A stretch of DNA of 64,000 nt from assembly GCF_000368825.1 (NCBI RefSeq), contig NZ_KB849717.1, positions 1,153,601 through 1,217,600 on the forward strand, read 5' to 3'. This stretch comes from Acinetobacter ursingii DSM 16037 = CIP 107286 (GTDB lineage: Bacteria; Pseudomonadota; Gammaproteobacteria; Pseudomonadales; Moraxellaceae). Within the stretch, counting starts at the first letter, position 1; the number at the start of each line of letters is the position of its first letter. Position numbers and translations under genes: made by a program. Shown piece by piece: positions 1 to 64,000 of this stretch. Below the pieces are notes generated by a model. The model was not told the origin of the DNA and did not search any database. It saw nothing but the letters and a program-made list of their open reading frames with translations.

Positions 1-324
1 CGTGTCAATTGGGTAATTACTCGTGATCCTAGTTGGCACTTTGATGGAACTAAAGTAGCTCATAGTATCGAAGCGGCTTTAATCGGTGCAGCACAAGATG
101 CAAAACAATCCAATCAAACCGCGCTATTTATTATAGGTGGCGGTGAAATTTTTAGTCAGACTCTTGAGATTGCTGATCGTCTGGAACTTACTCATGTTGA
201 ACTCGATGTACAGGGAGATGCGCATTACCCTGCCATTCCAGTCAGTTTTAACAAGATAGCCAGTGAACAACATACTGATGACAAAACTGGTATTGCTTTT
301 GAATTCGCAACTTATCATAAATAG
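1..324 (+). CDS. folA: Dihydrofolate reductase, 3' part (5' end outside window)
   Basis: Open reading frame from base 1 to the TAG at 322-324 gives the C-terminal 107 residues of a protein usually about 165 residues long. The motif IIGGGEIF is the conserved NADPH-contacting GGxxI/VF segment of DHFR, and the following ELTHVELDVQGDAHYP strand and the short C-terminal beta strand fit the family. The enzyme reduces dihydrofolate to tetrahydrofolate in the cytoplasm and is the trimethoprim target. The N-terminal substrate-binding half is missing only because the window begins inside the gene. Confidence 0.93.
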   Translation, partial: RVNWVITRDPSWHFDGTKVAHSIEAALIGAAQDAKQSNQTALFIIGGGEIFSQTLEIADRLELTHVELDVQGDAHYPAIPVSFNKIASEQHTDDKTGIAFEFATYHK

Positions 325-352
325 TACATAACAATAGAATTAGCGCAAACTT

Positions 353-1420
353 ATGCAGCACATTGGAAAAAAAGAATTTTTAACTGCTCTAGGCAAAGGA
401 CTGATTCTGGCAGCCTTTGGCTTGTTTATTATTTTTTCCAGTATATGGGTATGCATGGCTATCTGGATTCAACAACCCTTAGGCTGGCTTTTCAGTCGTG
501 TGCTGATTGGCGTCTGGATCGTTTTTGCCTTAAGTATTTTAGGGATTTATGTCACTCAACATTTGATTAGCCGACGGGTCGATTTGGCGATTTATTTGGT
601 GGCTTTTATTGCAGTACTGATCTGGTACTTTTCAATCCCAGCCTTACAAAATCGTGACTGGAATCCTGAAGTCGCTAAAATTTTATCCTATGAACGTACA
701 GGGAATTTGGTCACCTTGCACAATATTCGCAACTTTGACTGGAAACCTGATGGAAGTTATACCGAACGCTGGGAAACCCGACATCTCAATCTGGATAAAA
801 TTAGTGGGGTTAATATCGTAACTTCTTACTGGATGGGTCCACAAATTGCCCATACCTTGGTCAGTTTTAATTTTAGTGATCAAGCCCCTCTAGTTTTTTC
901 TATTGAAATTCGTAAGGAAAAGAATGAGAACTTTTCAGCAGTCGGCGGTTTTTTTAGACAGTTTGAACTGAGTCTGGTTGCAGCGGATGAAAAAGATATT
1001 ATTTATACACGTAGTAATGTGCGTAAAGAGCAAGTCTATTTATTTCCAATCAAGATGACCAATACACAGGCTAAAGCGCTGTTTAATGAATATTTAAAAA
1101 CAGTCGATGAACTTCAAAAAGAAGCACGCTGGTATAATACGCTGACCAGTAATTGCACCACACTGGTGTTTGATATGGTGCAAGCCATCAATCCAAATGA
1201 ATTGCCGAAAGATTATCGTCTAATCGTGTCTGGTTATTTACCTAATTATCTTTATGATTTGAACGTGCTCAGTCATCGCTATACGGTACCTGAGTGGTAT
1301 CAAATGGCATATATCAATGCACGTTCAGCCGAGTACGAAACATTTAAATATAAAAGCAGTGCCAACTTTTCCGCGGCCATCCGTGAAGGCTTGCCACAGC
1401 CCAATCAACAGGCTCACTAA
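353..1420 (+). CDS. DUF4105 (Lnb N-terminal periplasmic-like) membrane protein
   Basis: 355 residues. Three hydrophobic segments at about residues 15-40, 46-68 and 76-97 are followed by a long soluble domain. The segment WYNTLTSNCTTLVFDM (about residues 263-278) matches the NCTT signature of the DUF4105/Lnb_N family, where the Cys may act in a papain-like fold (family knowledge; function unproven). It starts 28 bp after folA and probably shares its transcript. No strong Shine-Dalgarno is visible before the ATG. The exact role, probably in the envelope, cannot be told from the sequence. Confidence 0.8.
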   Translation: MQHIGKKEFLTALGKGLILAAFGLFIIFSSIWVCMAIWIQQPLGWLFSRVLIGVWIVFALSILGIYVTQHLISRRVDLAIYLVAFIAVLIWYFSIPALQNRDWNPEVAKILSYERTGNLVTLHNIRNFDWKPDGSYTERWETRHLNLDKISGVNIVTSYWMGPQIAHTLVSFNFSDQAPLVFSIEIRKEKNENFSAVGGFFRQFELSLVAADEKDIIYTRSNVRKEQVYLFPIKMTNTQAKALFNEYLKTVDELQKEARWYNTLTSNCTTLVFDMVQAINPNELPKDYRLIVSGYLPNYLYDLNVLSHRYTVPEWYQMAYINARSAEYETFKYKSSANFSAAIREGLPQPNQQAH

Positions 1421-1545
1421 ATTGTGAAGATAATGTGAGAGCACACTAAAAATTAACTACACAATTTCACGTTTTTTCACTGCGTTTTGAGTGTTTTTTT
1501 GCTCTTATATCTAGCAATTGCGTCCGTATATTAAGGGTTATTTTC

Positions 1546-2025
1546 ATGCTCAAGCATTGGATAATTTCAACTGGTCTTATTTCTTGCCTGACCATCACAG
1601 GTTGTGCCGCTACCACTTCAGCGCCCACTGCATCTGTAGCCAAAGTAACATCCAGCGCCTCATCTCAATCTTAGCAACCTACGCTGTTATATCAGCAACA
1701 CTGGGTCGCTACCGAAATTAATGGTTTTCAGGTGGAATCTTCTGAAAAAACGCCCCAAATCCAGTTTGATTCAAGCTCTAAACGTTTTAGCGGTTCAGAT
1801 GGCTGCAACCAGATTATGGGCAGTTTTAACACGACAGATGACCATTTAAGCTTTGGTCAAATCGCAAGTACCAAAATGATGTGTCCAGATGCAAATAGTC
1901 TTACCGCCACTCAATATCAACAAGCATTGGCAAAAGTTACGAGTTATCGTGCCAGTTCACAACTACTGGTCTTATTTGATCAAAATGGACAAACCCTCAT
2001 TGCCTTTAAAAAGGCAGATACATAA
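1546..2025 (+). pseudogene. META-domain lipoprotein interrupted by in-frame TAG
   Basis: ATG at 1546 begins a lipoprotein signal peptide with lipobox ITGC (Cys at residue 20) and a short Ser/Thr/Ala linker, but the frame meets TAG at 1672-1674 after 42 residues. The same frame continues without shift to the TAA at 2025, encoding a META domain (HslJ-like) with the typical FSGSDGCNQIMGSF and KMMCPD motifs. The two halves together have the length expected of a complete lipoprotein. Either the gene is a recent nonsense mutant, the base is a sequencing error, or the stop is read through. An internal GTG at 1732 could start a cytoplasmic fragment, but it would lack the signal and the first strand. 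Confidence 0.75.
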
Positions 2026-2118
2026 ACGCATGATTCAGACCAATACATTTAATTTTATGAATAAATTGTGCTAACACTATAGTATTAAGTGATGAGCAAT
2101 AAAGAAAGGGATCAGGAT

Positions 2119-2643
2119 ATGCAGCAAGCTTTATTTGGTGGAGGATGCTTTTGGTGTACCGAAGCGGTATTCTTGCAAATTCAGGGTGTCATTAAAGTCG
2201 TTAGCGGTTATGCAGGTGGAGACATTCCTAACCCTAACTACGAAGCTGTGTGTACGGGGCAAACCCAGCATGCAGAAGTGATTTTAATTGACTTCGATGA
2301 ACAACGGGTTAGCTATACACAATTGCTTCATGTGTTTTTTGCCACACATGATCCAACTACACTGAATCGTCAAGGGAATGATGTCGGCACTCAATATCGC
2401 TCTGTTATTTATTATTTTGATGAAACCCAGAAACAGCAAGCTGAGCAACTCATTGTAGAGTTAAAACAGGAAGGTATCGATATCGTCACCGAACTCAGTC
2501 CTGTGCCAACTTTCTATCCAGCAGAAGATTATCATCAAAACTTTTATGCCAAAAATCCGTCACAGGGCTATTGTAACTTTGCAATCACGCCTAAGCTGTC
2601 AAAGCTTAGAGGAAAGTTTCAAGATTTACTAAAAACTGAGTGA
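2119..2643 (+). CDS. msrA: Peptide-methionine (S)-S-oxide reductase MsrA
   Basis: 174 residues when started at ATG 2119, which has AAAGGG about 8 bases upstream; an earlier GTG/ATG pair at 2089/2092 would add ten residues with poorer context. GGGCFWC near the N terminus carries the catalytic Cys10 of MsrA (GCFW). The [10 protein letters not shown] strand and the [14 protein letters not shown] tail with a recycling Cys are typical. It repairs oxidised methionine using thioredoxin. It is a monocistronic gene closed by a strong hairpin terminator. Confidence 0.95.
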
Positions 2644-2659
2644 ATAAAATTTTGAGATA

Positions 2660-2690
2660 AAAAAAGCAACTCACCTGAGTTGCTTTTTTT
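2660..2690. terminator. Bidirectional terminator between msrA and exbD
   Basis: AAGCAACTCA and TGAGTTGCTT form a perfect 10-bp stem with loop CC, flanked by A-run and T-run, so it can end both converging transcripts. Confidence 0.9.
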
Positions 2691-2706
2691 ACAGCATGAC
2701 TAAAAA

Positions 2707-3111
2707 TCAGTTTTCGCTCACAAAGGCAATATCACTGAGTCCGGCTTCACTCGCACGTGACATAACTTGCGCCACCGTATCATAACGTGATTCTTTATCT
2801 GCACGTAATTGAACAGTTGGCTTTTGAGCGGATTGACCTGCTTCATTAAAACGTTTTTGTAGTTCATCCAGCGTAATGCTTTCTTGTCCCCATGCAATAC
2901 CACCATCAGCATTGATGCTAATCGTAATCGGTTTATCGGGAGGTGGCTGAATTTCAGCCGTTGTTTTTGGTAACGTTAATGGCACTGATGGGTTGGCGAC
3001 CGTCGCGGTGACAAGGAAAATGATCATCAATACCAACATAATGTCAATTAACGGAATGAGGTTCATCTCATTCATGCCACTGTCGTGGTCTTCACCCAAT
3101 TGAAAAGCCAT
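2707..3111 (-). CDS. exbD: Biopolymer transport protein ExbD
   Basis: 134 residues: short cytoplasmic N terminus, one membrane helix (about 19-38, NLIPLIDIMLVLMIIF) with the conserved intramembrane Asp23 that carries protons, then a periplasmic ExbD/TolR domain. Its ATG overlaps the exbB stop codon (TAATG), indicating translational coupling. With ExbB it forms the proton-driven motor that energises TonB for uptake of iron chelates and vitamin B12. It is the last gene of tonB-exbB-exbD. Confidence 0.93.
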   Translation of the reverse strand: MAFQLGEDHDSGMNEMNLIPLIDIMLVLMIIFLVTATVANPSVPLTLPKTTAEIQPPPDKPITISINADGGIAWGQESITLDELQKRFNEAGQSAQKPTVQLRADKESRYDTVAQVMSRASEAGLSDIAFVSEN

Positions 3112-3734
3112 TAAGCCTGACCTCCAACATAGCTTTGTGAAGTTGCTTTCACGTCTGCTTTTGCTTCTGTAGAGTCTTGTAATAACATGGTGTCGATCAA
3201 TAAGCTATGTGCCTGATCCTGTAAATCATGCGCTAAACCACGATTAAAACGCACACAAATGTTGTAAGCCAGTACCGCTGGGATCGCAACAGCCAAACCC
3301 AAACCAGTCATGATCAGTGCTTCACCGACTGGGGTGGCAACCTGAGCCAAACCTGCCTGACCACTTTTACCGACGGCAACCAAAGCATGGAAAATACCCC
3401 ATACTGTACCAAATAAGCCGACGAAAGGTGCAATCGAAGCAATAGTACCCAAAACTGCCACACCTTTTTCTGCATTAGATTTTTCAGCAGAAATTTGACG
3501 TAGCAACGCTTGTTCCGCTACCGCCTTACGCTGATCAAATGGCAAATGTATAAATTTTGCTTTTAAGCTAGATAATGCTTTAGACAGTTGAGCATAAGCT
3601 TGTTGTTTTAATTGGCGGGTTCCCATCAAACGCAAGATGAAAATCGTCCAGGTTGCAATCGACATTGCCAAAAGCACAAAATACAGTGTTTTGCTGACTG
3701 CATCTGCATGTTGCCAATAAACTGAAAAGTTCAT
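3111..3734 (-). CDS. exbB: MotA/TolQ/ExbB proton channel ExbB
   Basis: 207 residues with three membrane helices (about 18-36, 95-122 and 135-160). The long second and third helices contain the SIAPFVGLFGTVWGI and GEALIMTGLGLAVAIPAVLAYN signatures of the TolQ/ExbB family. It lies 19 bp after tonB and overlaps exbD. It forms the pentameric channel around ExbD. Its adjacency to tonB rather than tolA-tolB-pal supports ExbB over TolQ. Confidence 0.93.
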   Translation of the reverse strand: MNFSVYWQHADAVSKTLYFVLLAMSIATWTIFILRLMGTRQLKQQAYAQLSKALSSLKAKFIHLPFDQRKAVAEQALLRQISAEKSNAEKGVAVLGTIASIAPFVGLFGTVWGIFHALVAVGKSGQAGLAQVATPVGEALIMTGLGLAVAIPAVLAYNICVRFNRGLAHDLQDQAHSLLIDTMLLQDSTEAKADVKATSQSYVGGQA

Positions 3735-3753
3735 ACTCGAACTCCTGAAAATG

Positions 3754-4536
3754 TTAGCCGTTAGGATTCAATGTTAATTCAAATGGTTGTTCTGCCCGAA
3801 TTGGGTAAGCCACACCATTTTCTTTATACGGTTTGAATTTTGCACTGCGCACTGCGCGTAAAATCTTGTCATCGAGTGACGCAACACCACTACTACGCGT
3901 CACACGCGCATTGGTGATTTTGCCACTTTCATCTGCTTCAATCATGACCACTACAGTACGGGTTTCGCCTTGTAGATCACGATTAGTATATGAAGGACGT
4001 GGAGAACGACTCCACTGTACACCTGAACCCCCAATCGATACGCTTTTTGGCGATGGATCGCGCTGCGGTTCTGCCGCAGGCTGAGGAGCAGGTTTTGCCT
4101 TTTCAACCACTTTTTCAGTCACTGTCGTGGTGGTCGTTAATGGTTTCATGTCAACCTTAGGTTCAGCTTTAACGACTTCTTTAGGGGTTTCCGCTTTTTT
4201 TACCTGCTGCACTTTTTCCACTTTTTTTGGTGGTGGTGCAACTTTTTCTACCACCTTGACCTCTTTCACCTCTTTTTTCGGTTTTGGCTGTTCTTTCTTC
4301 GGTTCAGCCTTTGGCTTAGGAGGTAATGGAGGTGGCGCCTGAATTTTAACAAACCGAACGTTTAACGGTTGTTTCTCAATCGGTTTGAGCTCAGGAGTTT
4401 TAAGATGACTCACCGCCCATAACACTCCCGCATGTCCAATCACGACCGCAACCAGTGCAGCGATGACCTTTTTTTTCATCGGATGAGGAGAATTCGGAGG
4501 AGTAGAATTCAAAGTTATTGCAGGAGATTGACTCAT
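3754..4536 (-). CDS. tonB: Energy transducer TonB
   Basis: 260 residues: N-terminal membrane anchor (about 21-45), a long Pro/Lys-rich periplasm-spanning stretch (about 60-150, many PPP, PKP and KKEE runs) and a C-terminal TonB domain (about 175-260) with RTVVVMIEADESGKI and AVRSAKFKPY motifs. It couples the ExbBD motor to outer-membrane TonB-dependent receptors. It is the first gene of the minus-strand operon, transcribed from the AT-rich 310-bp region upstream. Confidence 0.93.
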   Translation of the reverse strand: MSQSPAITLNSTPPNSPHPMKKKVIAALVAVVIGHAGVLWAVSHLKTPELKPIEKQPLNVRFVKIQAPPPLPPKPKAEPKKEQPKPKKEVKEVKVVEKVAPPPKKVEKVQQVKKAETPKEVVKAEPKVDMKPLTTTTTVTEKVVEKAKPAPQPAAEPQRDPSPKSVSIGGSGVQWSRSPRPSYTNRDLQGETRTVVVMIEADESGKITNARVTRSSGVASLDDKILRAVRSAKFKPYKENGVAYPIRAEQPFELTLNPNG

Positions 4537-4846
4537 GTGAATCTAATTACCTTGTTGAAAACCAAATGTCCGTAACAATATGTTGGAACGATTTAGCTCA
4601 TCGGTTCAAACAATTAAAGTAACGCAATAATAAATGAGAAGTGTTTTCATTTGCAACCGTTATTTTATAGAACTGTAACTTCCACAATAAAATTATTTAT
4701 ATTTCATATAGATAAATTATAAATTTAAGTATAGAAAATTTCTTCATAAATTTAAATCGTGATCGGAAATAATTATTATGATATATCATAACACTTACTG
4801 TAAATAAAAAAGCATGCGCTTTGGCATGCTTAAATCTACAACTTAA
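4537..4846. other. Intergenic region tonB/purU: tonB promoter, purU terminator
   Basis: 310 bp without a gene, very AT-rich. It must contain the tonB promoter. Near 4768-4792 an ATAATAATTATT-like stretch loosely resembles a Fur box (repeats of NATWAT), but it matches imperfectly and sits far from the tonB start. The purU terminator is at 4805-4831. No open frame or structured RNA is apparent. Confidence 0.4.
4805..4831 (-). terminator. purU terminator
   Basis: AAGCATGC and GCATGCTT pair around loop GCTTTG. On the minus strand the stem is followed by TTTTTTA, the right direction for purU. Confidence 0.85.
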
Positions 4847-5713
4847 TTATTGAAACACTACCGTCTTATTTCCATCGACAATAATACGGTCTTCCAGATG
4901 CCATTTAACTGCTCTTGCCAAGACATTACGTTCCACATCCTGTCCAAGTTCGCGCAACTGTTCTACAGTAAAATCATGGCTCACGCGTTCTACGTCTTGT
5001 TCAATGATCGGGCCTTGATCCAAATCAGCCGTCACATAATGCGCCGTTGCACCGATCAATTTAACGCCTTTTTCATAGGCTTGTTTATATGGATTTGCAC
5101 CCACAAATGCTGGCAGGAATGAATGATGGATATTAATCACTTTCATTTCCCAATGTCTTACAAACTCTTCATCCAGAATTTGCATATAACGCGCTAACAC
5201 TAATAAATCATTACCTTGCATGAGTTCATCAATTTGCGCATACGCTTCGCGTTTATTTTCTTTATTCACGGGCACAACTTCAAATGGAATACCAAAGTTT
5301 TCCACCGCTTCACGTAAATCTTCGTGATTTGACACCACTTTAGTAATTTCACAAGCCAGACCACCGCGGGCATGTCGCCATAAGAGCTCAAGTAGGGCAT
5401 GATCCACTTTAGAAACTAAAATCCCGACTTTTTTCAGTTCATTGACAAAGGCCAAACGCCATTGCATGTTGTAGCGCTCAGCAACGTTTGCCGCAAAAGT
5501 CTGAATCAATGTATCTTTACGGCTTTGTAAATGCTCTAGCTCAAATTCCACACGCATAAAATAACGTCCGCCCTGAGCTTCTGTGGCGTATTGATCAAGT
5601 GCGGTAATATTTGCTCCCTGATGATACAAAAAGCTCGATACAGCTTGCACGATGCCCGGTTTGTCTTCACAGGTGATAAGTAAACGTGCTGTATTGGCGG
5701 TGGTCGTGTTCAT
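4847..5713 (-). CDS. purU: Formyltetrahydrofolate deformylase PurU
   Basis: 288 residues. An N-terminal ACT domain (about 8-85, LLITCEDKPGIVQAVSSFL) is followed by a formyltransferase fold with NIHHSFLPAFVGANPY and the catalytic-Asp segment TAHYVTADLDQGPIIEQD. It hydrolyses 10-formyl-THF to THF and formate, balancing one-carbon pools and feeding formate-dependent purine synthesis. The ACT domain probably senses Met/Gly as in E. coli. Single-gene unit with its own terminator. Confidence 0.95.
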   Translation of the reverse strand: MNTTTANTARLLITCEDKPGIVQAVSSFLYHQGANITALDQYATEAQGGRYFMRVEFELEHLQSRKDTLIQTFAANVAERYNMQWRLAFVNELKKVGILVSKVDHALLELLWRHARGGLACEITKVVSNHEDLREAVENFGIPFEVVPVNKENKREAYAQIDELMQGNDLLVLARYMQILDEEFVRHWEMKVINIHHSFLPAFVGANPYKQAYEKGVKLIGATAHYVTADLDQGPIIEQDVERVSHDFTVEQLRELGQDVERNVLARAVKWHLEDRIIVDGNKTVVFQ

Positions 5714-5834
5714 TTGATTAATATCACTTATAAGTCAATTTTAAAAAATAAGCCGAGTATTCTAGCGCTTTTTTGCAAGAGACTGAAACAGTTTCAATTG
5801 ACATGATTGAACCTGCCGCTTGCAACGCCCTAAA

Positions 5835-6524
5835 TTACTGGGTTTTTGCAGATAAACTTGCAAACAGCTCTGAACTACCAAAACTTTCAAGTAAGCTTTC
5901 ATAGGTTTGACGGCTTTCCCCCATCAAATATGGTCCTTCTAAAAACACCATCTGACGCAAGGCTTGCCAAATCCATTTTTCTTCTAGGTGACTACTGTCA
6001 CTGATATGCCCTGACATATAAAGGAAATTGGTCCAGTTGGTTAACACGATCCACAGATTAATGACCAATGCTTCAATTTCTGAATGGGTCATTTTCATCA
6101 GACCCGCATCCACAAATGCCTGATAGATTTTTTGTCCCTGCTGCATCACCTTGCCTGCAAATCGCGGATAAATCTTTTTGAAGTCATCATTACTTTCAAC
6201 TAAATGATAAACATCGCGATGCAAAAAACGATAAGCCCAAAGCTGATTACTCAAGACCTGAAAATAACGGATTTTATCATTGGCATTGACCAGACGGTCA
6301 TCTGGCAATGCCAGCATCTTTAATGTTTCATGCTGGTACTGTTCTGCCAGTTCTTTAATGATTTCCTGTTTATTGCGGAAGTGATAATACAGATTGCCAG
6401 GACTGATCCCAAGCTCGGCAGCAATATGATTGGTGGTCACTGAGCGTTCACCGCGCTCATTGAATAATTGCAAACTGATTTGCAAAATACGATCTTTGGT
6501 TTTGACTGTTTTACTGAGAGACAT
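5835..6524 (-). CDS. TetR/AcrR family transcriptional regulator
   Basis: 229 residues. The N-terminal TetR HTH spans about residues 10-57 (KDRILQISLQLFNERG, then TTNHIAAELGISPGNLYYHF and NKQEII). The larger C-terminal domain (about 85-225) is rich in aromatic residues, as in a ligand-binding regulator of aliphatic or aromatic aldehyde or lipid metabolism. It is divergent from the aldehyde dehydrogenase gene across 124 bp that contain a perfect 18-bp palindrome, so it most likely represses that gene and possibly itself. The ligand is unknown. Confidence 0.88.
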   Translation of the reverse strand: MSLSKTVKTKDRILQISLQLFNERGERSVTTNHIAAELGISPGNLYYHFRNKQEIIKELAEQYQHETLKMLALPDDRLVNANDKIRYFQVLSNQLWAYRFLHRDVYHLVESNDDFKKIYPRFAGKVMQQGQKIYQAFVDAGLMKMTHSEIEALVINLWIVLTNWTNFLYMSGHISDSSHLEEKWIWQALRQMVFLEGPYLMGESRQTYESLLESFGSSELFASLSAKTQ

Positions 6525-6579
6525 TATTTAATAACCGTACCTAAATTCAAAAAGTTAAAACGCGGACACATAAACCAGC

Positions 6580-6615
6580 TTGACTATTTAGAGTATTTAC
6601 TCTAAAAATTACTAT
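6580..6615 (+). promoter_or_regulatory. Promoter and palindromic operator between tetR-type gene and ALDH
   Basis: Perfect palindrome TTAGAGTATTTACTCTAA at 6588-6605 (8-bp half-sites, 2-bp centre). It begins 3 bases after a TTGACT -35-like hexamer (6580-6585) and runs into the likely -10 region (TAAAAATTACTAT, 6603-6615). The position is typical of a repressor that blocks RNA polymerase on the ALDH promoter. Confidence 0.6.
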
Positions 6616-6648
6616 ATATATCGCAAATTTTAGTTATGGAAGCGTGTC

Positions 6649-8097
6649 ATGAACAGTCAAACAAAAACAATGTCGATGACTCCTCATTCATTTAATGTCC
6701 AACATCTCAAAGAGATTCTGGAACATCAAAAGCTAGCATACCAGCGTTATCCTGTTCCAACAGCAAAAGATCGTATTGATAGATTAGCCCGACTCAAACA
6801 GGTTTTAGTCAAATATCAGGATCAGATGGTTGAAGCCATCAATGCCGATTATGGTAATCGTTCTGTAGGTGAAACCAAAATTGGCGAGTTACTCACTTGT
6901 ATTGAACAGGTAGGCTATTATAGCAAGCATTTGACCGAATGGATGAAGCCATCCAAACGTCATGTCAGTCTGATTCACCAACCCGCCAAAGCTTGGGTTC
7001 AATATCAACCGCTCGGTGTTGTCGGTATTATTGCACCTTGGAACTACCCTTTACTCCTTTCTATCGGGCCACTCATCTGTGCACTGGCAGCGGGTAATCA
7101 TGCCATGATCAAAATTTCAAGTGCCTCGGCGCACTTTGGACATGTCTTGGAAAACGCGCTTTCTGAAGCCTTTCCGCAAGAGCTTGTAACAGTGATTAAT
7201 GGGGGGGGTGCAATTTCTGATGCTTTTAGCCATTTGCCTTTCGACAAAATTATTTTCACTGGCTCAACCAGTGTGGGTAAAACTGTGATGGCGGCGGCGG
7301 CTGAAAATCTAGTTCCAGTGATCTTAGAGCTCGGTGGAAAATCTCCTGCCATTATCCATCCATCCATGGACATGAAAGATGCAGCACAACGTTTAGCGGT
7401 TGGAAAACTCTGGAATGCAGGTCAAACCTGTGTTGCACCAGACTATTTATTTTTACCCAAAGGCCGTGCAGCCGAGTTTATTGAAAACTTTAAAACCATT
7501 GTGAAAGGGATGTACCCTTATTATCATGATAATCAAGACTATACGTCGATTATCAATGATAAACAGTATAATCGTTTACAAAACTATCTGGAAGATGCCC
7601 GCACTCAAGGTGCACGAATCATTGAAATTAATCCAGAACAAGAACAGCTAGAAGATGTTCGTAAAATTGCACCTACCTTATTAACAGGTGTAACCACAGA
7701 AATGGACATCATGAAAAATGAGATCTTTGGTCCAATTTTACCGATCTTTGAATATGATCATATCGAGGATGTGATTGAGTTTATTAATCTCCGTCCTCGC
7801 CCACTTGCGCTATACTATTTCGACTTTGATCAATCACGTGCCGATTATGTCGCCGAACGTACACATTCGGGACATTTTGGTCAAAATACCGTGTTAACTC
7901 ACGTTGCACAGGACGACCTTCCTTTTGGTGGTGTCGGTGCATCTGGAATGGGTAAATATCACGGTCCAGAAGGTTTTTTCAATCTGTCTCATGGACGGTC
8001 AATGATGTCGAATCCTAAGCTCTATAGCTTAAAATATATTCTGCCACCATTTAATAAGCCGATTCACAGATTACTTTACAAAACGCTTCTACGTTAG
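6649..8097 (+). CDS. Coniferyl aldehyde dehydrogenase-type ALDH
   Basis: 482 residues, full-length ALDH fold: PLGVVGIIAPWNYPL (cofactor region), FTGSTSVGKTV, catalytic Glu227 in LELGGKSP, nucleophile Cys261 in NAGQTCVAPDY, and the C-terminal PFGGVGASGMGKYHG. The lack of a long N-terminal extension and the C-terminal LPPF tail resemble the coniferyl-aldehyde/fatty-aldehyde dehydrogenase branch. It oxidises an aldehyde to the acid with NAD(P)+. ATG at 6649 follows GGAAGCG. It is probably controlled by the divergent TetR regulator. The substrate is not determined by the sequence. Confidence 0.85.
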   Translation: MNSQTKTMSMTPHSFNVQHLKEILEHQKLAYQRYPVPTAKDRIDRLARLKQVLVKYQDQMVEAINADYGNRSVGETKIGELLTCIEQVGYYSKHLTEWMKPSKRHVSLIHQPAKAWVQYQPLGVVGIIAPWNYPLLLSIGPLICALAAGNHAMIKISSASAHFGHVLENALSEAFPQELVTVINGGGAISDAFSHLPFDKIIFTGSTSVGKTVMAAAAENLVPVILELGGKSPAIIHPSMDMKDAAQRLAVGKLWNAGQTCVAPDYLFLPKGRAAEFIENFKTIVKGMYPYYHDNQDYTSIINDKQYNRLQNYLEDARTQGARIIEINPEQEQLEDVRKIAPTLLTGVTTEMDIMKNEIFGPILPIFEYDHIEDVIEFINLRPRPLALYYFDFDQSRADYVAERTHSGHFGQNTVLTHVAQDDLPFGGVGASGMGKYHGPEGFFNLSHGRSMMSNPKLYSLKYILPPFNKPIHRLLYKTLLR

Positions 8098-8153
8098 GAT
8101 GATCAAGGCATGATCTATCACACCAGATCATGCTGCGTTTTTACCAAATTCGC

Positions 8154-8182
8154 TTGTCTTTTAATCGTATTTTTGGTATAAA
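8154..8182 (+). promoter_or_regulatory. rpmB-rpmG promoter (sigma70)
   Basis: TTGTCT (8154-8159), 17-bp spacer and TATAAA (8177-8182), about 80 bp before the rpmB ATG. Confidence 0.65.
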
Positions 8183-8263
8183 ACGCCCCTTGAATAAATT
8201 CAATCTGTTTATTTGTATGACTGGCCACAGATTTGCTGTTGGCTAAATCAATGGAGTTCCACC

Positions 8264-8500
8264 ATGTCTAAGGTTTGCCAAGTTACCGGCAAGCGTCCAG
8301 TCGTTGGTAACAACGTCTCACACGCCAACAACAAAACCAAGCGCCGGTTCGAGCCGAACCTGCACCACCACCGTTTCTGGTTAGAAAGCGAAAAACGTTT
8401 TGTACGTCTTCGTTTAACCACTAAAGGTATGCGTATTATCGACAAATTGGGCATTGAAAAGGTTGTTGCTGATCTTCGTGCTCAAGGCCAAAAGATCTAA
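8264..8500 (+). CDS. rpmB: 50S ribosomal protein L28
   Basis: 78 residues starting [12 protein letters not shown], with [24 protein letters not shown] characteristic of L28. AATGGAG precedes the ATG at 8264. Only one Cys is left (no zinc-ribbon pair), the C-minus form. First gene of the usual rpmB-rpmG pair, 12 bp before rpmG. Confidence 0.97.
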
Positions 8501-8512
8501 GGAGTCCTTGCA

Positions 8513-8668
8513 ATGCGTGACAAGATTCGCCTAGTTTCTTCAGCTGGTACAGGTTATTTCTACACTACCACTAAGAACAAACGTACTATGCCGGAAAAAA
8601 TGGAAATCAAAAAATTTGATCCGAAAATCCGTCAACACGTCATCTTCAAAGAAGCTAAAATCAAATAA
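8513..8668 (+). CDS. rpmG: 50S ribosomal protein L33
   Basis: 51 residues, [20 protein letters not shown] through [17 protein letters not shown]. The gene starts with AAGGAG 9 bases upstream. It is a C-minus L33 without zinc cysteines. Co-transcribed with rpmB and closed by a strong terminator. Confidence 0.97.
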
Positions 8669-8684
8669 TTTTAGATTCTTTAAA

Positions 8685-8714
8685 AAACGACTTCAAATGA
8701 AGTCGTTTTTTTTT
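8685..8714 (+). terminator. rpmBG terminator
   Basis: AACGACTTCA and TGAAGTCGTT form a 10-bp stem with loop AA, followed by a run of eight or more T. Confidence 0.92.
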
Positions 8715-8808
8715 GCATTCTTTTTATGCAGCTTGTTAAACTTTTCATCATTTTAAGATTGGCATTAATTATGCTTATTTACTTTACTTCAAGATTAAGG
8801 AGTACCGA

Positions 8809-10530
8809 GTGCCACATGACGTAGATCTAATTATATTACTCGCTGTCGGATTTGGTATTGCCCTGATTTTTGGTTATATCGCCGCACGTCTACGCCTTCC
8901 TCCATTGATTGGTTATCTCATCGCGGGCATTATCATCAGTCCCAATACACCTGGTATCGTGGCAGATATGGCGCTCGCCAATCAGCTTGCTGAACTTGGT
9001 GTAATGTTCCTCATGTTTGGTGTGGGAATGCATTTCTCCCTGAGTGACTTACTTCAGGTACGTCGTATTGCCCTACCAGGTGCGATTTTGCAGATCGCTG
9101 TAGCGACTTTGCTTGGTGTGGGGGTTTCCATGTGGTGGGACTGGAGTTTTGGCTCAGCCCTCGTGTTTGGTTTGAGTCTTTCTTGTGCAAGTACCGTGGT
9201 ATTACTCAAGGCTTTAGGCGATCGCGGTTTATTAGACTCAGTCAATGGCAAAATTGCCGTCGGCTGGCTGCTGGTCGAAGACTTGGTGATGGTGCTCGTG
9301 TTGGTGTTATTACCTGCCACAGCCGTCTTACTGGGTGGCAAGCCATTGGCACATGCCGCAACGGATCAGAGTATATGGATCACATTAGGCATTACCTTAC
9401 TTAAAGTGGCTGGCTTTATTGCCTTTATGCTGATTATTGGTAAACGTCTCGTACCGATGATTATGCAATTCGTGGCGCGCTTAGGTTCACGTGAGTTATT
9501 CACGCTTACCGTTGTTGCCGCAGCAGTATCCATCGCCTATGGCTCTTATGCCATTTTTGGAGTTTCCATGGCATTGGGAGCCTTCTTTGCAGGCATGGTG
9601 GTTAAAGAGTCTGATTTTAGTCATCGAGCCGAAGAAGAAACGCTACCTTTACGTGAAATTTTTTCAATTCTGTTTTTCGTCTCTGTCGGCATGCTCTTTG
9701 ATCCACAGATTTTGGTCGAACAACCCTTACATATTTTGGCGGTGATCGCGATTATTATGGTCGGGAAAACATTGGCGGCTATGGCACTGGTGTTATTCTT
9801 CCGTTATCCGATTAATACAGCTCTGACTGTTGGCGCGAGTTTGGCTCAAATTGGTGAGTTTTCTTTTATTTTGGCTACCCTCGGCGTCTCATTAGGGTTA
9901 CTGACGCTAGATGCACAAAACCTGATTTTAGCAGGCGCTCTATTTTCCATTACACTGAATTCATTTGTTTTCTCAGCCATTGAACCCATTCAGCGCTGGA
10001 TCCGTGAACGTTCACATTTAGCACGGTTACTGGAACGTAGCGGCGATCCATTGGCCATGTTGCCAGATGAAGTCGATCAAGACTATTTACGTGATCAGGT
10101 GGTCATGGTGGGTTATGGTGAAGTTGGGCGACGAATCACCAAAACTTTGATGGAACAGGATATTCGTGTGGTGATCGCAGAAGAAAATCGTGAAATAGTC
10201 GAAAATCTGCGTAAGAAAGGCATTCCAGCGGTAAGTGGTGAAGCCACGGAGCCAAGTGTGCTGATTCAGGCTCATATCATGCATGCGCGGTTATTGGTAT
10301 TATCACCCATGGATATTATCGATATTCATCGTATTGTCGATATTGCCAAACAGCTGAATCCTCGAATTGAAGTGCTTTGCTGTGCAGAAAGCCATGAAGA
10401 AGCTGAGGTCATTCGGCAGGATAATGTCGGGTTAGTGTTCTATGCTAAAGAGGAAATGGCGAAGAATATGAGTCAGCATATTTTGCATCAGATTGAGTTG
10501 GCACATCATACAACTACCAGCAATCATTAA
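8809..10530 (+). CDS. ybaL: YbaL/KefC-type cation:proton antiporter (CPA2)
   Basis: 573 residues from a GTG start preceded by AAGGAG. About 12 membrane helices cover residues 1-385 with CPA2 signatures (LPPLIGYLIAGIIISP, GVMFLMFGVGMHFS, SCASTVVLLKAL, GWLLVEDLVMVLVL). A C-terminal RCK_N/TrkA-N domain starts near residue 420 with the nucleotide-binding GYGEVGRR glycine motif. There is no RCK_C or CAP domain, as in YbaL. It probably exports K+ or Na+ in exchange for H+ under nucleotide control. Monocistronic. Confidence 0.88.
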   Translation: MPHDVDLIILLAVGFGIALIFGYIAARLRLPPLIGYLIAGIIISPNTPGIVADMALANQLAELGVMFLMFGVGMHFSLSDLLQVRRIALPGAILQIAVATLLGVGVSMWWDWSFGSALVFGLSLSCASTVVLLKALGDRGLLDSVNGKIAVGWLLVEDLVMVLVLVLLPATAVLLGGKPLAHAATDQSIWITLGITLLKVAGFIAFMLIIGKRLVPMIMQFVARLGSRELFTLTVVAAAVSIAYGSYAIFGVSMALGAFFAGMVVKESDFSHRAEEETLPLREIFSILFFVSVGMLFDPQILVEQPLHILAVIAIIMVGKTLAAMALVLFFRYPINTALTVGASLAQIGEFSFILATLGVSLGLLTLDAQNLILAGALFSITLNSFVFSAIEPIQRWIRERSHLARLLERSGDPLAMLPDEVDQDYLRDQVVMVGYGEVGRRITKTLMEQDIRVVIAEENREIVENLRKKGIPAVSGEATEPSVLIQAHIMHARLLVLSPMDIIDIHRIVDIAKQLNPRIEVLCCAESHEEAEVIRQDNVGLVFYAKEEMAKNMSQHILHQIELAHHTTTSNH

Positions 10531-10550
10531 AGCTGATCAAAACAACCATA

Positions 10551-10579
10551 AAAAAAGCGTACTCTGGGTACGCTTTTTT
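10551..10579. terminator. Bidirectional terminator
   Basis: AAAAAAGCGTAC and GTACGCTTTTTT pair over a short loop. It lies between the ybaL stop and the converging minus-strand gene whose stop begins at 10578. Confidence 0.9.
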
Positions 10580-10856
10580 AGCTTAAATGTTGGGGTTGTT
10601 CATCCACCACCTCAGCCTGCCATTGATTCATTTGTTTTTCCAACAAACCAAATAACGCAGCCTGAATCATATGCTGGGCAACCATAGGAGTTTGGTCTCC
10701 AAGAAGTGCTTTGACTTCATCATTAAACTGAATCTTAACCAAAGGTTCCTGTTCTGAATCAGCATTTCGCAGTGCCAATTCACCACCTTCAAGTTGAACC
10801 AGTTCCAGAATGGCTTCCTGGCTACCAAATAATTCTTTCAACTGTTGAATAGACAT
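10578..10856 (-). CDS. Hypothetical protein, 92 aa
   Basis: I chose the internal ATG at 10856 because a strong GGAGG lies 5 bases upstream; a longer frame to 10946 lacks this. The acidic protein begins MSIQQLKELFGSQEAILELV, with a beta-like segment GGELALRNADSEQEPLVKIQF and a helical C terminus. No cysteines, signal or membrane helix. I recognise no family. It follows the DUF6586-like gene after about 110 bp on the same strand. Confidence 0.75.
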   Translation of the reverse strand: MSIQQLKELFGSQEAILELVQLEGGELALRNADSEQEPLVKIQFNDEVKALLGDQTPMVAQHMIQAALFGLLEKQMNQWQAEVVDEQPQHLS

Positions 10857-10966
10857 AAATCCTCCATGTTCAACATGGTGGCAAAGGGCAACTGCACTTT
10901 GCACTGTATGAGATTTATATATAGGAACTCTTGTAGCAGATTTCAAGTTCTCTATAGGAATTGAGT

Positions 10967-11470
10967 TTAAAACTCGACCATTTCATTGCGAAAGCCATCA
11001 ATCAGATGACTTAACTCACGATGCCATTCACGTAGAATTTTGACATCAGGCAACCATGATTGCGGGCCTTGCGTGACTTTGATGATCAAGTGTGAAGACG
11101 TTTCTTCTTCAGGCGTTGGTTCAGTGGGTTCAGGTGCGTATTGGCACATCCGATAAGCGCGTTTAAGTTCAGCAATAAAGCCATCTTTCGCGAGTTGCTG
11201 AAGCACCAGCACTTCAGGCGAAACCTGTCCTTTCTCAGCCATTTTATCTTCAATTGACTTTAGGGTCGGTTGCATATCTGTTAAGCGATAGTAACGTACT
11301 AGCTCCTGTAAAAAAGCCAGCACTGCACCGTGTAAATGAAACACTGCGGTTTCTCGATACGCTTGTGCCTGTTGTACGTGTTCAATTTGCTCGGCTTGTT
11401 GACACGCCAGACGTGCAAAATACAACTTTTGATTGGTACGATCGGCATGATAACGAGCAACACGAGACAT
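10967..11470 (-). CDS. DUF6586-like hypothetical protein
   Basis: 167 residues, mostly helical: an N-terminal ADRTNQKLYFARLACQQAE segment, HLHGAVLAFLQELVRYY in the middle, a Pro/Glu-rich linker (about 112-124) and a C-terminal SWLPDVKILREWHRELSHLIDGFR. This layout matches the short DUF6586 proteins of Pseudomonas and Acinetobacter (from memory, not searched). Probably cytoplasmic; function unknown. Confidence 0.72.
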   Translation of the reverse strand: MSRVARYHADRTNQKLYFARLACQQAEQIEHVQQAQAYRETAVFHLHGAVLAFLQELVRYYRLTDMQPTLKSIEDKMAEKGQVSPEVLVLQQLAKDGFIAELKRAYRMCQYAPEPTEPTPEEETSSHLIIKVTQGPQSWLPDVKILREWHRELSHLIDGFRNEMVEF

Positions 11471-11592
11471 GATTTTTCCTTAACTGAACTCAACGAATGC
11501 TATACATTAGCTTAACTGGATATGGGGCAATTCGACAACTTTTTCAAATCGAAAAGACATACGCCAAACAACAAAAATTTTGAAAAAAATTA

Positions 11593-11832
11593 TCAGGTCT
11601 CTGCTGCTTTGACTCGAATCCCAGCACCCTTAACTTTAAAGGTATTCAAACCTTTAATTGCTTTTATGGCTTCACGCGCATGCGGCATTTCCACGAAACC
11701 AAAGCCTTTGGATTTGCCTGAGGCTGGATCTAGGACTAATACACAGGACTCTACTTGCCCAAAAGGTTGAAACAACTCGAGCAGTTCCTGTTCAGTAATG
11801 GAACGTTCGAGATTACGGACGAGGATTTTCAT
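11593..11832 (-). CDS. RRM-type RNA-binding protein
   Basis: 79 residues, a single RNA-recognition motif: RNP2 ILVRNL at residues 3-8 and RNP1 KGFGFVEM at 42-49 with the aromatic residues that stack on RNA bases. It resembles the stand-alone bacterial RRM proteins (cyanobacterial Rbp-like), some of which are cold- or stress-linked. The gene lies 56 bp downstream of the helicase gene on the same strand, but cotranscription is uncertain. Confidence 0.88.
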   Translation of the reverse strand: MKILVRNLERSITEQELLELFQPFGQVESCVLVLDPASGKSKGFGFVEMPHAREAIKAIKGLNTFKVKGAGIRVKAAET

Positions 11833-11888
11833 GATTTAACCTTTTAGACAGCGTGATACGCATTGAAACTTTGAATATATGAAACAGT

Positions 11889-13859
11889 TTAATCGAGATC
11901 GATCCCAAAACTAAATCGTTTTTGCCGAACTTGCGTTTTTTGTGGAAATCTAGGGACGATTTGATGAATTTCTGCCTCTACCAGTGTTTGCGGTAAGTCA
12001 TTCAGAAAATAACTCTCAATTTTACGACCTTGTTCATCGTATTGATCTTGTGCCCACGTATTATAGTTTTGCTTGGTGATAATCAACTCATTTTCAGCAC
12101 GGGTTAGAGCAACATAAAGGACACGGCGTTCTTCTTCTACTTCGTCAAAGTCGCCCTGCGCCCGCGCATGCGGATAAGAGTTGGGAGAAACATGCGGTAC
12201 ATAACAAACTTTCTGTTCAGCGCCTTTGGCTGAATGAATGGTAATGATTGTCACCAAGTCCTGATCACCTGCGCGTTCAATTTCAGACACAGAAATTGGT
12301 TCTAACACATATTCTTCCAAAAATTCGGACAATGCACCGTGCTTACGCCCAAGTTGCTTAACCAGATCAAAATCTTTAACGCGACGCGACCAATCCTGTG
12401 TTTTATAGTTTTGCTCTAACTGCTCAGATAAAGCCTCCAATGCTAACGCAATTGAGGCTTCAACATGTTGTTGCAGTACATCCAGTTGTTTTAAAATTAA
12501 AATTGCCGATGTTGCTACTTTGCCGTGACGCTCCAAGCGTTGACAGCGGGCTTCAATATCTGGCAAGGCAATAAGTTCATGCGCCAGTTTGCTGGCTCCT
12601 ACATCACCGACACCGTTCCAAAGCGTTAGAAATCGCATCCAAGCAATATCATCTTGTGGATTAATCACCACACGCAACATACTCAAAACGTCTTTGACAT
12701 GCGCCGATTCAAGCAGTTTTACGCCACCAATAAAACGATAGGGAATATTGCTTGAAATGAATGCACCTTCGAGATAACGCGCTGAAAAGCCAGAGCGAAC
12801 TAGCAGCATGTGCTCATTCCAGTTTGCGCCCTGCTGTTGACGTGCCATCAAGTCCTGAGCAATCCAGTTGGCTTCTTCAAATTCATTATTGAAAATATGC
12901 AACTGTGGCTTTAAACCATGACCACGATGCGCTTTGAGTTGTTTATCATAATGAATCGGACTATCTGCCAAAAGCCAGTTAGAAAGATCCAGAATTTCCT
13001 GAGTTGAACGATAGTTTTCTTCTAAGGTTAAAATTTCTGCCTCTGGAATTCGCTCTTTAAAGTGATGAATATTTTCAAAATCTGCACCGCGAAATCCATA
13101 AATTGACTGCGCATCATCGCCTACACAGAATAAGCTGACATGCTCAATCAAAGGTTGCAAAATGGCCCATTGTAGCGGATTGGTATCCTGCATCTCATCA
13201 ACCAGAAGCACTTTGCAAAATTTAGCAACCCACTGCACCAGTTCAGATGAGTTTTGCAAATTCACCGCCACAATCGCCAAAATATCGTCATAATCCAGAA
13301 AATGACGTTCTTGTTTACGCGCTTCATAGGCCTGCATCAACTCTGCAATCTGAGCTTTGTGCTCCATTGCTTCGGGCAATTGTTTGATTAAGACATCAGA
13401 TAGTTTTGATTGGGTATTACGCGCATAAGAATACACATCACAAAGCTGCGCCGCTTTTGGTAAGACATTGTCTTTATCTTTACCACGCAGTAACCGAAAC
13501 ATCAGCATTTGATCATCGCGATCAATAATCGTGAAATGTCCAAGTCCAAAAGCTTGCGGATTACGGCGCAATAAGTACATGCAAAAAGTATGAAAGGTCG
13601 AAGCACGCAGCCCTTTTGCAGGTGTCCCCAAATGCTGCTCGACACGAGTCACAATTTCACTGGCAGCACGTCGGGTAAAGGTCAAAATCTGCATTTGATC
13701 GGCCGTTGTACCTGTATGAATTAAATGAGCAGCCCGCGCTACAATGGTTTTGGTTTTACCACAGCCAGCACCTGCCAATATCAGACAATGCTGTGCATCC
13801 GTCGTAGCTGCACGATACTGTTGAGGATTTAACTCACCAATTAACTGCTCAAAACTCAT
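11889..13859 (-). CDS. UvrD/Rep-family ATP-dependent DNA helicase
   Basis: 656 residues, SF1A helicase: Walker A AGAGCGKT (29-36), motif Ia LTFTRRAASEI, motif II LLVDEMQDTNPLQW (DEMQD instead of the usual DEFQD), motif III GDDAQSIYGFRGAD, LEENYRST, motif V TIHSAKGAEQKVCYVP and motif VI EEERRVLYVALTRAEN. The 3'-5' helicase core is complete. It is shorter than UvrD (about 720) and lacks the long C-terminal tail, so it is a paralogue of unknown specialty rather than UvrD itself. Confidence 0.88.
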   Translation of the reverse strand: MSFEQLIGELNPQQYRAATTDAQHCLILAGAGCGKTKTIVARAAHLIHTGTTADQMQILTFTRRAASEIVTRVEQHLGTPAKGLRASTFHTFCMYLLRRNPQAFGLGHFTIIDRDDQMLMFRLLRGKDKDNVLPKAAQLCDVYSYARNTQSKLSDVLIKQLPEAMEHKAQIAELMQAYEARKQERHFLDYDDILAIVAVNLQNSSELVQWVAKFCKVLLVDEMQDTNPLQWAILQPLIEHVSLFCVGDDAQSIYGFRGADFENIHHFKERIPEAEILTLEENYRSTQEILDLSNWLLADSPIHYDKQLKAHRGHGLKPQLHIFNNEFEEANWIAQDLMARQQQGANWNEHMLLVRSGFSARYLEGAFISSNIPYRFIGGVKLLESAHVKDVLSMLRVVINPQDDIAWMRFLTLWNGVGDVGASKLAHELIALPDIEARCQRLERHGKVATSAILILKQLDVLQQHVEASIALALEALSEQLEQNYKTQDWSRRVKDFDLVKQLGRKHGALSEFLEEYVLEPISVSEIERAGDQDLVTIITIHSAKGAEQKVCYVPHVSPNSYPHARAQGDFDEVEEERRVLYVALTRAENELIITKQNYNTWAQDQYDEQGRKIESYFLNDLPQTLVEAEIHQIVPRFPQKTQVRQKRFSFGIDLD

Positions 13860-13873
13860 AAGACCAAATATAA

Positions 13874-13911
13874 AAAAGAATAGACCCTAGTGTATCAGAG
13901 TCTATTCTTTT
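13874..13911 (-). terminator. Terminator after hdeD-like gene
   Basis: AAAAGAATAGAC pairs with GTCTATTCTTTT over a 14-nt loop. On the minus strand it is followed by TTTTTTATA, ending the hdeD-type transcript before the helicase gene. Confidence 0.8.
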
Positions 13912-13945
13912 GCGGTGAAACCTGTTTTTTAGGCTTTGATCAAAC

Positions 13946-14518
13946 TTAAGAGATCGTGGTTGAGCTATGCGGTAAATGTTTTATCGCAGAAGCTAAACTC
14001 AAATAATTAATCCCTTGAAATAGAATATCCACTGCCAAAAACAGACCAAGCACCCAAAATGGCGCATCAGGCGAAGTCAAAATAATAACCCCAGTAATAA
14101 ATGTTAAAATGCCTGAAATCAGCGTCCATCCCCACCCTGCTACAGGTTTGATGACAAAGGCATTAATAAAACGAAAAATACCAGCGACAATTAAAGCGAA
14201 AGCCAATAAATTAGTCAGGATGACAGCTGTTGTGATGGGCGCTTTAAAAATATAATAGCCAGCAACAAAATAAAGTATCCCAAATAATGCCCATAGCCAA
14301 CTGCCAATCCCTTTAAATAATTTAAATCCTGCAACGATATGAATCACACCACCGATCATGATGAGTACGCCAAATAAATAAACCACTGAAAGCGTTGCTA
14401 ATGCCAATGATCCAAATAGAATAATACCAAATATAATCAGCATGATACCGCATGCTATATACCATTTTCTTTGTTGCTGTAATTCTTCTGTAATTATATC
14501 GTTACCAACAGTTTTCAT
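13946..14518 (-). CDS. HdeD family membrane protein
   Basis: 190 residues with six membrane helices arranged as three repeated pairs (MLIIFGIILFGSLALATL, GVLIMIGGVIHIVAGF, LWALFGILYFVAGYYI and later copies), the DUF308/HdeD pattern. In E. coli HdeD contributes to acid resistance at high cell density; here the role is inferred only by family. It has its own terminator and an AT-rich upstream region. Confidence 0.85.
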   Translation of the reverse strand: MKTVGNDIITEELQQQRKWYIACGIMLIIFGIILFGSLALATLSVVYLFGVLIMIGGVIHIVAGFKLFKGIGSWLWALFGILYFVAGYYIFKAPITTAVILTNLLAFALIVAGIFRFINAFVIKPVAGWGWTLISGILTFITGVIILTSPDAPFWVLGLFLAVDILFQGINYLSLASAIKHLPHSSTTIS

Positions 14519-14660
14519 ATTTTTACTCTCTTATTTATCATGAATGTATCGTATTATATTGTATGATTATTAGTCAGAATTCTGTATAAAATATGCATCT
14601 ACTTTGATATTTTATATTATTCTTACACATGAAAATTTTCTCTGCAAATCGGTTCACATA

Positions 14661-15587
14661 TTACTGAATATATTGCACCTGATTACGTCCTTGAGATTTC
14701 GCCAAATACAACAGTTCGTCTGCCGACTTTAAAAAAGTCGTCGCATCTAAATAATTTTTTTCTGTATCCAGTGTATTTACACCAATACTCACCGTAACTT
14801 TGGAAAAAATATTTTCTGCTTTACTCGGAATATTCAGTTCAAAAATCTGACAACGACATTTTTCAGCCATTTGAATCGCATCTTGTAGGCAGGTTTCAGG
14901 TAGAAGAATCACAAATTCTTCCCCACCAAAGCGCGCTACAAAATCAGAAGCACGACTAAACATATTCCTCAACTGACCTGCAATCGTGATGAGGCACACA
15001 TCGCCCTGAAGATGGCCATAACGATCATTATAATCTTTAAAAAAATCGACATCGATAAATAAGACTGACAAAGGACGCTGGTAACGGAGTGAGCGGCTAA
15101 ATTCATATTCAATTTGTTCACTTAAGGCTTTGCGATTAGCAACACCTGTCAATGCATCTAGTAATAGCAACTGCTGATTTTTTTGATTCAGTGATTCTAG
15201 TTCCAGCTCCAATTTTTTACGTTCAGAAATATCGAACATAAAACCAATAATCGCGACAGTTTCCCCTTCCTCTATCTCGGCATAAACCACATCCCGAATC
15301 CAGATGTAGTCACCACTTGGCGTTAACGCGCGATAATCTGCTTCATGATCTGTCCCCTGATTGGAGAGATTGACACAATAAGATACCGTTTTTTCACGGT
15401 CTTCTTCATGAATGCGATCTATCCAGTCCTGTGCAGTTTTCCAACTATCTTGAGGCCATCCCAAAACGCTTTCAATTTGTGGCCCAATATAGCTGAACTC
15501 TTTGGTTCGCCAATCAATTTTCCACGGGATAGCACGGGTGGATTCCAATAAGGTTTTATAAAATTGATAGTCTTGACAATCGATCAT
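14661..15587 (-). CDS. PAS-GGDEF diguanylate cyclase
   Basis: 308 residues: a PAS_3-type fold with PAC (about 18-123, FSYIGPQIESVLGWP, DYIWIRDVVYAEIEEG, GFMFDISERKK), a short coiled coil (124-142) and a GGDEF domain. The active site is GGEEF at 221-225, and an RASD inhibitory site (212-215) lies exactly five residues before it, so product feedback by c-di-GMP is expected. It synthesises c-di-GMP from two GTP. No transmembrane segment; the PAS senses a cytoplasmic cue. A consensus CRP-type box is upstream. Confidence 0.92.
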   Translation of the reverse strand: MIDCQDYQFYKTLLESTRAIPWKIDWRTKEFSYIGPQIESVLGWPQDSWKTAQDWIDRIHEEDREKTVSYCVNLSNQGTDHEADYRALTPSGDYIWIRDVVYAEIEEGETVAIIGFMFDISERKKLELELESLNQKNQQLLLLDALTGVANRKALSEQIEYEFSRSLRYQRPLSVLFIDVDFFKDYNDRYGHLQGDVCLITIAGQLRNMFSRASDFVARFGGEEFVILLPETCLQDAIQMAEKCRCQIFELNIPSKAENIFSKVTVSIGVNTLDTEKNYLDATTFLKSADELLYLAKSQGRNQVQYIQ

Positions 15588-15659
15588 ATCTGCCCCCGAT
15601 GTCTGTTTTGAAAATGGATGATTCTTGGTTAAATATATGGATATTAATTTTGTTTTAAA

Positions 15660-15675
15660 TGTGACTTAGATCACA
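15660..15675. promoter_or_regulatory. CRP/Vfr-type binding site upstream of the diguanylate cyclase gene
   Basis: TGTGACTTAGATCACA is a perfect TGTGA-N6-TCACA palindrome. It is centred about 80 bp upstream of the cyclase start codon (15587) and downstream of the 3' end of the converging-strand neighbour, so the cyclase gene is the likely target. Confidence 0.65.
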
Positions 15676-15803
15676 AGTTATTTATTTATTCAAATTATCA
15701 GCCTTTCAGCATAAATGTCAATATCTATTTAAAAACATCAATTTATGTAAAAATAAAATGAAAAATAATATTTTTAATCTTTTAATTAGACAAAAAGTTT
15801 CAT

Positions 15804-16583
15804 CTATTTTAACCAACCCACTTCTTGAGCAGTTAAATGATTCAATATGGTTTGGTTTAAGTGTTCAGGCATTTTATTTTCATGATCTGAAACAGGAATT
15901 TTCCCCGCCATCAGTTCAGCCTGTTTTTGCGGATAGTGAGGTTGCTGTTCAGGCTTAGCATAACCGATTGGATAAATCGGTTGCCCTGTTTGTAAATCGT
16001 ACTTATCTGTTGCTCCAAATGCATGTAGTAATTCATGTGTCAGGACAATATTATTTTGTGAATCTTGTTTTTTTGATGCAAATAAATTAACTGATCCAAT
16101 TCGTCCTTTTTCCAAAGCAGTCGAATGCTTAAGCTGATTGATGTATTGAGGATCATAATAGTTCAGATATAAGGTCACAGATGCATGCTGATCTTCAGAT
16201 TTTCGTTGTTGCCACGCATAAAACCTAAATTTAAGACTCCACCACATGACGTTTAAAATGGATGATTCTTCGGGAACTCGTGGTGGTTTGGCAGTTAAGG
16301 TTCGCCCTATTTTCATGATCACGAAAATAGGCTGTCGATAATTGGCAGACTGTTGTTCTAAATAGCTTTTTACTTCGACAAACTGGCTCAACTGGAGTTG
16401 TTGGATATATTGTGATGTAGAGGCGTGACCATCTGCATTCACTGGGTGCAATAACACCACAATTGGCCGATTCCAGTTTTGATTCTGGTCACGCCAGTTA
16501 TTGATTAGCACCACCAATAAAATCAAGAGTAAGATGGCGATACGAATATTTTTCCAAAATGAAGCTTTTTTGGGTGATGCCAT
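15804..16583 (-). CDS. Membrane-anchored metzincin-like zinc metallopeptidase (putative)
   Basis: 259 residues. A single N-terminal membrane helix (about 13-28) is followed by a periplasmic domain. HELLHAFGATD at residues 183-193 fits the metzincin zinc signature HExxHxxGxxD exactly (H183, E184, H187, G190, D193), and a Met (M225, in AELMAG) downstream could be the Met-turn. I do not recognise a named family. It starts 14 bp after the stop of the NYN-LOTUS gene and is probably co-transcribed with it. Proteolytic activity is inferred from the motif only. Confidence 0.72.
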   Translation of the reverse strand: MASPKKASFWKNIRIAILLLILLVVLINNWRDQNQNWNRPIVVLLHPVNADGHASTSQYIQQLQLSQFVEVKSYLEQQSANYRQPIFVIMKIGRTLTAKPPRVPEESSILNVMWWSLKFRFYAWQQRKSEDQHASVTLYLNYYDPQYINQLKHSTALEKGRIGSVNLFASKKQDSQNNIVLTHELLHAFGATDKYDLQTGQPIYPIGYAKPEQQPHYPQKQAELMAGKIPVSDHENKMPEHLNQTILNHLTAQEVGWLK

Positions 16584-16597
16584 ACATATCCTTGAAA

Positions 16598-17560
16598 CTA
16601 TGGCATTAGCCTAGCGACTTTTACTTTATCATTTTTTTCAGAGAATACGATCCATCCACTATGAATGGACTTTATAGCTTCTTCATAATTTCTAATATTA
16701 AAGTCAGAAGTTTCAAGAATTTTTACAAGACTAGAAATCTTAGCCCACCCATGAATATCTGCATGTTGAGCAATGGCTTTCTGTACGAATTTCACAAAAG
16801 TGCTAAAACTACGTTTTCTTAAATACATTTGGCTGCCTTGCATCTTAGTTTCAAATAAATCCAAAGCTTGTATTAAACCGGATAGTTTTGCATATCCATA
16901 ATTCCGAGTATCAAAATCTGGCTTAACAGTTGAAATATAAGTTCCTACTGTTCCTAAATATGCCCAACCACTATCATCAGAATTATCTTTTACTGCTTTA
17001 TAAATAAGATTTAATGTCGCTACGTCAATTTGATGTTTAATTACTACTTTTTCATCAGTTCCTTGTTTAATATCTTTAATATCCTCTTTTTTTACTAAAT
17101 TGTCCTCTTGCTTAGCGTCATTCAAAATAAGATTTTCGACATAGATAAACTTATCACAGGCTTTACGAAATGCTTCGGGTGTTTTGTTACGACCAAAACC
17201 ATAAACGGTTAGGCCGCTTTCTCTGATTCTGGAAGCCAGTGGAGTAAAGTCACTGTCACTTGATACGATACAGAATCCATCTAAAGCCCCCCCATAGAGC
17301 AAATCCATTGCATCAATAATTAAAATCATGTCTGTAGCATCTTTGCCAGATGTATAGGCAAACTGCTGGACAGGTGTAATGGCATGCGGAAGCAAAACAT
17401 CGCGCCATTTTTTTAAAGACTCACTACTCCAATCTCCATATACCCGCTTTACGCTCGCAATACCATATTTGGCAACTTCCTCAAGAATCGACTCTATAGA
17501 ATTCACTGAAGAATTATCAGCATCAATTAGAACCGCTAATTTTTTTATTTTAATGTCCAT
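16598..17560 (-). CDS. NYN-domain putative RNase with two OST-HTH/LOTUS domains
   Basis: 320 residues. The N-terminal NYN (PIN-like, LabA/DUF88) domain, about 5-145, has the acidic residues of the family: LIDADNSS, GKDATDMILIIDAMD, SSDSDFTPLASRIRE. Two tandem winged-helix LOTUS/OST-HTH domains follow (about 178-245 and 250-318, each with a WAYLGTVG/WAKISSLV and a DFxxRNYGYAKLSxLI-type core). The same architecture is seen in MARF1-like RNA-binding nucleases. Probably a cytoplasmic RNase or RNA-binding protein. It follows topA after a hairpin. Confidence 0.85.
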   Translation of the reverse strand: MDIKIKKLAVLIDADNSSVNSIESILEEVAKYGIASVKRVYGDWSSESLKKWRDVLLPHAITPVQQFAYTSGKDATDMILIIDAMDLLYGGALDGFCIVSSDSDFTPLASRIRESGLTVYGFGRNKTPEAFRKACDKFIYVENLILNDAKQEDNLVKKEDIKDIKQGTDEKVVIKHQIDVATLNLIYKAVKDNSDDSGWAYLGTVGTYISTVKPDFDTRNYGYAKLSGLIQALDLFETKMQGSQMYLRKRSFSTFVKFVQKAIAQHADIHGWAKISSLVKILETSDFNIRNYEEAIKSIHSGWIVFSEKNDKVKVARLMP

Positions 17561-17590
17561 TTCTATCTCAGAATATTTTACTTTAGATAT

Positions 17591-17619
17591 GATAAAGGCG
17601 AATTTTATTCGCCTTTATC
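17591..17619 (-). terminator. Hairpin after topA
   Basis: GATAAAGGCGAAT and ATTCGCCTTTATC form a perfect 13-bp stem with loop TTT. There is little T-run, so it may be a weak terminator or an mRNA 3'-end stabiliser between topA and the NYN gene. Confidence 0.6.
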
Positions 17620-17636
17620 ACTCATTTATTGACTAT

Positions 17637-20282
17637 TTAAGCCTCAGCCCATTTCCCATCTTGATACAGCAGACTCCATTTAGTCTGTTTACCTTCTGGC
17701 GTCTCAGAACCAATGTATTGTGCCTGATTTTTACGGCTAAACTTGATCAACGTCGGATTACCTTCTGGATCAACATCAGGAGCTTGAAGCAAATATTGAT
17801 ACTTTGGATCAAGTTGATCTGCAACAGTACGTAGTTCTGCAACTTTCGGCGCACGAGTTTCACGAATTTTCGGGAACTTGCTGGCTGCTAGAAACAAACC
17901 TGCTGCTCCATCACGCAACACAAAATAATCATCATGTTTAGTCGAACGCAAGTGTTCCATTTTAATCGGATCAACACGCGGTGGTGCAGGTTGTCCATTT
18001 TTCAAAACTTTACGTGTATTGTCACAACTGGTACAGGCAAAGTATGGGCCAAAGCGGCCTGTCTTTAATTGCATTTCACCATCACATTTGTCACATGGAA
18101 TGGTTGGACCATCATAGCCCTTGATTTTGAATTCGCCTTCTTCGACTTCATAGCCATCACAGTCTGGATTATTACCACAAACATGTAATTTGCGACCGCC
18201 ATCAATCACATAACTATCCATCGCGGTACCACATTTTGCACAGCGATGCTTAGACATCAGATCAGCAGTTTCCGCCGAATCATCATCGGAAAAGGCAGCT
18301 AATGATTCGACTGGTGTCAGATTCAGGGTGCCTTTACAACGTTCTTTTGGTGGAAGATTATAGCCAGAACAACCTAAAAATACGCCTGTAGTACCTGTAC
18401 GAATCTGCATGGGTCGTCCACATAACTGACAGGCAACACTAGGAACTTCAACAGGTTGATTACGGCGCATACCTTCTGCACTAGCCGCGGTATTTAAACG
18501 ATTTTTAAAGTCACCGTAAAAACTATCGAGCAACTCTTTCCAATTACGATCTCCTGTTGCCACACGGTCAAGTTGACCTTCCAGATCTGCGGTAAAAGCA
18601 TAATTCATCAGATTATTAAAGCTTTCATCCAGACGATCGGTGACAATTTCACCCATTTTTTCAGCAAATAGGCGACGATTTTCCAGTTTCACATAACCAC
18701 GATCTTGAATGGTTGAAATAATCGCAGCATAAGTCGATGGACGACCAATTCCGCGTTTTTCAAGTTCTTTGACCAGTGAGGCTTCGGTAAATCGTGCAGG
18801 GGGTTTGGTAAAATGCTGACTTGGATCAAGCTTTTCAAGCTTAAGAATTTCACCCACTTTTACTGCTGGGAGTAATACATCATCATCCGATTTATTGGCA
18901 CCACGAACTCTGGTGAAACCATCAAATACCAAAGTACGTCCTTTGGCACGTAACTCGACATTGTTGGCTTCTACCGTCAGGGTTGAAGATAAATATTCAG
19001 CAGGTGTCATTTGACAAGCAACAAATTGTCGCCAAATCAAATCATATAACCGCTGTGCATCTCGCTCCATTCCTGCAAGTTGATCTCCTGTTAGCGCGAC
19101 ACTTGAAGGTCGAATCGCCTCATGCGCCTCTTGCGCACCCGCTTTATTCCCATAACGGTTTGGCTTGGCAGGAACATATTTATCGCCAAAATTTTGCTGA
19201 ATATGATCGCGTACCATATTCACCGCATCATCACTTAAAAAAGTGGAGTCGGTACGCATATACGTGATAAAGCCGCCTTCATACAGACGTTGTGCCAACA
19301 TCATGGTCTTTTTCACTGAAAAGCCAAGACGAGTACTCGCTGCTTGTTGCAAGGTCGACGTAATATACGGCGCACTTGGATTAACCTTGGTTGGCTTATC
19401 TTCACGCTGCGCGACTTTATATTCTGCATCTTTCAGAAGATGAAGAACTGCATCTGTTTCAGCTTTATTGCGTAGCTTTAAGGTTTTTCCCGCTTGCTTA
19501 AAGGCTTCCAGACGAATGTCATCTTTTTTCGAAGTGGTGTCCGCAAAAATCTGCCAGTATTCTTCAGGTATAAAAGCACGAATTTCACGTTCACGCTCAA
19601 CCACCAATTTAACGGCTACCGATTGAACACGTCCTGCTGATAAACCACGGGCGATTTTTTCCCAAAGGAGTGGAGAAATCATAAAGCCTACGACACGATC
19701 TAGAAAACGACGTGCCTGTTGTGCATTGACTTTATTGGTATCGAGACGTGAAGGATGCTTAAAAGCTTCCTGAATGGCATTTTTAGTGATTTCATTAAAC
19801 ACCACACGTTGATAACGACTGTCATCACCGCCAATCACCTCTTTTAAATGCCAAGCAATGGCTTCTCCTTCACGGTCCAAGTCCGTTGCGAGATAAACTT
19901 CATCGACCTGAGAAGCCAGTTTTTTAAGCTCTGCAACTACGTGTTCCTTGCCTGGTAGCACTTCATAATGTGCTTTCCAGTCATGTTCAGGATCTACGCC
20001 CATACGATTAATCAGTGCCGTTTGTGCTTTTTGCTCTTTTTCTTCGGCAGTCAGTTTGGCACGTGTTGCTGGTTTTTTTTCACTGGATTTGGCTGAACCA
20101 CCTGTCGGTAAATCACGCACGTGACCCACCGAAGACTTCACAATGTATTGTGAACCTAAATATTTGTTGATGGTTTTCGCTTTTGCAGGCGACTCCACAA
20201 TCACTAAGGCACGTTTGTTTGCAGCAGACTCAGAAGATGCTGCCGTGCTTTTTTTGCTTGTGGATCGAGGGGCATTCGCCAT
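17637..20282 (-). CDS. topA: DNA topoisomerase I
   Basis: 881 residues. An N-terminal Ser/Ala-rich tail precedes the TOPRIM domain ([14 protein letters not shown] near 25-38, [12 protein letters not shown] near 135). The catalytic Tyr341 lies in ITYMRTDST. The C terminus has Topo_C zinc ribbons with CxxC pairs (CQLCGRP, CAKCGTA, CDKCDGE and CTSC) followed by a positively charged tail. It relaxes negative supercoils. It lies 33 bp downstream of a small membrane-protein gene on the same strand. Confidence 0.97.
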
Positions 20283-20315
20283 AATAAACTGTTATTCCTG
20301 TTGGTAAATAAAGAG

Positions 20316-20765
20316 TTAGACCGTAGCGAGTTGTAATAAATACGCTTTCATGTCTTCAAGTTGTGTGGCTTTAAGATCCGTTTCTTCATCCCAATACAAG
20401 CCCACACAGTTTGCCTGCATATCAATAGCATAAATCCCTTTTAATGCAATGGGAGAATCATTAAATTTCTGATCTCCTTCAATCACATTGAGATGACCAT
20501 CCACGACACGAGCGCGCATTAATGGTAATCGAGCCTCTGGAATAAGAACACTATAATAAGCGACCATACTGGCACGGTTCTCAGTGGCTTTCGGGATTTT
20601 TGTCCATTCAGGTGCCGCAACCAAGCGCGGGTGTAACCCCATCTTACGTGCTTTGTCTCGCATCAATCCTAAAGCTTTTTCACGTGGACTGACACGCAAG
20701 CCAAAAATTGAGCCTAAAACAAAAACGACGATAATGATCGTCACCCATAAACCTAAATGTTCCAT
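20316..20765 (-). CDS. Single-pass membrane protein upstream of topA
   Basis: 149 residues: one N-terminal membrane helix (about 5-23, LWVTIIIVVFVLGSIFGL) with the rest cytoplasmic, beginning with a SPREKALGLMRDKARKMGL helix. Similar small proteins sit next to topA in Pseudomonas (from memory). No enzymatic motif. Function unknown. 33-bp spacing suggests co-transcription with topA. Confidence 0.8.
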   Translation of the reverse strand: MEHLGLWVTIIIVVFVLGSIFGLRVSPREKALGLMRDKARKMGLHPRLVAAPEWTKIPKATENRASMVAYYSVLIPEARLPLMRARVVDGHLNVIEGDQKFNDSPIALKGIYAIDMQANCVGLYWDEETDLKATQLEDMKAYLLQLATV

Positions 20766-20857
20766 ACCTAACCCTATCGTGTTCTATTATTAGATTTGCA
20801 TAAGCTCAATATAAAACGCAAGTTTTTCATGCTTCATGCTACTTTTATCATGCAAAA

Positions 20858-21874
20858 TCAATGGATCACCATTTGCGCAGTATAATGTAACTGGTCATCA
20901 TCAAGTTGAATATAGCCTTTATCCAGCAAAGATTTCATTAGCATTTGAATATCGGCTTTGGGAAACCAGCCCTGTAATCGATCTCTTAAACTAAAAATAT
21001 CTTTGGGACGATCATGCTGAAGCTCATCCAGTTTTTGTAATACTTGCCATTGCAACTCATCCAGCTCTGGGGGAAATGGGCCTTCTACGACAGGTTGCTG
21101 TTGTTGTAAAAATTGCATAATAGTGTCTACATCACCTACCACCACTTGTGGCATTGCTAGCACTGAATTTTTTTCTTTTGTGACGGATTCAGTCATTTGA
21201 GTTGGAAGTTTCGCTTTACGGTTTTCATGCTGATTTAAATCAAGACTAATCCATTGTTTTAAAATTTTCTTACGGAAACTCAATTGAGAAGTGTCACGTC
21301 GAATAATTTTTAAGTTAATTAACATGGCAACCATCTGTGAAACTTGCTCGTCTGAAACCTGCAAAATATTGCCAATTGAATTGTGTAATCCTTCAAGAGT
21401 TGCTGGTAAACCTTTCGTATTGGTCAGCGCATCGCAATATTTTTTGACTTGCAGCAACATCGGCTGTGCCTGAAAACTAGCCGCTGTCGGTAACTGATAT
21501 TCGGTTTTATCATTGTTTTTATACGCTGTTTGTAATACCACCTTTCGCCCTGAATTTTGCAAAATTTCAATCAATAAATGAATCTCTCTCATAGTCGAAA
21601 TCAGTTCAATTTCAATATGTTCTTCGGTTAAAGCCAGTAATTGTCCAGCGAGCATGGCATAAGCCAATTCTTTTTTGGAAATAGGAGGCACATCCAACAT
21701 CATGACCATGCCAGAAGTCACCCAACCTGCAAGCTCGGTCATATCTTCCAAAGTATAGTCAAATTGACCCGTTAAATTAAATAGATAAACCAATTGATCA
21801 TGTTCAATGTAAGCACGTAGCGTTTTGGCTTGGAGTGGATTTTTTTCAAGATCAATGAGAACAACATTTTTCAT
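20858..21874 (-). CDS. Hypothetical protein, possible PIN/NYN-like N domain and winged-helix C domain
   Basis: 338 residues from ATG 21874 (a GTG at 21886 would add four). The N terminus VVLIDLEKNPLQAKTL resembles the first strand and acidic residues of PIN/NYN proteins, followed by LVYLFNLTGQF and a VVLQT strand near 115. The C-terminal 80 residues (ELDELQWQVLQKLDEL...DIQMLMKSLLDKGYIQLDDD) look like a winged helix. This assignment is a fold-level guess. It lies 34 bp upstream-oriented from slyX on the same strand. Confidence 0.65.
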   Translation of the reverse strand: MKNVVLIDLEKNPLQAKTLRAYIEHDQLVYLFNLTGQFDYTLEDMTELAGWVTSGMVMMLDVPPISKKELAYAMLAGQLLALTEEHIEIELISTMREIHLLIEILQNSGRKVVLQTAYKNNDKTEYQLPTAASFQAQPMLLQVKKYCDALTNTKGLPATLEGLHNSIGNILQVSDEQVSQMVAMLINLKIIRRDTSQLSFRKKILKQWISLDLNQHENRKAKLPTQMTESVTKEKNSVLAMPQVVVGDVDTIMQFLQQQQPVVEGPFPPELDELQWQVLQKLDELQHDRPKDIFSLRDRLQGWFPKADIQMLMKSLLDKGYIQLDDDQLHYTAQMVIH

Positions 21875-21920
21875 GGTACAAATCACTTTGCTTCAATATT
21901 TAATAAAAACGATATACACA

Positions 21921-22166
21921 TTAGTAATGCGGTGGTTTATTACTTAAAGGGTCAAATGGTGCAATGCCTTCTGATAAATCTGCCGATTCAACACGTTGAT
22001 ACAAAAGCTGCATTTGTTTTTTTAAATCAGCAATTTCTTTAGACTGAACTGCCAATTGCGTATTGAGCTGATCAACTAAATCGTCTAAAAATGCAATTCG
22101 GACTTGCAAATCTTCAATGGGTGCGGAAAATGACGCATGATCATCATAATCTGTTGGTTTAGTCAT
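21921..22166 (-). CDS. slyX: SlyX family coiled-coil protein
   Basis: 81 residues: heptad-rich IEDLQVRIAFLDDLVDQLNTQL through IADLKKQMQLLYQRV, then a Pro-rich C terminus ending PPHY, which is the SlyX family signature. Function is unknown in any bacterium. Divergent from uup with 34 bp between the start codons. Confidence 0.88.
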   Translation of the reverse strand: MTKPTDYDDHASFSAPIEDLQVRIAFLDDLVDQLNTQLAVQSKEIADLKKQMQLLYQRVESADLSEGIAPFDPLSNKPPHY

Positions 22167-22200
22167 TTAACTCTCCTCATTTGGGATTTTGGAAAACATT

Positions 22201-24108
22201 ATGGCCTATATTACTTTAAGGGATGTCCAACTGGCATTTGGTGGACCCGCCCTCCTCGACGGCGCGAACTTTGTATTGGAGCGCGGCGAACGAGTGTGTT
22301 TGATCGGTCGTAATGGCGAAGGCAAGTCTACTTTACTTAAGCTGATTGAGGGAAGTTTATTACCTGATCGCGGCGAAGTTTCTATTCAAAATGGCCTCAC
22401 CGTTTCGATGTTGGCACAAGACGTACCCATGGATTCAGGCAAAGTTGCCGATATTGTCGCAGATGGCGCGGGTGAAGCGGCCATTGTACTCAAAGCATAT
22501 CATGAAGCCAGTGATGCCTGTGTATTGGGCGATATGGACGCTTGTGACCGAATGGGGCATTTACAGCATAAACTGGATCAAGTAGATGGTTGGGCACTCG
22601 AAAACAAGGTTAATACTATTTTAGGGAAAATGGGGCTTGATCCAGATGCAGATCTTGCTGACCTATCAGGTGGCCGTAAACGTCGCGTATTACTTGCACG
22701 CGCACTCCTGACCCAACCTGATATTTTATTACTTGATGAGCCGACTAACCACTTAGATGTTGAAAGTATCGAATGGCTAGAAAAATTCTTACTCGAACAA
22801 AATAATTTAACCTTATTGTTTATTTCGCATGACCGTTCGTTTGTAGATCGTTTGGCAACCCGTATTGTGGAACTGGATCGAGGGATCTTGCGTAGCTACG
22901 AAGGTAACTATTCACGTTATTTAGATTTAAAAGCACAGCAACTCGAAGCTGAAGAAAAACAAAATGCCTTGTTTGAGAAGAAACTGGCAGAAGAAGAAGC
23001 ATGGATCCGTCAAGGCATTAAAGCACGTCGTACCCGTAATGAAGGCCGCGTTCGTGCCCTAAAAGCTTTGCGTGAAGAATCCAAAGCCCGTCGCTTCCAG
23101 CAAGGCAAAGTCAATATGGGCGTTCAGGATGCTCAGCGTTCTGGCAAACTGGTGTTTGATATTGAACATTTAAGTGTCAGCTACGATAACAACCTCTTGA
23201 TTCGCGACTTCTCTGCGGTGGTGTTACGCGGTGATCGTATTGGTCTGGTCGGTGATAATGGTGTCGGCAAAACTACCCTGATCAAAGCGATTTTGGGTGA
23301 AATTGAGCACACAGGTACAGTGAAAACAGGCACCCAGCTTGAAGTCGCTTATTTTGACCAATTGCGCAATCAGCTTGAGCTCGAAAAATCGGTGATGGCG
23401 AATGTCTCGGAAGGTTCGGACTTTGTCGATGTAAACGGTCAACGCCGTCATATTTATAGCTATTTACAAGACTTTCTGTTTTCACCTGAGCGTGCACGTA
23501 CCCCTGTCAAAGCGCTGTCGGGCGGTGAGCGGAATCGTGTGCTATTGGCGAAACTATTGCTTAAACCATCAAATCTGATCGTGATGGACGAACCAACTAA
23601 TGATCTGGATATGGTGACTTTAGAGCTTCTTGAGGAAATGTTGGCAGATTATAAAGGCACATTGCTGTTGATTAGCCATGACCGTGCCTTTATGGATAAT
23701 GTTGTGACCTCCACATGGGTATTTGATGGTAAAGGCGGTATCGAAGAATATGTTGGCGGTTATCAGGACTATCTGTTGCAACGCCCGAATCAAACCGTAG
23801 TTGATCAAAAGTCAGATGTTAAAAAAGCGCAGGCCAAAGCAGAAGCCAACAAAGTTGCTGCTCCTGCCAAGAAAGTAAAATTGAGTTTTAAAGATCAACG
23901 TGAATTGGAACAACTCCCTGCTGAGATTGAGAAACTGGAAGCTGAGCAAAGCACCTTATCTGATCAACTTGCCGACGGTTCATGGTTTGTTCAAGATGCC
24001 GCAGCAGCCACTCAGGCGAGTCAGCGTTTAGCTGAAATTGAAGAGCAATTGCTTGAAAAACTGGAACGTTGGGATGAACTGGAAAATTTAAGTAAAGGGA
24101 ATACATAA
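22201..24108 (+). CDS. uup: ABC-F ATPase Uup
   Basis: 635 residues from ATG 22201 (an in-frame TTG 12 bp upstream is less likely). Two nucleotide-binding domains: Walker A GRNGEGKST and GDNGVGKTT, signatures LSGGRKRR and LSGGERNR, Walker B ILLLDEPTNHLD and LIVMDEPTNDLD. A charged inter-domain linker and a C-terminal coiled coil (about 560-633) follow. No membrane segment. Uup-type ABC-F proteins act on ribosomes and, in E. coli, reduce transposon precise excision. Stand-alone gene. Confidence 0.93.
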   Translation: MAYITLRDVQLAFGGPALLDGANFVLERGERVCLIGRNGEGKSTLLKLIEGSLLPDRGEVSIQNGLTVSMLAQDVPMDSGKVADIVADGAGEAAIVLKAYHEASDACVLGDMDACDRMGHLQHKLDQVDGWALENKVNTILGKMGLDPDADLADLSGGRKRRVLLARALLTQPDILLLDEPTNHLDVESIEWLEKFLLEQNNLTLLFISHDRSFVDRLATRIVELDRGILRSYEGNYSRYLDLKAQQLEAEEKQNALFEKKLAEEEAWIRQGIKARRTRNEGRVRALKALREESKARRFQQGKVNMGVQDAQRSGKLVFDIEHLSVSYDNNLLIRDFSAVVLRGDRIGLVGDNGVGKTTLIKAILGEIEHTGTVKTGTQLEVAYFDQLRNQLELEKSVMANVSEGSDFVDVNGQRRHIYSYLQDFLFSPERARTPVKALSGGERNRVLLAKLLLKPSNLIVMDEPTNDLDMVTLELLEEMLADYKGTLLLISHDRAFMDNVVTSTWVFDGKGGIEEYVGGYQDYLLQRPNQTVVDQKSDVKKAQAKAEANKVAAPAKKVKLSFKDQRELEQLPAEIEKLEAEQSTLSDQLADGSWFVQDAAAATQASQRLAEIEEQLLEKLERWDELENLSKGNT

Positions 24109-24115
24109 TACTGAG

Positions 24116-24144
24116 ACTCCCCTTTTCATTTTGAAATGGGGAGA
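24116..24144 (+). terminator. Hairpin after uup
   Basis: CTCCCC pairs with GGGGAG, with an inner TTTCA/TGAAA arm broken by one mismatch. Only a weak T stretch follows. Confidence 0.55.
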
Positions 24145-24186
24145 AACTTTAAACAATCTAAAATTCAACGATTGGAACTCATCTAC

Positions 24187-24624
24187 TTAACTGACTTTGT
24201 ACCAAGTTTGATTACGACCCAGTGCTGAAATTCCCATATAACCACGTAAATCTAGGCGGGTTCCATTATTGGTTAATTTGCCTTTCAGCGAATAACTTTT
24301 TCCTGTTTGAGGGTCAATAATGGTTCCGCCCTCATATTCATTTCCACCCGTGTTTTTTAGGTTACGAATCACTGTCACTCCGACAAGAGGCTTATTTTTA
24401 AACGTTCCGGTACATTTTGTACACTTTTCAGCCTGATCTACAACCAAAACCTTCTGTACCGTTGCTGTTAAATATCCCGATTTATCTTCCCTAAATTTGA
24501 CAATACTTCTGGCTTCATGTGTCTGATCATCAATGGTTTTCCATGAAGTACCATTGAGTGGATCTTGTGCATATACAGCAGATGAAAGTAAAACTATCGA
24601 ACTTATAAATAATATATTTTTCAC
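24187..24624 (-). CDS. DUF2147 family periplasmic protein
   Basis: 145 residues. A signal peptide is cleaved after about residue 19 (SSAVYA|QDP). The DUF2147 core follows: GTSWKTIDDQTHEARSIVKFRED, CxxC-like CTKC, GGTIIDPQTGKSYSLKG, LDLRGYMGISALGRNQTWYKV. The YMGxxxLGRxQxW tail is the family hallmark. A small beta-barrel-like periplasmic protein, function unknown. Confidence 0.88.
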   Translation of the reverse strand: MKNILFISSIVLLSSAVYAQDPLNGTSWKTIDDQTHEARSIVKFREDKSGYLTATVQKVLVVDQAEKCTKCTGTFKNKPLVGVTVIRNLKNTGGNEYEGGTIIDPQTGKSYSLKGKLTNNGTRLDLRGYMGISALGRNQTWYKVS

Positions 24625-24893
24625 AACTTAGGCTCTCACACATCAAATAATAACCAGTATAGTATTTTTAAATTCTACGATGTGTATTCAAATTTTATAA
24701 TGATTGGTGATGAAATATTCCTTGAGGCTCATTTAGAAAATCTAAATTTTTATGTTTAAATTTTTTGCTTTTTAATAACTGTGCTGACTAACGCTTACAG
24801 ATCTATTGATCTTTGGAACTAAGCTCCAAGTTAAAAATCAGTTCATGTTACACTGCCCCAAACTTTTTGATATTTGACTTTATCCAGAACAAG

Positions 24894-25829
24894 ATGAGCC
24901 AACAACATCCCTACACACCGGGCGAGTTTCAATGGTCTTTTTTGCTACCAAAATATTGGGGCATTTGGATTGCGATCGTTTTTTTAATGCTGCTTGCGAT
25001 TTTGCCGTGGGCCATTCAATGGCGTTTGGCGCAAGCTATGGGTCATTTAGCTTGGAAATATTTAAAGTCACGACGCAAAACCACGATTCGTAATCTCGAA
25101 GTCTGTTTTCCTGAATGGTCTCAACAAGAAGTTGAATGCCAAGGCCGACAAGTTTTTGTCGATATGATGCTCGGCGTGTTTGAAACGCTCAACGCATGGT
25201 ATTCACCGCAATGGTTTAAAGGTCGCTCGAGTATTGAAGGTCTTGAACATATCACCCATGCACAAGCTCAAGGTCAGGGTGTGTTATTACTTGGAACGCA
25301 TAGCACCTTGCTGGATGCTGGCGGCTATATTTGCTCGCAATATTTTGAGCCTGATGTGGTCTATCGACCACAAAACAATCCCCTACTGGATATGTTGATT
25401 TATCGTTGTCGCGCCACGATTTATAAACATCAGATTGATCATGATGATATGCGTGGCCTGATTCGCAAACTCAAAGATACCGATGCCATCTGGTATAGTC
25501 CCGATCAGGATTTTGGCCTTAAACAAGGCGTTATGGCACCTTTTTTTGGCGTACCCGCCGCAACGGTCACTGCACATCGTCGCTTATTAAAAATTTCCAA
25601 AGCCGCCGCCGTGCCTTTGTATTTTTATCGTCACGGCGATATTCGTGATCCCAAATATCATGTTTTAATTGAAGCAGCCGTTGAAAATATGCCAAGTGAT
25701 AATGAAATTGATGATGCCACCCGTATCAATAAAATCATTGAAAATCAGCTTCGTATTGCACCAACGCAATATATGTGGTTTCATCGCCGCTTTAAAACTC
25801 GTCCAGATGGATACGAGAAAATTTACTAA
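24894..25829 (+). CDS. lpxL: Lipid A late acyltransferase (LpxL/HtrB type)
   Basis: 311 residues from ATG 24894. One N-terminal membrane helix (about 24-44), then the lysophospholipid-acyltransferase fold with catalytic H136-x4-D141 (GTHSTLLD), the YRPQNNPLLD block, and DQDFGLKQGVMAPFFGVPA. It transfers a secondary acyl chain (lauroyl-type) from acyl-ACP to lipid A on the inner membrane. Its neighbour encodes the lipooligosaccharide core glycosyltransferase LpsB, supporting a surface glycolipid role. LpxL versus LpxM is assigned by family feel and neighbourhood. Confidence 0.82.
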   Translation: MSQQHPYTPGEFQWSFLLPKYWGIWIAIVFLMLLAILPWAIQWRLAQAMGHLAWKYLKSRRKTTIRNLEVCFPEWSQQEVECQGRQVFVDMMLGVFETLNAWYSPQWFKGRSSIEGLEHITHAQAQGQGVLLLGTHSTLLDAGGYICSQYFEPDVVYRPQNNPLLDMLIYRCRATIYKHQIDHDDMRGLIRKLKDTDAIWYSPDQDFGLKQGVMAPFFGVPAATVTAHRRLLKISKAAAVPLYFYRHGDIRDPKYHVLIEAAVENMPSDNEIDDATRINKIIENQLRIAPTQYMWFHRRFKTRPDGYEKIY

Positions 25830-25861
25830 TATTTAAAAATGAAAAAAGTTGAGACCTGAGC

Positions 25862-26977
25862 ATGAAAGTGATGCAGTTGCTTCCCGAACTGAACAGTGGT
25901 GGCGTTGAACGTGGCACGCTGGAAATCGCACGTGCTTTGGTGAGCCAAGGTCATCAATCCCTTGTTGTGTCCAATGGTGGACGTTTGGTTCCTCAACTTG
26001 AAGCTGATGGTTCTACACATCTGCAACTGCCGATTCATAAGAAATCTTTGTCTAGTCTTTGGCAGATTCGTCCATTACGTCAACTAATCAGGACACATCA
26101 ACCTGATATTGTGCATGTCCGTTCACGTGTGCCTGCATGGTTAACACATTTTGCCTTACGTGGTATTCCTGCTCAGCAACGTCCACATCTGATCAGTACC
26201 GTACACGGTTTTTATTCAGTGAATCGTTATAGCGCGATTATGACGCAAGCTGAAAAAGTCATTGCAGTTTCAGATAGTGTGGTCAAATACATTAGCGATC
26301 ATTATAAAAACTGTCCTCCTGAGGATATTGTTCGGATTTATCGTGGTATTGATCCTAAAGCATTTCCGCATGGCTATCAACCATCTGGGCAATGGATTAA
26401 TCATCAATACACCTTATTTCCACAACTGGAAAATAAGTTTTTGCTGTGTTTGCCAGGTCGCATCACTCGTCTTAAAGGACATGAAACATTGATAGAATTG
26501 ATAGAGCGACTACAGACAGAGCATCCCAATATTCATGCGATTGTCGTGGGCGGTGCAGATCCCAAAAAAGCAGCTTATCTGGATGAACTCGAAGCGACCA
26601 TTCAAAATCGTGGATTGCGTGATCAGATCACCTTTGTCGGACATACTTCAGAAATTCGGGAATGGCTGGCATTAAGTGATATTGTGCTCTCTTTATCCAA
26701 TCAGGCTGAAACTTTTGGACGAACTGCACTGGAAGCACTATCCGTTGGAACACCTGTCATTGGCTGGAATCGCGGCGGTGTGGCTGAAATCTTATCTCGG
26801 CTTTATCCACAAGGTCTGATTGAGGTCGATGATCGCGAAGCACTACTTAATTGTGTGAAGCATCATATTGATCATCGCCAACAGGTTGAACCCGTCACTC
26901 AATTTAGTCTGGATGAGATGTGTAATCAAACCATCCAACTGTATCAATACATGTTGAATCAAACTACAGGCAAATAA
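25862..26977 (+). CDS. lpsB: GT4-family core-oligosaccharide glycosyltransferase LpsB
   Basis: 371 residues, GT-B fold. The N domain has the acceptor loop NSGGVERGTLEIARAL. The C domain has PGRITRLKGHETLIELI and the nucleotide-sugar EX7E region QAETFGRTALEALSVGTPVIGWNRGGVAEIL. It fits the LpsB glycosyltransferase known in A. baumannii LOS inner-core assembly, where loss affects surface properties and polymyxin susceptibility (from memory). It starts 32 bp after the lpxL-like gene and is probably in the same operon. Confidence 0.82.
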   Translation: MKVMQLLPELNSGGVERGTLEIARALVSQGHQSLVVSNGGRLVPQLEADGSTHLQLPIHKKSLSSLWQIRPLRQLIRTHQPDIVHVRSRVPAWLTHFALRGIPAQQRPHLISTVHGFYSVNRYSAIMTQAEKVIAVSDSVVKYISDHYKNCPPEDIVRIYRGIDPKAFPHGYQPSGQWINHQYTLFPQLENKFLLCLPGRITRLKGHETLIELIERLQTEHPNIHAIVVGGADPKKAAYLDELEATIQNRGLRDQITFVGHTSEIREWLALSDIVLSLSNQAETFGRTALEALSVGTPVIGWNRGGVAEILSRLYPQGLIEVDDREALLNCVKHHIDHRQQVEPVTQFSLDEMCNQTIQLYQYMLNQTTGK

Positions 26978-26978
26978 A

Positions 26979-27003
26979 AAGGAAGCATTCGCGCTTCCTT
27001 CTT
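26979..27003. terminator. Terminator of lpxL-lpsB unit
   Basis: AAGGAAGC and GCTTCCTT pair around ATTCGC, right after the lpsB stop. Flanking A and T tracts are short. It can serve both this transcript and gltP, which ends at 27026. Confidence 0.75.
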
Positions 27004-27025
27004 TGGTGTATCAGCCGACAGATGC

Positions 27026-28327
27026 TTAACTGGCTTCTGACTGATTTAAACTGGCTTCATACGCTTTGGCTTTATCTACATCGTAGACTTTTTCCCACTT
27101 ACTAATCACCAGTATCGCCAGCGCATTACCTACGACATTCAGAGCAGTACGTGCCATATCTAAAATACGGTCAACACCCGCAATAAATGCCAAACCTTCA
27201 AGTGGAATGCCGACACTACCTAGCGTTGCCAATAACACGACAAAAGAAACACCAGGTACCCCCGCGATTCCCTTAGAGGTAATCATTAGGGTAATCACTA
27301 AAATCACCTGTTGATATAAAGACAGATCAATCCCATAGAGCTGTGCAATAAAGATGGCGGCAATACTCTGATACAGCGTTGAACCATCCAGATTAAATGA
27401 ATAACCTGTCGGAATCACGAAACTGGTAATCGCTTTCGGAGCACCATAAGCTTCCATCTTTTGCATAATACGTGGCAAAACGGTTTCGGAACTGGCAGTG
27501 GAATACGCCAAAATCAATTCATCTTTGAGAATTCTCATCAAGGTTAAGATATTAATACCGCATAATTTTGCAGTAATACCTAACACGACAAAAGCAAAAA
27601 AGAAAATAGTGGCATATACCAAAACAACCAACTTAGCCAAAGGAATCAGAGAGGTAAAACCGAAATTCGCTACCGTGACAGCAATGAGACCAAACACCCC
27701 GATTGGTGCATATTTCATAATAATATGCGTCACACGGAACATGGTTTCAGAGACCGCATGAAATACATGCAACAAAGGCTCTTTGGTAGTGGTTGGTAAT
27801 GATGACAAACCAATACCGAACAATACTGCAAAGAAAATCACAGGCAGCATTTCACCATGTGCCATAGAACTAATAATATTCGTTGGAATTAACGATAAAA
27901 TCGTCTGGATAATCCCATGAGAATGCGATTCAACTTCTTGCGTAGTATGTTGATATTGAGAAATATCTGTTTTCACCAACACTGACATATCCACACCAGC
28001 ACCTGGCTGGAAGATATTGGCGGCAACTAAACCGACAATAATCGCAATCGTGGTAATGATTTCAAAATACAAAATTGTTTTAAAGCCAAGTCTTCCCAGA
28101 CTTTTTGTGGAACCAACACCTGCAATACCCAAAATGAGCGTAGAAAAAACGATTGGAATCACAATCATTTTAATCAAGCTAATAAAAATCTGACCTAAAG
28201 GTTTCAACACATTATTAACCGCGGCGTCTTTTATTTCAGGTTGGTTGTGCAAAATAGCCCCGACAACCACACCAAGGATCAAAGCAATTAAAATTTGCCA
28301 TGCAAGGCTAATTTTAAAGTTCTTCAT
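27026..28327 (-). CDS. gltP: Glutamate/aspartate:proton symporter (DAACS family)
   Basis: 433 residues, start placed at ATG 28327 with AAAGGA about 8 bases upstream (a longer frame to 28396 lacks this). Eight membrane helices plus re-entrant loops. The signatures AYSTASSETVLPRIMQKM (serine-rich HP1) and GYSFNLDGSTLYQSIAAIFIAQ, then the HP2 GIAGVPGVSFVVLLATLGSVGIPLEG, define the SLC1/GltPh family. It imports glutamate/aspartate or related dicarboxylates with H+ or Na+. A long, possibly structured 5' leader precedes it. Confidence 0.88.
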   Translation of the reverse strand: MKNFKISLAWQILIALILGVVVGAILHNQPEIKDAAVNNVLKPLGQIFISLIKMIVIPIVFSTLILGIAGVGSTKSLGRLGFKTILYFEIITTIAIIVGLVAANIFQPGAGVDMSVLVKTDISQYQHTTQEVESHSHGIIQTILSLIPTNIISSMAHGEMLPVIFFAVLFGIGLSSLPTTTKEPLLHVFHAVSETMFRVTHIIMKYAPIGVFGLIAVTVANFGFTSLIPLAKLVVLVYATIFFFAFVVLGITAKLCGINILTLMRILKDELILAYSTASSETVLPRIMQKMEAYGAPKAITSFVIPTGYSFNLDGSTLYQSIAAIFIAQLYGIDLSLYQQVILVITLMITSKGIAGVPGVSFVVLLATLGSVGIPLEGLAFIAGVDRILDMARTALNVVGNALAILVISKWEKVYDVDKAKAYEASLNQSEAS

Positions 28328-28770
28328 AAGACAATCCTTTATGCTCAAAAAGCACGATATAAGAACAGGAGAGTAGATGCGCTCTATAACAAACAATACG
28401 TTCGTAAAATTCCTTTTCGATCCGAGATGAGGTCTAGCCCTTGACCCATCAGCTCAAGATTTGGGTTTCTACGGACAACGAGCGATAAATAAGCGGCACA
28501 TTCTAGAGAGATTTTATTATTTAACAATACTAAACCAGCAGAAAATCAGCCAACCCTCTCTTAATAAAAAATATATTTATAACTTTTATATAGTTAACAA
28601 AAATTAACCGTTTAAAAATAGATCAAAAATCAAATAAAAAATCAAAAATCAGGCTCATTTTGTAGTTTTATTAATCAAAACTTGTTTATTTAAAAACCAA
28701 TACTGCGATAACAAAATAAATGAGTGAACAAAGAACAGGCAAATACCCTCGTAAAGGATCTAAATTTTTT
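28328..28770 (-). promoter_or_regulatory. gltP upstream region with potentially structured leader RNA
   Basis: 443 bp without a gene. On the minus strand at 28399-28480, CGTT-GTC-CGTA pairs with TACGAACG (8 bp with a 3-nt bulge) and closes a domain holding overlapping, mutually exclusive hairpins: ACCCA/TGGGT (28444-28466), CTTGA/TCAAG (28440-28458) and GGTC/GACC (28431-28446). It ends about 70 nt before the gltP start. The distal part (28500-28770) is very AT-rich and shows no gene. No known riboswitch consensus recognised. Confidence 0.4.
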
Positions 28771-29085
28771 CTATTTCAAAAGTTTAAATTTTGCGATAAG
28801 CCATAATACCAAAGGCCAAAATATCGTATTCAGAATATCGTGCAAACTTGCATCAAACCGCCAATATCCATAGTTAATCAAATCGTCTCTGGCATCAAGC
28901 AATTCTGCGCTAATTGCAATCAAAACCACTGCAAATAAAGCCCAAATGGATTTTAATTGGCGTTTATCTAAAAAAGCCACGCAGAAAAAAACCAACAAAC
29001 CTGCATAAATATGCAAAGCATCGCGTGTCAAATCAGTCAAATTGACGATATAGATTTTAAATTCTTGAAATTTTGAGTGATACAT
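28771..29085 (-). CDS. Small membrane protein, 104 aa
   Basis: Three hydrophobic segments (about 24-40, 46-62, 84-102) connected by charged loops, with a LDARDDLINYGYWRFDASLHDILNTIFWP motif between the second and third. This is reminiscent of VanZ-like or teicoplanin-resistance-type small membrane proteins, but not enough to assign. It starts only about 40 bp downstream of the terminator of the candidate small RNA, so it probably has little room for its own promoter and may be transcribed by readthrough. Confidence 0.75.
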   Translation of the reverse strand: MYHSKFQEFKIYIVNLTDLTRDALHIYAGLLVFFCVAFLDKRQLKSIWALFAVVLIAISAELLDARDDLINYGYWRFDASLHDILNTIFWPLVLWLIAKFKLLK

Positions 29086-29123
29086 ACGTCTAGAAAAGAT
29101 TTGAGCAATTGAAATGATACATC

Positions 29124-29294
29124 AAAAAAATCATAACCCGAGTTCTGCATCCTGCAAAACTCGGGCAAATGAGGTTGTGCTTTCAGTCTTTTTTGTTATT
29201 GTAAGAGTTGCTTCCCTAGCGTCATCAAATCCTTGATGCTCATCCTTCAGCTTAGTCTTCCATAGTCGGGATATTCCATTCCCTATTCCTGTGC
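29124..29294 (-). ncRNA. Candidate CsrA/RsmA-sequestering small RNA (RsmY/RsmZ type)
   Basis: A predicted transcript of about 170 nt between a minus-strand -10-like element (TATTCTATAT, 29300-29310) and a hairpin plus T-run at 29124-29165. The RNA contains at least eight GGA motifs: AGGAA and GGGAA near the 5' end; TGGAA in the loop of GGGA..TCCC (29268-29283); TGGAAG; AAGGAT in 29238-29252; GGAT as loop of a perfect 6-bp CATCAA/TTGATG stem (29223-29238); GGGA in the GCT/AGC loop (29210-29220); and GGA as the loop of TGCA/TGCA inside the terminator (29146-29156). GGA in hairpin loops is the CsrA recognition pattern. A GacA box is upstream. No coding frame fits. Deduced from sequence only. Confidence 0.68.
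29137..29165 (-). terminator. Terminator of the candidate small RNA
   Basis: CCCGAGTT and AACTCGGG form an 8-bp stem extended by TGCA/TGCA around the loop GGA (minus strand). The minus-strand TTTTTTT run begins six bases after the stem. Confidence 0.75.
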
Positions 29295-29299
29295 TGATA

Positions 29300-29310
29300 G
29301 ATATAGAATA
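29300..29310 (-). promoter_or_regulatory. Likely -10 region of the small RNA promoter
   Basis: Minus-strand TATTCTATATC offers overlapping -10 hexamers. No good -35 lies 17 bp upstream, as expected for an activator-dependent promoter. Confidence 0.45.
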
Positions 29311-29354
29311 CCTTCTGGGAACTTGACTGCCTATTCGCTCAAGACCGCATTTAG

Positions 29355-29372
29355 TGTAAGTAATTGCTTACA
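29355..29372 (-). promoter_or_regulatory. GacA-type upstream activating sequence
   Basis: TGTAAGCAATTACTTACA on the minus strand is an exact match to TGTAAG-N6-CTTACA, the GacA box described upstream of rsm RNA genes in Pseudomonas. It is itself an inverted repeat (7 bp with the flanking G/C). It is centred about 70 bp upstream of the predicted RNA start. Confidence 0.75.
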
Positions 29373-29391
29373 CCGATATTGTGGTGGCAGC

Positions 29392-30549
29392 TTAACTTTT
29401 ATAAGCCTGTGCGATGTCAGCCGTCACAATTTTTTCCTCTTTCTCTGCTTTACTAATCCCTTCCTGAATCGCGTCCTGAGCGGCCTCATGATCATCTTGC
29501 GTTTCTGGCAATTCTTCTTGGATTTGCTCAAAAATCCGTCCCGTTTGTAACACGACATACACAGGAAAGTGATCTGAGCCAATATTCGGTAATCGATTCA
29601 TTTTAACTAAGGCAAAATCGGTACTATGGAAAATATGATCCAGAGACCAGCGCAACAAAGGATAGTTGGCATGAAAGGTATTAATGAAATGCCGCCCAAC
29701 TCGCGGATCAAGCAAACCACTAATTCGCTGAAACAGACGTGTGGTTCGTGACCATGCTACATCGTTGAGATCGCCCATCACAATACAGCTTTCATCCAGA
29801 TCCTTGATTTGATCACCCACCATTAGCAACTCAGCATCGCGCAAAGTTGAATCTTTTGCTTCGGTTGGACTTGGTGGTTTGGGATGCAGACAATAAAGTT
29901 GCACGGCCAAGCCGCTGGGTAAAATCACCGTGGTATGAATCGATGGAATTTCATCACTCAAGATAAACTTCACTTCGGTATCTTGGAGTTGCAATCGGCT
30001 GTACAAATGCATACCGTATAAATTATCTAGTGGCACAGGAACCCGATACGGATAATCTGCTTCAATCACACTCAATTCATTTTGCCATGTTTGATCAGTC
30101 TCTAAAGTCAGAACCAGATCTGGTTTTAACTTTTGAATCTGCTCAATCAATAAATGATATCGATCATTCGGTGTTAAGACATTGGACACTAACAACGAGA
30201 TTTGCTGATCTGGATTGAACTGTTCGGCTTTCACTTGTTTGACCTGTTTCTTCCAGATAAAGGTATAAGGCAATACCATTTTTAGCTGATACGCGATTGC
30301 TGCGATTAAACCGATTACGATCAATTCTCGAGGCAGATTCCACGGCGCGTCGCAAAACAATACAAACAATAAGGTCACTACACCGACAGCTAAAATTTGC
30401 AGTCTGGGGAAATCGGCTCCTCGAATCCACCATTCGTCGCGTGGAATAAGTGACCAGAATGTCAGCCAAATCACCACTACAGCACACACTTCAATAAATA
30501 GTAACAATGCCTGATCCACCCTAGATTTTATTGATTTTTCATTCTTCAA
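29392..30549 (-). CDS. Endonuclease/exonuclease/phosphatase-family membrane protein
   Basis: 385 residues. Three N-terminal membrane helices (about 13-33, 48-67, 75-95) precede an EEP (DNase I-like) domain with PDLVLTLETDQTW, LYCLHPKPPSP, catalytic GDLNDVAWS and the terminal GSDHFPVYV (SDH motif). An acidic coiled C-terminal tail follows (about 335-385). The catalytic domain probably faces the periplasm. The substrate is unknown. Homologues occur widely in Acinetobacter and Pseudomonas as conserved membrane EEP proteins. Confidence 0.85.
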   Translation of the reverse strand: MKNEKSIKSRVDQALLLFIEVCAVVVIWLTFWSLIPRDEWWIRGADFPRLQILAVGVVTLLFVLFCDAPWNLPRELIVIGLIAAIAYQLKMVLPYTFIWKKQVKQVKAEQFNPDQQISLLVSNVLTPNDRYHLLIEQIQKLKPDLVLTLETDQTWQNELSVIEADYPYRVPVPLDNLYGMHLYSRLQLQDTEVKFILSDEIPSIHTTVILPSGLAVQLYCLHPKPPSPTEAKDSTLRDAELLMVGDQIKDLDESCIVMGDLNDVAWSRTTRLFQRISGLLDPRVGRHFINTFHANYPLLRWSLDHIFHSTDFALVKMNRLPNIGSDHFPVYVVLQTGRIFEQIQEELPETQDDHEAAQDAIQEGISKAEKEEKIVTADIAQAYKS

Positions 30550-30613
30550 GATTCCTGTGTAGCATATTCATAAATTTACTCACAATAAAGAGCATGTTTT
30601 CATTGGATAATAC

Positions 30614-30641
30614 TTGCAGTTGTGGTCGCTTTTGATACACT
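30614..30641 (+). promoter_or_regulatory. asd promoter
   Basis: TTGCAG (30614-30619), 16-bp spacer, extended -10 TGATACACT with TACACT at 30636-30641, about 42 bp before the asd ATG. Confidence 0.5.
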
Positions 30642-30683
30642 CAAGCCCCTTTTACATTTTTTAACGCACCGAGGCAAAGTGAC

Positions 30684-31802
30684 ATGAAAGTAGGTCTGGT
30701 CGGTTGGCGCGGGATGGTTGGTTCCGTCCTTATGCAACGTATGGTTGAAGAAAATGATTTTGCTCATTTTGAGCCATTTTACTTTTCTACCAGTAATGCA
30801 GGTGGTGAAGCCCCTTCATTTGGTGGTAAAACTGCCCCAGCACTTATGGATGCTTCAGACATTAAGAGTCTGAAACAAATGGATGTCATTATTACCTGTC
30901 AAGGTGGTGACTATACTTCTGAAGTTTTTCCAAAACTCAAAGCTGAAGGCTGGAATGGCTATTGGATTGATGCCGCATCAACATTACGTATGGCAGATGA
31001 TGCCATCATCGTACTTGATCCAGTGAATGCGCAAGTTATCAAAGATGGTTTAGCCAAAGGCACTAAAACATTTGTCGGTGGGAACTGTACGGTTTCTCTT
31101 ATGCTGATGGGCTTGGGTTCACTCTTCCAAAACAATTTGGTGGAATGGATGAGTGCGATGACTTATCAGGCAGCATCGGGTGCAGGTGCACAAAACATGC
31201 GCGAATTACTCACGGGTATGGGTTATTTATATAACAATACCAAAGAGTTACTGGACGATCCTAAATCAGCCATTTTGGATATCGATAGCCATGTAGCAGA
31301 ATTGCAACGTGGCGAAGGCTTCCCTAAAGCCAACTTTGGCGTGCCATTGGCAGGTTCATTGATTCCTTATATCGACAAACAGCTTGAAAATGGTCAATCC
31401 AAAGAAGAATGGAAAGGTCAGGCGGAAACCAACAAAATTTTAGGTAATTCGCAAATTATTCCAATTGATGGTCATTGTGTGCGTATTGGTGCAATGCGTT
31501 GTCATTCACAGGCTCTCACGATTAAGCTTCGCAAAGACGTTCCTCTGGACGAAATCGAAGCTATGATTCGTCAGTCCAATGAATGGGCAAAAGTCGTGCC
31601 GAATACACGTGAAGCTTCAATGACTGATTTGACCCCAGTTGCTGTAACAGGAACACTTTCAGTTCCAGTGGGTCGTTTACGCAAACTAAATATGGGCAAA
31701 GAATATTTAGGCGCATTTACTGTCGGTGACCAACTTCTTTGGGGTGCCGCTGAACCTTTACGCCGTATGTTACGTATCCTGATTGAATATAAAAATGCTT
31801 AA
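30684..31802 (+). CDS. asd: Aspartate-semialdehyde dehydrogenase
   Basis: 372 residues. N-terminal NADP motif [17 protein letters not shown], catalytic Cys135 in [31 protein letters not shown] insert, and active-site His in [19 protein letters not shown]. This is the E. coli-type (gammaproteobacterial) subfamily. It converts aspartyl phosphate to the semialdehyde for lysine, diaminopimelate, methionine and threonine. Followed by a strong terminator. Confidence 0.97.
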
Positions 31803-31822
31803 ATACACGATTTAAGCCCATG

Positions 31823-31848
31823 AGCCGATCGATTGATCGGCTTTTTTT
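31823..31848 (+). terminator. asd terminator
   Basis: AGCCGATC and GATCGGCT pair around GATT, followed by T7. Confidence 0.9.
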
Positions 31849-31935
31849 ATGTACTTCTTCTGTAAAAGTTTTACATTCGGTTAACATCTCGGTATTGTAT
31901 AACGTGACCGCTTTACTCCTGCTTCATGGAACAAG

Positions 31936-33399
31936 ATGACTGTCTATAACAAATTAAAAATTGCGATTCTAACTATTTTGGCGACACAGACCATACATGC
32001 GATCACGCTTGAACCTTTACAAGTTATGTCTGCTCCTGGGGATTTGCTTTATGCTGAAATGAATTTCAGTCAGGCCGATATATCGTCCAATTTACAGGTC
32101 AGTCTTGCAACGCCAGAAGACTTAATGGATTTGGGGATTGCATCTCAACCGTCTGCACAACTGAATTTTTTTGCAAGACGTAATGGGCAAGGTACGGGCG
32201 TCATTGTGATTACATCTTCACGCCCATTTACCCAACCCGAACTGGATATTGTACTTAAAATTCAGGAAGGTCATGGTACGCGATTACAGCACATCAAACA
32301 GTCGATTAATCGAAAAGCTGTACCAGCACTTCAAACAGCCAATGAAAAACCACTTACACCCAAATTTATTGTGAGTGAAAAGGATATTGCGTTGAATTTA
32401 CCTGAAAGTACGCAATACAACGTTGCCAGTACTTCGCAAAGCGTCAATACGATACAAAGTACGTCAAACTCAACAACAGAGCCTAGTTTAAATCGCTCAC
32501 AAGTCTTGGCTATCAACACGACTCCTCCACCCACCCTACAAACAAATACGACAACTACAGCAGCCACGGAGACAAACATACAGCAGTCTACAGACCGTGC
32601 AACACCGCCCTCTCATTCCAATATGAAAGAAACAGTCAAACCCTCTGATGAGTTAGCAGCAATCGCTCCTTCTAATCATGCACAAACTGTAGTCTCTTCT
32701 GCTCAAGTCGCTAAACAAAGCCCTGAAAAAACCGCGAAAGAACAGGTAAAATCTGCCTCGCCAACGAAAGTACCTGAGCCTAATATAGAAAAAATAAAGA
32801 CCAAAAATCAGACTGCAAAAGTGAAGGAAAAAACAGCATCTGAAACTCGTACATCTGGTGAAAATCAACATGTTGTACAACGTAATGAATCGTTATGGAG
32901 TATTGCAAATCGAATTGCGACTCAAACCAATCAACCTATTGCACAGGTCATGCAACAAATCAAAGCACAAAATAGTCACGCGTTTATTCAGGGTGATGTC
33001 AACCGTTTAAGACAGGGGGTTGCACTTAACTTATCTGCGGCAGTCGATCAGAGCCCACAAAAAACCGCTACCGTCAAAACTGCGCCGAGTTCGACTCAAG
33101 CATCAGGACGAGCAAAATATCGCCTCAATCAGGCTGAAATGAACTTAGTTGCAGACAATGAACAAGATTCTACACAAGTAAGTGCAAAACACAGCACAAA
33201 ACAAGATAAAAGCACTGCCGTGTTGTCATTAAAAGTTATGACAGCACGAGAAAAAACCGTTAAATTACAGCAAAGCGTCACTGAAATGGAACTGGCTCTG
33301 AGACAAAAGGATCAAAGAATCCAGCTTTTAAATGCACGTCTGGCACAATTACAGCAACAGCTAAAAGAGCGAGAAAATGCAAAAAAGTCAGTTCGTTAA
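31936..33399 (+). CDS. fimV: FimV N-terminal (periplasmic) protein with LysM
   Basis: 487 residues. Signal peptide (1-22), a FimV N-terminal domain (about 23-110, ITLEPLQVMSAPGDLLYAEMNF, then IVITSSRPFTQPELDIVLKI), a long low-complexity Ser/Thr/Gln linker, a LysM at about 311-366 (HVVQRNESLWSIANRIA), and a C-terminal coiled coil (about 435-485). It lacks the membrane helix and the cytoplasmic TPR part of Pseudomonas FimV; these are encoded by the next gene in the same frame. FimV/HubP are polar landmark proteins needed for type IV pili. Confidence 0.85.
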   Translation: MTVYNKLKIAILTILATQTIHAITLEPLQVMSAPGDLLYAEMNFSQADISSNLQVSLATPEDLMDLGIASQPSAQLNFFARRNGQGTGVIVITSSRPFTQPELDIVLKIQEGHGTRLQHIKQSINRKAVPALQTANEKPLTPKFIVSEKDIALNLPESTQYNVASTSQSVNTIQSTSNSTTEPSLNRSQVLAINTTPPPTLQTNTTTTAATETNIQQSTDRATPPSHSNMKETVKPSDELAAIAPSNHAQTVVSSAQVAKQSPEKTAKEQVKSASPTKVPEPNIEKIKTKNQTAKVKEKTASETRTSGENQHVVQRNESLWSIANRIATQTNQPIAQVMQQIKAQNSHAFIQGDVNRLRQGVALNLSAAVDQSPQKTATVKTAPSSTQASGRAKYRLNQAEMNLVADNEQDSTQVSAKHSTKQDKSTAVLSLKVMTAREKTVKLQQSVTEMELALRQKDQRIQLLNARLAQLQQQLKERENAKKSVR

Positions 33400-33462
33400 A
33401 GTCAAACGCATAGATATTTAAATGAGTCAAAGAAAATGGCTCATGCTTGAAGGGGTATAAGC

Positions 33463-34773
33463 ATGTTGTATGTGATTCCGTTTATTATTTTATTGGTCAT
33501 TGCGGTTGTTTTAAAAAAACGGGAAGCCAGCAAAGAAGAACAAAAACCTAAAAACAAGACCAATGCAAATAAAAAAGGAAAAAAAGTTGCAGGAAAATCG
33601 GTAACTCGTCCTCGTAATGAGTCTCGCGAAGTTACACCTACGATTATTGCTGAACAAAAAAAGACCACACCCGTTTCTCAGGAATTACATCAAAAGATTA
33701 TTTCACTGATCCAATCTGGAAATTATTCTACTGCAGAAGCACAAATTAATCAGGCTTTAAACCGCGATAATTCACAACACGGATTATATCTACACCTGTT
33801 AGATATTCATATTCTACAAAAAGATGAATTTTCTGTTGATCAATTAATTACTCACCTGCGTGCACTTGATTTACAAGATATTGTGATGCAGGCAGAAGCT
33901 AAAAAACGTGAGTATGATCAACAAAAGCAACCTGATTCAATCGAGTTTTCTGCAACCGGTTTAGATTTTCCTTCAACTGCACCACCACAAGCAGAAGCAA
34001 CAGCGCCCCCTGTCATCAGTGATGCCGATTTTGATGCTTTGGTTCAGCCAGTGCAGCAAAACAATGCAATTACCACTGATCATATTGAAAGCAAAAAGCA
34101 AGATTCTGCTGAAATAGAAGCACTGGAATTTAATTTTTCTTTTGATCAAACAGTAAAACCTAGCGAACAAATACCGACACCTCCTGAAGCGCCATCTGAG
34201 AATTTAACTGAGTTTTCATTAACCTTAGAACCTAGAGAAGTTTCAAATCATCATATTGAAACAGCGCAAAATATTAATGTCGATTTTGCACAAGAATCTA
34301 ATACAGATGCAAAATTAGCAGAACCAAGCAATCTCGATTTTTCCAATTTAGATTTTGCTCCTCAACCTGGATTAAGTCCTGAAAACACCACTCAGGAAGC
34401 CCCTCCAGAGCAGCTAGCAGAGACATTACCTGAATTTAAGTTTGATCAGTTAGAACTTGAACCAACAGCAACACCGTTAGAACCAGTTGCAGAACCTGTA
34501 TTATCCTTTGATCAAGTAGCGGAGCCCGTTCCCCAGCCTCCGTCTCAGGTTTCTACTACATCTTCTGCCTTGGATTTAAATGATCCATTGGTTCAATCTT
34601 TTCCAGAACTTGCTCAGGTTAATGAAACTCAATTAGATCTTGATCTTGCAATAAAATATGTTGAATTGGGTGCCTATGATTCAGCACGGATTTTATTAAC
34701 TAAAAATGAGACAATTTTTAGTGCTGATCAGCGAGAACTTTCAAAAAACTTACTCAATCGCATAGCATCTTAA
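33463..34773 (+). CDS. FimV C-terminal (membrane/cytoplasmic) protein
   Basis: 436 residues. A membrane helix at the very N terminus (about 2-18, LYVIPFIILLVIAVVL), a basic segment, TPR-like helices (about 68-150), a very acidic Pro/Glu/Gln linker (about 165-365) and a terminal FimV C domain (about 378-432, QLDLDLAIKYVELGAYDSARILL). This is exactly the portion missing from the preceding protein. GGGGTA lies 6 bases before the ATG, so it is independently translated. The two genes are 63 bp apart. Confidence 0.82.
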   Translation: MLYVIPFIILLVIAVVLKKREASKEEQKPKNKTNANKKGKKVAGKSVTRPRNESREVTPTIIAEQKKTTPVSQELHQKIISLIQSGNYSTAEAQINQALNRDNSQHGLYLHLLDIHILQKDEFSVDQLITHLRALDLQDIVMQAEAKKREYDQQKQPDSIEFSATGLDFPSTAPPQAEATAPPVISDADFDALVQPVQQNNAITTDHIESKKQDSAEIEALEFNFSFDQTVKPSEQIPTPPEAPSENLTEFSLTLEPREVSNHHIETAQNINVDFAQESNTDAKLAEPSNLDFSNLDFAPQPGLSPENTTQEAPPEQLAETLPEFKFDQLELEPTATPLEPVAEPVLSFDQVAEPVPQPPSQVSTTSSALDLNDPLVQSFPELAQVNETQLDLDLAIKYVELGAYDSARILLTKNETIFSADQRELSKNLLNRIAS

Positions 34774-34791
34774 AAAAGATCGTTCTACCAT

Positions 34792-34818
34792 AAGCAGTCT
34801 GTTCAGACTGCTTTTTTT
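34792..34818 (+). terminator. fimV-locus terminator
   Basis: AAGCAGTCTG and CAGACTGCTT (10-bp stem, loop TT) followed by TTTTTT. Its T-run ends only 3-4 bases before the next start codon. Confidence 0.88.
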
Positions 34819-34821
34819 ATT

Positions 34822-35787
34822 ATGAAGAAAATTGCATTAATCTATATGGGTGGAACTTTTGGCTGTGTTGGAGAACCTCTGGCACCCATGCCTTATATTC
34901 AGTTTATGCCCCAACTACAACGCATCATTCCTATAGAGCTGCATGTCGATTGTTTTTCTGCACCTGCCATCAAAGATAGTAGCGCCTGTACTGCGCCAGA
35001 CTGGCTTATGTTGGCTCAACAAATACAACAGTTACAATTACAGGGCTATGCTCATTTTGTGGTCATTCATGGCACAGATACCCTAAGTTATGCCGCTGCC
35101 ACATTGGCACGTTTCTTAGGGCAATCCTGTCATTTGATCATTACAGGGAGTCAGTACCCTCTACTCAACAAAGCTGGAACAGATATCCGTGAATTTACTG
35201 ATGCACTGGATAATTTATATTACGCACTTGATCAAGTCGTTAAGTTACCCGCAGGAAGTTATCTGGCATTTCATCATCAGGTTTTCTATGCACAAACCGC
35301 GTTAAAAATACAAACCACTGAACTAGATGCTTTTACTGGGACATTGGCCGAAAAAGACTGCGAAACTGTGCAACAATCCTATCTGGTCAATGATGAAACG
35401 ATATTACGTAGCCAGAATTTATCGCTTTTAAATATAATGGCACAGCCGATTGGTCTACACGCTTTTAAGCAACAATTACAAAACCTAGTTTCATATCCAC
35501 CGCATTTTTTAATTCTGCAAGGTTTTGGCACAGGTAACTTGGCGGTTGATGAAGAACTCATTTCACTTTTGCAACAGCTTCGACAACAAGGCTGCCTGAG
35601 TATCTTAACTACTCAAGTCTGTTTTGGTCAGATGGATCAGCGTTATGCAGTCAGTGAATGGATCCATAGCGCCAAAATATTGATCAATAATACCCTTAGC
35701 CATGCCGATTTATATGCCAAAGCATTGCAACTTTATTTACAATTTGACTCCCCAGAACTGCGTGAGCAACACTGGGCACTGTCTTAA
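34822..35787 (+). CDS. Asparaginase family protein
   Basis: 321 residues of the bacterial L-asparaginase/glutaminase fold: first catalytic-Thr motif YMGGTFG (Thr12), second motif VIHGTDTLSYAA with Thr-Asp, and ITGSQYPLL before a smaller C domain. No signal peptide, so type I (cytoplasmic)-like. It is divergent from AnsA/AnsB at GGTFGC (usually GGTIA/GG). Start codon at 34822 directly follows a terminator and has no Shine-Dalgarno. It lies 16 bp before truA and is probably transcribed with it. Confidence 0.8.
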   Translation: MKKIALIYMGGTFGCVGEPLAPMPYIQFMPQLQRIIPIELHVDCFSAPAIKDSSACTAPDWLMLAQQIQQLQLQGYAHFVVIHGTDTLSYAAATLARFLGQSCHLIITGSQYPLLNKAGTDIREFTDALDNLYYALDQVVKLPAGSYLAFHHQVFYAQTALKIQTTELDAFTGTLAEKDCETVQQSYLVNDETILRSQNLSLLNIMAQPIGLHAFKQQLQNLVSYPPHFLILQGFGTGNLAVDEELISLLQQLRQQGCLSILTTQVCFGQMDQRYAVSEWIHSAKILINNTLSHADLYAKALQLYLQFDSPELREQHWALS

Positions 35788-35803
35788 TCTTTGAGGTCTA
35801 AAT

Positions 35804-36610
35804 ATGCAGCGCTTTGCAATCGGTATTGAATTTTGCGGTATTCGTTATCGGGGCTGGCAAACGCAACAAGCGGGCGTTCCAAGTGTGCAGGAAGCGTTGG
35901 AGCGTGTATTAAGTACCATCGCAGATGAACCGATTATTTTGCATGGTGCAGGTCGTACCGATGCGGGTGTGCATGCCACCAATATGGTGGCGCATTTTGA
36001 TACCCATGCCATACGCCCTGAACGTGGCTGGATGATGGGTACCAATAGCCAATTGCCTAAAGACATTTCGATCCAGTGGATCAAGGAAATGTCCCCTGAT
36101 TTTCATGCGCGCTTTAAAGCCATAGCGCGTCGCTATCGTTATGTGGTGTATAACACAAACTATCGTCCCGCCTTACTTTATAAACAAGTTACACATATTT
36201 ATCAGCCGCTAGATGTGGAAAAAATGAAGTTAGCCGCAGCTAAATTTGAAGGTACACATAATTTTGAAAGCTTTCGGGCAGCGGCATGTCAATCCAACCA
36301 ACCCGTGCGTCATGTCAGTCATTGTCAACTCATTGAACATGGTCGTTATTTGGTACTCGATATTCAAGCTGATGGCTTTTTACATCATATGGTACGTAAT
36401 ATCATGGGATGTCTACTTGAAATTGGGCAAGGACTGTACGGCGTAGATCATATTGATACCATGTTTGCAGCGCAGGATCGTAAAGCCGCAGGCGTCACAG
36501 CCCCAGCACATGGCTTATATTTTATTCAGGCTTATTATCCAGAACAATTTGAGCTTCCTCAACCACCACTTGGACCACATTGGCTGAACCTGCCTGATGC
36601 ATTTGCCTAA
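35804..36610 (+). CDS. truA: tRNA pseudouridine(38-40) synthase TruA
   Basis: 268 residues. Catalytic Asp53 in GAGRTDAGVHATNMVAHFD, GTHNFESFRAA, and the C-terminal HMVRNIMG segment. It modifies U38-40 in the anticodon stem of many tRNAs. GAGGTC precedes the ATG. It is downstream of the asparaginase-like gene. Confidence 0.96.
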   Translation: MQRFAIGIEFCGIRYRGWQTQQAGVPSVQEALERVLSTIADEPIILHGAGRTDAGVHATNMVAHFDTHAIRPERGWMMGTNSQLPKDISIQWIKEMSPDFHARFKAIARRYRYVVYNTNYRPALLYKQVTHIYQPLDVEKMKLAAAKFEGTHNFESFRAAACQSNQPVRHVSHCQLIEHGRYLVLDIQADGFLHHMVRNIMGCLLEIGQGLYGVDHIDTMFAAQDRKAAGVTAPAHGLYFIQAYYPEQFELPQPPLGPHWLNLPDAFA

Positions 36611-36663
36611 TTTTTTGTATTAACGCAAGAATCGGGTCGTCACATGCCCAGAAAATTTTCAAA

Positions 36664-36692
36664 ATGAGTCTTTCAATATCATTGAGACTCAT
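36664..36692 (+). promoter_or_regulatory. Inverted repeat just before the SDR start codon
   Basis: ATGAGTCT (36664-36671) and AGACTCAT (36685-36692) form a perfect 8-bp inverted repeat ending one base before the ATG at 36694. It could be an operator or a hairpin masking initiation. Confidence 0.45.
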
Positions 36693-36693
36693 A

Positions 36694-37458
36694 ATGAAAC
36701 GTCTTGAAAATAAAATCGTCATTATTACAGGCGCAAGCTCAGGCATAGGCCGAGAAAGTGCTTTGCTGTTTGCGCAGCAAGGTGCAATCGTGATCAATGT
36801 GGCTCGACGTGCTGAACGTCTTCAAGAGCTTGAGCAACGCATTAAAGCAGAAGGCAATATGTGTTTCTCTGTGGTTGGTGATCTTTGTGATCCATCGACC
36901 ATGCAACGTGCTTTAGACTTAGCTTTACAACATTTTGGTCGCATTGATATTGCCTTTAACAATGCCGGTATATTAGGTGCATTAAAACCTACGCATCAAA
37001 TCAGTCAAACTGAATGGGAAAACACTTTAAACACCAATCTTTCTGCAAATTTCTATGCTGCACAAATGCAATTAAACGCCATGCTTCAACAAAAAAATGG
37101 TTGTATCTTATTTACCTCGACGTTTGTTGGGCATCGCATAGGTTTTCCAAATATGGCGGCTTATGCTGCCAGTAAAGCAGGTTTAATTGGCTTAACTCAG
37201 GTGATTGCCGCAGAGTATGGCACCTTCGGTATTCGTTGTAACTGTATCATCCCTGGAGGTACAGATACAGAAATGGGACGTGCTGCTGTAGATAACGAAC
37301 CAGCACGTCAACATATTCAGAATTTACATGCTTTAAAACGAATGGCACAGCCTCAAGAAATTGCACAAGCTGCTTTATTTGCGGTGAGTGATGAATCTAG
37401 TTTTATGACAGGCTCAACCCTTTACGTTGACGGCGGTATTTCCGTAGTGCGGGGTTGA
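36694..37458 (+). CDS. Short-chain dehydrogenase/reductase
   Basis: 254 residues from ATG 36694 (an upstream in-frame ATG at 36664 would add ten residues read from the inverted repeat). Classical SDR: TGASSGIG (12-19), NNAG after DIAFN, catalytic Ser in TSTFVGHRIG, YAASK (Tyr/Lys) and the C-terminal GSTLYVDGG. Probably NAD(P)-dependent; substrate unknown. No strong Shine-Dalgarno is visible at either start. Confidence 0.88.
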   Translation: MKRLENKIVIITGASSGIGRESALLFAQQGAIVINVARRAERLQELEQRIKAEGNMCFSVVGDLCDPSTMQRALDLALQHFGRIDIAFNNAGILGALKPTHQISQTEWENTLNTNLSANFYAAQMQLNAMLQQKNGCILFTSTFVGHRIGFPNMAAYAASKAGLIGLTQVIAAEYGTFGIRCNCIIPGGTDTEMGRAAVDNEPARQHIQNLHALKRMAQPQEIAQAALFAVSDESSFMTGSTLYVDGGISVVRG

Positions 37459-37467
37459 CTCAAAAAA

Positions 37468-37490
37468 AAGCATCCATTGAGGATGCTTTG
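37468..37490. terminator. Bidirectional terminator between SDR and AraC genes
   Basis: AAAGCATCC and GGATGCTTT with loop ATTGA. A8-type run on one side gives a T-run for the minus-strand AraC gene. Confidence 0.85.
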
Positions 37491-37492
37491 TC

Positions 37493-38506
37493 TTAAGAAG
37501 AACGCTGCTTACGCTTTCTATATTCTACTGGCGTTTCATTGGTCCAGCGTTTAAATGCTCGATAAAAAGTACTTGGTTCAGAAAAACCCGTTAGATAAAC
37601 AATACGTTCAACACTTTCATTGGTATTAGCCAGTAGTTTCTTGGCTAAACGGCAACGGTAATCTGACAAAATCTGCTGAAAACTGGTATTGGCTTCGCTC
37701 AATTGAGTTCTTAGGCGACGCGGTGTAATGTGTAACTGCGCTGCAACTGTTTCCAGTGTGGTTTCACCGCTTTCTAAGGTTGAACCAATCGCACGGCGGA
37801 CTTCACCGACTAAATCATAGCGTGCCAGCTCCTGAAGCTTTTCAATCGCAAGTTGTTCATGTAACTGCAATAGCTCTGGTTCCGCTTGCCACAGTGGATA
37901 ATCCAGAATATCGGCATCAAAATATAACCGTGTTTCTTTTTGACCTAGACTGACTGGGCAGCCATACACACGTATATATTCATCTTCTGCTGCGCCTTGA
38001 TTAAAGTCAAAATCAATAAAAATAGGCTTAAACGCACCTTCGGTAATAAATTTAAAAAATCGTAAGATGCCTGATAAAGCGCATTCTGAAAAATGTCGAT
38101 TGACAATATTGTCAGAGAATGACTGTTCGCCATTGGTCAAGTAACATCCATTTTCATCGACCACTAAGCGCGCTTGTAAAGCATCACTAATTAAACGTTG
38201 ATAGGCTAATGCTCGTTTGAGTCCTTCACCAAATGTTGCACTACTAATAAATAAATGCTCAATCACCTGACCACGATATAAAGGTAAATGCTCACCCAAA
38301 TGCAAACCAATATCGGGGTCTTTACTCACTTCTTCTGCCGCAATCCAAAAGGCATATTGCGCATTTAAAGGAGTACGGGTATTGGTATCCACCTGATTTA
38401 AGGCAACACCCGCTTTTGTTAAAATTTCTTCGGTTGGCAATCCCGCACGACGAATCGCCTGATAGCCAAATCGTAATACAACCGACGCATCTGTTAGCTG
38501 ACCCAC
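37493..38506 (-). CDS. AraC family transcriptional regulator (OruR/FeaR-like)
   Basis: 337 residues. The N-terminal domain (about 10-210) resembles the AraC-binding type 2 domain of OruR/GbdR-like regulators. The C-terminal AraC HTH pair lies at about 237-332 (TLETVAAQLHITPRRLRTQL and ERIVYLTGFSEPSTFYRAFKRWTNETPVEYR). Its target is probably not the convergent SDR gene but something elsewhere. The ligand is unknown. Confidence 0.88.
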   Translation of the reverse strand: MGQLTDASVVLRFGYQAIRRAGLPTEEILTKAGVALNQVDTNTRTPLNAQYAFWIAAEEVSKDPDIGLHLGEHLPLYRGQVIEHLFISSATFGEGLKRALAYQRLISDALQARLVVDENGCYLTNGEQSFSDNIVNRHFSECALSGILRFFKFITEGAFKPIFIDFDFNQGAAEDEYIRVYGCPVSLGQKETRLYFDADILDYPLWQAEPELLQLHEQLAIEKLQELARYDLVGEVRRAIGSTLESGETTLETVAAQLHITPRRLRTQLSEANTSFQQILSDYRCRLAKKLLANTNESVERIVYLTGFSEPSTFYRAFKRWTNETPVEYRKRKQRSS

Positions 38507-38671
38507 GTGACATCCTTCCTTGTATGTTCTTCATTTATACTTAAAAACGTAATTTAGATTACCGCTGATTGACCAAACTGACAACTCAATTCAGGTCATT
38601 TTTACACATTTTTTTTAATGAATTTGACCCATTTGCCACTTTGACAAGCACCATAAATTGGGGCACTGGTC

Positions 38672-38700
38672 TTGTTTTTTGATAAAAAATTGACTACAAT
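38672..38700 (+). promoter_or_regulatory. infA promoter
   Basis: TTGTTT (38672-38677), 17-bp spacer, TACAAT (38695-38700), 33 bp before the infA ATG. Confidence 0.65.
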
Positions 38701-38733
38701 TTGCGCCTTTCCAATTTGATCATCAGGTAGGCT

Positions 38734-38955
38734 ATGGCCAATAAAGAGGAACTCATCGAGTTCGAAGGCGTTGTCACCGAAACGCTTCCTAATACGATGT
38801 TCCGTGTACGTTTAGAAAACGGTCACGAAGTAATTGCACACATTTCTGGTAAAATGCGTAAACACTATATTCGTATTTTAACGGGCGACAATGTTAAAGT
38901 TGAAATGACCCCATACGATTTGACCAAAGGTCGTATTACTTATCGTGCGCGCTAA
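38734..38955 (+). CDS. infA: Translation initiation factor IF-1
   Basis: 73 residues, S1/OB-fold: [56 protein letters not shown] at the end. Full length for the family. It binds the ribosomal A site during initiation. Monocistronic with promoter and terminator. Confidence 0.98.
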
Positions 38956-38976
38956 TTCCGTTTAGTGAATGCAAAG

Positions 38977-39005
38977 AAGCCACTGTTTATCTGTGGCTTT
39001 TTTTA
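38977..39005 (+). terminator. infA terminator
   Basis: AAGCCAC and GTGGCTT stem with a 9-nt loop, followed by TTTTTTT. Confidence 0.85.
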
Positions 39006-39155
39006 TATACATGAACTCACATAACTCAAATTAATATTGAGTTTTTAAAAAAATTAGATGAATTTTCAACTTATAACCTGTTTTTTTTATATAATTACGA
39101 ACCCATACACTAAGGCTTTTAAAGCCTATCCTTAAAAGAAAATGGAATATTTAAA

Positions 39156-39548
39156 ATGAAAAAATCTTGGATGGCACTTTCAACACTTTGCATTTGTTTT
39201 AGCTTATTTTCTGCCTGCACCACAACAGGGTGGAAATCTAAAGATCTTAATGCATATTTGCAACAATTTGTTGGGCAATCAACTCAACAAGTGCAACAAA
39301 CCATTAACTTAAAATCCATGGGATATCAAACAACACAAAAGCCTATTCTCACATCAGATCAGCTCACATATACCGTGATACGTTCTTTAAACATCCCCAC
39401 TCCAGCGGCTAGAAGTTTTGACGGGATGACCATTCAAACAGGTGCAAGCGGAGCAAATAGTTATAATTTAAATATAAAATGCGATATTGTATTTTTACTC
39501 AAAAATAACGTTGTTCAATCTTATCAATATCAGGGTCGAGCTTGTTAA
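39156..39548 (+). CDS. Lipoprotein, 130 aa
   Basis: Signal peptide with lipobox LFSAC (Cys at about residue 21). The mature part has two further cysteines (one in KCDIVFLL and the terminal GRAC) that could form a disulfide. I do not recognise the domain; small Acinetobacter lipoproteins of this kind are common. Own terminator, AT-rich promoter region. Confidence 0.8.
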   Translation: MKKSWMALSTLCICFSLFSACTTTGWKSKDLNAYLQQFVGQSTQQVQQTINLKSMGYQTTQKPILTSDQLTYTVIRSLNIPTPAARSFDGMTIQTGASGANSYNLNIKCDIVFLLKNNVVQSYQYQGRAC

Positions 39549-39573
39549 AAATATATGATTATGTGGATTTAAT

Positions 39574-39599
39574 AAAAATGCAGCCGAAGCTGCATTTTT
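39574..39599. terminator. Bidirectional terminator between lipoprotein and leuB genes
   Basis: AAAAATGCAGC and GCTGCATTTTT form an 11-bp stem with loop CGAA. Confidence 0.92.
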
Positions 39600-39626
39600 A
39601 TTGTTACCAATCTTGATGATTCAAAA

Positions 39627-40706
39627 TTAAGCCAGTGCTTGAACCACAGCATCACCCATTTCTGAAGTACCAACCTTCGTCATGCCTTCAGACATAATAT
39701 CACCCGTACGCAAGCCCTGATCCAATACGTTACCTACAGCATCTTCAATCGCTTTTGCTGCTGCTTCTTCACGGAAGGTGTAACGCAACATCATGGCAAC
39801 CGATAAAATTGTGGCCAGTGGGTTTGCAATATTTTGTCCAGCGATATCTGGTGCCGAACCATGACAAGGTTCGTACATGCCTTTGCCATTTTCATCTAGC
39901 GACGCAGATGGCAACATACCAATGGAACCTGTCAACATCGCTGCTTCATCAGACAGAATATCACCAAACAAGTTACCTGTGACGATCACATCAAATTGCT
40001 TTGGCGCACGCACCAATTGCATAGCTGCGTTATCCACGTACATATGCGAAAGCTGAATGTCTGAATAATGAGCCTGTTGCAAATCAGTTACAGTTTGCTT
40101 CCACAGCTCAGTCACTTCTAACACATTGGCTTTATCGACTGAACAAACCTTACCACCACGTAACCCTGCCATCTCAAAAGCAACTTTGGCGATACGTTTA
40201 ATTTCAGATTCGCTATAAACATCGGTGTTGTAGCCTTGTTTTTCGCCATTTTCCAGTTCACGAATACCACGTGGCTGACCAAAGTAAATACCACCTGTCA
40301 GTTCACGAACAATCAGAATATCCAGACCAGCAACGATCTCTGGTTTTAAGCTTGAAGCATCTGCCAATTGCGGATAAAGAATCGCTGGGCGTAAATTTGC
40401 AAATAAGTTTAATTCACTACGAATTTTTAATAAGCCACGTTCTGGACGGATCGAGCGCTCAATCGTATCCCACTTAGGCCCACCGACTGCACCAAGTAAA
40501 ATTGCATCGGCTTTTTTGGCTTGTTGCGAAGTGACCGCAGGATATGGTTCACCATGTGCATCAATCGCAGAACCACCTAACAGTCCATGTTCCCAACTCA
40601 AACCTAAATTAAATTTTTGATTAACTGAAGTTAATACTTTTTCAGCGGCAGCCATAATTTCTGGGCCAATACCGTCACCCGCTAAAATTAAAATTTGTTT
40701 CGACAT
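39627..40706 (-). CDS. leuB: 3-isopropylmalate dehydrogenase LeuB
   Basis: 359 residues from ATG 40706 (GGAAAGAAG just upstream; a longer frame is unlikely). [20 protein letters not shown], substrate-binding [31 protein letters not shown] and the metal-binding [12 protein letters not shown]. It oxidises 3-isopropylmalate to 2-ketoisocaproate. It is 48 bp after a lipoprotein gene that sits between leuD and leuB. Confidence 0.96.
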
Positions 40707-40754
40707 TTCTTCTTTCCATTTTTTCACTGTATCAGCCAATTTGCTGATGGGTCA

Positions 40755-41330
40755 TTAAACCTTTTGCTCTACAAACTCACCCAAACCTGTCACAGCGTTA
40801 AAAGGACGACAAAAACGGCGAATGGTACGCTGACCCTCTTCCATTGCGACACATAACGGCTCTGGTGCAGACACATTGAGTAAGCTTCCGCCTGTATGTT
40901 TGGAGCGATCACGGTACATTTTAAAGGTATAGTGCTGATTCGATTTAAACTGATGAATCACATGAAAAGTTTCAGCACGATCAGGTGAAATAGGATAGAA
41001 ACGAATCACTAATTCATATTGATCTGCGGGTACAGACAAATACATGACATTATGTGAGCTAAAAACAGAACCCTGTAAGCGGACAATGCCCTGCTCAAGA
41101 CTTTCCGAACTTACCCGATGACTATTTGCATCCATAATGGGCGTTGTATTTAGACGCTCAAACTCACAATGTTTGACACCAGCACAATAGATAGAAGCAT
41201 TGGCCCGAGTATTTCCTATCCCCGCTTGTTTAATACGTAATGTATCAACAACTGTGTTTGTGCTTTGACATGCACTCAGTGCAACTGAGCATATTCCAAG
41301 CATCACACTATGGAGAAATGTCCTCTTCAT
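40755..41330 (-). CDS. Lipoprotein inside the leuCD-leuB cluster
   Basis: 191 residues. Lipobox LSAC (Cys at about residue 20). The mature region is a beta-rich domain with GSLLNVSAPEPLCVAM and three further cysteines. I do not recognise the family. It lies between leuD (113 bp upstream) and leuB on the same strand. Unusual company for leucine biosynthesis; it may have its own promoter in the gap. Confidence 0.78.
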   Translation of the reverse strand: MKRTFLHSVMLGICSVALSACQSTNTVVDTLRIKQAGIGNTRANASIYCAGVKHCEFERLNTTPIMDANSHRVSSESLEQGIVRLQGSVFSSHNVMYLSVPADQYELVIRFYPISPDRAETFHVIHQFKSNQHYTFKMYRDRSKHTGGSLLNVSAPEPLCVAMEEGQRTIRRFCRPFNAVTGLGEFVEQKV

Positions 41331-41443
41331 TGTCAGAGCCCAACCTTATTCAGAGTAAAGTTTTTCAACATCTTTTAGCCTGCATGGTAACAAGAGTTGA
41401 GCTTCTATGCTATTGCTATCTTTAAAAAGTACCGCTCTCCTAT

Positions 41444-42094
41444 TTACTGCTGCAACTCCTGAAATACCCAAGGACGTGACTGTTTGGCCTGCGCTTCAAA
41501 TGCACGAATTGCATCGGCATTTTGCAAGGTCAAGCCAATATCATCCAAACCATTCAACAAACAATGCTTGCGGAACGAATCAATTTCAAATGTAAATGCC
41601 TGACCCGATGGCGTACGTACTTCCTGTGCCGCTAAATCAACAGTCAGTTGATATCCTTCGTTTGCAGCGCATTCTTTAAATAACTGATCTACAATATCTT
41701 CTGGCAAAATTACAGGCAACATCCCATTCTTAAACGAGTTATTAAAGAAAATATCCGCATAACTTGGTGCAATCACGGTACGAAAACCGTATTCATTTAA
41801 TGCCCACGGTGCATGTTCACGGCTTGAACCACAGCCAAAATTGGTCCGTGCCAATAAAATATTTGAACCTTGATAGCGTGGCTTATTTAAAACAAAATCA
41901 GGATTTTTAGGGCGCTTGCTAATATCCTGTCCCAAATAACCTTCGTCTAAATAGCGTAGCTCATCAAATAAGTTATCGCCAAAACCTGTACGTTTGATCG
42001 ATTTTAAAAACTGTTTTGGAATAATTAAATCGGTATCGACATTGGCACGATCCAAAGGTGCAACAATACCCTGTTCAACTGTATATTTTTTCAT
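41444..42094 (-). CDS. leuD: 3-isopropylmalate dehydratase small subunit LeuD
   Basis: 216 residues. [16 protein letters not shown] at the N terminus, [13 protein letters not shown] in the middle, [15 protein letters not shown]. Partner of LeuC. 11 bp after leuC, so clearly the same operon. Confidence 0.96.
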
Positions 42095-42105
42095 GGTTTG
42101 CTTCC

Positions 42106-43539
42106 TTAGAATGAACGAACATCAACAAAATGACCCGCAATTGCGGCTGCTGCGGCCATTGCTGGACTGACCAAATGCGTTCTTCCCCCATTGCCCTGAC
42201 GCCCTTCAAAGTTACGGTTTGACGTTGAAGCGCAATGCTCGCCTGGTTGTAACTTATCTGCATTCATGGCCAAACACATTGAACAACCCGGTTCACGCCA
42301 TTCAAAACCTGCTTCCAAGAAAATTTGGTCTAAACCTTCTTGCTCTGCCTGTTGTTTGACCAAACCAGAACCCGGCACGATCATCGCCTGTTTAATGCTT
42401 GAAGCCACCTTACGACCTTTCACCACTTCTGCGGCTGCACGAATATCTTCTATACGCGAGTTGGTACATGAACCAATAAAGACGCGATCTAACTGAATAT
42501 CTTCCAATGCCTGACCCGCAGTTAAACCCATATATTGATAAGCACGTGTCCAGTCATTGCGTTGTACGTCATCTTTGGCTTGTTCCAATGTCGGAACAGC
42601 TTTCGATACTGGAATGACCATCTCAGGTGAAGTGCCCCAAGATACTTGTGGCTCAATCTCTTCACCCTGCAAAACAACCACTGTATCAAAGTGAGCATCT
42701 TGATCAGAATGTAAAGTATTCCAGTAGGCGACTGCTTGATCCCATTGTTCATCTTTTGGTGCATACGGACGATTTTTCACATATTCAATGGTTTTATCAT
42801 CGACTGCCACCATGCCCACGCGCGCGCCCGCTTCGATTGCCATATTACAGACCGTCATACGACCTTCAATCGACATATCACGGAAGACTTGTCCACCAAA
42901 TTCAATCGCGTGACCTGTTCCACCCGCAGTCCCGATTTTTCCAATAATCGCCAAGACCACATCTTTCGAGGTGACACCTTTGCCTAAAGTGCCATCGACA
43001 CGAACCAACATGTTTTTCATTTTCTTTTGAACAAGGCACTGGGTTGCCAAGACATGCTCAACTTCTGATGTTCCAATCCCATGTGCCAAGCAACCAAATG
43101 CACCATGTGTAGCAGTATGCGAGTCACCACATACCACGGTCATTCCTGGCAAAGTTAAACCTTGCTCAGGCCCCACCACATGTGCAATACCCTGACGAAT
43201 ATCATTGATACCAAATTCAACGATATCGAAAGTTTTGCAGTTATCATCAAGGGTTTGTACCTGAATGCGTGAAGTATCATCTTCAATCCCTGCAATCCCC
43301 TGCGCACGTTCTTTTTTGGAGGTTGGAACGTTATGATCAGGCGTTGCGATATTGGCACTTAAACGCCAAGGCTTACGATCTGCAAGTTGTAAACCTTCAA
43401 AAGCTTGCGGACTGGTCACTTCATGTAATAAATGACGATCGATATAAATGAGGCTTGAACCATCGTCTCGTTGTGAGACCAAATGGTCATCCCATAATTT
43501 GTCATATAAAGTTTTTGCGCCTTGGGTATTGCCTGCCAT
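42106..43539 (-). CDS. leuC: 3-isopropylmalate dehydratase large subunit LeuC
   Basis: 477 residues from ATG 43539 (GGAGAG upstream); an ATG at 43566 lacks a Shine-Dalgarno. Iron-sulfur cluster cysteines: [13 protein letters not shown] and [21 protein letters not shown] and DHNVPTS fit LeuC. With LeuD it isomerises 2- to 3-isopropylmalate. A perfect TATAAT -10 and a palindrome are upstream. Confidence 0.96.
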
Positions 43540-43594
43540 GTCGTCGCTCTCCACCGTGCTTGCCATTGGACTGGGTAATGCTAATCTTATCTTG

Positions 43595-43620
43595 ATTATA
43601 GCGAATGTTTTACATAAAAC
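43595..43620 (-). promoter_or_regulatory. leuCD promoter with palindrome
   Basis: Minus-strand TATAAT at 43595-43600, 56 bp before the start codon. The perfect palindrome GTTTTA-TG-TAAAAC (43607-43620) lies in the spacer towards a weak -35. It could be an operator. Confidence 0.5.
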
Positions 43621-43682
43621 TAATTTATCATTTTTATAAATTAATAAACTTTTTGGAATGAAATTTTTACTTTTTATTTCTA

Positions 43683-43734
43683 CAAAAAAAATTGCTAAGT
43701 GCATATAACGCTCTGGTTATTTGTACTTAGCAAT
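43683..43734 (-). terminator. Terminator after DUF4282 gene
   Basis: Long stem: ATTGCTAAGT with ACTTAGCAAT and inner ATAAC/GTTAT around GCTCTG. On the minus strand followed by TTTTTTTT. Confidence 0.88.
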
Positions 43735-43758
43735 ATGTTTTTGATGATCTGGGGACTT

Positions 43759-44025
43759 TTAGCTTTTATCTGCGATTTTTTTCAAATTATCATGAATTTT
43801 GAAAATAACAATGAGTAATTCACTATATACCCGAACTATCACCAAGCCAAAAATAATGACAAAAATAGCCATAAGAAAACGCATGCCGAAATTAGTATAG
43901 GCATAACGACCTATTCCAAATAGCATACTCATAGAAGTCAACGAAACACCCACTAGACCTAACCAATATATGATCGTAATAATTTTCGGGGTGATCATCG
44001 TATCGAGTTTAAGAAAATCTTTCAT
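43759..44025 (-). CDS. DUF4282 small membrane protein
   Basis: 88 residues. N-terminal FLKLDTMITPKIITIIYWLGL, two membrane helices (about 16-38 and 48-70), then ELLIVIFKIHDNLKKI. This is the DUF4282 pattern. It is 18 bp after the lipoprotein gene, so a two-gene operon. Function unknown. Confidence 0.85.
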   Translation of the reverse strand: MKDFLKLDTMITPKIITIIYWLGLVGVSLTSMSMLFGIGRYAYTNFGMRFLMAIFVIIFGLVIVRVYSELLIVIFKIHDNLKKIADKS

Positions 44026-44043
44026 AAATATACCCTGTGCAGA

Positions 44044-44562
44044 TTAAGATAATTTCTGTTGTATTCGTTTTTGTTGTTCAAGCAATTGCTTTTGAAGTGT
44101 GGCCATTTCCTCTTGAGTTTGTTTAACTTCAACAGGATTAGGTGGAGTAGCTGTTGTTTGTTCAACCATTTTTAAAGATAAATTGTTCATTTGAATCAAC
44201 TTGTCTCTCAAGCTACTGACTTCAACACTTTTTAATTGAGCTTGTGCCAATTCATTATTAAAGCTATCAATAAAAGGCAACATGGATGTTAAAGTTTGTT
44301 TAACTTTATCGGCTTGACCACTTTGCATAGCTTTCATCATTTCATTTTGAAATTCAGATGCTTTTGCTACATTTTTTGTTGAAATTTGATCGATCAATTG
44401 TGTATCAGTCTTGATATCTGCCAGATTATTCGTACTAAATTTGTTTGCAGCAACCTGCTGACTCTGCGGTTGTTGTTCGCCTTCTGATTGATTGGCTTGT
44501 TTACTACATGCACTCAATGACACAGCAGTACAGCACATAAGTACAGTGATCAGTTTATTCAT
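44044..44562 (-). CDS. Helical lipoprotein, 172 aa
   Basis: Lipobox LSAC (Cys at about residue 19). The mature part is almost wholly helical with a Gln-rich segment and a C-terminal coiled coil (about 140-171, QTQEEMATLQKQLLEQQKRIQQ). No known domain recognised. First gene of the pair with the DUF4282 gene. Confidence 0.8.
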   Translation of the reverse strand: MNKLITVLMCCTAVSLSACSKQANQSEGEQQPQSQQVAANKFSTNNLADIKTDTQLIDQISTKNVAKASEFQNEMMKAMQSGQADKVKQTLTSMLPFIDSFNNELAQAQLKSVEVSSLRDKLIQMNNLSLKMVEQTTATPPNPVEVKQTQEEMATLQKQLLEQQKRIQQKLS

Positions 44563-44794
44563 TAGGTTCCCCTCAAAATAATAATTTTAAGAGATCGCTT
44601 TTTTTATTAATTATCTAAAAACTGTTTTATTACTATCTTTTAAAGCAATAGAGAAAATAATCACTGAAGAAAAACTTGCCTTAAAACTCACCAAACAGAT
44701 CGCTTTGTGTTGGAAAGGTGGGGGTGAAAATCATTTGCTGTTGTTAGCTGACTAAAGTTAAGATGATGTCAATCAAAGAACTTAATACTGCCCC

Positions 44795-45685
44795 ATGAAT
44801 CTCGCCGCCTTTGAAGCCTTTGTAAAAGTGATGGAAACAGGTTCAATTTCGCTGGCTGCCGAACAGTTGTTTATTACCCAACCTGCTGTCACCAAACGAA
44901 TCCATAGTCTGGAAGAATATTTTGGAGTCAAATTATTTGAGTCCGCAGGTCGTGGCGTACAACCCACTCATGCAGCGCACTCCTTGTTACCGCGAGTCAA
45001 AAACTGGCTGAATGAACTCGGCGATATTCATTACACACTCAGCCATGAACATGATCAGGTGCAAGGTCGCTTAAAAATAGGGACGAGCCATCATATTGGC
45101 TTGCATCATCTGCCCTATTATTTAAAACAATATGTACAAGAGTTTCCAAATGTAAAACTGGATGTGCATTTTGTAGATTCTGAACAGGCACATGAACAAG
45201 TCTTGGCAGGTGATCTGGAACTCGCTTTTTTAACACTCCCCCCCCAAGGCGATGAACGTTTAAGCTATATGAATGTCTGGACAGATCCACTTGTCTTTGT
45301 AGCCGCCCCATTTCATCCATTGGCACAGCAAAAAAATCTAACCCTTGAAGATTTACTAAATTATCCAAGTCTGTTGCCCTCTGCACAAACCTATACCAGT
45401 CAAATCACTTTAGCTGAGTTTGAAAAACATGGCCTCAAACCCAAAATCACCATGAGTAATAATCCACTTGAATCCATTCGAATGCTGGTTTCGATTGGTT
45501 TAGGTTGGTCTGTTTTACCTAAAACGCTGGTGAATCAGGACTTGCAGCAACTCGATCTAAATATGGAACTACACCGACAATTAGGCATGGTCTGGCATCC
45601 ATCACGTAGTCAATCCAAAGCAGCTCAAGCGCTTATTCATTTAGTACAATGTCATTTACACAATAAATCTTTGAGACCTATGTAA
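44795..45685 (+). CDS. LysR family transcriptional regulator
   Basis: 296 residues. N-terminal HTH (about 3-60, FEAFVKVMETGSISLAAEQLFITQPAVTKRIHSLEEYFGVKLFE), effector domain 90-290 with periplasmic-binding fold. CysB/CbbR-like spacing. The target genes are not identified; ovoA begins 193 bp downstream on the same strand but that does not prove control. Confidence 0.9.
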   Translation: MNLAAFEAFVKVMETGSISLAAEQLFITQPAVTKRIHSLEEYFGVKLFESAGRGVQPTHAAHSLLPRVKNWLNELGDIHYTLSHEHDQVQGRLKIGTSHHIGLHHLPYYLKQYVQEFPNVKLDVHFVDSEQAHEQVLAGDLELAFLTLPPQGDERLSYMNVWTDPLVFVAAPFHPLAQQKNLTLEDLLNYPSLLPSAQTYTSQITLAEFEKHGLKPKITMSNNPLESIRMLVSIGLGWSVLPKTLVNQDLQQLDLNMELHRQLGMVWHPSRSQSKAAQALIHLVQCHLHNKSLRPM

Positions 45686-45878
45686 CCCAGATTTACCGCT
45701 GTTTACTGAACTATAAAAAACCTAAAGCCAAATAGGAGTAAGTTGGTGCTTAAGCCATGCCTTATTCCTATTCAAGAATAACAAATCAATATGATTGAAA
45801 TATCGAAGTACTGAAATATCAAAGCATGGTGAAGCTAAATAAAAATCGAATGATAGCCTGCCAAGATGGAGCCTCAGC

Positions 45879-48101
45879 ATGTTGACCGAAACTTCAAAAT
45901 TAGCCAGCGAACAAAATACTGATGATCCAACCCCAGCCACTTGTGCGATCAAAACATCTGAAGTTTTAAGTCAAAATACGTCTGCAAACAGTACTCGTCC
46001 GAAATTGCTACGGACACCCAATTTACGTGATCATGACAGTGCCAGCATGCGCGTGATTTTACGAGATTATTTCTTAAATACTTTTGATACTTATGAATGC
46101 CTATTTGAATGTCTGGCGAGTGATGAGGCATTTTATAAAAAACCAATTTCCTTACGCCATCCCCTGATTTTTTATTACGGGCATACTGCGACTTTTTTTG
46201 TGAATAAACTGTTATTGACCCGCATGATTGAACAGCGGGTTGATCAGAAAATGGAATCGATGTTTGCGGTCGGCGTCGATGAAATGAGTTGGGATGATCT
46301 GGATGATACCCATTATGAATGGCCAACGCCCCAACAAGTCAAAGCCTATCGCGATAAAGTCCGTCACCTCATATTAGATTTAATCGAACATGCACCACTG
46401 ACTATGCCTATAGACTGGAATCATCCGTGGTGGGCGATCATCATGGGGATTGAACATGAGCGGATTCATCTGGAAACCTCTTCGGTTTTAATTCGCCAAC
46501 ATGATCTAAGTTTTGTAAAACCGCATCCAAGCTGGCAAGCCAATACACAAAGTCGTCATCCACCCGAAAATATGCTGCTTAAAGTATCTGCGGGAAAAGT
46601 CTTACTCAATAAAGAAAAACAGGATGCGTACTATGGCTGGGACAATGAATACGGTCAGCATGAAGCAGAGATTGAGGAATTTGAAGCCTCAAAATATCTG
46701 GTCAGTAATCAGGAATATTTAAATTTTGTTGAGGCACACGGCTATCAAACCCCTGAATACTGGCTAGAAGAAGGTCGATCTTGGCTAGAATTTAGCCAAG
46801 CGAGTCATCCTACTTTTTGGATCAAGAAAAAACAGGGTTGGTTTCTGCGTCTGATGACCGAAGAGGTGCCCATGCGCTGGGATTGGCCTGTCGAAGTCAA
46901 CTACCATGAAGCTAAAGCATTTTGTCTCTGGAAAAAAACAACGAGTGGCTTAACTGTTCGTTTACCGACAGAGGATGAATGGTATCGTTTGTATGATATT
47001 GCAGGTTTAAAAGAACTCAATGACCATCCTGCCGACTCCAATTTACATCTGGACTATGCTGCCTCCTCCTGTCCGATTGATCAATTTCAACATGGCGATT
47101 TTTTTGATGTGCGAGGTAATGTCTGGCAATGGACAGAAACCCCGATTTATCCATTTGAAGGTTTTGATGTTCATCCGATTTATGACGATTTTACTACGCC
47201 CACTTTCGATGGGCGGCACAACTTAATTAAAGGCGGTTCGTGGATTTCTTGTGGGAATGAAAGTTTGTCTTCTTCCCGATACGCATTTCGCCGTCATTTT
47301 TTCCAACATGCAGGATTTCGCTACGTGGTTTCCGAACAAAATGCTATACATCCAGACTCTCACTATGAAACTGATCAATTGCTGTCGCAATATGCCGAAT
47401 TTCATTATGGCGATGAATATTTTGGTGTCAAAAACTTTTCCAAAGCACTGGTTGATTTAGCCATTCAAACCTTGGGAGATCGACCCAAAATACAAGCACT
47501 CGATATCGGCTGCGCGCTTGGTCGCGCGAGTTTTGAATTAGCTCAACATTTTGAATATGTAACGGGCATTGATTTTTCAGCACGTTTTATCCAACATGGT
47601 GTACAACTCGCCAAAGGAGAAACTTTGCGTTACACCCTGACCACTGAAGGTGAATTAGTCGACTATAAGTCCTGTGCCTTACGTGATTTAGGTCTTGAAT
47701 CTATTCAAGATCGGGTTGAGTTTTATCAAGGTGATGCCTGTAATCTCAAACCTCATTTTACCGCTTATGACTTTATCTTCGCGTCCAACCTCATTGACCG
47801 TTTATATAGTCCAAGTAAATTTTTAAAGCAGATTCATGAACGTTTAAACATTGGCGGTGTGCTGATGCTTGCCTCACCTTACACATGGCTAGAAGAGCAT
47901 ACCCCACGCGAAGAATGGATTGGCGGGTTTAAAAAAGACGGCGAGAATTTCACCACACTGGATGGCTTACATGAATTATTAGATCAACATTTTCGTTTGA
48001 TTTCCCCACCACAAAAAACGCCTTTTGTAATTCGAGAAACTGCACATAAGTTCCAACACACTTTATCGGACGTGACATTTTGGGAACGTATCAAGGAATA
48101 G
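45879..48101 (+). CDS. ovoA: OvoA: 5-histidylcysteine sulfoxide synthase / mercaptohistidine methyltransferase
   Basis: 740 residues. An N-terminal DinB-like domain with the iron-binding H193-x3-H197-x-E199 (GIEHERIHLETSS), an FGE-sulfatase domain (about 235-490, GQHEAEIEEFEASKYLVSN and RGNVWQWTETPIYP, KGGSWISCG), and a C-terminal SAM methyltransferase domain with DIGCALGRASFELA (about 537). This is the OvoA architecture: oxidative coupling of Cys to His followed by methylation towards ovothiol, an antioxidant thiol-histidine. It is followed by a triple-hairpin element. Confidence 0.85.
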   Translation: MLTETSKLASEQNTDDPTPATCAIKTSEVLSQNTSANSTRPKLLRTPNLRDHDSASMRVILRDYFLNTFDTYECLFECLASDEAFYKKPISLRHPLIFYYGHTATFFVNKLLLTRMIEQRVDQKMESMFAVGVDEMSWDDLDDTHYEWPTPQQVKAYRDKVRHLILDLIEHAPLTMPIDWNHPWWAIIMGIEHERIHLETSSVLIRQHDLSFVKPHPSWQANTQSRHPPENMLLKVSAGKVLLNKEKQDAYYGWDNEYGQHEAEIEEFEASKYLVSNQEYLNFVEAHGYQTPEYWLEEGRSWLEFSQASHPTFWIKKKQGWFLRLMTEEVPMRWDWPVEVNYHEAKAFCLWKKTTSGLTVRLPTEDEWYRLYDIAGLKELNDHPADSNLHLDYAASSCPIDQFQHGDFFDVRGNVWQWTETPIYPFEGFDVHPIYDDFTTPTFDGRHNLIKGGSWISCGNESLSSSRYAFRRHFFQHAGFRYVVSEQNAIHPDSHYETDQLLSQYAEFHYGDEYFGVKNFSKALVDLAIQTLGDRPKIQALDIGCALGRASFELAQHFEYVTGIDFSARFIQHGVQLAKGETLRYTLTTEGELVDYKSCALRDLGLESIQDRVEFYQGDACNLKPHFTAYDFIFASNLIDRLYSPSKFLKQIHERLNIGGVLMLASPYTWLEEHTPREEWIGGFKKDGENFTTLDGLHELLDQHFRLISPPQKTPFVIRETAHKFQHTLSDVTFWERIKE

Positions 48102-48138
48102 GAAATAAAATGCTCAACCCATAAGGGTCATCGTGACA

Positions 48139-48232
48139 GGCGACATGGATGTCGCCACGCTGGATTGCGGTTGCAGGGATGCATCGTCAATCCAGCAAAA
48201 GATTTTTGTTACTTTTCATCTTTGAAAAGTAA
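48139..48232. repeat. Triple perfect-hairpin intergenic element
   Basis: Three consecutive perfect inverted repeats between ovoA and the HAD gene: GGCGACAT-GG-ATGTCGCC (48139-48156), CTGGATTG...CAATCCAG (48160-48195, 20-nt loop) and TTACTTTTCA-TCTT-TGAAAAGTAA (48209-48232). It has the look of a dispersed intergenic repeat; I recognise similar hairpin-TTACTTTT arrangements but no name. It may also end ovoA transcription. Confidence 0.6.
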
Positions 48233-48330
48233 GGTAAACATAAAAATAGACAACCTCGACCCAAATCTAAAAATGTAGAGACTCTTTGTTTAATCAAAGT
48301 ACAAACTAAACCTATCTCTAGATTGAAAAC

Positions 48331-48981
48331 TTAAATCGACCAATCCTGAACTTCCCATCCTTTCTCTTGCGCCAATGTCTCTAAACGATCGTCTGGATTT
48401 ACCGCAATCGCATGCGTTGCATATTCAAGTAAAAATCGATCATTGATTGAATCTGAATACGCCCAAGATTCATTTACTTGACGACCATCTAACCATTGAT
48501 CCAGACGAAGCAATTTACCTTGTTGATAACATGGTAATCCTGCGACCTTGCCTGTATAAGCGCCTTCGACCACTTCGGCATTGGTGGCAATAATGTTTGT
48601 AATCCCAAACTCACGAAAAATAGGCGCAGTGATAAAATCACTGGTCGCAGTAATCCCCACAATCTCATGCCCCAAGGCTTTATGATGTTCAATCGCTGCA
48701 AAACCTTGTGGACGCATTTGTGGGCGAATCACCTTTTGCATAAATAACTGATGCAATTCGGTTAAATAGGCATTGTCATGCCGAGTCAAAAACTGAAAAA
48801 CAAACTCATTATAAGCAATCGGGTCAAGTTGCCCTGCTTTATAGTCTTCATAAAATTGATCATTCATCTGACGATGATGTACGGGATCGACTAAACCTTC
48901 ATTGACCAAAAACTCTCCCCAAGAATGGTCAGAATCTGTATTAAGTAAGGTGTGATCGAGATCAAACAAAGCCAATTTCAT
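48331..48981 (-). CDS. HAD-IB family phosphatase
   Basis: 216 residues. DLDHTLLNTDSD (nucleophile D7, D9), motif II SFITAP-like ITATSD, motif III KLLRLDQWL and SDSINDRFLLEYA. The neighbourhood HAD / rppH / ptsP is the same as in Pseudomonas, where this HAD protein has been linked to histidinol-phosphate or phosphoserine-like phosphatase activity (from memory). The actual substrate is unknown. Divergent from rppH. Confidence 0.85.
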   Translation of the reverse strand: MKLALFDLDHTLLNTDSDHSWGEFLVNEGLVDPVHHRQMNDQFYEDYKAGQLDPIAYNEFVFQFLTRHDNAYLTELHQLFMQKVIRPQMRPQGFAAIEHHKALGHEIVGITATSDFITAPIFREFGITNIIATNAEVVEGAYTGKVAGLPCYQQGKLLRLDQWLDGRQVNESWAYSDSINDRFLLEYATHAIAVNPDDRLETLAQEKGWEVQDWSI

Positions 48982-49164
48982 GAAAATACTCGTTAAAACT
49001 GAAATTTAAGAAAAAAAATGTAAATCTATCTCCGCTAGTCGATAGAAATTCGTTAAGATCATAGCAATTTTAATGCATTTTACTTTGATCTTTTCGAGCT
49101 GGGCTTCAAGAGTGACCGCCCCCGATTTCAAAGTCAACGATATTGATAAAATTTAGGTAGCCAA

Positions 49165-49665
49165 ATGATCGACTCTGAAGGTTTCCGACCCAACGTCGGG
49201 ATCATTTTGGCAAATGATAACGGACAGGTTTTATGGGCAAAACGCATTGGTCACAATGCTTGGCAATTTCCACAAGGAGGAATCCAGTTTGGAGAAACCC
49301 CTGAACAGGCACTTTACCGTGAGCTGAGAGAAGAAGTCGGCCTCTTGCCTGAACATGTCCAGATTATTGCGCAAACCAAAGGTTGGCTGCGTTATCGTTT
49401 GCCACACCGATACATTCGACCGGACTCAGATCCCGTATGTATCGGACAAAAACAAAAATGGTTTTTACTGAAACTCACCGCTCCTGCGGGCAATATTCAG
49501 TTAAACCTCTCTGACCCTGCCGAATTTGATGAATGGCAATGGGTCAGCTATTGGTATCCACTGGGTCAAGTAGTGAACTTCAAACGTGATGTTTACCGCA
49601 GAGCCATGATGGAATTATGTATGTTATTGCCGCAACAACAATCGGCTGAAAAATCACTTCTTTAG
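49165..49665 (+). CDS. rppH: RNA pyrophosphohydrolase RppH
   Basis: 166 residues. [15 protein letters not shown] at the N terminus, Nudix box [23 protein letters not shown], and YRLPHRYIR. It removes pyrophosphate from 5' triphosphate mRNA ends and triggers decay. GGTAGCC precedes ATG 49165. Terminator stem overlaps its stop codon. Confidence 0.95.
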
Positions 49666-49678
49666 CAAGTGATTTTTT
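49649..49678 (+). terminator. Terminator overlapping the rppH stop
   Basis: AAAAATCACTT and AAGTGATTTTT stem with loop CTTTAGC; the TAG (49663-49665) is in the loop. T6 follows. Confidence 0.78.
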
Positions 49679-49734
49679 GACTAAGTGCTGTTATAACATC
49701 ACTAAGCGCGATTCATTTTTTGGAGCATATATTC

Positions 49735-52026
49735 ATGTCAAACATGCAACTCGACACCTTAAGACGGATTGTTCAGGAGATCAATGCGTCGGTGAGTTTG
49801 CATGAATCTTTGGACATTATGGTGAATCAAGTCGCCGAAGCCATGAAAGTTGATGTCTGTTCAATCTATTTACTGGATGAACGCAATCAGCGTTATTTAC
49901 TCATGGCTTCCAAAGGTCTCAATCCAGATTCTGTCGGCAATGTCTCATTGCATGTCGGTGAAGGTTTGGTCGGCTTGGTCGGACAGCGCGAAGAAATTGT
50001 CAATCTGGAAAACGCCTCCAAACACGAACGCTTTGCCTATTTACCTGAAACAGGTGAAGAAATTTATCACTCCTTTCTTGGCGTACCCGTCATGTATCGC
50101 CGTAAGGTGATGGGTGTATTGGTGGTTCAAAATAAAGAACCTCAGGATTTTAGTGAAGCCGCAGAATCGTTTTTAGTGACATTGTGCGCTCAACTTTCGG
50201 GGGTGATTGCACATGCCCATGCGGTGGGGAATATCGATGTCTTTCGCAAGCCTACCTCAGGTGCAGCTTATAAGACCTTTCAAGGTGTTTCTGGCGCAGG
50301 CGGTATTGCCTTAGGTCGGGCGATTGTGCTTTATCCCCCTGCGGACTTGGCAGCCGTTCCTGATCGTGAAGCCGAAGATATCAGTGATGAATTACAACTT
50401 CTAGATCAAGCCATTCTTTCAGTACGCACTGAAATTCAATCTCTTGATGAAAAGATGCAAGACTCACTGATGTCAGAAGAACGTGCACTCTTTAGCGTAT
50501 TCTTACGCATGCTGGATGAAAATGCGCTGCCTGCCGAGATTAAAGAATTGATTCGGGCAGGCAACTGGGCGCAAGGTGCGGTACGCCGTGTCATTGATAA
50601 GCACATCAGTCTGTTTGCACAAATGGAAGATGATTATCTGCGTGAACGCGTTTCAGATTTAAAAGATCTTGGGCGACGGATTTTGGCCTCATTACAGGAA
50701 GCCGATTCTAGTCACCGTGAAATCAGTCCCGATAGCATTATTATTGGTGAAGAAATCAGCACAGCCGCACTGGTAGAACTACCTGTCGATAATATTGCTG
50801 CCATTGTCACCACAGAAGGTGCGGCCAATTCACATATGGTGATTGTGGCACGTGCCTTAGGCATTCCAACCGTGGTAGGTGTCACTGAGTTGCCAATTAA
50901 CACGCTTGATGATGCAGAGATGATTGTCGATGCCTATCAGGGACGTGTTTTTATCAATCCCCCACGACGGATGCGTCAGCGTTATAAAGAGATTCAAAAA
51001 GAAGAAGAACAAATCGCCAAAGATTTAAAACAGTACGAAACCCGCGATGCCATTACGCCTGATGGTGTTGCAGTCCGTTTATATGTCAATACTGGCTTAA
51101 TGATTGATGTGGTTCGCGGTGTTCAGCGTGGCGCCAAAGGCGTGGGTTTGTACCGCAGTGAAATTCCATTTATGTTGCGTGATCGCTTCCCAGGCGAAGA
51201 AGAACAACGCGCCATGTATCGTCAACAACTCAGTCACTTTGCCAACAAACCTGTGACCATGCGCACACTGGACATTGGTGCAGATAAAGACTTACCTTAT
51301 TTTAGTATTGAGGAAGAAAACTCGGCACTGGGCTGGCGTGGTTTACGCTTTACCCTTGATCATCCAGAGATTTTCTCGACACAGGTTCGCGCCATGCTCA
51401 AAGCGAGCATTGGCTTAAATAATCTGCATATTTTATTGCCTATGGTGACGAGCGTCAGTGAAGTCGAAGAAGTCTTGTATTTATTGGAACGCGACTGGAT
51501 TGCCGTACAGGAAGAAGAACAGGTTAAAATCACCAAACCCAAAATTGGGATTATGGTCGAAGTTCCAAGCGTACTGTTGCAGATCGATGAGTTTTCAGAA
51601 TTGGTCGACTTTTTCTCTGTGGGTTCAAATGACCTGATTCAATATCTACTGGCGGTTGACCGTAATAACCCTCGCGTTTCTAGCGTGTATTCACATTTTC
51701 ATCCATCGGTATTACGTGCTTTGCAACGTCTGGTGAAAGAATGCCATAAATATGAAAAGCCTGTGAGCATTTGTGGCGAAATGGCAGGAGATCCTTTCTC
51801 GGCAATTCTATTGATGGCCATGGGTTTCAATACACTCTCCATGAGTTCGAGTAATATTTTACGTGTCCGCAAAGCCATTTGCCATGTACCTATGAGTGAT
51901 GCAGAAAAGTTACTGAGTGAAGTGGTTAAAATGAATAATCCATTGATGGTTAAAAGTTGGATGGAATATTATTTTAAAAAGCATGGTTTGGGCGATATGG
52001 TTAAATCTAATCGTTTATCCGTTTAA
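49735..52026 (+). CDS. ptsP: Phosphoenolpyruvate-protein phosphotransferase PtsP (EI-Ntr)
   Basis: 763 residues from ATG 49735 with GGAG upstream. An N-terminal GAF domain (about 15-150), PEP-utiliser N domain (about 175-300), phosphohistidine domain with TTEGAANSHMVIVARALGIPTVVG, and a TIM barrel with GLYRSEIPFM, TLDIGADKDLPYF and GSNDLIQYLLAVDRNN. First enzyme of the nitrogen PTS (PtsP-NPr-EIIA-Ntr), linked to K+ homeostasis and envelope regulation. It may sense glutamine through GAF as in E. coli. Confidence 0.95.
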   Translation: MSNMQLDTLRRIVQEINASVSLHESLDIMVNQVAEAMKVDVCSIYLLDERNQRYLLMASKGLNPDSVGNVSLHVGEGLVGLVGQREEIVNLENASKHERFAYLPETGEEIYHSFLGVPVMYRRKVMGVLVVQNKEPQDFSEAAESFLVTLCAQLSGVIAHAHAVGNIDVFRKPTSGAAYKTFQGVSGAGGIALGRAIVLYPPADLAAVPDREAEDISDELQLLDQAILSVRTEIQSLDEKMQDSLMSEERALFSVFLRMLDENALPAEIKELIRAGNWAQGAVRRVIDKHISLFAQMEDDYLRERVSDLKDLGRRILASLQEADSSHREISPDSIIIGEEISTAALVELPVDNIAAIVTTEGAANSHMVIVARALGIPTVVGVTELPINTLDDAEMIVDAYQGRVFINPPRRMRQRYKEIQKEEEQIAKDLKQYETRDAITPDGVAVRLYVNTGLMIDVVRGVQRGAKGVGLYRSEIPFMLRDRFPGEEEQRAMYRQQLSHFANKPVTMRTLDIGADKDLPYFSIEEENSALGWRGLRFTLDHPEIFSTQVRAMLKASIGLNNLHILLPMVTSVSEVEEVLYLLERDWIAVQEEEQVKITKPKIGIMVEVPSVLLQIDEFSELVDFFSVGSNDLIQYLLAVDRNNPRVSSVYSHFHPSVLRALQRLVKECHKYEKPVSICGEMAGDPFSAILLMAMGFNTLSMSSSNILRVRKAICHVPMSDAEKLLSEVVKMNNPLMVKSWMEYYFKKHGLGDMVKSNRLSV

Positions 52027-52050
52027 ATTAACCCAACTAAGATTTTGATA

Positions 52051-52085
52051 AATAAGGGCACATCGATTGTGCCCTTATTTTTATT
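52051..52085. terminator. Bidirectional terminator between ptsP and aidB
   Basis: AATAAGGGCACA and TGTGCCCTTATT (12-bp stem, loop TCGAT). Confidence 0.9.
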
Positions 52086-52099
52086 TCAATTAAGCGTTT

Positions 52100-53764
52100 T
52101 TAGATTGGTAAGCTACGCTCTAATATCTGTTGTACTATTCTTGCGTCTGGATCTGTTTCTGGCATTAAAATTAATCCTGTCACACGACCATGAAACATAC
52201 TATAACGCGACTGGATAAAAGTATTTGCAACTTGATCTGGCGCATAACGTTTTAATAATACGGCTTGAGCGAGTATGACTAAACGACTCACAAAACTTCT
52301 TGCCATAAATTGCAGTTGTTCTGACGATTGTTTTAAGACATCCAATAATTGATTCACTTCATTGTGCAGTTGTGGTACCTGTGAGGTCACGTCATAAAAA
52401 GACTCAAATAAAGTCTGAAGCGATGCTGGATGACGTTGAATCGCGCGTAATACATCCAGACACATGACATTACCCGAGCCCTCCCAAATGGAATTGACAG
52501 GTGCTTCTTTAAATAGTCGTGCCATCATTCCAGTTTCGACATAACCATTACCGCCAAACACTTCCATCGCCTCACCCGTCAGTTCAACGGCGCGTTTACA
52601 AATCCAGAACTTTGCAGCAGGGGTCATGATACGCGCCCATGCCTGTGACAGATCATCCTGATCTTGATAACTCGCAGCTAAATGCATGCTGAGTTGGACT
52701 GCTGCTTCACTTTCTAAGGCCAAATCTGTCAAAACAGCCTGCATTAAAGGCTGATCAGCGAGGACTTTGCCAAATGCCTTGCGTTGACGCGTATAAGCCA
52801 GACATTGCACCAAAGCCTGACGCAAAATGGCAGAACTTCCCACGACACAGGTCAACCGAGTATATGCTGCCATTTCTATGATGGTCGGAATACCTCGCCC
52901 TTCCTCTCCAATCATCATGCCCCATGCATCATGAAACTCAACTTCACTGCTTGAATTACTACGATTGCCGACTTTGTCTTTAAGACGCTGAATATGCACA
53001 CTGTTTTTTGTGCCATCTTCTAACCAGCGCGGCACATAGAAACAACCCAATCCATTTTCAGGGGTTTGCGCGATCACTAAATGTGCATCGGACATCGGGG
53101 CTGAAAAAAACCATTTATGCCCTGTGAGTAAGTATTGCTGCCTCCGACCAGAAGTTGCAATCGGTTTCGCCAAAGTTTGGTTGGCACGAACATCTGAGCC
53201 ACCTTGTTTCTCAGTCATACCCATGCCAATCCAGATCGATGATTTTTCTGAAATGGGCACATCACGTTCATCATAATTTGTTGATAACAGTTTTTCGCCT
53301 AACTGTTGCCACAACTTCGGCTCACGCTGTAATAATGGAATACTGCCTAAAGTCATGGCATTTGGACATAAATTTCCACATTCCACTTGTCCACTGAGAT
53401 AAAACCGTGCAGCCCAGTCGACCCAGTTTGTCTTAGACTGCGCGGCAATAAACGGATGCGCATGTACGCCATATTGACGATTTAACTTCATCCATGCATG
53501 CCATGCGGGATGAAATTCCAGATTATCGATACGACGACCTCGTGCATCAAAAGTTTGTAATTCTGGCGTATGCCGATTGGCTTGATCAGCCCATAGATAG
53601 GCCTGATTAGTGCCCACTTTCTCGCCCAATTCTACAAGCAACGCTTGATCCTGACTGCCATAACGCATCAGGATTTCTTGTAAAACAGGATCGGTTCGAT
53701 ATAAGTTATAGTTCTGTAGCTCATCAAACTGATTTTCGATCTGATGGATCATCCTTGTATTCAT
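52100..53764 (-). CDS. aidB: AidB-like acyl-CoA dehydrogenase
   Basis: 554 residues. EMTEKQGGSDVRANQT-type FAD segment (here GMGMTEKQGGSDVR), LTGHKWFFSAPM, LKDKVGNRSNSSSEVEFHDAWG, EVFGGNGYVETG and EAPVNSIWEGSGNVMCLDVLRA. The length and the C-terminal helical DNA-binding-like extension match the AidB subclass. In E. coli AidB protects DNA near its own promoter from alkylation. A TetR regulator is divergent. Confidence 0.85.
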   Translation of the reverse strand: MNTRMIHQIENQFDELQNYNLYRTDPVLQEILMRYGSQDQALLVELGEKVGTNQAYLWADQANRHTPELQTFDARGRRIDNLEFHPAWHAWMKLNRQYGVHAHPFIAAQSKTNWVDWAARFYLSGQVECGNLCPNAMTLGSIPLLQREPKLWQQLGEKLLSTNYDERDVPISEKSSIWIGMGMTEKQGGSDVRANQTLAKPIATSGRRQQYLLTGHKWFFSAPMSDAHLVIAQTPENGLGCFYVPRWLEDGTKNSVHIQRLKDKVGNRSNSSSEVEFHDAWGMMIGEEGRGIPTIIEMAAYTRLTCVVGSSAILRQALVQCLAYTRQRKAFGKVLADQPLMQAVLTDLALESEAAVQLSMHLAASYQDQDDLSQAWARIMTPAAKFWICKRAVELTGEAMEVFGGNGYVETGMMARLFKEAPVNSIWEGSGNVMCLDVLRAIQRHPASLQTLFESFYDVTSQVPQLHNEVNQLLDVLKQSSEQLQFMARSFVSRLVILAQAVLLKRYAPDQVANTFIQSRYSMFHGRVTGLILMPETDPDARIVQQILERSLPI

Positions 53765-53800
53765 TGCCTATCCTTGATTATTTTTATAACAGTATAGGAA

Positions 53801-53826
53801 CAAATCAGACCTGAAGTGTTCGGATT
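53801..53826. promoter_or_regulatory. Inverted repeat in aidB/tetR spacer
   Basis: AAATCAGA (53801-53808) and TCGGATTT (53819-53826) pair at 7 of 8 positions, just before the TetR start (53833). Candidate TetR-type operator for both divergent genes. Confidence 0.4.
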
Positions 53827-53832
53827 TAATTT

Positions 53833-54459
53833 ATGAAAATCACCAGTATCAAAGTGCGTAGAAAGCCCAAGCAGTCGAGAGCCCGATTTACTCAGGATGC
53901 ACTGATGGATAGCTTTGTTCAGCTTTTACTGGAGAAAGAAGCGAATACAATCACGATTCGGGAAATTACCGATCTGGCAGGTGTTGGTCTAGGCACTTTT
54001 TATGAATATTTCAGCCAAAAAGAAGATTTACTCGCGCTGACCATTCATCATTATGTGCAGCGTAATGCGCTGTCTCTACAGCAAGCGTCTGAAAAAGCTC
54101 TCAAACCAAGTCCCAATTTCAATACCTATATTCAGGCATTGATCCACTTACAGCTTGAACGGATTGCTGAACACGGCACTCTCTGGAAGAAATTATTTCT
54201 TCTGGAACGACAAATTTCAAATACCGAGATTTATCAGAAGCATTATTCACAACACGTAGAGGCGTGGTGTTTTGTGCTAAAGCAACATCCCGAACATGTG
54301 CTGATGGATGTTGAATGGCTTGCACTCAATATTCATCGTATTAGTTATGGTTTTATTTCCCAAACGCTGATGGTTTCGCAACACGATCAAACAACTGACT
54401 GGGAATGCCTTGAACAGGATATTCAAATCGCCATTTATGGATTTATCCAAACATCTTGA
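53833..54459 (+). CDS. TetR/AcrR family transcriptional regulator
   Basis: 208 residues. HTH about 15-65 (RARFTQDALMDSFVQLLLEKEANTITIREITDLAGVGLGTFYEYFSQKEDLLAL). The C-terminal helical domain has no recognised ligand type. Divergent from aidB with 68 bp between the starts; self- and aidB-regulation are likely. Confidence 0.88.
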   Translation: MKITSIKVRRKPKQSRARFTQDALMDSFVQLLLEKEANTITIREITDLAGVGLGTFYEYFSQKEDLLALTIHHYVQRNALSLQQASEKALKPSPNFNTYIQALIHLQLERIAEHGTLWKKLFLLERQISNTEIYQKHYSQHVEAWCFVLKQHPEHVLMDVEWLALNIHRISYGFISQTLMVSQHDQTTDWECLEQDIQIAIYGFIQTS

Positions 54460-54763
54460 TAATAATCGATTTTATCTCTTATAAAAATAAATTTAATCGT
54501 TTTTACATTGTACAAAATACAGCGTATGTTAAATGTATGAATCATTTACACGGAATGGATTGCCCTCTTTAAGTCGATTCATCATATTGCAATACAGCGC
54601 TTTTATGTTGCATAAGATATTGACCTCAGGCATCACAGATTCGATTATTTTTTACAAAATATCCAATGTCATTTAAGGTTGGGAATGTTAGTTATATAGT
54701 ATTGCTATACCCATGACATTATTAGAATTTTAATCACAAGACCCTGTTTTATGGAGAATTAAA
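54460..54763 (+). promoter_or_regulatory. Upstream region of catalase with nested inverted repeats
   Basis: 304 bp without a gene. It must contain the katA promoter. AATGTCAT (54665-54672) and ATGACATT (54713-54720) enclose TATAG-TATTG-CTATA (54695-54709). The inner repeat resembles an OxyR half-site pair (ATAG..CTAT) but with 5 rather than 7 bases between, so OxyR is not established. GGAG lies 8 bases before the ATG. Confidence 0.4.
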
Positions 54764-56284
54764 ATGAGTGACGATAAACTAAAGTGTCCAGTCACCCACC
54801 TTACTACTGATGCAGGTGCGCCTGTTGTAGACAATCAGAATAGTATGACGGCAGGTGCACGTGGCCCTCTTCTTACTCAAGATCTCTGGCTCAATGAAAA
54901 GTTAGCCAATTTTGCCCGTGAAGTCATTCCAGAACGCCGTATGCATGCCAAAGGTTCGGGTGCATTTGGAACATTTACTGTAACCCATGACATCACTCAA
55001 TATACCCGCGCTAAAATTTTCAGTGAAATTGGTAAAAAAACTGAAATGTTTGCCCGTTTTTCTACCGTGGCAGGTGAGCGTGGTGCAGCTGATGCAGAGC
55101 GTGATATTCGTGGATTTGCCTTAAAGTTTTATACCGAAGAAGGTAACTGGGACATGGTGGGAAATAATACGCCAGTGTTCTTTTTCCGTGATCCTCGCCA
55201 GTTTCCTGATCTCAACAAAGCAGTTAAACGTGATCCTAAAACCAACTTACGTAATCCTACTTACAACTGGGATTTTTGGACACTTTTACCTGAAGCATTT
55301 CACCAAGTTACCATCGTAATGTCTGACCGTGGTATTCCAGATGGTTATCGTCATATGCATGGTTTTGGTAGCCATACTTATAGCTTTATCAATGCCAATA
55401 ACGAACGCTTCTGGGTTAAATTTCACTTCCGCACTCAACAAGGGATTAAGAACCTAACCGATGCTGAAGCCGAAGCTCTCATTGGTAAAGACCGCGAAAG
55501 TAGTCAATCTGATTTGTTTAATGCCATTGAACGTGGTGATTTTCCAAAATGGAAATTATGTGTTCAAATTATGCCCGAAACTGATGCGGAAAAAGTCCCA
55601 TACCATCCATTTGATTTAACCAAAGTTTGGCCACATGGCGATTATCCACTGATTGAAGTCGGTGAATTTGAACTGAATCGCAACCCTGAAAACTATTTTC
55701 AAGATGTTGAACAAGCGACTTTTGCACCGAGTAATCTAGTTCCTGGTATCAGCTACTCTCCAGACCGTATGTTACAGGCACGTTTGGTGAACTATGCTGA
55801 TGCACATCGTTACCGCGTAGGTGTCAATCACATTCAGGTTCCAGTCAATGCTCCTCGCTGTCCTGTTCACAGTAACCGCCGTGATGGGCAAGGCCGTATG
55901 GATGGTAACTATGGTGGGCTTCCACACTATGAACCAAATAGTTTCCATCAGTGGCAAGAACAGCCTCAATACCGCGAACCACCATTAAAAATTAATGGGG
56001 ATGCAGATTTTTGGGATTACCGTAAAGACGACAGCGATTATTTCAGCCAACCACGTGCTTTGTTCAATTTGATGAATGCTGAACAAAAACAGGCTTTATT
56101 TGACAATACCGCACGTAATGTCGGTGGCGCATTAGACTTTATCCAATATCGTCATATTCGTAACTGTTATGCCTGCGATCCAGCTTATGGCGAAGGTGTC
56201 GCAAAAGCATTGGGTAAAACTGTTGCAGATGCACAAGCAGCTCGTGCCACTGATCCAGCTCAAGGTAATCCTGGTTTATTGTAA
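54764..56284 (+). CDS. katA: Catalase (monofunctional, small-subunit)
   Basis: 506 residues. Catalytic His61 ([12 protein letters not shown]), Asn134 ([11 protein letters not shown]), heme-ligand Tyr344 in [14 protein letters not shown], plus NADPH-site [12 protein letters not shown]. No C-terminal flavodoxin domain, so clade 3 small-subunit KatA type. It disproportionates H2O2. Monocistronic with terminator. Confidence 0.95.
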
Positions 56285-56334
56285 ATCTTTAAATTAGATA
56301 GATTGAATTATTTCATTGATCTTTCATCTAAAAT

Positions 56335-56364
56335 AAAACAGCCAGTAAAATTACTGGCTGTTTT
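56335..56364. terminator. Bidirectional terminator katA/PQQ dehydrogenase
   Basis: AAAACAGCCAGTAA and TTACTGGCTGTTTT form a perfect 14-bp stem with loop AA. Confidence 0.93.
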
Positions 56365-56385
56365 GTATTTTAACCTATTAATCGA

Positions 56386-58737
56386 TCATGACTGATTTAA
56401 GGCAAAAGCCATCACATAATCTCCTACTTCGCTAGAATGTGCTGCACCGCCGACAGAAACCACTATATATTGCTTCCCTGTTTTAGGCGACACATAAGTC
56501 ATTGGAGTGGCACTAGAACCCACTGGCAAACGGTACTTCCAGATTTCTTGACCTGTTGCTGCATCATAAGCACGCAGATAATAATCCTGACTCCCCGCAA
56601 AGAATAGCACCCCGCCAGCAGTTACCGATGTACCTGCATAGGTTGGCATTCCCATCGCTAAAGGAATATGAGACTTGATGCCCCAAGGCCCTAAGTCTTT
56701 TGTGGTTCCTACTGGAACTTGCCACAGCACTTGTTTACTTTTCATATCAATCGCACTAATCGTACCAAATGGTGGCTCAGTACATGGAGTTTCCATGGCA
56801 GATGTCCACATCATGGTGACCATCCCATACGGCGTACCCGTCTGTGGTGAAGGTCCATGTCCTGTACCATCGGATGGATATTTTTTATTAACCTGTGCAA
56901 ACTCATCGCGTTTTACCAACCAGAATACAGATGGAATACGGATATCGTTCATATAGGCAATCTGATTTTTAGCATCATAGGCCACACTTCCCCAGTTCAT
57001 TCCACCTAAATTTCCGGGCTGCTCCAATGTTTTATTGAACCCGACTGGCGTAAAGTCGCCTTCATAGCTCATTTTTTTAAACTGAATCCGACATACCAGT
57101 TGATCAAATAAGGTAACACCCCAAATTTTCTTCTCATTTAAATGATCAGCACCAATGGTTGGCATACCCACTGAATATGGCTGAGTTGGAGAAAGTGGTT
57201 TTTCATCTGGAATCGGGCTTTTTGAAGGTACTGGTTTTTCAACCACATCAGCAATTGGCTGACCTGTTTCACGATTTAGCAGAAAGATTTGTCCACGTTT
57301 CGTGGTTTGCATTACTGCTGGAACGATCTGACCATTTTGATCTGGAACATCCATCAATGCAGGCTGCGATGGCAAATCATAGTCCCAAAGATCATAGTGT
57401 GTGGTTTGGAAATGCCATTTTTCTTTACCAGTACGCACATCCAATGCCACCAAAGATGAATTATATTGATTCGAAAATTCAGGGCGTTCTTTGCCATAGT
57501 AATCAGGCGTGTTATTACCCAATGGAATATAAACTAATCCGAGTTTGTCATCATAACTTAAAGTCGTCCATGAATTTGGCGCACCTCGTGTATAGGTTTG
57601 CCCCTCAGGCGGTAATTTATCAATCGCAGGATTACCCAAATCCCATGCCCATTTCAGTTCGCCTGTTTTGGCATCAAAACCACGAATCACTCCCGAAGGT
57701 TCAGCAACTTCCTGATTATCGACCACCCATCCACCAATCACGATAGTATCGTTTGCAACCAGTGGTGCTGACGTTTGAAAATAGAAACCAGGTTTCACAT
57801 CTCCCATGCCTGTCTTCAAATCAACATAGCCTTGCCGACCAAACTCCTGACAAGGTTGACCTGTTTTAGCATCAAGCTCTAATAAACGTGCATCATTGGT
57901 GGTTTGTACAATCCGCTGCTGACATTGTGCCCGATGATTTTCACGGGTTAATGCGACTTGCCCAATTGAACGTTGAGGTGTTGCCACACGTGCATCAAAA
58001 TATCCCAGTCCTCGACAGCGTTGCCACATAGGTGATCGACCATTGGCATCAAACTTCCAGACTGATTTTCCTGTATCGACATCTAAAGCAGCAATAATGC
58101 CGTTACGTGAACAGCTATAGAGCAAGTTGTCGATTTGTAGTGGCGTGTTTTGATCGACCCCAGGACCTTTATCGCCAGTTTGATAGGTCCAAGCAACTTG
58201 CAGATTTTTGACATTATCACGGTTAATCAAGGTAAACGGTGAAAATCGGGTTCCTTCATTGGTACGGCCATAGGCTGTCCAGTTTTCAGGCATTCCAAAA
58301 GGCGTATGCGCTTGGTAAGACTTGCCATTTGCATATTGGGCATCATGCGGAAAGAAAGCGGCAATCGCCATACCAATGAAAATCACCAGTGAACCTAGAC
58401 TAAAACCTAGCGTTTTGGCATTGTAATGCTCTTTTCGTAACGCATATAACGCAACGAAAGCCAAGCCCAACGGAACCATGATCCTTGCGAGCATCGGCCA
58501 AAACGCAAAACCCCGTTCGTAAATTGCCCAAAGACCAGTCAAAACCAGCGCAATAATCGTTAAATAAAAACCAAGTGCTTTATTTTTATATAATAAAAAG
58601 CTACTTGCTAGATAAATTAAACCCAGTAAAAGGTAATAAAACGATCCACCTGCACTAATTAAGCTTATTCCTCCAATGATGAGAAATAAGCTGGTAAATA
58701 GCGTGATGAGAATGATTAAAATCCTCATTATTTTCAT
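56386..58737 (-). CDS. Membrane-bound PQQ-dependent dehydrogenase (glucose/quinate family)
   Basis: 783 residues. Five N-terminal membrane helices (about 1-128) anchor a periplasmic eight-bladed quinoprotein domain: ENWTAYGRTNEGTRFSPF, SPMWQRCRGLGYFDAR, GVIRGFDAKTGELKWAWDLG, FQTTHYDLWDYDLPSQPAL, FAGSQDYYLRAYDAATGQEIWKYRLPVG. It oxidises an alcohol or sugar with PQQ and passes electrons to ubiquinone. Gcd and QuiA share this layout, and the window does not decide between them. No pqq biosynthesis genes are here. Confidence 0.85.
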   Translation of the reverse strand: MKIMRILIILITLFTSLFLIIGGISLISAGGSFYYLLLGLIYLASSFLLYKNKALGFYLTIIALVLTGLWAIYERGFAFWPMLARIMVPLGLAFVALYALRKEHYNAKTLGFSLGSLVIFIGMAIAAFFPHDAQYANGKSYQAHTPFGMPENWTAYGRTNEGTRFSPFTLINRDNVKNLQVAWTYQTGDKGPGVDQNTPLQIDNLLYSCSRNGIIAALDVDTGKSVWKFDANGRSPMWQRCRGLGYFDARVATPQRSIGQVALTRENHRAQCQQRIVQTTNDARLLELDAKTGQPCQEFGRQGYVDLKTGMGDVKPGFYFQTSAPLVANDTIVIGGWVVDNQEVAEPSGVIRGFDAKTGELKWAWDLGNPAIDKLPPEGQTYTRGAPNSWTTLSYDDKLGLVYIPLGNNTPDYYGKERPEFSNQYNSSLVALDVRTGKEKWHFQTTHYDLWDYDLPSQPALMDVPDQNGQIVPAVMQTTKRGQIFLLNRETGQPIADVVEKPVPSKSPIPDEKPLSPTQPYSVGMPTIGADHLNEKKIWGVTLFDQLVCRIQFKKMSYEGDFTPVGFNKTLEQPGNLGGMNWGSVAYDAKNQIAYMNDIRIPSVFWLVKRDEFAQVNKKYPSDGTGHGPSPQTGTPYGMVTMMWTSAMETPCTEPPFGTISAIDMKSKQVLWQVPVGTTKDLGPWGIKSHIPLAMGMPTYAGTSVTAGGVLFFAGSQDYYLRAYDAATGQEIWKYRLPVGSSATPMTYVSPKTGKQYIVVSVGGAAHSSEVGDYVMAFALNQS

Positions 58738-58853
58738 ACTGAAGTGACCTCTTTTTTTGATCTTTTTATTTTTTATAGCATACGTTTAACATAATATGCT
58801 TGTCACTTCGTGAAAATTTATTTTACTTTTCACATAAAATAAGAAAAAATGAA

Positions 58854-59909
58854 TTAAACCGTTAACTTATGTCCTTCTCTAATACAATAAAATGGATTAA
58901 CAAATTTCGATGAAGTTTTTAGTAGATGACTCAACTCCTGCTCAGGCTCATCACGGCTTTCATCCGTCAGCTGAAAGGTTCGATAATGAATTGCCATAGA
59001 GCGATGTGCTTGTAAGTCCAAATGTGCATGCAAAGCATCCTGCGGATTCATATGCACATAATGCATCAATTGACGCGGTTCATAAGCTCCGATCGGTAAC
59101 AAAGCAATCCGTGCATCTCCAAAGCGTTCATGGATTTCCTTAAAATGTGGAGAATAAGCGGTATCTCCTGCAAAGAAACAGTGTCCCTTTTGAGTAATCA
59201 GTGAAAATCCGCCCCACAATGCCTTATTTTGATCTCGCAAGCCGCGCCCCGAACCATGTTGTGCAGGGGTGTAGGCAATGGTGACTTCATCATGAAACGG
59301 AATCATTTGCCACCAATCCATTTCGATCACATGAAAATCTTTAGAAAGATAATAACGATTGCCCAACCCCGTATAAATCGGCATGGCAAATTTCTGGTGT
59401 AACCAGTGTAACGTTGCCAGATCCATGTGGTCATAATGATTATGACTGAGCAACACACCATGAATGGTAGGCAATTGCTCCAGTGCAATGCCTGCTGGAC
59501 AAACCCGACGAGGACCACGCCCCTGCAACGGACTGGCATATTCACACCAGACTGGATCCGTCAAAAAATTAAAGGGTCCTATTTGAATCAAAACAGTGGC
59601 ATGTCCTACAAACCAGACTTGCCAATCATCCATATCTGCATTAGGACGATTCTTAGGTAATCCAATTGGTGTATTGATTCTAGACTCATATTCCTGCTGA
59701 ATATCGACCTGCCATGTAAATGATTCACGCGTGGCAAGCCAACGTAATAATTCTTTTGATCCTTTTGCACCAGAGCGTTTAATCTGATTGTGAAAGTGAT
59801 TGCTGCTCGCATGTTCTGAATCTGCATACCGAAATGGTGGTTTACTCCATGTATGTGTCCAGCAGGATTGAGTCGGCAATTGATACGTTAATGTCGGCTT
59901 CTCTTTCAT
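58854..59909 (-). CDS. NAPE-PLD-like metallo-beta-lactamase-fold hydrolase
   Basis: 351 residues. FVGHATVLIQIGPFNFLTDPVW, metal-binding SHNHYDHMD, CFFAGDTAYSPHF and GAYEPRQLMHYVHMNP fit the NAPE-hydrolysing phospholipase D-like branch (UlaG/NAPE-PLD). No signal peptide. Probably a cytoplasmic lipid or phosphodiester hydrolase. Stand-alone gene. Confidence 0.86.
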   Translation of the reverse strand: MKEKPTLTYQLPTQSCWTHTWSKPPFRYADSEHASSNHFHNQIKRSGAKGSKELLRWLATRESFTWQVDIQQEYESRINTPIGLPKNRPNADMDDWQVWFVGHATVLIQIGPFNFLTDPVWCEYASPLQGRGPRRVCPAGIALEQLPTIHGVLLSHNHYDHMDLATLHWLHQKFAMPIYTGLGNRYYLSKDFHVIEMDWWQMIPFHDEVTIAYTPAQHGSGRGLRDQNKALWGGFSLITQKGHCFFAGDTAYSPHFKEIHERFGDARIALLPIGAYEPRQLMHYVHMNPQDALHAHLDLQAHRSMAIHYRTFQLTDESRDEPEQELSHLLKTSSKFVNPFYCIREGHKLTV

Positions 59910-59993
59910 AGGGTAATTCGGTTATACAGCAATAGTTTAGGGTCGGGTGTTTATTCATCTTAACGATTAAATCAAATTATGCTACTGCTCAAT

Positions 59994-60938
59994 TTATTTG
60001 TCTTGTAACCGTCCTTTCATTCGTTGCAACCAGACCTGCTTCGACTGAGGCTTGATAAACAGTGCAACAATTTCAGGGTGAATTTCTCTAGCTTTCATTT
60101 CGATACGATTCACACAGATTTCGATATCATCTGAAGTTAAACTATCTTTAAATTCAAGGCTTAATGATGCAATGACCTGATGCGCACCTATTTGCTCAGT
60201 TAACACACCATTTGCTGAAAAAACAGCAATATCCTGTTGCGCAATGAGTAAAAGATTTTCGCGAAGCTCTGGATTGGCCGTTTCCCCCATCAGCAAACCT
60301 TTGGTCTCACGTGCCAATAAAAAAGCAGAAATCGCCAATACCACACCAATCAGGATAGATGCCACACCATCCAATACGGGCATATTGAAATAATGCGCTG
60401 CGGTAATCCCAATTAAAGCAATAAATAGACCAATCAATGCGGCAGAGTCTTCAAATAATACAGTAAAGGTCGTCGGATCTTTACTGCGTCGAAATGCTTC
60501 AAAATAACCCAATGAACCCTTTTCTTTACGAAATCCTTTCAGTGCGACTCGCCAGGATATCCCTTCACAAATAATCGCAATGCCAAGCACGATATAATTA
60601 ATCATGGGCGAAACCATTTCTTCGGGTTGGCGAATATGTTGTATACCTTGATAAATTGAAACGATCGAACCCAATGCAAAAACCAGCAAAGATACAATAA
60701 AAGCCCAAAAATAAAGTTCACGGCCATAACCAAAAGGATGGCGAAAATTGGCTGGTTTTTGTGACTGTTTTAATCCATGCAACAATAGAATTTCATTGAG
60801 TGTATCCACCACAGAATGTACGGCTTCACTCAGCATCGCCGAACTATTGGTGATATAAGCTGCGACAAATTTAACCAAAGCAATGATGAGATTGCCCAAT
60901 AACGCCGCATACACCACGATTTTATTTGATTCAGCCAT
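59994..60938 (-). CDS. Cation diffusion facilitator transporter
   Basis: 314 residues. Six membrane helices (about 10-210) with SAMLSEAVHSVVDTLNEILLL and a short C-terminal cytoplasmic domain with SLEFKDSLTSDDIEICVNRIE. CDF family; probably exports Zn2+, Fe2+ or Co2+. Divergent from the LysR gene. Confidence 0.9.
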   Translation of the reverse strand: MAESNKIVVYAALLGNLIIALVKFVAAYITNSSAMLSEAVHSVVDTLNEILLLHGLKQSQKPANFRHPFGYGRELYFWAFIVSLLVFALGSIVSIYQGIQHIRQPEEMVSPMINYIVLGIAIICEGISWRVALKGFRKEKGSLGYFEAFRRSKDPTTFTVLFEDSAALIGLFIALIGITAAHYFNMPVLDGVASILIGVVLAISAFLLARETKGLLMGETANPELRENLLLIAQQDIAVFSANGVLTEQIGAHQVIASLSLEFKDSLTSDDIEICVNRIEMKAREIHPEIVALFIKPQSKQVWLQRMKGRLQDK

Positions 60939-61028
60939 CGCAAAACCCTGTTCTTATTTTTTCATTCATTGTTGTTATAGCGGTACTCGATTTATTTACA
61001 AAGACTTTTCCTGTTGTCATTTGTTGTT

Positions 61029-61052
61029 AAAGGGTCTCTATAACGATCCTTT
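61029..61052. promoter_or_regulatory. Inverted repeat between CDF and LysR genes
   Basis: AAAGGGTC (61029-61036) and GATCCTTT (61045-61052) pair at 7 of 8 positions. It may be an operator. Confidence 0.3.
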
Positions 61053-61164
61053 ACCCTGAATATTAGCGTTTAAAATATATCGGTTCTACTTGTTGTTTCT
61101 GCTTGCCTGATTTGTGCTTTATACTCAAATCCAATTGTATTGCTCATATTTTTGGATTCATTCG

Positions 61165-62049
61165 ATGGAGTTAAGACATCTTCGATACTTTGTCACTGTT
61201 GCTGAAGAATTAAATTTTAGCAAAGCAGCGCTAAAACTGTATACCGCTCAACCCTCGTTAAGCCAACAGATTAAAGATTTAGAAGAATATGTCGGTGTTC
61301 AATTATTCAATCGAACCAAACGTAAAGTTGAGCTAACCGAGGAAGGCGCGGCTTTTTTAGAGCAAGCTCGTTTAACTTTGATGCAAGCCGATAAAGCAGT
61401 CGCCACAGCAAGACAAATTGCAAAAACAAAACAGCAACGCTTACGCATTGGTTTTGTAGCAACAGCCGAGGTACACATTTTTCCGCAAGTACTGCCACAA
61501 TTACGTATTCAACACCCCAAACTGATCACTGAGTTCACTTATCTGGATGAACAACAGAATATTCAAGCCCTGATGCAAAATCAGCTCGACATTGCCTTTA
61601 CGCATCAAAATCTCAATACCGAGACCATTTGCAGTCAAAAAATATTCGATGAAGTTCTAATTTTTGTCTTGCCAAAGAATCATCCATTCGCCAAAGAAAA
61701 AGTGATTCCTTCACATGCCTTGGGCTATCTGGATTTTGTATTACCTAGTGCAGAACAATTTCCCAGCTTATATGCACTCATTTGCGAATTTATCCAGCAG
61801 CATGATTTTACTCTACATACTCAGGAAATGACTGATGTTTTGATCAAAATCAATCAGCTAAAACACCAGAATTGGTGCACGATTTTACCTGCATATGCAA
61901 AGAACATGTTCAGTTCTGATCTTGTGATTGCGACATTGGCGATTGATTTGCCAAAGTTACCCTTATTTATCAATTTTAATTCGCAGCAGACGTCAAACCA
62001 TACAAAAATATTACTCGAACAGCTATCAAAAGTATTTTGTTCTGAGTAA
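61165..62049 (+). CDS. LysR family transcriptional regulator
   Basis: 294 residues from ATG 61165. HTH about 2-60 (ELRHLRYFVTVAEELNFSKAALKLYTAQPSLSQQIKDLEEYVGVQLF), effector domain 90-290. Resembles HcaR/CatM/BenM-type LysR. Target genes unknown; the DUF1345 gene follows on the same strand after 134 bp. Confidence 0.9.
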   Translation: MELRHLRYFVTVAEELNFSKAALKLYTAQPSLSQQIKDLEEYVGVQLFNRTKRKVELTEEGAAFLEQARLTLMQADKAVATARQIAKTKQQRLRIGFVATAEVHIFPQVLPQLRIQHPKLITEFTYLDEQQNIQALMQNQLDIAFTHQNLNTETICSQKIFDEVLIFVLPKNHPFAKEKVIPSHALGYLDFVLPSAEQFPSLYALICEFIQQHDFTLHTQEMTDVLIKINQLKHQNWCTILPAYAKNMFSSDLVIATLAIDLPKLPLFINFNSQQTSNHTKILLEQLSKVFCSE

Positions 62050-62183
62050 ATCCTGACTAAAGTAAATGATCAGGGCTGCATGATCGATGAATATCACAGG
62101 CACAGTCGCCACATCAGTTCTGCGAAATCAATAAACCTAACACTCAAATAAATTAAAACGATTTTTTCAGGAGAAACCTGAGC

Positions 62184-62879
62184 ATGTTATCTGTATTACA
62201 TGGGTTGAAAACTGGATTACAGGGGCTGAAAAGCGGTATTTATAATCGTCCCCACTTTTTTATTTCGTTATGCATTGGCGTCGTGATTGCCTTAGTGTTA
62301 ACGTTCAGCACAACTTGGCATTGGTCAACAATCATTTTGTTGAGCTGGAATATTTCTGTCGGCATATATCTCATTCATGCCAAAAAAATGATGTGGCAGG
62401 CAGATCATTCTGCCATGCAATCTCAAGCTCAAAAACAGGATGAAAGTAAATGGGTGATCATGCTTTTGGTCATTCTGGCGCTATTGATGTGTCTTATTGC
62501 GATTGTCATGCAACTCTCCTCGATCACTAAAAATACGCCTTTTCAATATTGGCACTTGGGTTTATCCATATTAACCATTATTTCGGCATGGCTATTTATG
62601 CATACTGCATTTGCTTTGCACTATGCCCATGATTTTTATATGGCGCGTTCTGATGGCAAAGATGACGGTTTAGATTTCCCCAAAACTCAAGATCCGATGT
62701 ATCCAGATTTCGTTTATTTTAGTTATATCATTGGTACGTCAGCTCAAACCGCTGATGTGTCGATTACCTCCCGCCCCATGCGGCTACTCAATATTTTCCA
62801 TGCCATGTTGGCCTTTGGCTTTAATACGACCATTTTAGCCATTTGTATTAATATCGCGGCCAGTTTTATATCGGGTTAA
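62184..62879 (+). CDS. DUF1345 membrane protein
   Basis: 231 residues. Five membrane helices (about 27-45, 49-67, 94-117, 130-155, 205-229) with DFVYFSYIIGTSAQTADVSITSRPMRL near 175-200, the DUF1345 signature. Function unknown. AGGAG lies 9 bases before the ATG. Confidence 0.88.
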   Translation: MLSVLHGLKTGLQGLKSGIYNRPHFFISLCIGVVIALVLTFSTTWHWSTIILLSWNISVGIYLIHAKKMMWQADHSAMQSQAQKQDESKWVIMLLVILALLMCLIAIVMQLSSITKNTPFQYWHLGLSILTIISAWLFMHTAFALHYAHDFYMARSDGKDDGLDFPKTQDPMYPDFVYFSYIIGTSAQTADVSITSRPMRLLNIFHAMLAFGFNTTILAICINIAASFISG

Positions 62880-62921
62880 TAGACGAGTCTAAAACTAGCG
62901 CTGGAAAAAATGATTTGAATG

Positions 62922-63587
62922 TTATGCGTCTATGTTTATTTGAATCAATTGATTCAAATAATGATGTAATCCCGCAATGTCATCAACAATGGTTAAGGGC
63001 TGATATTGTTGAAGCACGGTTATATCATGCACGCCATAGCTCACCCCTATACGCGGCATGTCGATATTCATCGCCATTTCAAGATCATAACTACTATCTC
63101 CGACCATAATCGCATGTTGAACATCTACGCCTGTAATCGCCAAAATCTCTTCAAGCATTAAGGGATGCGGTTTAGACATAGTTTCACTGGCTGCGCGGGT
63201 AATATCAAAGAGCTCATGACTCTGGGTCTGGCTGAGAACACGATCTAACCCACGACGACTTTTACCCGTGGCAACCGCCAGCTTCATGCCCTGATCTCTT
63301 AAATCCTGCAAAAGCTCGGCTACACCGTCAAACCAAGCATCATGCTTAGAATTTTGCACATAATGCTCGCCATAACTGACCAAGATATCCTGTTGCAAAT
63401 GTGGAACTTGCGGAAACAAGGTTTGCATCACCTCAGGCAAACCCAGACCAATAATGCTTTGAGCAGCTTCGTCTGTTAAAGGCTGTTCATATTTTGCTGC
63501 GGCAAATTTGAGGCTTTCCACAATTTGCCCCACTGAATTAAATAGTGTGCCATCCCAGTCAAAGATAATCAGTTCTGGTCGATTCAT
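62922..63587 (-). CDS. HAD-IA phosphatase (Gph-like)
   Basis: 221 residues. IFDWDGTLFNSV (Asp nucleophile), VATGKSRRGLD, KPHPLMLEEIL and MVGDSSYDLEMAMNIDM. Phosphoglycolate-phosphatase-like; the neighbour RluC is typical for this HAD protein in gammaproteobacteria. Its start overlaps the rluC stop (ATGA, 63584-63587), indicating translational coupling. Confidence 0.9.
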   Translation of the reverse strand: MNRPELIIFDWDGTLFNSVGQIVESLKFAAAKYEQPLTDEAAQSIIGLGLPEVMQTLFPQVPHLQQDILVSYGEHYVQNSKHDAWFDGVAELLQDLRDQGMKLAVATGKSRRGLDRVLSQTQSHELFDITRAASETMSKPHPLMLEEILAITGVDVQHAIMVGDSSYDLEMAMNIDMPRIGVSYGVHDITVLQQYQPLTIVDDIAGLHHYLNQLIQINIDA

Positions 63588-64000
63588 TTTTGCGCTCTCA
63601 ACTGTGCCACGACACTTTGAATATCTTCAGGCAATGGTGCTTCAATCACAGGATAATCAGGAATTTCCAGACGCATGGCATGTAAACACAAACGTCGCGC
63701 TTCTGGGCCCGTGTAAATCGTTTGATGCCCGTATTTATCATCACCCACCAATGGATGACCAATACTCAAACCATGTACCCGAATCTGATGGGTACGCCCA
63801 GACAAAGGCGAAGCATAAACCAAAGTGGCTTCCTTAAAGCGCTCTGCAATCACCCATTCGGTTTTACTCGGCTTGCCCTCTTTAGTCACACGGACACGGC
63901 GCTCGCCATTGGCCAGTTCATAACGTAACAATGGTGCATCGATCAGCTGCTTATCCAGACTGACCTGACCTTTCACTAAGGCGGCGTAAGTCTTACGAAT
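63584..64000 (-). CDS. rluC: 23S rRNA pseudouridine synthase RluC, C-terminal part
   Basis: Open at the right window edge. Coding continues past 63976 as IRKTYAALVKGQ. It contains LVYASPLSGRTHQIRVHGLSIGHPLVGDDKYG, the RluA-family conserved motif, but the catalytic Asp motif lies outside the window. RluC modifies 23S U955, U2504 and U2580. The 4-bp overlap with the HAD gene supports an operon. Confidence 0.9.
   Translation of the reverse strand: MRKTYAALVKGQVSLDKQLIDAPLLRYELANGERRVRVTKEGKPSKTEWVIAERFKEATLVYASPLSGRTHQIRVHGLSIGHPLVGDDKYGHQTIYTGPEARRLCLHAMRLEIPDYPVIEAPLPEDIQSVVAQLRAQK

Follow-up and report, generated by a model that had tools for sequence, protein, structure and literature searches.

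A conserved predicted small RNA of Acinetobacter with GGA motifs and a GacA-type box, probably an antagonist of CsrA

In the established Gac-Rsm pathway GacA drives the synthesis of RNAs whose GGA sites titrate CsrA, and in Pseudomonas the palindromic box TGTAAG-N6-CTTACA is the established GacA site. Outside Acinetobacter such Rsm/Csr antagonist RNAs are a familiar class. For A. baumannii, Table 1 of one review has GacSA controlling pili, motility, biofilm, metabolism and virulence, and lists RsmX, RsmY and RsmZ as found by genome inspection, with Kulkarni et al. 2006 as the source, and as not experimentally characterised (PMC7366521). Table 2 of a 2017 paper predicts further Rsm RNAs in Acinetobacter ADP1, at ACIAD0018/0019 and ACIAD2750/2751 (PMC5568370). 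The csrA gene is reported to be essential for the growth of A. baumannii on rich media (PMC12802169), and in A. baylyi the growth phenotype of gacA or gacS loss requires csrA, with non-coding RNAs named only as a model in the available part of the paper (PMC12455638); an RNA between GacSA and CsrA is likewise given only as a model in the available part of another (PMC12442408). An A. baumannii interactome study found the small RNA Aar to be lower in a gacS mutant, and CsrA, Rsm and GacA are not mentioned in the available part of its text (PMC11472050).

The window, the whole stretch of 64,000 nucleotides of Acinetobacter ursingii DNA that was analysed, contains a locus for which a first-pass annotation had proposed a GacA-controlled Rsm/Csr decoy RNA on the minus strand. 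That reading is supported by conservation of the locus, by the presence of CsrA and a GacS-like kinase in the same genome and by the presence of GacA in the genus. The locus, here called unit A, is very probably a free-standing gene for an Rsm/Csr antagonist small RNA that is activated by GacA and titrates CsrA. The features of the locus, in the order in which they are met along the minus strand, are as follows.

29392-30549, minus strand: upstream neighbour, an endonuclease/exonuclease/phosphatase family protein (ORF; Pfam PF03372, 115.6 bits), a landmark outside the unit
29355-29372, no strand assigned: GacA-type box, palindrome TGTAAG-N6-CTTACA, exact match
29331-29338, minus strand: conserved promoter element GCGAATAG, about 40 nt 5' of the RNA start (conserved spacer columns, 65 rows)
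29305-29310, minus strand: -10 hexamer TATTCT (T62 A61 T38 T58 C53 T62 of 65 rows)
29124-29298, minus strand: unit A, the predicted small RNA, about 175 nt long (box-to-start spacing, 48-sequence alignment, covariance model)
29247-29297, minus strand: helix 1 (RNA 2-6 with 48-52), closing a 5' domain that holds four GGAs; two-sided changes in 3 of 5 pairs, 95.4% of cells paired
29268-29283, minus strand: helix 2, a hairpin with GGA 29277 in its loop; two-sided changes in 3 of 4 pairs, 99.0% of cells paired, GGA in 48 of 48 sequences
29223-29238, minus strand: helix 3, hairpin CATCA-AGGATT-TGATG with GGA 29232 in its loop; two-sided change in 1 of 5 pairs, 95.8% of cells paired, GGA in 48 of 48
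29173-29181, minus strand: near-invariant unpaired stretch AGCACAACC (48-sequence alignment)
29137-29165, minus strand: stem of the intrinsic terminator, whose loop contains GGA 29152; two-sided changes in 5 of 13 pairs, 99.0% of cells paired, GGA in 48 of 48
28771-29085, minus strand: downstream ORF of 104 aa, outside the unit (no Pfam family; not constant behind the RNA in relatives)

The box, described in the first-pass annotation as perfect, is indeed an exact palindrome, TGTAAGTAATTGCTTACA, and only one further site with at most two mismatches occurs in the window, where 2.9 would be expected by chance. The RNA had been placed, correctly, about 70 bp from the box; its conserved start, at 29298 on the minus strand, lies 74 nt from the start of the box and 65 nt from its centre. 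The latter distance could be measured in the 33 of 71 rows that matched both the start and the terminator patterns, and is 65 nt in 31 of them, 64 in one and 66 in one. The element GCGAATAG at 29331-29338 is possibly one component of a GacA-type promoter signature. No ORF covers the middle of the RNA (positions 7-76 tested). A comparison with the Rfam models for RsmX, RsmY, RsmZ and CsrB, which had been suggested as a check, gave no family at the gathering threshold anywhere in the window; at the locus itself E values of up to 10 admitted only three unrelated families, and the lack of an Rsm/Csr match was counted against the decoy reading.

The minus strand carries exactly eight GGA motifs from 29289 to 29152, where the first-pass annotation had put eight or more, and no 150-nt stretch of the whole window has more, whichever strand is read. 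Eight or more GGAs arose by chance in 52 of 5000 mononucleotide shuffles and in 241 of 2000 dinucleotide-preserving shuffles; as the latter often reach eight, the count alone is weak evidence and it is conservation that carries the case. Counting a GGA as kept when it lies within two bases of its aligned place, six of the eight are kept in all 48 aligned sequences and the other two in 39 and 35. In the RNA body (positions 1-118) conservation in 48 of 48 sequences was found for five of seven GGAs as against one of 111 other trinucleotides, a disparity suggesting that selection in the body acts on the GGA itself, and the sole non-GGA trinucleotide that is fully kept overlaps a GGA. The tail, made up of the terminator and the stretch leading to it, has 57 trinucleotides, 10 of which are kept in all 48.

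Folding of the RNA gave -43.6 kcal/mol (z = -2.73), a value reached by one of 200 shuffles. A four-helix structure drawn from the 48 sequences has 97.8% of its cells paired, and two-sided changes affect 12 of its 27 pairs and 58 cells, compared with means of 4.3 and 12.1 after shuffling and with none of 500 shuffles as high; in controls in which the structure was slid along the alignment the paired cells dropped to 30-46%. In this consensus structure the GGAs at 29277, 29232 and 29152 are in hairpin loops, in keeping with the earlier claim of looped motifs, and those at 29289 and 29261 are unpaired. The terminator is as strong as had been claimed, its stem running from 29165 to 29137 and being followed by a T-run to 29124.

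A search with the upstream nuclease protein yielded 70 loci, 64 from Acinetobacter (one of them classified only as Moraxellaceae), five from Psychrobacter and one from Moraxella, and the box, the GGA loops and the terminator, whose conservation had been proposed as a check, are all conserved among the relatives. At each of the 64 Acinetobacter loci the box stands 10-82 bases 3' of the same nuclease gene, and the RNA has between six and 11 GGAs in its first 170 bases. No more than 19 of the 64 boxes are exact, which was counted against the decoy reading; 41 have one mismatch, three have two and one has three. The five Psychrobacter loci have a box with one or two mismatches and three or four GGAs, and there is no box behind the nuclease gene at the Moraxella locus. 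Elsewhere in Moraxella boevrei, near a 5S rRNA gene, an exact box accompanies a GGA-bearing RNA (L131, 1427-1700; a weak model match, E 0.02). The alignment consists of the window and 47 of the 64 Acinetobacter loci, rows at least 93% alike having been removed; mean pairwise identity over the 48 sequences is 0.81 in the box, 0.49 in the spacer, 0.69 in the RNA and 0.25 downstream. Row L073, with no box behind the nuclease gene, was omitted, as were, from the alignments, the Psychrobacter rows including L069, for which the nearest-box rule had picked another site.

Of the 249 genomes of the family the covariance model matched 90, namely 84 of 91 Acinetobacter and six of other genera; the total of 91 rests on the assumption, judged from list order, that 139 non-matching genomes belong to other genera. 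The RNA is thus absent by the model from seven of the 91, and this too was counted against the decoy reading; at relaxed thresholds three of the seven gave no match and four gave none better than E 0.37. In three of the seven the nuclease gene is present with no box behind it, and in the other four the nuclease gene was not found. Of the seven, three fell within the GacA search, and all three of those keep GacA. Genome G237 has a two-mismatch box and the RNA beside asd, and the search found no copy of the nuclease gene there. Genome G060 has, between what we take to be an exonuclease-III-like gene and an ArsC-like gene, a stretch that resembles such an RNA in being GGA-rich and having a terminator (L190:2560-2730; model match, E 1.2e-6). 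There is no GacA box with it, the best site there having four mismatches.

The box with at most one mismatch occurs at 14 places in the genome from which the window comes. At five of these sites a GGA-rich RNA with its own terminator stands at the same distance from the box (A, B, C1, C2 and C3), and D is a probable sixth.

Unit A, the window locus, minus strand: the widely conserved member of the set
Unit B, L002, G000:C7:608081: box, GGA-rich RNA and terminator; it lies behind what are presumably genes of a type VI secretion cluster
Unit C1, L001, C4:9627: box, GGA-rich RNA and terminator; its neighbours are presumably a transposase-like gene and a VapBC-like pair
Unit C2, L005, C2:329099: box, GGA-rich RNA and terminator; situated before what we take to be purE
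Unit C3, L214, C8:1240190: box, GGA-rich RNA and terminator
Unit D, L215, C8:1275605: probable; three GGAs, of which two are at hairpin tips; follows recD

The remaining eight sites (L004, L210, L211, L212, L213, L216, L217 and a second L215 site) have no clear unit; that in L004 is inside a 193-aa ORF and the second L215 site is at most marginal. Units C1, C2 and C3 are related to one another, with 71-83% identity across their matching parts, and B shows a weaker kinship to them (z 4.9-8.2 in local alignment, a level that none of 200 shuffles reached). By the same measure A is unrelated to the B and C units (z -0.5 to 0.4) and has at most a faint likeness to D (z 2.4, six of 200 shuffles as good), and a search for duplicates of A in its own genome gave one significant copy only. 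All six have a GGA in the terminator loop. Four of the five clear units, C1 being the exception, have a GCS-type motif at -40/-41, as do four of nine rows taken from other genomes. Across eight loci containing other units Rfam gave a single match, a 5S rRNA.

The distribution of these other units is uneven. A. ihumii also has unit C3, there behind a box with two mismatches, and in A. baylyi the neighbour gene of C3 is present (L219) with no unit passing the filter. At the place of B, G237 has a relative of the B and C units that is nearer to C2 and C3 than to B. In A. pittii, B and C2 are absent from the syntenic places, and stretches of 400 kb and 320 kb filtered for units gave none. Unit D is found behind recD, on the minus strand, both in A. 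baylyi (L220, about 6329, one-mismatch box) and in A. pittii (L229, about 8990, exact box); in the latter a second, weaker unit adjoins it on the minus strand at L229:8543. Evolution experiments with A. baylyi are reported to have repeatedly yielded mutations in a small RNA at recD/ACIAD0400, and csrA mutations were selected in them as well (PMC11426457). By its position unit D is that RNA, which would then be a CsrA decoy.

The feature of unit A that GGA binding does not explain is AGCACAACC, for which a role as a base-pairing seed is possible. Columns C120, A121, C122, A124, C125 and C126 are invariant in all 48 sequences and A118, G119 and A123 are kept in at least 90%; the counterpart is ACACAACC in the strongly diverged copy of G237 and AGCACAGCC in another genus. 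One alternative to a pure decoy, to be entertained only tentatively, is thus a bifunctional RNA, at once a CsrA decoy and a base-pairing small RNA with AGCACAACC(U)CAU as its seed, possibly aimed at Shine-Dalgarno regions since it contains ACCUC. The near-invariance of the stretch, its survival in diverged copies and its retention although the 3' letters available for pairing vary all speak for this, but its complement is not enriched within the window (18 sites with two mismatches or fewer, against an expectation of 20.4), the stretch may instead serve termination or contact with an RNase or protein, and units B, C1, C2, C3 and D lack it in the sequence portions compared. The fuller proposition, that unit A is a CsrA sponge with an mRNA seed in AGCACAACC(U)CAU and heads a group of about six RNAs whose promoters are laid out alike, the recD-linked one included, is rather unlikely. 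If it were true, one GacA-controlled transcript would unite the titration of CsrA and the direct control of mRNAs.

The simpler reading of unit A as a GacA-activated CsrA antagonist calls for a CsrA and for the GacS/GacA pair. The genome encodes one CsrA, which scores above the Pfam and NCBIfam cut-offs and is nearly identical to E. coli CsrA across its first 52 residues. About 26 kb before the window there is a 931-aa hybrid kinase that combines HisKA, ATPase, receiver and Hpt domains. Among the NCBI families BarA fits it best, at 565 bits, below the cut-off of 890, and judged by its sequence it is a BarA/GacS-like kinase. The search for the GacA family returned a strong match, of 261-274 bits, in 98 of the 99 Acinetobacter genomes sampled, the NCBI cut-off being 280. 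In the assembly that contains the window the best match reached only 81.8 bits, two further searches also found no gacA, and the neighbour gene of gacA is likewise missing. Loss of GacA in the strain was suspected at first and was set aside in favour of a probable assembly gap, because the whole 12-kb neighbourhood is missing whilst six relatives hold gacA (four close ones and two others, at 92-94% identity to the query). What is missing is the region homologous to L163, at least 12 kb and presumably comprising hom, thrC, gacA, pilS and pilR; the 12-kb stretch of a relative has no counterpart in the assembly save two matches of less than 150 bases. None of the 18 contig-end stretches (8 kb each, or the whole of C5, with the last 890 bases of C3 excluded) matches the 40 kb around gacA, so a gap would have to exceed that length, which counts against an ordinary gap; the likeliest explanation would be a missing contig. 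The lack of gacA in the assembly and the scores of GacA and the kinase below their cut-offs were likewise weighed against the decoy reading.

These results also bear on the suggestion, which we regard as improbable, that the GGA-rich RNA binds CsrA and that its palindrome answers to a regulator other than GacA. It draws on the lack of gacA in the assembly and on half-sites such as TGTACG or TGTAGG in many other species, but the box is that of GacA in Pseudomonas, a strong GacA match was found in all 98 of the other genomes sampled and the missing segment has the appearance of a lost contig.

Over 68 loci the nearest recognised downstream gene, as judged by four genes of the window, is convergent in 29 and on the same strand in 31 (two different genes), and there is none in eight, three of which are cut by contig ends; because the downstream gene varies, the RNA is its own gene. 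That the RNA is instead the 5' end of an mRNA, a leader or attenuator whose terminator is a regulated switch, is very improbable: the same-strand 104-aa ORF does start about 40 nt 3' of the terminator in the window, but the idea is largely refuted by downstream genes that vary and are often convergent and by G237, in which box and RNA persist beside asd and no copy of the upstream nuclease gene was found.

If unit A is a free-standing antagonist of CsrA, as we consider very probable, the course of events would be the following. Phosphorylated GacA would bind the box and activate a promoter that has no evident -35 hexamer, and RNA polymerase would make a structured RNA of about 175 nt, stopping at the strong terminator. 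The RNA would display six to eight GGA sites, several of them in hairpin loops, and so could bind several CsrA dimers, with the result that CsrA-controlled mRNAs are freed. Unit A would be the widely conserved member of a set whose other members in this genome are the GGA-rich, box-driven RNAs B, C1, C2 and C3, which are clear, and D, which is probable. Provided with a covariance model and with synteny, the locus is likely to represent a core RNA in most Acinetobacter species, and it points to a common nature for small RNAs that have appeared scattered, among them the recD/ACIAD0400 RNA found mutated in evolution experiments (PMC11426457).

Amongst known systems the closest in genus and in predicted role are the Rsm RNAs predicted in Acinetobacter. 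The earlier suggestion that the element might be undescribed therefore holds in part: no characterised Acinetobacter RNA of this kind was found in a literature search that had most subscription journals and supplementary tables outside its scope, but Rsm RNAs had already been predicted, as the two tables cited at the outset record (PMC7366521, PMC5568370). The set predicted in 2006 may include the locus of unit A. The ADP1 loci of 2017 are unlikely to do so, since on A. baylyi contig C2 gacA is at 383 kb, recD with unit D at 246 kb and unit A at 173 kb, so that starting from gacA one passes recD before reaching unit A, which would adjoin ACIAD0400.

RsmX, RsmY and RsmZ of Pseudomonas resemble unit A in having a GacA-type box, a short RNA with looped GGA repeats, an intrinsic terminator and several copies; unit A differs from them in the lack of an Rfam match, in the GGA of its terminator loop and in the near-invariant AGCACAACC. 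The CsrB and CsrC RNAs of Escherichia coli and Vibrio offer many GGA sites to CsrA, which is the mode of action proposed for unit A, but they are longer and have more sites than the eight GGAs that unit A carries in about 175 nt.
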